The translations under genes and the position numbers were made by a program. The notes beneath the pieces are model-generated. The model had not been told where the DNA came from and searched no databases. It worked only from the letters and a program-made list of their open reading frames with translations. 35,412 nucleotides of DNA from a virus: positions 1 to 35,412 of the IMG/VR virus record IMGVR_UViG_3300024518_002264; one strand, written 5' to 3'. Positions 1-35,412 of the stretch are shown here, in pieces (the first letter of the stretch is position 1; the number at the start of each line of letters is the position of its first letter).

Positions 1-1825
1 TAGCGGGAGAGGAATATTCTCCTTCACGCTTCGCAACAATAGCTTTTTGTTGTTCTATTTTAGCAAAATATAAACTATATTTTCTTGTTCCAACCGGACC
101 ATCTATCCTATCTAATTTAATCTTGTATTTATTTCCTTCAAAATCAAACCTTGTTTCCATAGCTTGATCACCTTTTTTAGATTCAACACCATCAGGGTGT
201 GTCCATTCTAGATCTCTTCTAGTAGTAAAACTAAATTTAGCTTCTGGAATAAATCCTGATTTCGTATTAGTTTTGGTAATTCTAAACTCAGTACCTACTT
301 TCTTTTTATTAGACCCTTTAGAAAGTATATCATGCTCACTAGGTTCCCAACCCAACTTATCAGCCCAGTATTTAGTTAGCGAACTGTACAATCTAACTCT
401 ACTAGTTTCATGAGCATTAAAGTATATTGAGTCTACTTTATTATTTTTAACGTAATCTAATATGCTGTTGCCAACTACACTTAAAACTTGCCATTCATTT
501 CCTTTGCCAGTTATAGTATGGTCTAATATTTGAAAAGGAAGATGAGGACGAGACTTGTCTACGTGCGCAAAATACAAACTGTAATCATTTCCTTTAGCTG
601 ATTCTAACTTGTTTAATCTTACTATATATTTCTCTTTATTAATCTTAAACCAAGCTTCTTGGTTTCCAGCTTTTCCTTTCCATTTTAAATCTCGCTTAGT
701 GTTCATGCTGAACTTAGGGAATGGTGCAGCGCCTAATTCTTCATTGATTCTTGCTTCTAAGTTCTTTAATACAGTGGCCTTAGGTAGTGGTTTTGCTATA
801 GCAAATTCCCCTACAGTGTCACCAACACCATCTTTATACGACTCCACAGATTGTTCCCAACCTAGCTTATCAGCCCAGAATTTTGTTAATGTCTCATAGA
901 TTCTAGTTCTACTAGTATGTCCACTAGTATAAGATATACCATCAACATTGTTTTTCTTAACGAAGTCAAATATACCGTTAGATATTATACTTAGTATTTC
1001 CGCAGCGTTACCAGTGCCAGTAATATCCGTATCCATCTTAAACCCTGCTTTCCTTATTTCATTTTCATTAAACCCAGCTTCTTTCATAGATTTAACCTGT
1101 GCTTTGCTAAGAGAACGTTTTTCTAACTTGGCAAAAGTTAAATCAAAATACTTACCACCATCCACAAAATCACCTTTGAAGTAGAAACTATCAGGAGCCT
1201 GTTCTAATGAAATACCATATTTCTTACCATTAATATCAAACTCAGTGTCAAATACTTCGATGTCATTTCCCGCGTGTTTCCTACTAACCTTATCCCACTC
1301 AAGATCACGCTTAGTCTCCATGCTAAATTTAGCTTGTCTTAGTGCATCCGCTCTTGATGCAACTTCCGCTTGTGCGCTTGTTGGTTCTTTGTACTTAAGT
1401 CCAATGTCGTAACCTGGTTTTCCAATATGGAATATGTTGTGTTGGGAATTAATATCGTGATTCCAATCTAATTTATCCGCCCACAATTTAGTCAATCTCT
1501 CGTATAATCTAGTTCTACTTTTTTCTTTAGAAGAAAAATATAGAACATTAACATCATTTCTTTTTGCTAATTCTAAAACTCCATTTGAAACTACACTTAA
1601 AACTTTAAATGCGTTTCCGTCACCAGTTATAGCTTGACTTCTTCTACCATCTTTTAAGTTGCTAAATGATAATTGCCATTCTCCTTTTGTTTTATCTATT
1701 GAAACTAAATCTATTTCATAAGGAGTTTTATTAATTTCAAACTTCGAATTTAAACCTTCAACCATACCACCATCCCAATTAGTCTTTTTCCAGTCGAGAT
1801 CACGCCTAGTGTCCATGCTAAATTT
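1..1825 (-). repeat. Four tandem copies of a 160-200 residue domain in the giant protein
   Basis: Protein-level repeats begin at residues 3106 (nt 1825), 3271 (nt 1330), 3476 (nt 715) and 3635 (nt 238, cut by the window edge). Each opens with KFS followed by a variant of MxT(R/K)RDLxW. Copies 1-3 share a core with TGxGNA, then a run like VLSxVxNxI, then SRxRLYxxLTKxWADKLxW. The copies differ widely in sequence and length, so the duplication is old and not a recent DNA repeat. The pattern ending in a tyrosine-leucine helix and a WADKLGW-type motif faintly recalls GNAT acetyltransferases, but that is a guess. Confidence 0.85.
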
Positions 1826-4800
1826 AGCTTTATTGTTTTTATCAATGCTTTTTAATTCTTTGTTTATATCACTAATTAGTTCTTTAGGTTTGGGAAAAAC
1901 TTTATCAAGTATTTTATCGAAAATACCCGCTGTTTTTTGTTTTCTTTCTGCAGTTTTATTTTCCTTTTTCTCTTTACTCCATACATCTCGCATATCAACA
2001 TTAGAAACTTTATTACCGATATATTTATCTACAACAATAACGGGTAAACCTTTTGTTATGGATTTTCCATCATATAAAGAATTTATCTTATTCGCTCTAG
2101 AATTAATACTTTTCTTCATTGAAAAATTATCTTGTGCCCAATCCATGAATTCATTTAGTATCTCAGAAGCGTTAGGTTGTTTTAGAACATTTTTAATACT
2201 AATTGAACCATCTTTTTTGTTAGTATTATAGAATCTTGCTTCTATTGCATCTGCTTGATTTGGAAATTTTTCTTTTGCAATTTCCAAAAATCCACTTGCA
2301 TCATCAATATCGGGTATGATAGTGGCATCTTTCAAATCTTTAGCTTTAACACTAGATACTCTACCGTCCCCTTCTACTGCGTAACTATAAGCGCCATGAG
2401 GGTCACCAGTAACAAACCACACAGCGTTAAAATCTCCTAAAGTCCCACTACCACCATGATATAAAGTTTCGTTCTTTATTAAATCCCTGAATTTATTATA
2501 GTTTGGATTTTTTTCTAAATCAGTTTTTATAGTATTACTAAACTTGACATTAGATTCTCTAGGTTTAGCTTGCTGAGTTTTAGATTTAACTGGTAATTGA
2601 TCTAAAGCTTCTTGAACAGCTTCAACATTAGCTTTATGATCGTCTGCGAAATAGAAGTCATTAAAACCTTCTTTAGCTTTACCAACCATCCATTCTGCTT
2701 TAGCAGCTGGAGCACCGTTTTCTAAACCAGTTATATTTTCTATAGGTATATCTAATCCCATGCTCTTTAAGAACTCATGTATAGATGGAGCAGCTTCTTG
2801 TGGTCTAGCAGTTAATACAAACATGTTTCTATCGCCTTTAGCCTCGTTAATCATCTTAGCTAACCCAAGCAATGGACCTTCGCCTCCTTCAATAACTTTC
2901 TCAAATTCACTAAAATCAAACTTAGCACCTTCACCAGTTAAACGATCTCCATGTTCTGCAAACCCACCAGCTTCTAATCTACCACGTTCTGTTGCGTTTA
3001 ATTTAGAATTAACTGACTCAACGAATCCAGGAGGCATTTCACCCTGCTTTAAGTTATCAGTGTTAACTTCAAAGAAATTTTCACCAAACTCTTTAGCGTA
3101 TTCTGCTTTATTAGCGTTAACAGAATCCCATGTTTTATCAACTATTTTATCCTTAAGAGATCTTGCCTTTCTATCTCTATTTCTTTGTAATGCGGTTTCT
3201 TTCGATGTCTCTACATATACCATCTTAACATCATAACCCTTTTCCTTAAGTGCCTCTATCTTAGCCCTAGTAGCCTTTATTGATGCTCCAGTTCCATCTA
3301 ATACAACTCCAGTACCTTCATTAGTATATTTATCTAATTTTCTTTCCGCGATCTTTTTAGCTAAAGCACCCATCTCAGATCTAACAGATCTTTGAACGGC
3401 ATCGTATCCAGCTTCACCTTCAGATAACCCAACTAACTTCTTAGCCCATTCTAAAGATATATCTTGGTTAACAGTTTTGTAACCTTGTTTCCCTAGACCT
3501 AAACCTTTTACAACACTAGATTTACCACTTCCAGGAGCACCAGCCAGTACAATTGCTTTAAGTTTAGATGAAGGTTTACCTGTAGTATTAGGTTTGTCAT
3601 ATATAACCCTACTATCAGTTGTCGCTAATGTATCATCAAAATCAAATACTCTAGCTTTTTTAGGTTCTTTATTTAACTCCCTAGCTTTCTCTAAAGCTAT
3701 ATCAGTAATACCCATAACCTCTATTTGCTCAGAAACTGTTTTAGGTTTTTTAGTATTACTAAAATGAGGCATGACGGTTTTGTTCTGTTTCATAACCTCT
3801 TGTGCAGCTTCATATGCATCTTTTTGGTACTCCCCTATCTTCTTTATCTTTCCATTTTCAAATATTATAATAGGTTCTGAAAAAGCTCCATAAGTAAACT
3901 CATTTAAATACCTATCAAATCTGTTTTTATATTCTAAAGGTTTACTTTTCCCGTGTCTCATGTTCACTATCGTATCCACTGGGTCATATAGTATAGTAGC
4001 AGATGTATCATTAAATTTTTCTCTTAACTGTGTTTCTGTTATTCTTCCTTCAACAAAGTTTGCGATCTCTATCTGCATGGTTCTAACCGGAGGATTATGC
4101 TCGTATACATAGTCTTTTGGGTTTTTAGATTCCCCTATAACCATGCTGTCAACATGGTAAGAGGCTCTTAATGGAGCGGTCATGTCACCGACAATACTCT
4201 CATTCCATGCGCTAACATCTTGTATGTCAATCTCGTTATTCTTTAATTGTTCTATTAATGATTTAGCTTGAGATATTATTATATCTTTATTAATATCAGC
4301 ATACTCTTTACTGTCTTTTAAAGCTTCTATTAATTTACTTTCTAAAGTACTCCCATCTTTTAAATCTTGTTTTTCTATTAAATCTAAGAACTTCTTATTC
4401 GCTTGTCTTGATTGAGCAAAACTTTTAATATTTACTTTTTCTCCATTAACTAAGACTGCACCTTCTTGACCTTTTTTCGTTGTCTCGATTTTTATAATAT
4501 CATTAAAAACTTTTTCTCCTAATATAGGTTTGACAAGAACCTCCAATAAGTCACTTTTGTTTTTAAATATACTATATCGATTACCGCTTTTATCACCGGT
4601 ATATTCTAACACTAGTTCTCCGTTTTTACGAACTCTAGTTACGCTACCATCTAAAATTTTATTACCACTACTAGCTAAAGCGTTCTTGAAATTTTGTAAA
4701 GCAAATTCAATTAATTCTTTTTCACTTTTAATTTCCCCATTCTCCCACTTCTCTCTTATTATGTTTCTCGCGGCTTGTTCTAAACCTTCAACTCTCAATT

Positions 4801-7800
4801 TTACGTCTTTATACTTACTTATTCCAAATATTTCCTTGGCACTAAAGTCAGCTCTACCACTTTGTTCCCAATATGATTTCTCCAGCAAGTTGTAAATATC
4901 TTTAGTTGATAATGGTATATCACCTTTTTTTAACTTAGGCAGTTGTTTAACCACGGTAGACCATTGTTCTTTGATTTTTTTCAAGAGATTCCCTTTAATA
5001 CCAGCTTCCCCAAAAATAAGATCAGCGGCTCTATCAACTCGAACACCATCGCTAATTTTTAACATAAAACTAGGAACTTTCTCTGAATAAACATCTTTAA
5101 TTTCTTCTGAGTTTGTTAATTTATCGATCTCTGATATAATAGTACCTAAATTCTGTTTCTTTTTTGTAATGTTATCTAAAATAGCATCTCCATGAGCTTT
5201 ACTTTTTATAGTAGTAATGAACTCTACAGTATTACCGTTAAAATCTTTAGAACTTTCCTTAGTCATAGAAAAAGCCACGTTTGGATCAACCCCAACTGCT
5301 TTAGAAATTTCCGCTACAGTTTTGTCAGCAGTTAAAACATCAATCAATTTTTTATTTACTTTTAATTGATCATTTATCTCACTTAATCTATTTGAATCAT
5401 TTTCATTTAATTTACTTATATCTTTTTTATCTTCTAATTTTCTTTGTTCTACTTTTAATAAATTACTTTCTTTGTCGATTTCTTTAACTTTTAAATCTTT
5501 AGCTGCATTTAAAGCATCTTTACCTATTTTCTCTGCTAATAATTTTCCGATAGCTAACCGTCCTTCGTTTGGTCTACTTATTTCGTTAATAAAATAATCT
5601 GCAATTTCGCTTGGAGTGGGATTTTTCTTTTCGTATTTTCCTCTTTGAGAAGCTTCATTAGTTATACGTTCTTCAACTCCAGCTCTTCTAGCTTCAGCAT
5701 AAGTAAATTTACCAACTTCTTTATAAAAAACATCCCAATTTCTATTTCTTATTAATTCTGGATTAGTTTCATTTATTCTCAAAAGCTCCTTCGCTAGTTT
5801 GTTTTCAATAAAAACCCTGTAGTCTACCTTTGATTTACCACCAGCTTTTGGTATTTCATTAAGAATGTCTTTCTTTAATTCATTAATAATCTGTTCAGAA
5901 ACCCTTGGTCCTGATTTACCTCCTTTAAGTTTTCTACTAAAAAACTGATAGTCACCTTTTAATATATTAGGTATTTGTTTATCTAGTACATCTTTGACTT
6001 TTCCAATAACGTTATTCTGTTGAGCTTCACTTAAATTAACAACATTTTTAGCTGTTGATCTCATTTCCACCCGAGCGTCTTTAGCATCTATTGCTGCTTC
6101 AATACCACTTTCTGCACCCATTTCTTTGACAGCTCCACCTTCTCCTGCGTCAACATCTATTGATTTTGTAAATTTAGTTTTTTCATAATCTTTAAGTATA
6201 TCACCTCTTCTCCAATAAATTCGTGAATTTAAATAGCCAATTAAACTATTATTTATTTCTGGATTAAAATTTATTAAATCTTCTGTTATCCTCATCTTCA
6301 TTTCAGGAAGAAATACATGTTCAACACTTCTCCCATATACATTTTCCCCAACTAATTGAGAACCTTTAAGAAGCCCATCCATTTTTCCACTTTCTATAAA
6401 ATCATAAATAGGAGCTATACCAGGCTTGTTTATAGGATTGCTGAAGCTAGAAGGAATGTCTGGATCTGGATTCCATTGGAGCTTCGTCATGTTGTATCTC
6501 TTGCCATCTGCAGTCAAACCACCCTCAACTAGGTCGTCTATTTCTTGATTATCCTCCGTTTGCTTCCGCGTTAAACCCTTGGCTTTATCTTTTTTTAATC
6601 TTTCTTTATATCTTTCTTCGGCTGCGATTTCTTCTGCTTTTATTACCTCATGTTTTTCAGCATTGATTTCTTTGATTTCCTCCATCAATTCTGTTTTCTT
6701 TTCACCTTCAGCAGCTCTCCATTCGTCACCCTTTTCTTTTGCCTTAGTCTGTAATTCCCCAGACTTTCCATATAAATCTTTAGTAGCTATTTTAGAAAAC
6801 TTAACTTCGCCATCAAGCCCAACACTGACTTCATCAACCCTTCTAACATCTTTTCCAGCTGCATAATCTTGAATATAATTATATGCATCTATACCAGTTT
6901 TAAACTCAGCCTGTGTGAACCCAGCTGGTTTGAATATATTACCAGTTAAAGCATTACCAATTTTTTTCCATTTAGAACTACCATCTATTTTCTTATATTC
7001 TATTCTACCTTCAGCAATAGCATCATGAAACGCTGTGAACCATTCCACTGGTGCTGGATCAGCTTGCATTGATAATTTCCGTTCAACCTCTTGTAATTCT
7101 TCCCATGATAATTGTTTCTTAAAATCTTTTACTAAGTTTGCTATAATCTTAGGATCTTTTAAAGCAGGTTCTGTTAAGAAGTGTAAAAATTCATGAGGAA
7201 CAACTGTAATATTTTTTACTCTTCTAGCTTTTGCTAGATTTATATGTATTATAGGTTTCTTAGTACCATCTGCATTAACTTTCATTTCAATGAAAAACCC
7301 TTCACCTATATGCTTTTTATCTTTACTTACAACATCTACACCAAGTTTAGACGAAGCTTCAATAAACTCTTGATCAGTTTCGAAAGCTTTAAACGTTCCT
7401 TCTGGATATTTCTCTCTAAACTCTTTTTCTGTTTTACGGACAGATTCCATTCTTTGAGTTTCAAGATACCCTTCGTTTTCTTTTTCAGCATTGTCTACAC
7501 GTTCTTGTAATTTTTCTAAAGCTTCTTTATTTTTCTTAAGAGCAAGATCAGTGGTCACCGTTTCTTCATTGTTCTTCTCTCTCTTCTTTTTTTCACTATT
7601 TAATTTACCTTTCTCACTAGCTAACTTATCTGCTTTAATTAACAATTCCATCGCAGCTCTTCTATTAGGCTCCCCTATTCCAAATCCTTTACTATCCAAC
7701 CATTCGACTTTACGTTTTGCATTGGCTAGAATTTGATTTATAGCTGCTTTCTGCTGTATAACCTCTGTAGTCTGTACATCTCCAACAGCCATCTCAATTA

Positions 7801-10800
7801 TAGTTCTTTTGGTTTTTGGATCGCCTAAAGCTTCAATCTGTGCTGGAGTTAGATTTATATCTGCAATGTCTAAACTTTCTTTACCGCTAGCGCCAAGTTG
7901 CATGTCGATTGTATTTTTTAAATCTTCACCAAGTTTTTTTTGTTTGTTGAAAGCTGTTTTGCCGTTGTTGAATTCTTTCATAGCTTCCTCAACGGCTTTT
8001 ATTTCCATACCTTTTACTACTGTCTCAACATCTGTCTCTAGTTCTTGTAGTTTTTCAGCAAGTTCTGTTCCTGCAAGTTCTCCAAATTCTCCTTGTTGGT
8101 CTTTGTACTTTGGGTCATTTAGTAATTCTTGTCTCTTTTTTAATCCAATGTCTCTTAAGCGACTAATACCAGAATCTTTACCAAGCCAATCTGATCTTAC
8201 ACCTAATCTTTTTTCCGCAGCACGTACTTTTGGGTTGTTTGATAATCCTACTATTTCATTACCTAGTTTGTTTACAAACTTTCTAGTAGACGAACCAAAC
8301 TCTACAGCTGTAGATTTTCCACCACAAAGTATCAATTGCCAGAATAAAATATTTGCTTTTTGAGGATCCGTAATTCTAGCAAACTCTTCAGCACTCATTT
8401 CACCTTTAAGCGTGGAATTTACTAGCTCTACAGCTGTAGCTATAGCTGTGCCACTGCCAGCCCCAATCCCCATATTCACAGTCTCCCTAAATAAAGCTGA
8501 CTCTTGGTAAGCGCGTTTTAAACTAATACCTCCACTATATTCACCCATCATTAACGGACTTAAGTATGCGTTTATACCTTTCCCGGCAATTCCACCACCA
8601 ATACCAAATCCAAGCCACATTTCCCATCCCATTTTGTGAGTACCTAATGTTCTATTCATGGCCTCGTCAGTTAATAGACCAGCGCTTAATTCAAGAACAC
8701 CAGCACCAAATACTTCAATTGATGAAGCTAATATTGGGGTTTTTGCTACATTTTTCCCCAAAGTAAATAGTGTTTTTCCATAACTACTCGTTGGTGTCCA
8801 AATTTTAGGGGCAAGAGGAGCGAGCCTAGTCTCAGTAGTAGCTAGTCTTAACTTACTACCGGTTTTAGTCCATCTTCTTCCATATTTTAATCCACTTGTG
8901 AAAGCTCTTCCACCTAGGTGTCTAAAACTAGCAGCTACAGGCTGTTTCGTTACTCCAACTGTGAAAATAAGAGCTCCAAAATCACCTATTCCTTCAAAAA
9001 TTTGATCTATAGGTCTATCCTTAATTCTCTTTTCTAAATTCTTTATATAATCACTTTTTTCTTCTGTGTCAAACGCGTCTGGATCAACTTCGTAATATGC
9101 ATCTTTAAATTCCTTAGCTATAACATCACCTTTCTTTAAAACTCCTGTCATTGCCGACTCGTTCATTATTACACTTGCTAAACCACTTACAAGGTGATCA
9201 AATGCACCGGTTTGTTCTAAACTAGCTGGATCATAGTTATATGCTAAAGCTTTAGTATATGCTAAAAACATGTTAAGTTGTTTATTGTAGTATTGCCCAA
9301 GTTCTGTTCCATTTGGAACACCAGATAAACGCATAGGTAGTCTATTACCAGCTTCACCACTCATAGCCATTCTCTTAAAATCCTCTTTTAAAGAAAGATC
9401 CTTCTGAGGAACCATTTTCCCAAAATCATAATCAAGTCGCCCTGCAGCACTATCAGCCTCGTATTGTTGCGACAATGCTTCACCACCAAGCAATAAAATA
9501 TTTGAAATTAAATTACTCTTTTCAGATTCCGGAAGTTTAGTCATAGCGTCATTCGTGGCCACTAAATTATATAATAACTTAATTGCGTTTCGCTCCATTT
9601 CATCCCTATCACGAACATTTGCTACTATATCTTTCGCTTCGGCATCGATTTCAACTTTATGTTTTTGTATATACTCCCCAGTTGAAGTATTGAATAATGG
9701 TAATACTCCTTCGTCAAATATCTTTTTTCTTAAAGATTCATATTCCTTAGTCAACTCAATATATCCATCTGAACCAGGTTTTGTTTCAATTATTTTATCT
9801 TCTAATTCTTTTAACTTAATATAACTTGGACTAACATATTTTTCAATAGATTTATATAAATTATTACTTATAACTTCATTGGCTTCTGCTCTAATCTGTT
9901 GTGGACTTACCGCCATCAAAGAGAGAGCTCCTACAAAAGCATTCCAATTATCTTCCCCTTCACCCCATTTATCTATCTCTTCAAGATATTTTTGATTATA
10001 TATTTTAGATACTTCCGCTGTTCTATCCGCATCATAACTAGGAGAATTTGGATCTAACTTGTTCCAATCTATGATCATGTATCCTTCTGAAATATACTGC
10101 TTTGTTTTTTCATCTATTAAAGACTTTTGATCTTTTTGATGGAATACTTTAGATTGATATTTTTTGCCAAAATCCCACTTATCAGTATTTGTTTTGTTAA
10201 TACCAAGAAGGACTTGAACGCTATTCGGTTTATTTAAAGAATAATAACCACCTTTTCCGGCAACAGTAGGATCTGATAAAAATCCATCTTCATTAGGTAA
10301 ATAATCACCTACTTTAAAATCCGATAAATACTCTAGCATGCTTTTTCTACTTCCAATAGGTGCACCAATTAACCCGTTAGAAAATAATCCTAATATTATA
10401 TCATTAGCTTTATCATCTTCTTCCTTATCACCATCTTTATGAAGTTCTTCTTTTAGATTCTCTGCAACCTCATTTTGTTTTTCTTCTAGGAAACGATCGT
10501 AATCAGATTTTACTTCAGTTGGTTTGGTATCTTTTTTTAACCAAGGTTTTTCACCTATGTAAGTTGGATCTAAGCGATTTAATTCTTCTTCTCTGAGAGT
10601 AACTAATCCAACTTCTTGTTGTTTGTCAGGTACAAATTTACCTTGATATTGGTCTGGTCTAGAAGAACCCATTCCCAACCCATAATCCCCAGAAAAATCA
10701 CTATCAATGTTCTGCTCTTCTTTCCAGGTTTCAAATTCTTCTTTCAAATTTTCATCAACCTTTTTCTCTACTTCCTCAATTTGTTCTACATACTTTTCAT

Positions 10801-11140
10801 TTCTTTCGTCATAATGACCTATTTCGTATCCTACTTCTTTCTCGACTTTCTGATCATACGTATAAACTCCGGTTTCTATTTGTTCTTTAATTGAAGGTTC
10901 AAATTTTTTGCGGAGATATTTATTATATTCGTAATCACTTGCTGGAGTAGGCATCCCAAACTGATCTAATTTAGCAGTAGGAATAGGATCAACAACTTCA
11001 AAATAAGACATATCATGATTAGGAGAATCCGGATCCAACATCATACTCTCTTTAGCACCAGGGTGATCTTGGATAAAGGCTTCTACACTTTCAGCGTGAA
11101 CATTATATGAATTACCGTTTTTATCTACGTATATTGGCAT
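1..11140 (-). CDS. Giant polyvalent virion/ejection protein, 3' end beyond window
   Basis: An uninterrupted frame of 3,713 codons starts at the ATG at 11140-11138, one base after the previous stop, and is still open at position 1. Approximate order of parts: residues 1-700 unrecognised; 715-945 several Gly-rich hydrophobic segments; 1150-1260 charged coiled coil; HEFLH at 1316-1320 (zincin-like metallopeptidase); 1450-2455 Lys/Glu-rich, unrecognised; HAD motif DFDDT at 2500-2504; P-loop GAPGSGKSS at 2534-2542; HAD motifs LTARP (T2777) and FADDH (D2833, D2834); YHGG near 2894-2897 (ADP-ribosyltransferase-like); four tandem repeats from 3106 onward. Its place after two smaller internal proteins matches the T7 gp14-gp15-gp16 order, so I infer it is packaged and ejected with the DNA. 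The domain mix matches the published idea of phage polyvalent proteins. Individual domain calls are motif-based. No lytic transglycosylase or RNA polymerase motif was recognised. Confidence 0.85.
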   Translation of the reverse strand, partial: MPIYVDKNGNSYNVHAESVEAFIQDHPGAKESMMLDPDSPNHDMSYFEVVDPIPTAKLDQFGMPTPASDYEYNKYLRKKFEPSIKEQIETGVYTYDQKVEKEVGYEIGHYDERNEKYVEQIEEVEKKVDENLKEEFETWKEEQNIDSDFSGDYGLGMGSSRPDQYQGKFVPDKQQEVGLVTLREEELNRLDPTYIGEKPWLKKDTKPTEVKSDYDRFLEEKQNEVAENLKEELHKDGDKEEDDKANDIILGLFSNGLIGAPIGSRKSMLEYLSDFKVGDYLPNEDGFLSDPTVAGKGGYYSLNKPNSVQVLLGINKTNTDKWDFGKKYQSKVFHQKDQKSLIDEKTKQYISEGYMIIDWNKLDPNSPSYDADRTAEVSKIYNQKYLEEIDKWGEGEDNWNAFVGALSLMAVSPQQIRAEANEVISNNLYKSIEKYVSPSYIKLKELEDKIIETKPGSDGYIELTKEYESLRKKIFDEGVLPLFNTSTGEYIQKHKVEIDAEAKDIVANVRDRDEMERNAIKLLYNLVATNDAMTKLPESEKSNLISNILLLGGEALSQQYEADSAAGRLDYDFGKMVPQKDLSLKEDFKRMAMSGEAGNRLPMRLSGVPNGTELGQYYNKQLNMFLAYTKALAYNYDPASLEQTGAFDHLVSGLASVIMNESAMTGVLKKGDVIAKEFKDAYYEVDPDAFDTEEKSDYIKNLEKRIKDRPIDQIFEGIGDFGALIFTVGVTKQPVAASFRHLGGRAFTSGLKYGRRWTKTGSKLRLATTETRLAPLAPKIWTPTSSYGKTLFTLGKNVAKTPILASSIEVFGAGVLELSAGLLTDEAMNRTLGTHKMGWEMWLGFGIGGGIAGKGINAYLSPLMMGEYSGGISLKRAYQESALFRETVNMGIGAGSGTAIATAVELVNSTLKGEMSAEEFARITDPQKANILFWQLILCGGKSTAVEFGSSTRKFVNKLGNEIVGLSNNPKVRAAEKRLGVRSDWLGKDSGISRLRDIGLKKRQELLNDPKYKDQQGEFGELAGTELAEKLQELETDVETVVKGMEIKAVEEAMKEFNNGKTAFNKQKKLGEDLKNTIDMQLGASGKESLDIADINLTPAQIEALGDPKTKRTIIEMAVGDVQTTEVIQQKAAINQILANAKRKVEWLDSKGFGIGEPNRRAAMELLIKADKLASEKGKLNSEKKKREKNNEETVTTDLALKKNKEALEKLQERVDNAEKENEGYLETQRMESVRKTEKEFREKYPEGTFKAFETDQEFIEASSKLGVDVVSKDKKHIGEGFFIEMKVNADGTKKPIIHINLAKARRVKNITVVPHEFLHFLTEPALKDPKIIANLVKDFKKQLSWEELQEVERKLSMQADPAPVEWFTAFHDAIAEGRIEYKKIDGSSKWKKIGNALTGNIFKPAGFTQAEFKTGIDAYNYIQDYAAGKDVRRVDEVSVGLDGEVKFSKIATKDLYGKSGELQTKAKEKGDEWRAAEGEKKTELMEEIKEINAEKHEVIKAEEIAAEERYKERLKKDKAKGLTRKQTEDNQEIDDLVEGGLTADGKRYNMTKLQWNPDPDIPSSFSNPINKPGIAPIYDFIESGKMDGLLKGSQLVGENVYGRSVEHVFLPEMKMRITEDLINFNPEINNSLIGYLNSRIYWRRGDILKDYEKTKFTKSIDVDAGEGGAVKEMGAESGIEAAIDAKDARVEMRSTAKNVVNLSEAQQNNVIGKVKDVLDKQIPNILKGDYQFFSRKLKGGKSGPRVSEQIINELKKDILNEIPKAGGKSKVDYRVFIENKLAKELLRINETNPELIRNRNWDVFYKEVGKFTYAEARRAGVEERITNEASQRGKYEKKNPTPSEIADYFINEISRPNEGRLAIGKLLAEKIGKDALNAAKDLKVKEIDKESNLLKVEQRKLEDKKDISKLNENDSNRLSEINDQLKVNKKLIDVLTADKTVAEISKAVGVDPNVAFSMTKESSKDFNGNTVEFITTIKSKAHGDAILDNITKKKQNLGTIISEIDKLTNSEEIKDVYSEKVPSFMLKISDGVRVDRAADLIFGEAGIKGNLLKKIKEQWSTVVKQLPKLKKGDIPLSTKDIYNLLEKSYWEQSGRADFSAKEIFGISKYKDVKLRVEGLEQAARNIIREKWENGEIKSEKELIEFALQNFKNALASSGNKILDGSVTRVRKNGELVLEYTGDKSGNRYSIFKNKSDLLEVLVKPILGEKVFNDIIKIETTKKGQEGAVLVNGEKVNIKSFAQSRQANKKFLDLIEKQDLKDGSTLESKLIEALKDSKEYADINKDIIISQAKSLIEQLKNNEIDIQDVSAWNESIVGDMTAPLRASYHVDSMVIGESKNPKDYVYEHNPPVRTMQIEIANFVEGRITETQLREKFNDTSATILYDPVDTIVNMRHGKSKPLEYKNRFDRYLNEFTYGAFSEPIIIFENGKIKKIGEYQKDAYEAAQEVMKQNKTVMPHFSNTKKPKTVSEQIEVMGITDIALEKARELNKEPKKARVFDFDDTLATTDSRVIYDKPNTTGKPSSKLKAIVLAGAPGSGKSSVVKGLGLGKQGYKTVNQDISLEWAKKLVGLSEGEAGYDAVQRSVRSEMGALAKKIAERKLDKYTNEGTGVVLDGTGASIKATRAKIEALKEKGYDVKMVYVETSKETALQRNRDRKARSLKDKIVDKTWDSVNANKAEYAKEFGENFFEVNTDNLKQGEMPPGFVESVNSKLNATERGRLEAGGFAEHGDRLTGEGAKFDFSEFEKVIEGGEGPLLGLAKMINEAKGDRNMFVLTARPQEAAPSIHEFLKSMGLDIPIENITGLENGAPAAKAEWMVGKAKEGFNDFYFADDHKANVEAVQEALDQLPVKSKTQQAKPRESNVKFSNTIKTDLEKNPNYNKFRDLIKNETLYHGGSGTLGDFNAVWFVTGDPHGAYSYAVEGDGRVSSVKAKDLKDATIIPDIDDASGFLEIAKEKFPNQADAIEARFYNTNKKDGSISIKNVLKQPNASEILNEFMDWAQDNFSMKKSINSRANKINSLYDGKSITKGLPVIVVDKYIGNKVSNVDMRDVWSKEKKENKTAERKQKTAGIFDKILDKVFPKPKELISDINKELKSIDKNNKAKFSMDTRRDLDWKKTNWDGGMVEGLNSKFEINKTPYEIDLVSIDKTKGEWQLSFSNLKDGRRSQAITGDGNAFKVLSVVSNGVLELAKRNDVNVLYFSSKEKSRTRLYERLTKLWADKLDWNHDINSQHNIFHIGKPGYDIGLKYKEPTSAQAEVASRADALRQAKFSMETKRDLEWDKVSRKHAGNDIEVFDTEFDINGKKYGISLEQAPDSFYFKGDFVDGGKYFDLTFAKLEKRSLSKAQVKSMKEAGFNENEIRKAGFKMDTDITGTGNAAEILSIISNGIFDFVKKNNVDGISYTSGHTSRTRIYETLTKFWADKLGWEQSVESYKDGVGDTVGEFAIAKPLPKATVLKNLEARINEELGAAPFPKFSMNTKRDLKWKGKAGNQEAWFKINKEKYIVRLNKLESAKGNDYSLYFAHVDKSRPHLPFQILDHTITGKGNEWQVLSVVGNSILDYVKNNKVDSIYFNAHETSRVRLYSSLTKYWADKLGWEPSEHDILSKGSNKKKVGTEFRITKTNTKSGFIPEAKFSFTTRRDLEWTHPDGVESKKGDQAMETRFDFEGNKYKIKLDRIDGPVGTRKYSLYFAKIEQQKAIVAKREGEYSSPA

Positions 11141-11141
11141 A

Positions 11142-12632
11142 TTATTTTATTAATTTATCTATATCTTTATTAAAATTGTTTACATCCTTTTCACTTGATA
11201 ATTTTGCTTCTGCATCCACTATAGCTCCAGCAAGTTGTTTTATTTCTTCTCTTGACATCCCATAGAAACTTGATTCTGCAACTTTAGAACTAGCTATTAT
11301 ATTTCTCTCAACTTCTTGTTTCATTTTATAATAAGCATGTTTTTTCGTTGTGTTTTCTTTAGAAGGAACAGTTTTACCGCTCTCATAAACTCTTCTTGGT
11401 TTTAAGTCCTTTATCTCTTGCTTTATCTCAGCGATTGGTTTTTTTAATTTATTAGGATCTTTAAGAATCTTATTTACAAAGGTATCTGTTACATCATTAA
11501 CACTAGTGTCATCAGTAACATCAGCAGTAACACTAGCAGTGCCGGCATCATTCAATATTATGTTATCGTCTCTAACTGGATCTTCTTTACGTTTTGGTTG
11601 CATACCAAACTTATCTCTATTATTATCTATATATTCAGGTATCCATTTTGCAGCATTATTTCTTTGCTCTTTAAATAATTCAGATTCCTTGTCAACATTA
11701 CCCATCCAAGGTTTAAGATCTTTTTCTTCTACACCGTTGTCAAGTTGTAATCGCGTCCAATAACCTTCCATGGATTGTGGATCATTAATAACATTACTAT
11801 AATCACCATTCATAATTTGCTTTGTAATATCTGCATCTAATTCTTTCCAAGCTTCAATATCTGTAATAATACCATTTTTACCTTGAAGTTCCTTATATCT
11901 TATTTTAGCCCAGCCACCACCACCTTGACCTTTGCCAACTCTTTGATCTACAATACCTCTTATTACTTTATTTTCAGAAACATCTTGAACTTTTTGTAGC
12001 ATACTCTTAGTTTTAAGAGATCCTCTAGTAAATTCTTCTGCATCGAAGCGATTTATTTTACTAGGGTCCTGTGGATCTGTATATGTTAAGTACAATCTTT
12101 CACCTTCGTAAGTGTAATTAACATTAGCTCCTTTATTTTGATCAAGATCTTGCATGATCGCTCTCCAATTAGGATCAGTTCTAAGACCGTCCATACCACC
12201 AATACTGTTTGGATCACGCTTCATCATCTCTATATATTCTTTCAACTGAGGTGCTATTGATTGATTACAAGCTGAAACTTGATCTGGTAAATTATAGTAT
12301 CTACCCTCTTGAATACCTATTTCTCTAGCACTTAAATCTGGATCATTTGGTACTTCAAATAGCCAATTACCCACGTTTTCAAGAAATCCTCCTACATTTT
12401 CATTAAAACTACCTTGTTTAGTGGTTTTAATACCACCTATTTCTTTACCCCAAGCATTTTGTTTCTTTTTGTTTTCTTCGTCAATTTTTTTATTTTTACT
12501 AAAATTGTCAATTGCTGCTTTAGTAATGTTAGCCATAGCTACTTCTCCGGCCTTAGCTATTTGAGTTCCAGCTGCTGCTAATGCTTGTGCTGCTAAAGGT
12601 TGTATAATACCTGGTTGTTCGTATGTTCCCAT
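11142..12632 (-). CDS. Putative internal virion (ejection) protein, gp15-like position
   Basis: This 496-residue protein starts at ATG 12632 after an A/T-only leader and ends one base before the giant gene, so the two are probably translationally linked. The N-terminus is Ala-rich and helical (LAAQALAAAG), followed by a charged Lys/Glu stretch near residues 50-65, a Gly-rich GKGQGGGGW near 230, and a Lys/Glu-rich C-terminal third. I see no catalytic motif. Its placement between a small gp14-like protein and a giant protein matches gp15 in T7-like ejection modules. The role is inferred from position only; sequence similarity to gp15 was not recognised. Confidence 0.7.
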   Translation of the reverse strand: MGTYEQPGIIQPLAAQALAAAGTQIAKAGEVAMANITKAAIDNFSKNKKIDEENKKKQNAWGKEIGGIKTTKQGSFNENVGGFLENVGNWLFEVPNDPDLSAREIGIQEGRYYNLPDQVSACNQSIAPQLKEYIEMMKRDPNSIGGMDGLRTDPNWRAIMQDLDQNKGANVNYTYEGERLYLTYTDPQDPSKINRFDAEEFTRGSLKTKSMLQKVQDVSENKVIRGIVDQRVGKGQGGGGWAKIRYKELQGKNGIITDIEAWKELDADITKQIMNGDYSNVINDPQSMEGYWTRLQLDNGVEEKDLKPWMGNVDKESELFKEQRNNAAKWIPEYIDNNRDKFGMQPKRKEDPVRDDNIILNDAGTASVTADVTDDTSVNDVTDTFVNKILKDPNKLKKPIAEIKQEIKDLKPRRVYESGKTVPSKENTTKKHAYYKMKQEVERNIIASSKVAESSFYGMSREEIKQLAGAIVDAEAKLSSEKDVNNFNKDIDKLIK

Positions 12633-12654
12633 TAATTTTTATATTTTATATTTA

Positions 12655-12764
12655 TTATCCCCAATCATCGTCCATACTGTCCCAGTATTCATTCCCAGTA
12701 TGTCCAAAATTATTCCAATCTTCAGGAGTATTCATGTTTTGTGGGGGACCATTTACCCCTTCTA
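12655..12764 (-). CDS. Probable -1 frameshift extension of the gp14-like protein
   Basis: Frame -1 relative to the upstream gene is open from the frameshift site to TAA at 12657-12655. It adds 36 residues beginning VEGVNGPPQN and then MNTPEDWNN, ending in an acidic, Trp-containing tail (DSMDDDWG). It fills most of the otherwise empty 129-base gap and stops 22 bases before the next start. The frame also contains its own ATG at 12735-12733 behind an A-rich stretch, so a separate 26-residue protein is the main alternative. The residue composition looks protein-like rather than random, but the segment is short. Confidence 0.6.
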
Positions 12765-12771
12765 CTTTCCC
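12743..12771 (-). promoter_or_regulatory. Putative -1 ribosomal frameshift site (slippery heptamer plus stem)
   Basis: On the minus strand, 12771-12765 reads G GGA AAG in the X_XXY_YYZ phase of the upstream gene, directly before its TAG stop (12764-12762). After a 5-base spacer (TAGAA) comes GGGG (12759-12756), an 8-base loop, then a run of five C (12747-12743), giving a four-pair GC stem. Slippery heptamer, short spacer and stem are the classical parts of a -1 frameshift signal. The same heptamer, GGGAAAG, is used in phage lambda to make gpGT. Use here is inferred. Confidence 0.65.
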
Positions 12772-13448
12772 GCGTCTACTGCAGCACTGTATGATCCATA
12801 ACTACCAGCAAAACTAGTTAATGAAGATCCTACATTTCCAACAGCTTGATACATAGCTGCTTGATTAGCTTGTTGCATCATTGCCTGTTGATCAATTTGA
12901 GTTTGAGATCTATTTAATTCCATCATCTCTCTTTTCTCTTGTTCACCATATTGGAATAGATCACCTTGAACACCTGCTCCTTGCAATCTCTGTTGCTCAG
13001 CCATTCTTTGTTGGTTTGCTGTTGCTTCTCCTTGAGCTCTTAATCTACTGTTGTTTGCCTCTTGTTGTTCAATACTAGCTGATATACCTTTTTTACTTCT
13101 AAGAGCTGCTTGTGCTAAAGCAGTCGCCCCACCAGCACCTGCACCAGTCGCTCTTAATGTATCTAAAGTGTTTGCTAAAGCAATATCCGCTTCTTCAGCT
13201 TGCATTTTAGATGCCTGCGTAGCTACAGATAGATTAGCATAAGGATTTTGAATCATATGACTCATATCCTTTATGTTTTCATATGGATTAGGTATATTCT
13301 GCCTATTTTTAACTAAAGCGTCTTGCAATCTTTTTTGCTCATCTCTTTCAAATTCAGCATCGTTGGCTTGGTTATTAGAGTGAATCGCTAACCCAACATT
13401 TACTGCAACTCCAACTCCGGCAACTATACCGGCAACTAACATACTCAT
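12762..13448 (-). CDS. Small internal virion protein, T7 gp14-like
   Basis: This 228-residue protein starts at ATG 13448, sharing ATGA with the stop of the upstream gene. The N-terminus is a hydrophobic, Gly/Ala-rich segment (residues 3-22, VAGIVAGVGVAVNVG), followed by a long polar region rich in Gln, Ala and Asn that should be largely alpha-helical. A short hydrophobic N-terminus followed by Gln/Ala-rich helices is the usual look of gp14-type proteins, which leave the capsid first and sit in the outer membrane as part of the DNA-entry channel. The last in-frame codons GGA AAG TAG overlap a slippery heptamer, so a 264-residue form may also be made. The family call rests on composition and gene order. 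Confidence 0.65.
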   Translation of the reverse strand: MSMLVAGIVAGVGVAVNVGLAIHSNNQANDAEFERDEQKRLQDALVKNRQNIPNPYENIKDMSHMIQNPYANLSVATQASKMQAEEADIALANTLDTLRATGAGAGGATALAQAALRSKKGISASIEQQEANNSRLRAQGEATANQQRMAEQQRLQGAGVQGDLFQYGEQEKREMMELNRSQTQIDQQAMMQQANQAAMYQAVGNVGSSLTSFAGSYGSYSAAVDAGK

Positions 13449-13933
13449 ATCTCTTTGTTTATATTATTTTCCTCTACCCATGCCTCATACTCTTTATAAG
13501 TATCACATGTATTATATTTTTCTAACTCACTTATATCTTTTAAGTCAAGTGGGTTTCTATGTATAGTAACAAAGATAGATTCCTCTAAAGCTAATATAGC
13601 TCTTTGAGCACCAGATTTAGCTTCCATATAACATGGTGCTTCATAGTTCTCAAACCCATCTTCGTTTTTAATTACTAAATATCCAGTTAACAAAAACCAT
13701 ACATGATCTCTTTTATGTACAGCACCTAAAACAAATGATCCTTTTTTCATTGTCATTTGTCTTACGTACACTCCATCTGTTATAGTATGTTTTAAAGGAA
13801 ATTCAGGGGATTGTCTATCAAATGTAACTCTATCATTATTTGACTCCCTCAAAACCTTTTCAAGAGCAGTTATCTCCTCTTTAAACATTTCTATATTACT
13901 TTTAACTAGATCTTCTTTAAGTTTTAATTCCAT
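13445..13933 (-). CDS. Cupin-fold-like protein in the tail/ejection module
   Basis: A 162-residue protein with a charged helical N-terminus (residues 1-35), then a beta-rich core. Within the core, G70-AVHKRDHVWFLLTG-84 resembles the first cupin motif, with H73 and H77 as possible ligands. A second half ends in VTIHRNP (H125), resembling the second motif. The spacing is not the exact cupin signature, so metal binding is uncertain. It starts at ATG 13933, five bases after the previous stop, and overlaps the next gene by four bases (ATGA). I recall similar small proteins near tail genes of marine phages but know no assigned function. It could be structural rather than enzymatic. Confidence 0.5.
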   Translation of the reverse strand: MELKLKEDLVKSNIEMFKEEITALEKVLRESNNDRVTFDRQSPEFPLKHTITDGVYVRQMTMKKGSFVLGAVHKRDHVWFLLTGYLVIKNEDGFENYEAPCYMEAKSGAQRAILALEESIFVTIHRNPLDLKDISELEKYNTCDTYKEYEAWVEENNINKEI

Positions 13934-13938
13934 TTAAT

Positions 13939-15723
13939 TTAATATGATGATAATACGAATTCAGAGCTAACTGAATATAATTCTTTCATTCCACCTGGAT
14001 CAGTGGTAGAATCTGTTTTAAATTTCACAGTGGCAAAATAACCTTTAATACCAGTCATACCTGTTATTATAACTTCACCAGGTCTTGGTGTCGATGTATC
14101 AATTATATTAGTCGTATATAAGTTTTCTTTTCTATCAAATCCAGCTCTAGTAGGATAACCAGTTCTTGGATCAGTATATAATCCTTCTTCATAACTATAA
14201 ACAACACCTATTTTATCTTGATTCTGAACCCAATTTGTATTTAAACTATCTTTACCTGTATAACCTGATACAAAATATTCACCTTCCCAGCCATTACTAC
14301 CTTCATATGCTAGTGTTTTAAAATTCTTGGATACAGAAGGACTAGGGTTAAACACAAACGATATACTAGATTCTGCTCTGTCTAGATCATAATATATACC
14401 TCTATTGTCATCTTGGTTGGAATTAAAATAATGTTCGTATAGTTTTCCATCATAAAAAGAGTAATATTTATTCTTTAAACTACCTATAAAAGCTGGTTTA
14501 TAATGATGAAAACTAGTCCAACCGTTTAAACTTTCGTCAAACGACACAGTACTATAGTCACCTGCTTCACCATCTATTTTAGGTGTAATTGAGTGATTGT
14601 CATGCACTTTTGATACATTTTGCATAGATACTACATAACTTTTATTATGTATATCCCATCCACCTAATATTTGACTCTTAACATTGTTAATAAATTTAAC
14701 AGTATAATACTTATTATCTGGTACACCTGACAACTTAACAGCACATACTATATCAACACCATTATTATACTCAGTTGCTTCTTCAACAAACAATCCTGAA
14801 TCAATAAAATTACCATTAACATCTTCAAAAGCCACACTAGAACCTATGGTAATATCACAACACGAAATATTTTGATCATTGACAGATATCCAATTATCAC
14901 CCCAACCGGTGGGACCAGCGCCCATTGATCCTAATATAGAAACCTCTAACCAATCATCTGAAATAGATGCTAATTCATCTCTAAAATAATCAACCATACC
15001 ATATCTACTTATCTCAGTTAACCCGTCTCTAGATAGTCTTAAAATGCATCCTCGGTTACGATCTGCAAAGTATTTTTGAAATCCATATATTGCAAAAGAC
15101 TCTGGATTTGTACTTATACCATATTCACCTAGATAAGGTACGATTTGCCCTATAACTACATTTGACTGAGTTTGCATAGCAGAACCTTCAGCTGTGTATA
15201 CGGCGTCTTTATCAATTAAAGCTCTTTGAACTTTATTCTCTTGGAATATCATTAAATTGGTATCTTCAGCATATAACTTCTGAATAGATCCATTTATTGG
15301 ATCTACACTTTTAGTTATATCTTGACCAACAGAAAATACGTTAGTATCATTAACACCTGTTCTAGAATTAAATACTCCAGAATATATTAAAGAACTTGAC
15401 AATCTCTCTTGATTTTTTCTTTCTTCTACTATATAAGCTTTAACACCTAAATCAATAGGAGTGTTATTAAAACCACCTTTTATCCTCATCTCTTCAACAA
15501 ACCAAGGTTCTTGATATGCGTTTTCATCACCTTGATTTCCTACAGGTGCCCATTCCCCAGGTGTAGAAGAATCACCAAATGGAAATTTAGGATATCCACT
15601 TGGATTCCATGGTAAACCAGGCCAACCAGGTAAAAGAATAGGTGCGTCAACAGGATCTGGTAATTTACAAACCTTTTTTAACCAAAAAGAATTAAAATAT
15701 TTTACTTCTACTAATACTCCCAT
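13939..15723 (-). CDS. Tail tube/stabilisation-type structural protein
   Basis: This 594-residue protein starts at ATG 15723, overlapping the previous stop by one base (TAATG). After a Pro/Trp-rich N-terminal stretch (residues 20-65) comes a segment with IYSGVFNSRTG, SIQKLYAEDTNL, FQENKVQRALIDKD and GEYGISTNPESFA, then RLSRDGLTEIS. I remember this series as the conserved core of tail stabilisation proteins in crAss-like and marine Bacteroidota phages, where it often lies in the same polypeptide as, or next to, the large tube protein. Repeated short beta motifs suggest a propeller-like fold at the tail. The name is by recalled resemblance and context. Confidence 0.65.
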   Translation of the reverse strand: MGVLVEVKYFNSFWLKKVCKLPDPVDAPILLPGWPGLPWNPSGYPKFPFGDSSTPGEWAPVGNQGDENAYQEPWFVEEMRIKGGFNNTPIDLGVKAYIVEERKNQERLSSSLIYSGVFNSRTGVNDTNVFSVGQDITKSVDPINGSIQKLYAEDTNLMIFQENKVQRALIDKDAVYTAEGSAMQTQSNVVIGQIVPYLGEYGISTNPESFAIYGFQKYFADRNRGCILRLSRDGLTEISRYGMVDYFRDELASISDDWLEVSILGSMGAGPTGWGDNWISVNDQNISCCDITIGSSVAFEDVNGNFIDSGLFVEEATEYNNGVDIVCAVKLSGVPDNKYYTVKFINNVKSQILGGWDIHNKSYVVSMQNVSKVHDNHSITPKIDGEAGDYSTVSFDESLNGWTSFHHYKPAFIGSLKNKYYSFYDGKLYEHYFNSNQDDNRGIYYDLDRAESSISFVFNPSPSVSKNFKTLAYEGSNGWEGEYFVSGYTGKDSLNTNWVQNQDKIGVVYSYEEGLYTDPRTGYPTRAGFDRKENLYTTNIIDTSTPRPGEVIITGMTGIKGYFATVKFKTDSTTDPGGMKELYSVSSEFVLSSY

Positions 15724-16907
15724 TATAATACAGTTTTTGCTTTGAAGTTGCCTTTTTGTAAGATTAACCTACTTAATGACCAAGTAGGTTGATTTTTGTT
15801 TTTATTAGGATTTCCACCACTACCAGCCCATTGGTATAATATACCACCTACTCTGCTGTTATTGTTTATATCTATTGGACCAGGCGGATCAGGATAACCT
15901 GCTAATAAACTATTAGAGAACTGGTTATAACTTCCAGAAACAACAATAAAAATCCTATCGCCACTTTCTAAACTCTCTACAGTGCTAATAGAATACTCAT
16001 TTGTTTGATTCCCTGAGTTATTATAGTGAGTACCGCTAAACGTGTTAATTCTATTCAGTTCGTGAGCTTGATTTGAATTTAGAGGCATTGGGTTGTCAAT
16101 AGAGTGGAAAGCGGTGGCAGTGTTATAATACTCCCCGTTTTCACTACCACTTTCACTAGGATGAGTAGTGAAGGAGGGGGTATTCCAATGAGAAGCGCCA
16201 ATAGTTGGCCCACCACCCCAACTATAACTATAGTCTGTTCGATCATATGGATTATTTGACGCGTTTGATGAACCATCAAATATATCTACACTTCCAGTCC
16301 CATTTCTATAAAACTGATTACCACCAGCACTGGCATAAAAATCATTACCATAATTACCTTGATTTTGATTATATGTAATAAAGAATTCTCTGGTTTTTAA
16401 AAGTTGAATATCTGCTAGATTAACAAATGGGTTTGATTCAAGTGGATTAATTCTTCCTCCAATAGGAATAATAGTACTGGAGCTAGCTGGTAATTTATAT
16501 AATCTAATTTTTCCAATGATACCTCCGTTGATTTTACCAGGTGCACTATTAAACCACCCATTATTATATACGTACGGTCTTAACGCGAATTGCAGACTTA
16601 AATCTATATTTATATCCCAATCTCTAGTAGCATTAACTGTCCAAACTCCATTTTCATACGAATTAGTCCAATCTCCTGTTTTTTGACCAAAGTCAACTAG
16701 TTGATGGACTCGATTGAAACTAGACGCAGGTTGAAATGAATAATGAATATTTTCATTAAGACTAACCCCTGAACCATCTCTATATAGATTACTATGATCA
16801 ATTGCGTTATAACCATAATAATATGGCGCACTTAAAGCTAGTTCAGTTCTAAGTTTACAATAAAATGTAACTTCTTTTTCTATACTATTCGCGGTTTTAT
16901 AACCCAT
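15723..16907 (-). CDS. Unrecognised tail-associated beta-rich protein
   Basis: A 394-residue protein rich in Asn, Gly, Ser, Tyr and Phe with few charged residues, typical of extended beta-structure in phage tails. It starts at ATG 16907, two bases after the previous stop, and its stop overlaps the next start in TAATG. No domain was recognised. Neighbours on both sides are tail tube and stabilisation proteins, and the tight coupling suggests it is made in fixed ratio with them. It may be an appendage or an insertion between parts of a larger tube protein that is a single gene in relatives. Confidence 0.6.
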   Translation of the reverse strand: MGYKTANSIEKEVTFYCKLRTELALSAPYYYGYNAIDHSNLYRDGSGVSLNENIHYSFQPASSFNRVHQLVDFGQKTGDWTNSYENGVWTVNATRDWDINIDLSLQFALRPYVYNNGWFNSAPGKINGGIIGKIRLYKLPASSSTIIPIGGRINPLESNPFVNLADIQLLKTREFFITYNQNQGNYGNDFYASAGGNQFYRNGTGSVDIFDGSSNASNNPYDRTDYSYSWGGGPTIGASHWNTPSFTTHPSESGSENGEYYNTATAFHSIDNPMPLNSNQAHELNRINTFSGTHYNNSGNQTNEYSISTVESLESGDRIFIVVSGSYNQFSNSLLAGYPDPPGPIDINNNSRVGGILYQWAGSGGNPNKNKNQPTWSLSRLILQKGNFKAKTVL

Positions 16908-16909
16908 AA

Positions 16910-19900
16910 TTAAAGTGTTTGTAAGTTTTGTATTGACGGTGTAGATGGAGGTGGATTAGCATTTTCATCCCAACAATCTGTAAATCTAACAGTTACTTTG
17001 AATACGTCACCATCTATATAACTACCAGCATCAATATTCAAGAAGTTTGCTTCAAGATTTGCATATGCATTATTAGGTGCTGTAACTTCGAAATGATCTA
17101 TTATATTACCATCAACGCTATTATATTCAACAAAATCTCCAGTATTATCTTGTCTAAGAAGAGTTTGACTAACTACTTCTACATTCATCTCCTCCCCTAT
17201 TCTCTCCCAGTTATCAGATAACCAATCAGGAAGGTTAGAAGAGTCTGTACCATCAACCCACGATCCATTACAAACTGGTAATTTTAACCATTTAATGTTG
17301 TCGTCTATGTAGTTCTCTAATTGAGTGTCTAATATATCTTGGTTCATAACCGGACTAACGTTGATGCCGGTTACTGTTGTAGGATAACCACTATCAACCC
17401 AATCTTTAGGAAAATTTCTCCACGAATTAGGAGAAGGACGATATTCTTCTGTACCTGGATATACTAGTTCAGGATCTAAGTAAGGAAAAGCTTCATTGTC
17501 AATATTTATATCTGGATCAGGTTGCCAACCAGCAAATGGCGCTGCGTTTTGCATTTGGGAAATTAATTCAACTCCGGTGGTTGAACCTGCCTCTGTAACT
17601 AGTAGTGTGAATTTATACTTGTTCTTGTAACTATCTTTTGAAAAATATAATGGGTCTGTTATATATATAAAAGCTTTATATTCAATCCCCGCCGTTGCAA
17701 CCATTTCTAAAGCAAATCCAGTTACATGTGACCAAGTTCCAATACTGTTTTCAACATGGACATCATGTAATGAAATCAAACAACCACTAGTTTGACCTAT
17801 GATATTACCTTGGTTATTTTGAAAATGAAATATGCTAGATATGCTACACGCTATAGGATCGCTAGAATATTGATTACTAAATGCGGGATAAGCACAAACT
17901 CTTTCGTTAAAATATTTCCATCTTGACTGCCAGCTTCCGCCAGTTGGATCTTCTGAGTCAACAACAAAATCTTCTGCATCTAATATAGCTTGATTTAACT
18001 CAGCAATTTCACCAGTAGTTGTAGTTTCCCAAAATAATCTTAATTTAGATATCTCAGGGGCTGTTTCATATACAGAAAGTATAGGAAGTTTAGTATTAGC
18101 ACTAACTCCAACAGCAAAATCATCAGTCTCAATTCTAGCAATTAGTGGATTAGCTTGGGAATTAAATATATATTCAGGTATGTCACCAGAACTCCATAAA
18201 CCTAAATCTATACCAGTACCTATGTTTACCACTGTATCAGGGTAAGAACCTGTATAATGCTGAGCGTTTTCACCCCATCCGTGTTCAGTTCCTTTATTAT
18301 CTACTCTTAAGAACATTTTCAAACTAGCATTTTCACCTACATCTGGTTCTGTTAAACCAAATTCTACGTTTCTTTGTAAAATAAAATTCCTTGCTTCTTG
18401 AGAGTTCCAATCACTAAATGTAGCTTCTGTAGCTTCACCTTGAGCATTTACTACACTATACCATAAAGGATTTTCTACTTTAGTAGGTCTAGATGTTCTA
18501 AATATCTTTTGATCAGGTCCTACGTTCTTTAAATCTCTAGGAACTTTATTTATATTGTCACCTTGAAGTGTTATATGAGCAAATGGATTATTCGCAGTTG
18601 CAGGATCTTCAATTGCAAAATCACCATCCTCGCTTCCACCATTTAGTATACCAGGAAAGTATATATTGTAATAATCTTGTTCTTGTTGTTTTACCACTAT
18701 TTTGTAACTATACCAACCCAGAGGATTTGTCAATTCGTTATAGACTCCAGGTTCTCCTGAGTTGTAGTCATAAGTATCACCAGTTACTAAAACATCGTTA
18801 AATAAAACTCTTAAAGCATCTCCTGGCCAAGAATAACCAGGATCACTTGGATCAATAATAAAATCATCACTAGTACTATATTCATGAAACACAGTTGATC
18901 CACTATATAAAATACTAACCTTACTTTGTCCACTGTCAACACTAGATAATAGAACTGAGGATTGCCTACCGTATCTATCAGACAATACTATGCCTACTTG
19001 GTAAGTTCTATTTTGTTTAAGCGTATGATTTGGATATTCTACTATATTGTTAATATCAAATTGAGGTAAGTAAGTAGATGGATCTCCTTTTTCATCAACT
19101 ATAACATTGTAATCTATATTTCTAGGTGGAGTGTGCTTGTTGATGAAATTACCATAAATAACTCTATTCCCAGAAACCTCTTGAGCAGCAGCTCTAATTG
19201 GGGTTTTATCAAAAACCCTTATAGTATCTTCTTCTGGTAAAGTTTTATAAGGCGCTGTTGAGTCATATTCATACTCTAATATAGTTGAGGTATTATATAT
19301 ACCATTTGATGCTGGAGTAACAAACTCAAAAACTTCTCTTGGTAAAGTTTCAACTACTTTAACAGACAATCCATCAGATTCTCTATATAATATATCTATA
19401 CCATCTATTTTTAATTCTTCGTACAGGTCATTAAATGGTACGTTATCTGGTGATTCTATTAATAATGAAACTTTATTAACTTTATTTTCAAAGAATTTAA
19501 CTTCAGTACTTTGAAAAGTATTATCTTCATCATCTCTACCTACTGTAGTGGGATTCTCAAATTCACCTATAAAATATCCATCTTGATTTGGTATAAAAGT
19601 GGATTGTGTGAATGGTGCCATTAAAGAATATTCACCATCTTCAAACTTAAATCTATAACTAAACCTTAAAAATTTATCTTTAATAAAGTTTTGATCACCT
19701 TTCCACCCTGGTTCATGATTAGGGTTTGGGTCACCATTAGGTAAACTTTCGTCAACAACATTCTCCATCGTGCTCTCATTGAGGTCAGTTATTAATCTAA
19801 TAGCTTTATATGGATAGTATTTAGCAACAGAAATGTTGTCTTCTTTAGTATAATATGGAGAACTTGAACTAGCTGGATTCGCTATAGCAGAACTTATATT

Positions 19901-20401
19901 GATTTTTCTTGGTTGATTTCTATTGTCAGTCCAAAATAATAAATCTTCAACGATGTTAGTGTGATTGATTTGATGAGTTTTAGAGAAGTTCAAGAAACCT
20001 CCTGCATCACCGCTTCCACCAACTAATACCACTGAAGAAGAGTTTTTTATATCATACATACAAATAGCTGAGTAATAACTATTACTAGATGTAGCAGAAT
20101 ATACGTACCTATTACTTAACTTATTAGAAGAGTTATCAGTATAATTAGTAACAAAAACAAATATCCTATCATTAGTAACATCCATATGTCTACCAATAAC
20201 TTCGATATTACATTTTTTAGGAACATTAAATCTTGATAGAAATTCATTACCTAATACATTTTCTAATGCACCAACATCAGCTCCTTCTGATCTACTTATC
20301 TGAGCATTTTGAGCATCTCTGTATTCACCTGGTGGAACTAGTCTATCGTCTAAGTCCTTGTTCATCTTTGATTTGATGAACACATTTTTTGCCTTTGCCA
20401 T
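16910..20401 (-). CDS. Large tail tube (muzzle-type, T7 gp12/P22 gp10-like) protein
   Basis: At 1163 residues, this is the largest tail protein in the window. It starts at ATG 20401, overlapping the previous stop by one base (TAATG). The N-terminus has IKSKMNKDLDDRLVPPGEYR and then DAQNAQISRSEGADVGALEN, a signature I associate with tail tube/muzzle proteins of crAss-like and other podoviruses. That is followed by short blades with FVFVTNY, LLFWTDNRNQPRKIN and similar beta-propeller-like strands. The remainder is beta-rich with Ig-like or fibronectin-like stretches. It follows the connector and adaptor genes, as expected for the distal tube that closes the portal channel. The C-terminal portion is not recognised. 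Confidence 0.75.
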   Translation of the reverse strand: MAKAKNVFIKSKMNKDLDDRLVPPGEYRDAQNAQISRSEGADVGALENVLGNEFLSRFNVPKKCNIEVIGRHMDVTNDRIFVFVTNYTDNSSNKLSNRYVYSATSSNSYYSAICMYDIKNSSSVVLVGGSGDAGGFLNFSKTHQINHTNIVEDLLFWTDNRNQPRKINISSAIANPASSSSPYYTKEDNISVAKYYPYKAIRLITDLNESTMENVVDESLPNGDPNPNHEPGWKGDQNFIKDKFLRFSYRFKFEDGEYSLMAPFTQSTFIPNQDGYFIGEFENPTTVGRDDEDNTFQSTEVKFFENKVNKVSLLIESPDNVPFNDLYEELKIDGIDILYRESDGLSVKVVETLPREVFEFVTPASNGIYNTSTILEYEYDSTAPYKTLPEEDTIRVFDKTPIRAAAQEVSGNRVIYGNFINKHTPPRNIDYNVIVDEKGDPSTYLPQFDINNIVEYPNHTLKQNRTYQVGIVLSDRYGRQSSVLLSSVDSGQSKVSILYSGSTVFHEYSTSDDFIIDPSDPGYSWPGDALRVLFNDVLVTGDTYDYNSGEPGVYNELTNPLGWYSYKIVVKQQEQDYYNIYFPGILNGGSEDGDFAIEDPATANNPFAHITLQGDNINKVPRDLKNVGPDQKIFRTSRPTKVENPLWYSVVNAQGEATEATFSDWNSQEARNFILQRNVEFGLTEPDVGENASLKMFLRVDNKGTEHGWGENAQHYTGSYPDTVVNIGTGIDLGLWSSGDIPEYIFNSQANPLIARIETDDFAVGVSANTKLPILSVYETAPEISKLRLFWETTTTGEIAELNQAILDAEDFVVDSEDPTGGSWQSRWKYFNERVCAYPAFSNQYSSDPIACSISSIFHFQNNQGNIIGQTSGCLISLHDVHVENSIGTWSHVTGFALEMVATAGIEYKAFIYITDPLYFSKDSYKNKYKFTLLVTEAGSTTGVELISQMQNAAPFAGWQPDPDINIDNEAFPYLDPELVYPGTEEYRPSPNSWRNFPKDWVDSGYPTTVTGINVSPVMNQDILDTQLENYIDDNIKWLKLPVCNGSWVDGTDSSNLPDWLSDNWERIGEEMNVEVVSQTLLRQDNTGDFVEYNSVDGNIIDHFEVTAPNNAYANLEANFLNIDAGSYIDGDVFKVTVRFTDCWDENANPPPSTPSIQNLQTL

Positions 20402-21606
20402 TAACCCTTAATTTGTTTTGATTTACCTTTCATTACTTGAGTTATCTCTTCGATTTTGATATTAGACAATCTTATTTTAGCGTTTCTTAATGCGGCTCTT
20501 CTGTCCTTTTTAAATCTTTGTACAACATATTCAGGTTGACGAGATCTCGCGGCTAATACACTATATGCTATATGCATGTACAACGCCTCTTCAGCTAACT
20601 TCGGTACTTTAGTATCTTCATCGTAAGCTAAACCATCAGATATATATTCTAACAATATTAATTTACCCACGAGATTACTACTAAATGAAAATTTACCTTC
20701 TCTATCATTTATAGTGAACCACCCGTTAGTCTGAGCTGTTTCAGGATTTAAACCGTATCTCTGTCCAAACCATGTATTGTAGTATGGATAAGTATTACCA
20801 TAGTAATTGTTTAGTTCTATTAAGTTTAGATTTGGATCTAAACTATTGTCCCATTGTTCTTCCATAACAGAAGATCCTTGTATATTTTCTCCATTTATAC
20901 TACCATCAGGATACAATACTTCGTCTTGTATTGGTGTACCATTTTCATCTTGAATAGGTATTTCACCCGGATTCTTAGTTAATCTAGTAGGATATATTAT
21001 ATGTGTAACGCCTGATTTATCAACCCAAGACACTTTAACATAGTTAACATAGTCTTGTGGTATTATTACTGATAAACTAGGAGGTATTATTAATTCTTGA
21101 GAATTTATACTTTTCAAAGTATCATAACTAAACTCTTGCAAACCTCTTTTAGCGTGGAATAATACGTCTGATCTTTTTATACTAGGTATTATCTTATCTT
21201 GCCCAACATACGCAACCATAAAGTTATTAACTACATCTTCTAAACTAGTATATTGATAACCACCATAATGAGCAAAAGAATCTGAATTATATAAATTCTT
21301 TAATCTTATTCTTATAAATAATGAAGATGTTGATGATGATGTTAGCGGAGCTATAGAAAAAGTTATTATATTATCTGAGACAGAAAATATACCAGCGCTA
21401 TATTCAGTCCACGTAATTTGATCACTACTTGTCTCTAAAAAGAAATTATTTAATTGATAATAATCATTAGTAGGATCCCACGAATCTTCATTACCTAAAG
21501 TAAGATCTAGATCAAAAGTGAATGCGTAAGCAGTTTTATCGACTTCAGTAACCATGGACTGAGTCCCTACATAGTACTGTTCGTTAGTTTCGTTTATTAG
21601 TCCCAT
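20401..21606 (-). CDS. Head-tail ring/adaptor (tail stabilisation) protein
   Basis: A 401-residue protein starting at ATG 21606, six bases after the previous stop. From about residue 120 it carries a conserved adaptor-like run: VVNNFMVAYVGQDKIIPSIK, DVLFHAKRGLQEFSYDTLKS and IIPQDYVNYVKVSWVD. The C-terminus is basic and helical (FKKDRRAALRNAKIRLSNIK), suited to contact with DNA or the portal. Residues 20-110 form an additional beta-rich domain that I do not recall in shorter relatives. The context between the connector and the tube protein supports a role in the neck of a short-tailed particle. Confidence 0.7.
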   Translation of the reverse strand: MGLINETNEQYYVGTQSMVTEVDKTAYAFTFDLDLTLGNEDSWDPTNDYYQLNNFFLETSSDQITWTEYSAGIFSVSDNIITFSIAPLTSSSTSSLFIRIRLKNLYNSDSFAHYGGYQYTSLEDVVNNFMVAYVGQDKIIPSIKRSDVLFHAKRGLQEFSYDTLKSINSQELIIPPSLSVIIPQDYVNYVKVSWVDKSGVTHIIYPTRLTKNPGEIPIQDENGTPIQDEVLYPDGSINGENIQGSSVMEEQWDNSLDPNLNLIELNNYYGNTYPYYNTWFGQRYGLNPETAQTNGWFTINDREGKFSFSSNLVGKLILLEYISDGLAYDEDTKVPKLAEEALYMHIAYSVLAARSRQPEYVVQRFKKDRRAALRNAKIRLSNIKIEEITQVMKGKSKQIKG

Positions 21607-21612
21607 GTCTTA

Positions 21613-22380
21613 TTAACTTTTTTCTGCTACTTCGTCTTGTTGTATCTTCTTACTAGCAGCTTGTATAACCTGAGGATCACGTACAACAACTCCAGCATAC
21701 ATTAATATATTTAATACAACCTCGGATTGTTCAGAAGCGTGTAATTGAAAGTCGGTAGATCCTGCTGTTAATGGAGTGTTCGAACCAGTGTATGGGTCCT
21801 CGTTATACTCAAAATACCCTAAATTTGAGTTAGGAATATAACCCCATCTAACATCAAGTGGTTTTTTAATGTATGTTGCAGATATTGGTGTTGAAGTGAC
21901 TGTTCCAGTTATTGTCTTTGGATAGATGTATATTACATCCCCTTCATATGTATAAACTGGGTATATAGCGGTTGGTTTAGTCAATGGAGACTTGTTTATA
22001 TAAAGCAGATCGTTTGGTCTAACTTTTTCTATTTCTGTATCTTTATATATAACAGTACCTAATTTGTAAAACTCAATAGGATCAGTTGGAACAGGGACAT
22101 TAAATATATTAGTAAGATTTATTCCATCAGAACCATTACAATCTCCAATAGTTTTAAATATATCTAGTTTCTCATCTATATTCTTTATTCTATTCCCATA
22201 CTCGCTATTATTATCTTGGACCCTAGAGTATATATTTAGATCCTCAAAGTATTTTTCAAATATCTCTAACTGTACTTGTGTAGCTATTTTATTAAATTCT
22301 TCTGGCGTTAGATAGCCCCTTTGTTCTTTGTTTAATACGTATAGAACTGTCTTATATACGTTATCTACGTTTATTGCCAT
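21613..22380 (-). CDS. Head-tail connector/ring protein
   Basis: A 255-residue protein starting at ATG 22380, the first gene after a terminator. The N-terminal helix region contains YLTPEEFNKIATQVQLEIFE, a motif I recognise from small connector proteins of marine and crAss-like phages, followed by a beta-rich centre (VIYIYPKTITG, ATYIKKPLDVRWGY). The C-terminal helix carries LHASEQSEVVLNILMYAGVV, which fits a subunit that packs into a ring. It is followed six bases later by the adaptor gene. The exact ring assignment cannot be made from sequence alone. Confidence 0.7.
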   Translation of the reverse strand: MAINVDNVYKTVLYVLNKEQRGYLTPEEFNKIATQVQLEIFEKYFEDLNIYSRVQDNNSEYGNRIKNIDEKLDIFKTIGDCNGSDGINLTNIFNVPVPTDPIEFYKLGTVIYKDTEIEKVRPNDLLYINKSPLTKPTAIYPVYTYEGDVIYIYPKTITGTVTSTPISATYIKKPLDVRWGYIPNSNLGYFEYNEDPYTGSNTPLTAGSTDFQLHASEQSEVVLNILMYAGVVVRDPQVIQAASKKIQQDEVAEKS

Positions 22381-22399
22381 GTTGTTTTATTTTAATAAT

Positions 22400-22426
22400 A
22401 AAAAAGGCGGCGATTAAGCCGCCTTT
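22400..22426 (-). terminator. Factor-independent terminator after the 260-residue gene
   Basis: A perfect 9-bp stem AAAGGCGGC / GCCGCCTTT with a 6-base loop (22403-22411 and 22418-22426), followed on the minus strand by a run of six T (22405-22400). It lies in the 73-base gap between a head-region gene and the connector gene. Confidence 0.9.
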
Positions 22427-22453
22427 AATATAGTTACATACTAAAAATGATTT

Positions 22454-23236
22454 TTAATTCATTTTCTTCTCTACAGACCTATATACTTCTAAACCTTCAT
22501 CAGTTTTAAACCATGCTGCTAAAGCTGAATAAGGATTTTCATCGAAAGGTACGTTGATTAGTTTTCTACCATTAGTTCCCCAAGTAAAAGTTCTTTGGTC
22601 ACTAGCTAACTTTATTATACCAATTTCAGTTGCTTTAATAGCAAAATTCCTTAGTACAACATTTTCGTCATTAGCAAGACTAATAAACAATTTAGGGTTT
22701 CTTTTAGCAAATATTAATATATCTCTTTTAATCTCCTTAGAAGTTAATTTAGAAACACTAGAACCTTTTTCAACTCTAAGTATTGCCTCTGCTTGATCTA
22801 CATCAATTGAAGAAGCTGCATTTAAAGCACGAATCTCTAATTCTAAATCTTCTAATTCATCTTTTGCTACCACCGCATTATCATGTTCAGCAAACTTCTT
22901 ATCTCTAAGAGGATGCACTTCTAACATCTTTTGAAGGTTTTGTTGTTCTTTTGGAACATGCAAAACACCATCTTTAAACATTATGTGAGCTAATGTTACT
23001 GGACCTTCTTGCTCATCCACGAATGGAGAGGATTGGTTTGTAGCATATCTTAAAGCTCTTTGAACCCCTTTTTCTTTATCGAAATAAAGTAAAGGTGATT
23101 TAGTAGTATGTTTTGAATTCATTACGTAACATAAAGGAGAAACTCCATTAAGTAAATAGTAATGTTTATCTTTTATCTCCGTTCTAGGAGTTTCAGTTTT
23201 TTTAACCTTTTTAGGTTTGTTAATTGTTTCTTCCAT
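22454..23236 (-). CDS. Unrecognised head-region protein
   Basis: I place the start at ATG 23236 (260 residues, MEETINKPKK). A GTG 33 bases upstream lies inside a terminator stem and is unlikely. The N-terminus is Lys/Thr-rich, the middle carries GVSPLCYVMNSKHTTKSPLL and acidic helices (DELEDLELEIRALNAA), and the C-terminus ends in NPYSALAAWFKTDEGLEVY. I have a sense of the C-terminal motif recurring in phages of Bacteroidota next to capsid genes, but no function is known to me. It has terminators on both sides, so it may have its own dosage control. A DNA-binding or head-completion role is possible but unsupported. Confidence 0.6.
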   Translation of the reverse strand: MEETINKPKKVKKTETPRTEIKDKHYYLLNGVSPLCYVMNSKHTTKSPLLYFDKEKGVQRALRYATNQSSPFVDEQEGPVTLAHIMFKDGVLHVPKEQQNLQKMLEVHPLRDKKFAEHDNAVVAKDELEDLELEIRALNAASSIDVDQAEAILRVEKGSSVSKLTSKEIKRDILIFAKRNPKLFISLANDENVVLRNFAIKATEIGIIKLASDQRTFTWGTNGRKLINVPFDENPYSALAAWFKTDEGLEVYRSVEKKMN

Positions 23237-23255
23237 AATATAATATAATATAATT

Positions 23256-23280
23256 AAAAAAGTCCCCACCTAAGTGGGGA
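23256..23280 (-). terminator. Factor-independent terminator after the 200-residue gene
   Basis: A 7-bp GC-rich stem TCCCCAC / GTGGGGA with a 4-base loop (23263-23269 and 23274-23280), followed on the minus strand by C and a run of six T (23261-23256). It lies just after the stop at 23287 and just before the ATG at 23236. Confidence 0.88.
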
Positions 23281-23286
23281 TTTAAT

Positions 23287-23889
23287 TTATCCATAAGTTA
23301 CGCTGTAACAGGTAACTCCTTGAGGAAACTCAACAGTTGGTTGAGAGTTTTCAGCCATCATAGCTTTTCTATAAGCTTCAGATACGGCAAAAGCAACTTC
23401 ACCGTAGTTGTTAGCATCTGCTCCATTGCATACTAATGTATACTTTTTTACAGCACTTCCACTATAACTACTAGTGTGTATAATCGGTCCAAAGGCAGAA
23501 CTATCAGGGGCAATAGCAGCTACGTTTTCAGCTGGTACTAATTGATAAGAACCGCTTTCTTCAGTAGCTAAATCTGCTTCATCTATTATAACTTCTATAT
23601 CTGCATCCCATTGAGCTTGCCCGCCTGTTCCAGTGTCACCAGCGGCTATTGTCAAAGTATCACCAGCACTATAACCACTCCCAACAGCAACAATTGCTAC
23701 TATTATGTCTCCAGCAGTAATTGTTACTGAACAAGTTGCTCCAGTACCTCCACCATCAGTAGTTGGTGTTATTGGCGTAACTATAGTTCCATTAACAGTA
23801 GTTCCTCCGCCAGTACCAAGATTAGTTAAAGCACCTGCGGTTAATGGGCGATCAGTAGCATTTAAAGGTATTTTTATGTAATTACTCAT
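23287..23889 (-). CDS. Putative capsid-associated (decoration-like) protein
   Basis: A 200-residue protein starting at ATG 23889, 11 bases after the preceding stop and followed by a terminator. Residues 25-90 are Gly/Thr-rich, with GATCSVTITAG and GSGYSAGDTLTIAAG, a beta motif that recurs in phage surface proteins. The C-terminal part has helices (VAFAVSEAYRKAMMAENSQ) and ends FPQGVTCYSVTYG. Position directly downstream of the capsid gene and the low charge suggest a head surface or decoration role. No specific family was recognised. Confidence 0.55.
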   Translation of the reverse strand: MSNYIKIPLNATDRPLTAGALTNLGTGGGTTVNGTIVTPITPTTDGGGTGATCSVTITAGDIIVAIVAVGSGYSAGDTLTIAAGDTGTGGQAQWDADIEVIIDEADLATEESGSYQLVPAENVAAIAPDSSAFGPIIHTSSYSGSAVKKYTLVCNGADANNYGEVAFAVSEAYRKAMMAENSQPTVEFPQGVTCYSVTYG

Positions 23890-23900
23890 AATTTATATTT

Positions 23901-24227
23901 TTAAACTTCAGCAGCAGAGGCACAAGCTATAGCGTTAGCTACATCAAGTTGATAACCTACGGTGCCGTCATCACCGATTAATCTAAATATGTCACAACTA
24001 CCAGGTTTTTGACTAGCATTTAAGACAGCAGCTTCTAGAGCCGTTATATCATCATCAGTAGGATTTTGAGTTTCGTATGTTAAAGTTGTTGCAAGAATCT
24101 CACCAGCAGCCATTGGTATATCGTAATACATCAATAACGTTGCTCCAGATCTTTCAACTTGATAAACTTCATCAACAGAAACAGTCAAATACCCACCACC
24201 TTCATAAGGAAATTTCAAATTTGCCAT
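23901..24227 (-). CDS. Small capsid-adjacent protein, unknown
   Basis: I place the start at ATG 24227 (108 residues, MANLKFPYEGGGY). A TTG codon 51 bases upstream would put the start inside the terminator stem that follows the capsid gene. The protein is mildly acidic, beta-rich in its first half (YLTVSVDEVYQVERSGATLL), with a short helix (DDITALEAAVLNAS) and a C-terminal Ala-rich end. It sits between the capsid gene and a probable decoration gene. A minor head component is the natural guess, without direct evidence. Confidence 0.6.
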   Translation of the reverse strand: MANLKFPYEGGGYLTVSVDEVYQVERSGATLLMYYDIPMAAGEILATTLTYETQNPTDDDITALEAAVLNASQKPGSCDIFRLIGDDGTVGYQLDVANAIACASAAEV

Positions 24228-24254
24228 ATTCTTATTTTTTAAAAGATTAATAAA

Positions 24255-24276
24255 GTGGAGGATTTTACTCCTCCAC
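24255..24276 (-). terminator. Terminator after the major capsid gene
   Basis: A perfect 8-bp stem GTGGAGGA / TCCTCCAC with a 6-base loop, followed on the minus strand by TTTATTAATCTTTT, a weak T tract. It begins 13 bases after the capsid stop codon. The imperfect T tract suggests partial read-through into the downstream genes. Confidence 0.8.
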
Positions 24277-24289
24277 AATTTCGTGTAAG

Positions 24290-25744
24290 TTAAGCTATAA
24301 ACTCTACGAAGTTATTAGCAGCTTGTACACATAGACATCTTTCAGATAAGAAGTGAACTTCCATAGCATCTAAATCAGATGTGTAAGCTCCACCTACAGA
24401 ACCAGTGATCCAAGATTTGTATCTTCTATCATCAGCTTGAGAAGCTCTATATCTCACGTGTAGGAAAGGTCGTCTAATGTTCTGACCAAGCATTTGATCA
24501 TATACAGTAGATGTTCCTGCTGGAACCATTACTCCTTGGATGTTATTAACTAATCCACGAGTAGAAGCATCATTTAGATATTTCCAATCTGTTTTGTAGA
24601 AGTCATAAGAACCTCTTCTAAAACCTGAAAATCCAAAGTTTAATGCCATTTCTCCTGAGTTATTAAATAAACCATAAGAAGCGGATGCAGTTGAAGAATA
24701 ACCTCCACCTGCCATAGCGGCAATCATGTCATCAAAATCAAGAGCTGTAGCTCTGTCTAAGAATAACATGTTTTCTTCAATTGCTCCTTGAGAATCAAGT
24801 TGCGCAAGAATAGAATCAAAGTCAGCTAAAGCACCAGAACCAGGGGCAGCTGCACCGGCAAATCCTTGCCATACATTACCTCTTTCTTCTATTGCAGAGA
24901 AAAGACCTTGAGTACCACCAGCAGAACCATTATTATTAGCTGAAATTCCTGCTAACGCAGTATCAACTAATTCACCTTCAACCATTGACATTTCAAGATA
25001 ATCTTCAAATCTCAATCTAGTTTCAGATTCAGCTTTTAGATACCATAAGTATCCAGTTGTACCATCTTCTGTAGCAACTTCAACCCAACCAATTTGAGCA
25101 GCATCAGATCCTGAAACCTCATACTTATCTTTGATTATAATTGGTTTGTTTTCAAACTGAGTGAATGCTGGTTGAACAGCTCCTTCCATTCCAACAACTC
25201 CTTTAGCAAATTCAGAACCATAAACGAAAACGTTTAAGGCTGGCGCAGCAACTAACGCCGCAGGCCAAGTAGCTAAACCGTATGGAAAAGCCTCTACAGT
25301 TGTTAAAAGAGCACCTGTTACTGGAGAAGGTATTGGCCCAACTAAAGCTTTAACAGTTGTATTAGATACTGGATCGCTAACTACAATAGTCTGCCCACCT
25401 CTAATAACATGAGGATTTCCAGCAGTAACGTGAGCTGTATCAATTGTTAAAGTAGAATCATTATCAGCAGCTAATGTACAGTTTTGATAACTAATGTGCA
25501 ATCTATTTTGTTCTGACCAAATTACTTGATCTGAGGTCATGGGCATCTCTGCTCCGACCATTCTTAAGAAACCTGAAAGAGTCCTATTTCCGAATCTTTC
25601 GATTTCTGCTTCATATAATTCAGGTAAATATTGTTGCGCGAAATCATTTGCAGGAGTGTCTCCAGCAAAGTTTAAATAATTCGAGGACAATGTAACCTGT
25701 TCTTGATGCGGGGTCAAGCCCGCGTTTGTTACGGTAAACGCCAT
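24290..25744 (-). CDS. Major capsid protein
   Basis: A 484-residue protein starting at ATG 25744 with an A-rich leader. It follows the portal and a scaffold-like gene and is followed at once by a terminator, the usual setting of a highly expressed capsid gene. The N-terminus (AFTVTNAGLTPHQEQ) leads into a helix with QYLPELYEAEIERFGNRTL. The centre has mixed beta/alpha character with FENKPIIIKDKYEVSG and a helix with ETRLRFEDYLEMSMVEGEL. Size and composition suit an HK97-fold capsid subunit like those of crAss-like phages. Fold is inferred; the call rests on order, size and context. Confidence 0.8.
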   Translation of the reverse strand: MAFTVTNAGLTPHQEQVTLSSNYLNFAGDTPANDFAQQYLPELYEAEIERFGNRTLSGFLRMVGAEMPMTSDQVIWSEQNRLHISYQNCTLAADNDSTLTIDTAHVTAGNPHVIRGGQTIVVSDPVSNTTVKALVGPIPSPVTGALLTTVEAFPYGLATWPAALVAAPALNVFVYGSEFAKGVVGMEGAVQPAFTQFENKPIIIKDKYEVSGSDAAQIGWVEVATEDGTTGYLWYLKAESETRLRFEDYLEMSMVEGELVDTALAGISANNNGSAGGTQGLFSAIEERGNVWQGFAGAAAPGSGALADFDSILAQLDSQGAIEENMLFLDRATALDFDDMIAAMAGGGYSSTASASYGLFNNSGEMALNFGFSGFRRGSYDFYKTDWKYLNDASTRGLVNNIQGVMVPAGTSTVYDQMLGQNIRRPFLHVRYRASQADDRRYKSWITGSVGGAYTSDLDAMEVHFLSERCLCVQAANNFVEFIA

Positions 25745-25754
25745 AATTTTTAGT

Positions 25755-26894
25755 TTATAAGTTTAGTTTTTTAACTTTTAGTTTAGTACTATCTAACCCA
25801 GTAATAGCTTTTACTTTTAATCCATTTATATAAACGTTACCATCAGCACTTTGCCTAGGTTTATCATTTATATTCTTGGACTTAGCCATAACATCTTTTA
25901 CAGCGTCGGCTTTACCTTGCTCATAAAAATGTTGTGCTATAGTATCAGCATTCTTCGCTGCATAGATAGCTTTGTGATATCCTTTATGATCATTTATGGT
26001 ACCGTCTTCGTTTAAGAACCTCTTCACAAAATTACCGATATCCGACTGCGTTTCCGCTAGTTCATTAGGATTATTTATACCATACCTAAACTTCTTTTCA
26101 CCTAAGTTAAACTCAAAACCTTTGAAATCCTGATTAAAGTAGTTTTTGGTAATGTCTTTAAATTCTTCATGTTTCTTTTTAGAAACTTCTTGATCTTCAT
26201 TATACCTATCAAAAAATTCCGTTGCTTTCTTCTGCTCATTAGTAAGTGATGGTCTCAACTTGATCTCATCGTAATACTTGTTTTTAGTTTCTTCCAAGAA
26301 ACTCTTAGCTTTAGCAACCTCTTCTTTATAGGCTAATTTCTTTTTCTTGACAACTTTTTCTTCATCGTAATCTTCATCATACTTAAAGTCGTCTTCTATA
26401 ATAAATTCAACCTCCTCTGCATTCAGGTGAGGTTTAGTAGTTTTATAATATTCTTGTAATAGTACGTCTTCATCAATAGAATCATAGTCAAAATTTAATC
26501 TAACATAATCATTTATATCTCCACCAGTCTCTTTCATAAAGTCAACTAATTTTTCCACATTTTCTGGTAAATCAACTTTAGGTGTTTCTGGTATCTTTGT
26601 AACCACTGGTTTGATAACTTCAACTTCCTCGTTAGTTATTTCTTCTATTGCGCTAACTGGAGTTTCTTCTACTGTATCTTTAACCTCTATAGGTTCTTCA
26701 GTTTTTACCTCTTCAACAACTACTTCTTGAACAACCTCTTTAGTCTCCTCCTCTTTTTTAGACAAATCTATCTTAGTGACTTTATCTTTATTCTTATTGT
26801 ATTTTCTAGGAGTTGTCTTTACTTTTAGTTTTTCAACCTTAGTATCTACTGTAGGCGTTTCTCTAGCCGTTAAATCTTCTTTACTTTCTTCCAT
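25755..26894 (-). CDS. Probable head scaffolding protein
   Basis: A 379-residue protein starting at ATG 26894 and ending 10 bases before the capsid start. Residues 1-110 are low-complexity with alternating Lys- and Glu/Val-rich runs (VVQEVVVEEVKTEEPIEV), the middle is highly charged and helical (KKKKLAYKEEVAKAKSFLEE), and there is no hydrophobic core pattern until the last third. A long, charged, helical protein between portal and capsid genes is typical of a scaffold. I see no protease triad. The C-terminus is basic (LKVKKLNL), as in scaffolds that bind the capsid. Confidence 0.7.
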   Translation of the reverse strand: MEESKEDLTARETPTVDTKVEKLKVKTTPRKYNKNKDKVTKIDLSKKEEETKEVVQEVVVEEVKTEEPIEVKDTVEETPVSAIEEITNEEVEVIKPVVTKIPETPKVDLPENVEKLVDFMKETGGDINDYVRLNFDYDSIDEDVLLQEYYKTTKPHLNAEEVEFIIEDDFKYDEDYDEEKVVKKKKLAYKEEVAKAKSFLEETKNKYYDEIKLRPSLTNEQKKATEFFDRYNEDQEVSKKKHEEFKDITKNYFNQDFKGFEFNLGEKKFRYGINNPNELAETQSDIGNFVKRFLNEDGTINDHKGYHKAIYAAKNADTIAQHFYEQGKADAVKDVMAKSKNINDKPRQSADGNVYINGLKVKAITGLDSTKLKVKKLNL

Positions 26895-26909
26895 AATATA
26901 ATATAATTG

Positions 26910-29300
26910 TTACTGTTGCGACATACCGAATTCATTCTCATTTATAGGTGTTTCGAAATTCTTTGGTAATCCATCGTTATTCCTTTGTTCTATTAACTCA
27001 CTTTGTTGAGTTGCTTGTATTTTAGTTCTATTATCTTTCCTATCTTCCTTAGCTCCGTCAACTTGCAATTTAGTTTGGGAGTCGAGTTGAGCTAACTGCA
27101 TATCATATCCAAATTGCTGCTCTGCTAATTGCCTTTTTACTTCTGCCTCTTGTTGTAGTTTCTGTATATCAAACTGTGACTTACCTTGTTCAATCTGTAA
27201 TTGAGTCTCTGCTATCGCTTGTTGTTTTTGGACTTCCGCCATCGCAACCCTTTCAGCTGTCTCTGCTTGAGCTTGAGCTTGAGCCTGTATTTGTTGTTGT
27301 TGGATTTGTTGATCAATTTTTTGCTTCTCTTGTCTTTTTATCTTTAATAACTTATTAGCTAACTTTAAATTATTTATATTCCTAACGTCGATAGCATCCT
27401 CTAAGTATATTTGACTTTGTTGTAAAGCCATTTGTATGTTCTGTTCTAACATAGCTTTCTCATCTTCGTCTGGTTCTAGTTCTAAAAATATACCAAAATC
27501 ATATAGATGTAAGTTATGCATTTCCTCTAATGTTCCAACATTGTAAGAACTAATACTATTAATTAGAGCTTCTCTAGTAAGATCAAATTCTAAGCAATCA
27601 GAAATTCTTAATGTAATATTCTCACAAGCCCTTAACGTTAAATATAAACTAGAATCTAATATGTGTCTAGTAGCCGTGTTTGAGTTTGCTGCTGCTAGTT
27701 TCTGTAAACCAACTAAAGACTTCTCATCTGGCATACTACCATCTCTAGCTTCGTTAAGTCCAGTTACATCCCTTATCATTTGTAAATAGTACTGATAAGT
27801 GCCTATTAACGATTGTATCTTAGCTTGACCATTAGAACTAGACAATTCTTGTATTGGAACTTTACCGCGATTTATATCGCCGTCTTGAGTCATAGATCTA
27901 CCAACAACACTACCAGTTTGAAAATACATATTTAATGCTTCAGCTGGATTGTAAGATGTTCCATTACCTAAATCAACTTCAGCTAATCCATCTACATCTA
28001 AAAATACACCATCTGGAACTATCTTAGCTAATACTTGTTGTAGTTTCAAATGGGTCAATTGTATCATGTCAGCAAAACCCATACACTTACTAACTATAGA
28101 TTCTATTCTTCCCTTGTACATTCTAGGAGCAGCAATGCTATAGTTCATATTAACCTTAGTCAAATTAGACTTTGGACGTGTCATGTTATGAGATAATCTC
28201 CAATCTAATATTTTATCATGCCCAAGCACTTTAGCACCAGAATATAATACCTCTATAGATCTAAATACTTTGTCAAACTTATCACTTTTAGGTGGATTAA
28301 AGTCACTAGACTTCTCTAATGCTTTTTCCAATCCTTGATCTGTATATTTTATTTTAAATACTTGATCGCTGTAAGTTTTGTATTCAAAGAACATAACATA
28401 CACGGTATTAGCATCATCTCTACCGGCCCAACCCCTAGTGTAGTTGTTGTTACCATTATATTTTTGAATTTCCTGAATTTCTTCTTCTGATATATGAGGA
28501 AAATATTTCTTAACTTCGCCTACTGTTAACGCTTTGATCTCCCCAACGTACCAAATATCTTCAAAATTAGGATCTTCAGTATAAGAATATATTAAATTAG
28601 ATGGATCTACGTATTCTACAGTGACTCCTTCTGATCTATTATAACTAGTTTTATTAGCTCCTATACCTATTACGGTTAAATCGTGATTAACTCTTTGACT
28701 AGTTAAGTCGTACTTGTTTCTTTCTAAAGTATTGTTTATAGCTTCCTCTTCTGCTATTTCAATAGATTGTTTATAATCTAATAACATGTGAACTTCTAGT
28801 TCTTCTTGGGTTTGAGGGGCTTTTGCTGGATCATCTACTGTAGATATATCCATTCCAAGTTTATCTTTAACTGATTTATTGAAATCTCTTAATGCTATAT
28901 TCCTAAGAAGATTTGTCGCGTAATCTGTTCTAGCTTTTTTAGATACAGGATCTTGAGAGAATGCTTTAATCTCATAATTCCTAGAACTCATACCATTAAC
29001 AACGATGTCAACAAATTTAGATAGAACCGGGATAGGTTTCCAATCTAAATTCAAATAAGATAAATCCCCGTTTATAGATAATTCATCTTTATATTTTTGA
29101 ACAGGTTGTTCGCCTCTAGCGTATAATCTTCTAAAATGAAAGTTATTATAGTTAGTTGAAAACCTACTGCCACTATTGCTACCATTAAACCATTCGCCTT
29201 CTATTGCTCTAGCAACCTGCAAACCGTAATCATAACCTTGTTTAACTTCATCAGGTACAACCTGATCAGGAAAAGAACTGTTAGTAGTGGTATAAATCAT
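26910..29300 (-). CDS. Portal protein
   Basis: A 796-residue protein starting at ATG 29300, directly after the terminase stop (29301). The N-terminal two-thirds has portal-like features: an early FHFRRLYARGEQPVQKYK segment, KPIPVLSKFVDIVVNGM, a centre with SNLIYSYTEDP, and VTGLNEARDGSMPDEKS near residue 515. The C-terminal 150 residues are a Gln-rich coiled coil (QQQIQAQAQAQAETAER) that would form a long barrel inside the head. Large portals with a Gln-rich C-terminal barrel are common in crAss-like and related podoviruses. Order terminase-portal-scaffold-capsid supports the call. Confidence 0.85.
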   Translation of the reverse strand: MIYTTTNSSFPDQVVPDEVKQGYDYGLQVARAIEGEWFNGSNSGSRFSTNYNNFHFRRLYARGEQPVQKYKDELSINGDLSYLNLDWKPIPVLSKFVDIVVNGMSSRNYEIKAFSQDPVSKKARTDYATNLLRNIALRDFNKSVKDKLGMDISTVDDPAKAPQTQEELEVHMLLDYKQSIEIAEEEAINNTLERNKYDLTSQRVNHDLTVIGIGANKTSYNRSEGVTVEYVDPSNLIYSYTEDPNFEDIWYVGEIKALTVGEVKKYFPHISEEEIQEIQKYNGNNNYTRGWAGRDDANTVYVMFFEYKTYSDQVFKIKYTDQGLEKALEKSSDFNPPKSDKFDKVFRSIEVLYSGAKVLGHDKILDWRLSHNMTRPKSNLTKVNMNYSIAAPRMYKGRIESIVSKCMGFADMIQLTHLKLQQVLAKIVPDGVFLDVDGLAEVDLGNGTSYNPAEALNMYFQTGSVVGRSMTQDGDINRGKVPIQELSSSNGQAKIQSLIGTYQYYLQMIRDVTGLNEARDGSMPDEKSLVGLQKLAAANSNTATRHILDSSLYLTLRACENITLRISDCLEFDLTREALINSISSYNVGTLEEMHNLHLYDFGIFLELEPDEDEKAMLEQNIQMALQQSQIYLEDAIDVRNINNLKLANKLLKIKRQEKQKIDQQIQQQQIQAQAQAQAETAERVAMAEVQKQQAIAETQLQIEQGKSQFDIQKLQQEAEVKRQLAEQQFGYDMQLAQLDSQTKLQVDGAKEDRKDNRTKIQATQQSELIEQRNNDGLPKNFETPINENEFGMSQQ

Positions 29301-31526
29301 TTATTTTATTATTTTTGAAACAAAACCTTTGTTATCATATCTTTTAATTCCCAAATCTACTTGCTTTATTTCTCTGCTAGCTATTGGTTTATACTTATTC
29401 TTATTACATGCCATTGCGGCTAATCCAGAACTTATTGAAGCATCATGTTTAGTTCTATTACTAATATTAAACCTACACCAATCCTCTAATGTTCTTTGGA
29501 AATACATATCCCCGTATCCTTCTACCAAAAGTCCAACGTTGTTTTCTATATAAGATTCTATAGCTGCAGCATGTGCTTGTTTTATATCTTCACTAGAATT
29601 TGGTATCCCACCAACTTCTCTTTCAGTGACTGATAATTTGTTCCAAACCTTATCAGGTCTATTCATTGAAAAACCTCTATAACCTCTTCTTTTTAAATAA
29701 TAAAGTAATCTAGGTTTATTGTTTTCACACAGTAAAGGCATTCCATAAAAAACCAAAGCCATAAGCACATCTTCAAAAAATATCTCAGCTGTTTGTGGTC
29801 TAGCTATATATTCTAAAAAGAAGTGATTCGGTGGAGCATCTTCCATGCTAAATTTAGTTAACCCATGTAAAGCTCCATTAGACCCTCTACCATCTACAGT
29901 TCCTGAGATATCATAACTATCACATCCAAAAGCTCCAATATGTTCATTGCCAGGATATTTAGTGCCATTTTTAATTATCACTTGATTTTGGAGATTTTTA
30001 GGTGGAATCCATGATATCATGAATCTTCCGTTTGAATTTGGTGCAAAAACAACCTTAGTATCCTTAATTCCATCCACCCACTGAAAACTACCTCTAGTTA
30101 CATTAGCTTTATTATTTATCTCCTCGTTGTAATCTATCTGTTCGTATATCTTTACTAAGTTAAACAAACTTTCTTGTGTCTCATCTCTAAATGCGTGTTT
30201 TTCGGTTCTTGGAAATTGTCTAAAAAATTCATTTAAACCATCTTGATCACTCTTTAAACCCTCAGCTTCATTATTCCAATACTCTATAACGCCTATGTGA
30301 ATTGGTAAACCATCTATGCCAGTAACAGGTTTTTTAGGTGTATCAAATACAGGTATACCATGTAGATCTATATATCCTTCATAGTTCCATTCCATAGGTA
30401 TAAACAAAGAATACAAACCAGATTTAGTTTGACCATTCCTATTTCTATTAGTGACATCAGAACTGCTATATACATCTTTAAAGTTTTGGCCTCCTTTATC
30501 TAAAGCATTAGACGTTGATCCCATCATACACTTACCAATAATCCTCCTACCTAATCTAAGACATGTTTTAGTTACTTTCCAATTGTTCTTAATATTATCA
30601 GGTCTCTCCCACTTACCGCTTTCATCATGTGCTAATAGTTTTAATTTCTCACCATCGTAACTATTATCTCCAGTATTCTTCCAATCTATCGTGGTATCTA
30701 ATCCATCTATCTCCTCTAATTTCTCTCTAGAATCTAACTTTCTCCTTGTTAATTTTGAAGCAGGTACTCTATACGCTAATTCTGTTTTAGGTCGATCCAT
30801 ACCATCTTGAATCGGTTTAAAGAAAAATGGATAGTTAACGCTTATTGGTACAACTTTGTCCGTGAACATCTTCTTAGCATCCCAACCTGTCTTAGACAAT
30901 ACTCCAAACCTGGAATCACTAGACATAGTTGCTTGATTGACTAGTTCTGACGATGCCATAAATGAGAATCCAGATCGTCTGTTTTTTAAGTAACACATTC
31001 CATAACACCTATTATCTGCTTTACAAGCTTCCCAGAAATAGAAAAATAACTTATTAGATTCTCTATAATCAGCGGCGCCGACATCTATCTTTGACCACTG
31101 TAAATACATGTAATGAGTGCCTGTTATATAGTTAGGTTTGCCATTATTATAATACCAATAACCTTCTTCTCTATAATTAAATTCTCCTTCAATATAATCA
31201 ACCCACTTCTCTTTAAAATCTATAGGATACTCGTCCCATTCAAATGTACTTTTTATCCTATTTAATTCTTTTGAGTATTGGTGTTTTTCCCAGTATTGCT
31301 CTGCTTTCTTCTCACTTCTTTTAAACGGGTTATTGATTGCTGGTAAAGCAATTCTGAGATTTTGTATTTCAATGATTTCTCCAATCTGTCCGGTTTTACT
31401 TATAACTATAAAATCGTAATCTGAATTATACCCATACTCCCACTTCTTATATCTATTCTGTTTTTTTAATATCTTTGGGTTTACAACATCTTCTATTATC
31501 TTACACAATGTTTGCTGATAACTCAT
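29301..31526 (-). CDS. terL: Terminase large subunit
   Basis: A 741-residue packaging motor. The ATPase part has KNRRSGFSF at 181-189 as a divergent Walker A, LKLLAHDES at 295-303 (Walker B, D301 and catalytic E302) and the coupling motif GSTSNALDKGG at 336-346. The nuclease part has an RNase H-like set of acids: D536 in FGCDSYD, E572 in LEYIARP and D695 in KHDAS. An N-terminal GTHYMYLQWSKID (136-148) is a motif I associate with crAss-like and marine Bacteroidota phage terminases. The gene starts at ATG 31526 with a 4-base ATGA overlap of the upstream stop. Confidence 0.93.
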   Translation of the reverse strand: MSYQQTLCKIIEDVVNPKILKKQNRYKKWEYGYNSDYDFIVISKTGQIGEIIEIQNLRIALPAINNPFKRSEKKAEQYWEKHQYSKELNRIKSTFEWDEYPIDFKEKWVDYIEGEFNYREEGYWYYNNGKPNYITGTHYMYLQWSKIDVGAADYRESNKLFFYFWEACKADNRCYGMCYLKNRRSGFSFMASSELVNQATMSSDSRFGVLSKTGWDAKKMFTDKVVPISVNYPFFFKPIQDGMDRPKTELAYRVPASKLTRRKLDSREKLEEIDGLDTTIDWKNTGDNSYDGEKLKLLAHDESGKWERPDNIKNNWKVTKTCLRLGRRIIGKCMMGSTSNALDKGGQNFKDVYSSSDVTNRNRNGQTKSGLYSLFIPMEWNYEGYIDLHGIPVFDTPKKPVTGIDGLPIHIGVIEYWNNEAEGLKSDQDGLNEFFRQFPRTEKHAFRDETQESLFNLVKIYEQIDYNEEINNKANVTRGSFQWVDGIKDTKVVFAPNSNGRFMISWIPPKNLQNQVIIKNGTKYPGNEHIGAFGCDSYDISGTVDGRGSNGALHGLTKFSMEDAPPNHFFLEYIARPQTAEIFFEDVLMALVFYGMPLLCENNKPRLLYYLKRRGYRGFSMNRPDKVWNKLSVTEREVGGIPNSSEDIKQAHAAAIESYIENNVGLLVEGYGDMYFQRTLEDWCRFNISNRTKHDASISSGLAAMACNKNKYKPIASREIKQVDLGIKRYDNKGFVSKIIK

Positions 31527-31798
31527 TTTGTTCTATTTTCTGGTGATATAGAAAAACTCCTTTTTGGTGTTTCTTCTATAGTTTTACCCTCCAATATAGC
31601 TTCTTCTTCTTCCATTCTACTAAGTATTGCAAAAGCATCAAATATAGCAAGTTTTTTAGTGGCAGCAGCATTTTTAAGTCTATCTGCAGATATATCATCG
31701 GGAGTATCAATAATAGGTTCTTTAGCAACCTTGATGAGTTCTTCAACTGCTACTTGCCCAGCTTGGATTATATTCTTCTTCGTCTCCTTTATATTCAT
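31523..31798 (-). CDS. Small helical protein, possible terminase small subunit
   Basis: A 91-residue, mostly helical protein. It overlaps the upstream gene by 56 bases and the terminase start by four (ATGA). A helix-rich core has DRLKNAAATKKLAIFDAFAI, followed by acidic EEEEAI and a polar tail. Size, helical content and position directly before terL suit a small terminase subunit that recognises the DNA, but no helix-turn-helix could be assigned with confidence. The long overlap is unusual here, but no alternative internal start is apparent before the core. Confidence 0.6.
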   Translation of the reverse strand: MNIKETKKNIIQAGQVAVEELIKVAKEPIIDTPDDISADRLKNAAATKKLAIFDAFAILSRMEEEEAILEGKTIEETPKRSFSISPENRTK

Positions 31799-32348
31799 GT
31801 TTTATTACAATATCATTTGATTTCATACAATACAATCTTTCATCATCTAATATGATTTCAAATTGTCTATTTGGTTTGAAAGTAACAATATCCCCATTAG
31901 TGATTCCTAAGTCATTTAAGATGTTATTGTCATACTTTACTATTCCAGTGCAATATTCTTCAACACTGTTTATTACGGTTGATCTATTTAATATAGGTTT
32001 TATAAAACATCTATCGAACATAGTATTCCATTTGTTATTTCTATAGTAACCATAAACTTGATCAACACCACAAAAATACATATCATCTTTAAAATATGAT
32101 CTAGAATTTTTTTCAATACCTTTCATATCATAAAACCTTCTAAACACATTGTGATGTATAATAATTTTATCACCTTCGTTTATTGGAGTTTTTATGTTAT
32201 AAGGTGTAGATATTACTAAAGCTTCTTTACTAACCGCCTTATGATTTTCTATGTTAGCGTTAGTTATTAAAGTTTTATCACCTATTTTTATTGTATTGTT
32301 ATATCTACTATTTATTGGTTTTACTACAAAGTCGTATAAACTATTCAT
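31743..32348 (-). CDS. GroES-like co-chaperonin-fold protein
   Basis: A 201-residue protein starting at ATG 32348, overlapping the upstream gene by eight bases. Two stretches resemble the GroES beta-barrel: INEGDKIIIHHNVFRR at residues 56-71, and GITNGDIVTFKPNRQFEI then LYCMKSNDIVI at 148-182. The second matches the GroES pattern of GD, a hydrophobic strand, a short glycine-poor loop, then a terminal strand after SDI or NDI. T4 gp31 shows that phages use such proteins with host GroEL to fold capsid protein. Here the protein is twice GroES length with a central insert (RSYFKDDMYFCGVDQVYGYY). The resemblance is moderate and unverified. Confidence 0.5.
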   Translation of the reverse strand: MNSLYDFVVKPINSRYNNTIKIGDKTLITNANIENHKAVSKEALVISTPYNIKTPINEGDKIIIHHNVFRRFYDMKGIEKNSRSYFKDDMYFCGVDQVYGYYRNNKWNTMFDRCFIKPILNRSTVINSVEEYCTGIVKYDNNILNDLGITNGDIVTFKPNRQFEIILDDERLYCMKSNDIVIKHEYKGDEEEYNPSWASSS

Positions 32349-32574
32349 TATATTCTAAATCATACTCTATAGATATAGCCATGTTTGAATTAAATTTTTT
32401 CCATGGTAGTATTTCATTGTTTTTTGCAATGTAAATATTATAAGAATTATCATTATCATCATATATTATATCAGATATGTTATGTCCGCCATATACTTGC
32501 TGTCCAGTTGAATAATGCATAGCGTCATTCTTGTAATCGGATCCTATACTTATCTTTCTTATAACCTTAGACAT
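32341..32574 (-). CDS. Small conserved-looking protein of unknown function
   Basis: I place the start at ATG 32574 (77 residues, MSKVIRKISIG); a TTG six bases upstream is a possible but weaker start. The sequence is beta-rich with SDYKNDAMHYSTGQ, a Gly-His GGHN, and ILPWKKFNSNMAISIEYDLE near the C-terminus. I recall similar short proteins just upstream of terminase genes in marine phages, with no known role. It overlaps both neighbours by eight bases, so it belongs to the same translational unit. Confidence 0.6.
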   Translation of the reverse strand: MSKVIRKISIGSDYKNDAMHYSTGQQVYGGHNISDIIYDDNDNSYNIYIAKNNEILPWKKFNSNMAISIEYDLEYNE

Positions 32575-32812
32575 TTCCAATTACTTTTTCTTGATTGATA
32601 TTCGTATACGTACCATCTTCAACATTTATATTTATAGCCCCATATTCACTCTCTAATTCAGTTTTGAAAGTTTCAACTTCTTTATTTACCTCTCCAAATT
32701 TATGCATTAAAGCATGTTTTTGAGCTTCATAAAAACCTACTTCATTTAAAATAGTATTAAGTTCTTTTTGGTGAGTTTGTATTTTATTTAATTGTTCTTC
32801 TGTTATTTTCAT
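32567..32812 (-). CDS. Small coiled-coil protein
   Basis: An 81-residue protein starting at ATG 32812 after the A/T-only leader ATTAAATTAAATG. Residues 1-60 form a charged amphipathic helix (LNKIQTHQKELNTILNEV, then NKEVETFKTELESEYG), and the last 20 residues are polar and probably extended. No function can be assigned. It begins the cluster that leads to the terminase. Confidence 0.65.
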   Translation of the reverse strand: MKITEEQLNKIQTHQKELNTILNEVGFYEAQKHALMHKFGEVNKEVETFKTELESEYGAININVEDGTYTNINQEKVIGNV

Positions 32813-32834
32813 TTAATTTAATTTATGTTATTAT

Positions 32835-33281
32835 TTATGGTTGTAATACAAATTTCACTGTGTATAAAACCCCAGTGTTATCAGTAGCACCTGATGAACC
32901 GTAGGTTCCATCATAAAAAATACTTCCTAGTGATTGATTATTATTCATTATAAAATTTAATATTTTTACCTCGCTTGCTCCTGCATTAAAGAATTGTCCA
33001 ATGGAGTCAATAATTGTAAAACTTTGAATTCCAAACCCACCACTAGCCGTTGGTGGCCAAGGTGGAATAAATGCAGTGAACGACACGCCGTTAACAGCTA
33101 CATTGGTCCATTTAACTGCAACAGCACTTATTTTTTCAAGCGAGCCAGTATTACTTTTTATATACACATCCCAACTGTTTAAACCTGCTTTTGTAATTCT
33201 AACTGTTAAGTCAGTTATCACTGGTGTTGTTAATGATGATTCTGCGTTTAAAGTAGTGTTTCCTATAGATATAATTGACAT
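32835..33281 (-). CDS. Beta-rich small structural protein, unknown
   Basis: A 148-residue protein starting at ATG 33281 with no signal peptide. Alternating hydrophobic residues and Ser/Thr/Gly/Asn (LTVRITKAGLNSWDVYIKS, then GFGIQSFTIIDSIG) suggest a beta sandwich. It lies 22 bases after a small fibre-associated gene and directly downstream of the LamG protein gene. A fibre accessory or tip role is plausible but rests only on position. Confidence 0.55.
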   Translation of the reverse strand: MSIISIGNTTLNAESSLTTPVITDLTVRITKAGLNSWDVYIKSNTGSLEKISAVAVKWTNVAVNGVSFTAFIPPWPPTASGGFGIQSFTIIDSIGQFFNAGASEVKILNFIMNNNQSLGSIFYDGTYGSSGATDNTGVLYTVKFVLQP

Positions 33282-33302
33282 AATACTATACGATGAGTTT
33301 TA

Positions 33303-33560
33303 CTATTCAACTGGCATTGGCTCACTCCATTCAGGCGTAGTCATTAATTCGAGTATTGCATGATGGTCATAAGTCTGTATTGGAACCACATTAGTATTTG
33401 TTATGAAAGTAGGTATATAACCTTCTTCCCATTTAATTACAAATTGTGTATTGTCTAATGACTTTCTAATCGTACTTGCTGAGGTTTGTCCCACTTGACT
33501 AAAATCTATCTGTCCGACATCTGTCAGGTTTATAGTTGCGTATGTTCTTGTATTGTGCAT
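33303..33560 (-). CDS. Small fibre-associated protein, unknown
   Basis: An 85-residue protein (MHNTRTYATINLTDVGQIDF) starting at ATG 33560 after an A/T-only leader. The pattern VGQIDFSQVGQT, STIRKSLDNTQFVIKWE and ILELMTTPEWSEP is one I recall from short genes that follow LamG or fibre genes in marine phages. Function unknown. It may be a fibre chaperone or adaptor, since it sits directly after the fibre gene. Confidence 0.6.
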   Translation of the reverse strand: MHNTRTYATINLTDVGQIDFSQVGQTSASTIRKSLDNTQFVIKWEEGYIPTFITNTNVVPIQTYDHHAILELMTTPEWSEPMPVE

Positions 33561-33578
33561 TTTTTATATTTTTTAAAT

Positions 33579-35412
33579 TTATGATGGTACGTCTGCTTCA
33601 ATGTCATCTGGTAGCATGTTATAAGATAAAGCATTTTTATCTGAATTAGGAGCATCACCTACTCTATCTTCAATATACATATTAGATGAAGTGCCTGCTC
33701 CTGAATAGTTAGGTGCCTCTCCTTGTAAATCTTGTATTGACATATTAGATGAAGTTCCATCATTACTACCTATTTGGTCGGGTACAGTCCAAACTACAGG
33801 TCCAGTTATTTTGTATCCGTCTCCAGAGCTAGTTCCAACTGGAAATATATCATCATCTATATTTATTTGAGTATCACTTACTATTGCTGCAATATGAGTT
33901 ATAGTATCATCAGTGGTATTTCTAACTAAATCTCCTATTGATATATTATCACTTAAAAATGTAGCACCTACATCGTTTAGTTGGAACGCAATCGCATCTG
34001 CTGTAGTATTACCTGAAACACCTACAGCTGCATTATAATAAGCATCTTCGCCTAATCTCCACCAAGCAACAGGACTAAGTGAAGTGAGGTCTGCGGGTTG
34101 TCCTGAATTATAAATCGTTGCTACGTTTGAAGATTGGTCGCTATTCCATATTGCCACCTCATCAACGTTGCCTTCATACATATAAGAACCGCTATCTGCT
34201 CCACCAATTTCTACATCTGCCGTACTGCTATCAATAGTTGCGGGGATGCTTGTTGTGTTTTCTCCATTTAACGAACCATCAGTATAAATTTTCATACTTG
34301 TTGAAGGCACAAAAACAGCTAAAATATGATGCCAATTTCCATCATTAATTGTTGAAGTTGTTGTTACTGTAGTACCTGCACCTCCACTTCTTATAAACAA
34401 CTCAACATTATTACCTGCTTGATAATTATTTGACCATAATGCCCAACTTCTGTTAACTCCAAAAAAATCTTTTGAAACAACTATGGAATCAGTAGTTTGT
34501 GTATATTTAACCCAACACGATATTGACAAAGCTCCTGTTATCTGCAATTCAGCAGGATTCCCCATATTTATATAATCGTCCACTCCATCAAAATCAAAAC
34601 TAAACTTTGAATATACGTTACTAAATGAAATTGGTGTTCTTACTAAATTAGCTTCAGTCATTCCTGAACTTGTACCAATATTACTCGCACTACCATCATC
34701 TGGTATATTCCAATTAACACCATCAAAAGTAGCTGATTTATCTAATTTCCACCAAGCTTGTAAATTACTATAGTTACTAATATCAGGAGGCGTTCCGTTG
34801 TTATACAGAGATTCTACTGATTCTGCTCCACTTAAATTTAAAGCTGTATCAAAAATTGATACATTAGATAGTTTAGTAGGAGGTAAAAGTTGTGGTGGGT
34901 TATAAGAAAAAGTACCTAAAGTTAAAGGACCTGGGAAATATTCAATTGTTGAAGAAACTGCCTTCCAGCCTTCTAAATTTCCATCTATATAAAATTTTAC
35001 AGTTGTTCCATCATAAGTACCTACTGCATGATGCCAGCCAACAGATGGAGCAGATGATGCTGAAGTCTGTTGTACAGCTCCACCAGCATCTGTAATATAA
35101 AATATTAGTTTACCAAATGATGTATAATAAATAGCATAAGCTGCTTTACCGCTACTATGATATTTAGATAAAAGATAATCATAAGTCACCGCAGTTCCAG
35201 TATTATAAAACCATATGGAACAAGTAATAGCTGTTGTAGGTTTTAAGGAAGCACTATCTGGTATATTTATATAATCAGCTGTCCCATTAAAATCAAACGC
35301 AGTATCTTGACTCATTTGATTAGGCACTAACCATTGTGAAGTGAATTTAGATTCTTCTCCTAATTTAATATATCTTAGGGGATTAAGTGAGCTAAGATCT
35401 GTTGGAGTACCT
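33579..35412 (-). CDS. LamG-domain fibre-like protein, 5' end beyond window
   Basis: The frame is open at the right edge. A GTG at 35327 and an ATG at 35312 are internal codons rather than starts, because codons upstream of them encode GTPTDLSSLNPLRYIKLGEE, which repeats the linker seen twice later (GTPPDISNYSNLQAWWKL and GQPADLTSLSPVAWWRLGE). Two concanavalin A-like LamG domains follow, at about nt 35310-34780 (FDFNGTADYINIP, WHHAVGTYDGTTVKFYIDG) and 34590-34040 (FDFDGVDDYINMG, WHHILAVFV, KIYTDGSLNG). Then a roughly 60-residue beta module (GDLVRNTTDDTITHIAAI) and a C-terminus with short repeats. LamG domains bind glycans, so adsorption to host surface sugars is likely. Confidence 0.8.
   Translation of the reverse strand, partial: GTPTDLSSLNPLRYIKLGEESKFTSQWLVPNQMSQDTAFDFNGTADYINIPDSASLKPTTAITCSIWFYNTGTAVTYDYLLSKYHSSGKAAYAIYYTSFGKLIFYITDAGGAVQQTSASSAPSVGWHHAVGTYDGTTVKFYIDGNLEGWKAVSSTIEYFPGPLTLGTFSYNPPQLLPPTKLSNVSIFDTALNLSGAESVESLYNNGTPPDISNYSNLQAWWKLDKSATFDGVNWNIPDDGSASNIGTSSGMTEANLVRTPISFSNVYSKFSFDFDGVDDYINMGNPAELQITGALSISCWVKYTQTTDSIVVSKDFFGVNRSWALWSNNYQAGNNVELFIRSGGAGTTVTTTSTINDGNWHHILAVFVPSTSMKIYTDGSLNGENTTSIPATIDSSTADVEIGGADSGSYMYEGNVDEVAIWNSDQSSNVATIYNSGQPADLTSLSPVAWWRLGEDAYYNAAVGVSGNTTADAIAFQLNDVGATFLSDNISIGDLVRNTTDDTITHIAAIVSDTQINIDDDIFPVGTSSGDGYKITGPVVWTVPDQIGSNDGTSSNMSIQDLQGEAPNYSGAGTSSNMYIEDRVGDAPNSDKNALSYNMLPDDIEADVPS

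Follow-up and report, generated by a model that had tools for sequence, protein, structure and literature searches.

Does translation of the 228-residue gene in this viral DNA always end at its TAG, or is the gene also read on into an overlapping frame by a programmed -1 frameshift? The window, by which we mean the whole stretch analysed (35,412 nt, IMG/VR record IMGVR_UViG_3300024518_002264), carries the gene on its minus strand with the 3' end GTA GAC GCG GGA AAG TAG (Table 1). A spacer of five nucleotides (TAGAA) leads from the slippery heptamer to a short stem with arms GGGG (12759-12756) and CCCC (12747-12744), and the -1 frame, which reads GK and then VEGVNGPPQNMNTPEDWNNFGHTGNEYWDSMDDDWG, ends at a TAA (12657-12655) and fills the gap up to the ATG of the downstream gene at 12632. 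A preliminary description of this DNA, made from the letters alone, had located the heptamer, the GGGG/CCCC stem, the 36-codon -1 frame and its TAA, all of them correctly on re-reading, and had proposed a programmed -1 frameshift, a reading that the comparative evidence below supports.

Table 1. Features at and downstream of the 3' end of the 228-residue gene (window coordinates)
Feature	Position	Strand	Basis
gp14-like internal virion / ejection-type gene (likely), zero-frame product 228 aa	12762..13448	-	homologues, AlphaFold2 model, BFVD match
Slippery heptamer G_GGA_AAG, in phase, stop directly after	12765..12771	-	sequence; enriched in long-gap homologues
Zero-frame stop TAG	12762..12764	-	sequence
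Putative stimulatory hairpin GGGG-(8 nt)-CCCC, 5 nt past heptamer	12744..12759	-	-6.0 kcal/mol; equivalents in homologues
-1 frame extension, 36 codons + TAA; predicted frameshift product 264 aa	12655..12765	-	open frame
Next gene, 496 aa, gp15-like by position only; its start bounds the extension-filled gap	11142..12632	-	
Giant ORF, at least 3713 aa, off contig end; gp16/polyvalent-like by position	2..11140	-	

In shuffled gap sequences the -1 frame stays open equally far in 4% of cases, and a hairpin as stable as that of the window arose at the same spacing in 0 of 200 shuffles. Recoding of the TAG as an amino acid was considered and rejected: only three residues would be gained before a TAA, and translation table 11 suits the rest of the window well.

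On this sequence evidence we regard it as very probable that a programmed -1 ribosomal frameshift produces a minority 264-residue form of the gp14-like protein besides the 228-residue form. Most ribosomes would terminate at the TAG and release the shorter protein, while a fraction would slip back by one base on G_GGA_AAG, aided by the adjoining stop codon and the small hairpin, and would add the 36 residues of the -1 frame. The 228-residue part is probably packaged in the virion and delivered during DNA ejection, in which case the slip rate would set the number of tailed subunits per particle, and the tail may serve as an accessory binding or docking element. We infer slippage in the host, and likewise a slip rate and a virion location for the product.

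Heptamer, hairpin and -1 frame among homologues

At least 562 homologues were confirmed in viral contigs in one scan, and 248 distinct homologue 3' ends from such contigs were sampled, comprising a first set of 192 and a hold-out of 56 new ends from another scan. The gap to the next gene is 2-40 nt in most of the 248. Twenty-seven, the window counted, have a gap of 62-176 nt or run off the contig end, with the -1 frame open throughout, and 24 of these 27 carry a canonical in-phase heptamer at or just before the stop, compared with 3 of 216 short-gap homologues. The heptamer is GGGAAAN in 19 (the window and 18 others) and AAAAAA[GC] in five (L088, L122, L230, L269 and L371); the canonical form is absent from three -1 members (L034, L116 and L357).

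Within the first set, a strong in-phase heptamer lies in the last five codons of 19/26 long-gap and 2/166 short-gap genes (Fisher p = 1.6e-18); this test and that of the hold-out ignore shared ancestry, the -1 cases being nonetheless scattered over the tree. The association is phase-specific, with heptamers in the two other phases found in 1/26 and 1/26 long-gap genes, and it recurs in the hold-out, where 5/6 long-gap and 1/50 short-gap genes have the heptamer (p = 9e-6) and the -1 frame is open in 6/6 of the long-gap genes. Seven long-gap genes of the first set lack a strong heptamer, namely L034 and L116, which have an open -1 frame and weaker G-rich sites, and L066, L067, L069, L210 and L063. 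The gaps of L210 (next gene probably mis-called), L063 (at a contig end) and L269 (next start doubtful) are not to be taken literally. The preliminary description had proposed aligning homologues, and the alignment finds heptamer, spacer and -1 frame kept in about one tenth of those sampled, in many separate lineages; this frequency (11%) is biased, because some of the sampled homologues were retrieved by queries from frameshift-bearing clades, which carry the frameshift themselves. A large set of uncultured crAss-like marine phages thus appears to use such a frameshift.

When hairpins are counted as perfect stems of at most -3 kcal/mol placed where expected after the heptamer, 20 of the 27 -1 members have one 3-7 nt downstream (15/21 in the first set, at 3-6 nt, and 5/6 in the hold-out, at 5-7 nt), and in seven none was detectable. 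A stimulatory structure downstream is usual at -1 frameshift sites, though not every site needs one. Hairpins at that spacing were found in 0% of short-gap controls and at 3% of positions further along the long gaps. Since the arms (GGGG/CCCC, CAACCCC/GGGGTTG, GCCCA/TGGGC and CGCCG/CGGCG, for example) are largely unrelated between members, it is the structure and not the sequence that recurs. The group means of minimum-free-energy z-scores (-1.18 versus +0.17) agree with this result; computed over 36 nt, a wider stretch, the window's own z-score does not stand out (-0.11).

The extensions also look like coding sequence. Among first-set homologues with gaps above 60 nt, the -1 frame is open to 33 nt or less from the next start in 18/24, compared with 3/24 for the zero frame and 4/24 for the +1 frame. 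Peptides in the -1 frame are shared between members whose genes are divergent: YKPNDTVGFY is common to L222 and L226, F.FN..TAGS.DL to L072 and L079, FKVTNP to L324 and L357, AAPSVRP to L028 and L357, and WAVND to L368 and L371, although the heptamers of these last two differ (GGGAAAG and AAAAAAG, respectively). Third codon positions are the commonest site of change in some pairs, with 13, 8 and 21 substitutions by codon position between the extensions of L072 and L079, the pairs being too short for a firm dN/dS from such counts and the closest (L230/L269 and L066/L067) uninformative. Measured from a conserved Arg, the zero-frame products of -1 members end after 48-58 residues in 20/21 (68 in the other), and with the tail they reach 72-111 residues, a length also seen in many of the 46 relatives with an in-frame tail. 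Heptamer, stop, hairpin and open -1 frame, their joint recurrence and the conservation of extension peptides among homologues are all directly in the sequences; for the family they point to a conserved coding -1 frame that would be reached only by a shift. The nearest relative of the window gene is ~50% identical, and no relatives of its tail peptide or of the next gene were found in viral contigs. The tail shares only GPPQN with L080 and has no relatives beyond this motif, so the case for the window rests on the family pattern together with its own heptamer, hairpin and open frame.

Decoding of the tail and rival explanations

In sister lineages the tail, or an analogous one, is decoded in other ways. 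L066, L067 and L069 have a +1 (or -2) site, TTT GGG TAA C, from which the +1 frame runs open almost to the next gene, and TLTPQG occurs both in the +1 tails of L066 and L067 and in the -1 tails of L028 and L249. L028 (by -1) and L066/L067 share a longer stretch of tail, VSTLTPQGYSF. In L122 a -1 shift on nine consecutive A leads to LTIDTDYVPDFNFDNAS; L128, a near relative with ten A, has LTIDTDYVPDFNFDNAS in frame. The decoding mode switches at least 16 times on the tree, and several -1 members have in-frame-tailed sisters; since such relatives exist, the short form is not required in every lineage. The reverse, dnaX-like case, an in-frame tail with a slip to a short form, shows no clear pattern among the 46 in-frame-tailed relatives except for L128, in which slippage at the ten-A run would yield a short form. 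In 11 relatives scattered over the tree (L029, L016, L184, L202, L132, L186, L169, L094, L236, L260 and L295) the in-frame tail resembles peptidase S74 (chaperone of endosialidase), the tail of L029 alone matching peptidase S74 in Pfam with E = 8e-5. A wider proposal, conceivable if somewhat doubtful, is that C-terminal tails are swapped rapidly in this ejection-protein family and that -1, +1 and in-frame switches, evolved again and again, control their dosage, leaving a fixed minority of subunits with a host- or partner-specific binding tail.

Could the extension instead be translated independently, as a small gene initiated at its own start codon (the ATG at 12735-12733 in the window, beginning MNTPEDW...), the heptamer being incidental? 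It would suit such a gene that the window extension holds two ATG codons, that start codons occur in some homologues' extensions, and that genes of Bacteroidota are often without a strong Shine-Dalgarno sequence. We nevertheless consider it very unlikely: the extensions of eight first-set -1 members contain no ATG, GTG or TTG, the -1 frame runs on from the heptamer wherever the heptamer is present, heptamer and hairpin are almost confined to extension-bearing members, and the tail of L122 is fused in frame in L128. Among the findings that the preliminary description had named as speaking against a frameshift are an extension present only as an independent gene and a stop explained by sequencing error. 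The former was not seen among the homologues, several of whose extensions lack a start codon, and the latter is untenable because the same arrangement recurs in 27 different contigs.

Decay of a tail that was formerly in frame and was moved out by an indel, or an artefact of a wrongly sequenced stop, would not be expected to build, across many lineages, a stop-phased heptamer followed by a hairpin at 3-7 nt, nor to maintain an open -1 frame or a conserved peptide, and GGGAAAG is not a homopolymer error site. This makes a decaying or artefactual extension even less likely than a separate gene, although L122 and L128 do differ by one A in their nine- or ten-base A run and, with in-frame tails in many relatives, an origin by indel may well hold. 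Slippage could also be transcriptional rather than ribosomal, with RNA polymerase slipping on the A runs of the five members that use them, L122 with its nine A included. We find this scarcely credible as the source of the second product, given that the window and 18 others use GGGAAAN, where polymerase slippage is not expected, and that a downstream hairpin and an adjoining stop codon suit slippage by the ribosome, which remains our preferred explanation.

Protein identity, known frameshift systems and phage context

The AlphaFold2 model of the 228-residue protein is all-helical (mean pLDDT 82.5). Its top BFVD hit (E = 8e-5) is an uncultured-virus entry named 'Internal virion protein', and internal virion proteins from Roseobacter phage CRP-4 and elsewhere match more weakly; fold comparison with the PDB gave no significant match, only generic helical ones, and no phage protein among the matches listed. 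The protein has no confident PHROG or Pfam assignment, two relatives weakly match phrog_598 'DNA ejection' (best 5.7e-5), and the 496-residue next gene has no PHROGs or Pfam match above cut-off. The 228-, 496- and at least 3713-residue reading frames lie in a T7-like gp14-gp15-gp16 order, a likeness of position and size only, and portal, terminase and structural genes share their strand with the 228-residue gene. Taken together, the fold matches and the gene order make a gp14-like ejection protein likely, so that this label, already used in the preliminary description, is plausible, with indirect support from gene order and weak internal-virion structure matches. Like T7 gp14 (internal virion protein B), the protein is small and helical, with a mid-size gene and then a giant one after it; its sequence did not match T7 gp14, and for T7 gene 14 no frameshift is known to us. 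Among cultured phages, neither DNA nor protein searches detected a relative of the gene, and hence no annotated precedent could be used.

In phage lambda, the tail assembly chaperone gpG/gpGT is made by a -1 frameshift (PMC5009743). What is proposed here resembles that system in having G_GGA_AAG close to the 3' end of a late gene, a minority fusion product, and a shift of -1 or +1 depending on the phage. The lambda product, however, acts as a chaperone of tail assembly, is not part of the virion and belongs to long-tailed phages, whereas the present protein is a podovirus-type gp14-like one; here the stop usually follows the heptamer directly, and the tails are ~16-54 residues long. A chaperone of the G/GT type was itself considered for this gene and rejected, the window having a crAss-like gene set instead of the setting upstream of a tape measure in a long-tailed phage. 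Frameshifted virion proteins are known in the T7/T3 major capsid protein (10A/10B), Lactobacillus phage A2 and Listeria phage PSA (PMC5009743), where, as suggested here, a structural protein occurs with and without a C-terminal extension through a frameshift at the gene end; in those phages coat or tail proteins are concerned, several of them bearing Ig-like extensions, whereas the present carrier is an ejection-type internal protein with short, variable tails of no known domain. Ig-like extensions are decoded by -1, by +1 or in frame without preference (PMC5009743), which the switching of decoding mode in the present family resembles.

The mechanism is thus already known, and the ejection-type gene family appears new as its user. 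Frameshifting in tailed phages has so far concerned tail chaperones, coat and tail proteins; the open-access literature searched gave no case of an internal virion or ejection protein made with a frameshift, in keeping with the remark in the preliminary description that a two-form internal virion protein would be new. With the arrangement present in many lineages of marine phages that are abundant and uncultured, gene callers would be missing the tails of these ejection-type proteins. The arrangement also suggests ejection complexes in which two subunit forms stand at a set ratio. Having moved repeatedly among -1, +1 and in-frame decoding, the family offers a natural series on the gain and loss of frameshift sites, useful also for the interplay of heptamer, stop codon and hairpin.

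As for the phage, the portal (phrog_6547), the terminase (phrog_6681) and the gene set of the window resemble those of crAss-like phages. The 594-residue gene at 13939-15723 (minus strand) has a crAss-like muzzle C-terminal domain (PF25729), which places the window near the crAss-like podoviruses. For the 1163-residue tail gene, matches at 25-28% were found in Cellulophaga phi38:1 and Flavobacterium elemo phages. Some homologues come from metagenome-assembled genomes that bear the labels Crocinitomicaceae, Flavobacteriaceae and Saprospiraceae, which fit a host in the phylum Bacteroidota. Two domains were recognised in the giant reading frame, DUF6934 and, near residues 2523-2674, an AAA/zeta-toxin-like kinase; from its sequence the frame looks like a polyvalent protein that would be ejected together with the DNA. 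Upstream, a 162-residue tail fibre-like gene (phrog_12032) overlaps the start of the 228-residue gene as ATGA (13445-13448, minus strand), an overlap that suggests translational coupling of the two.
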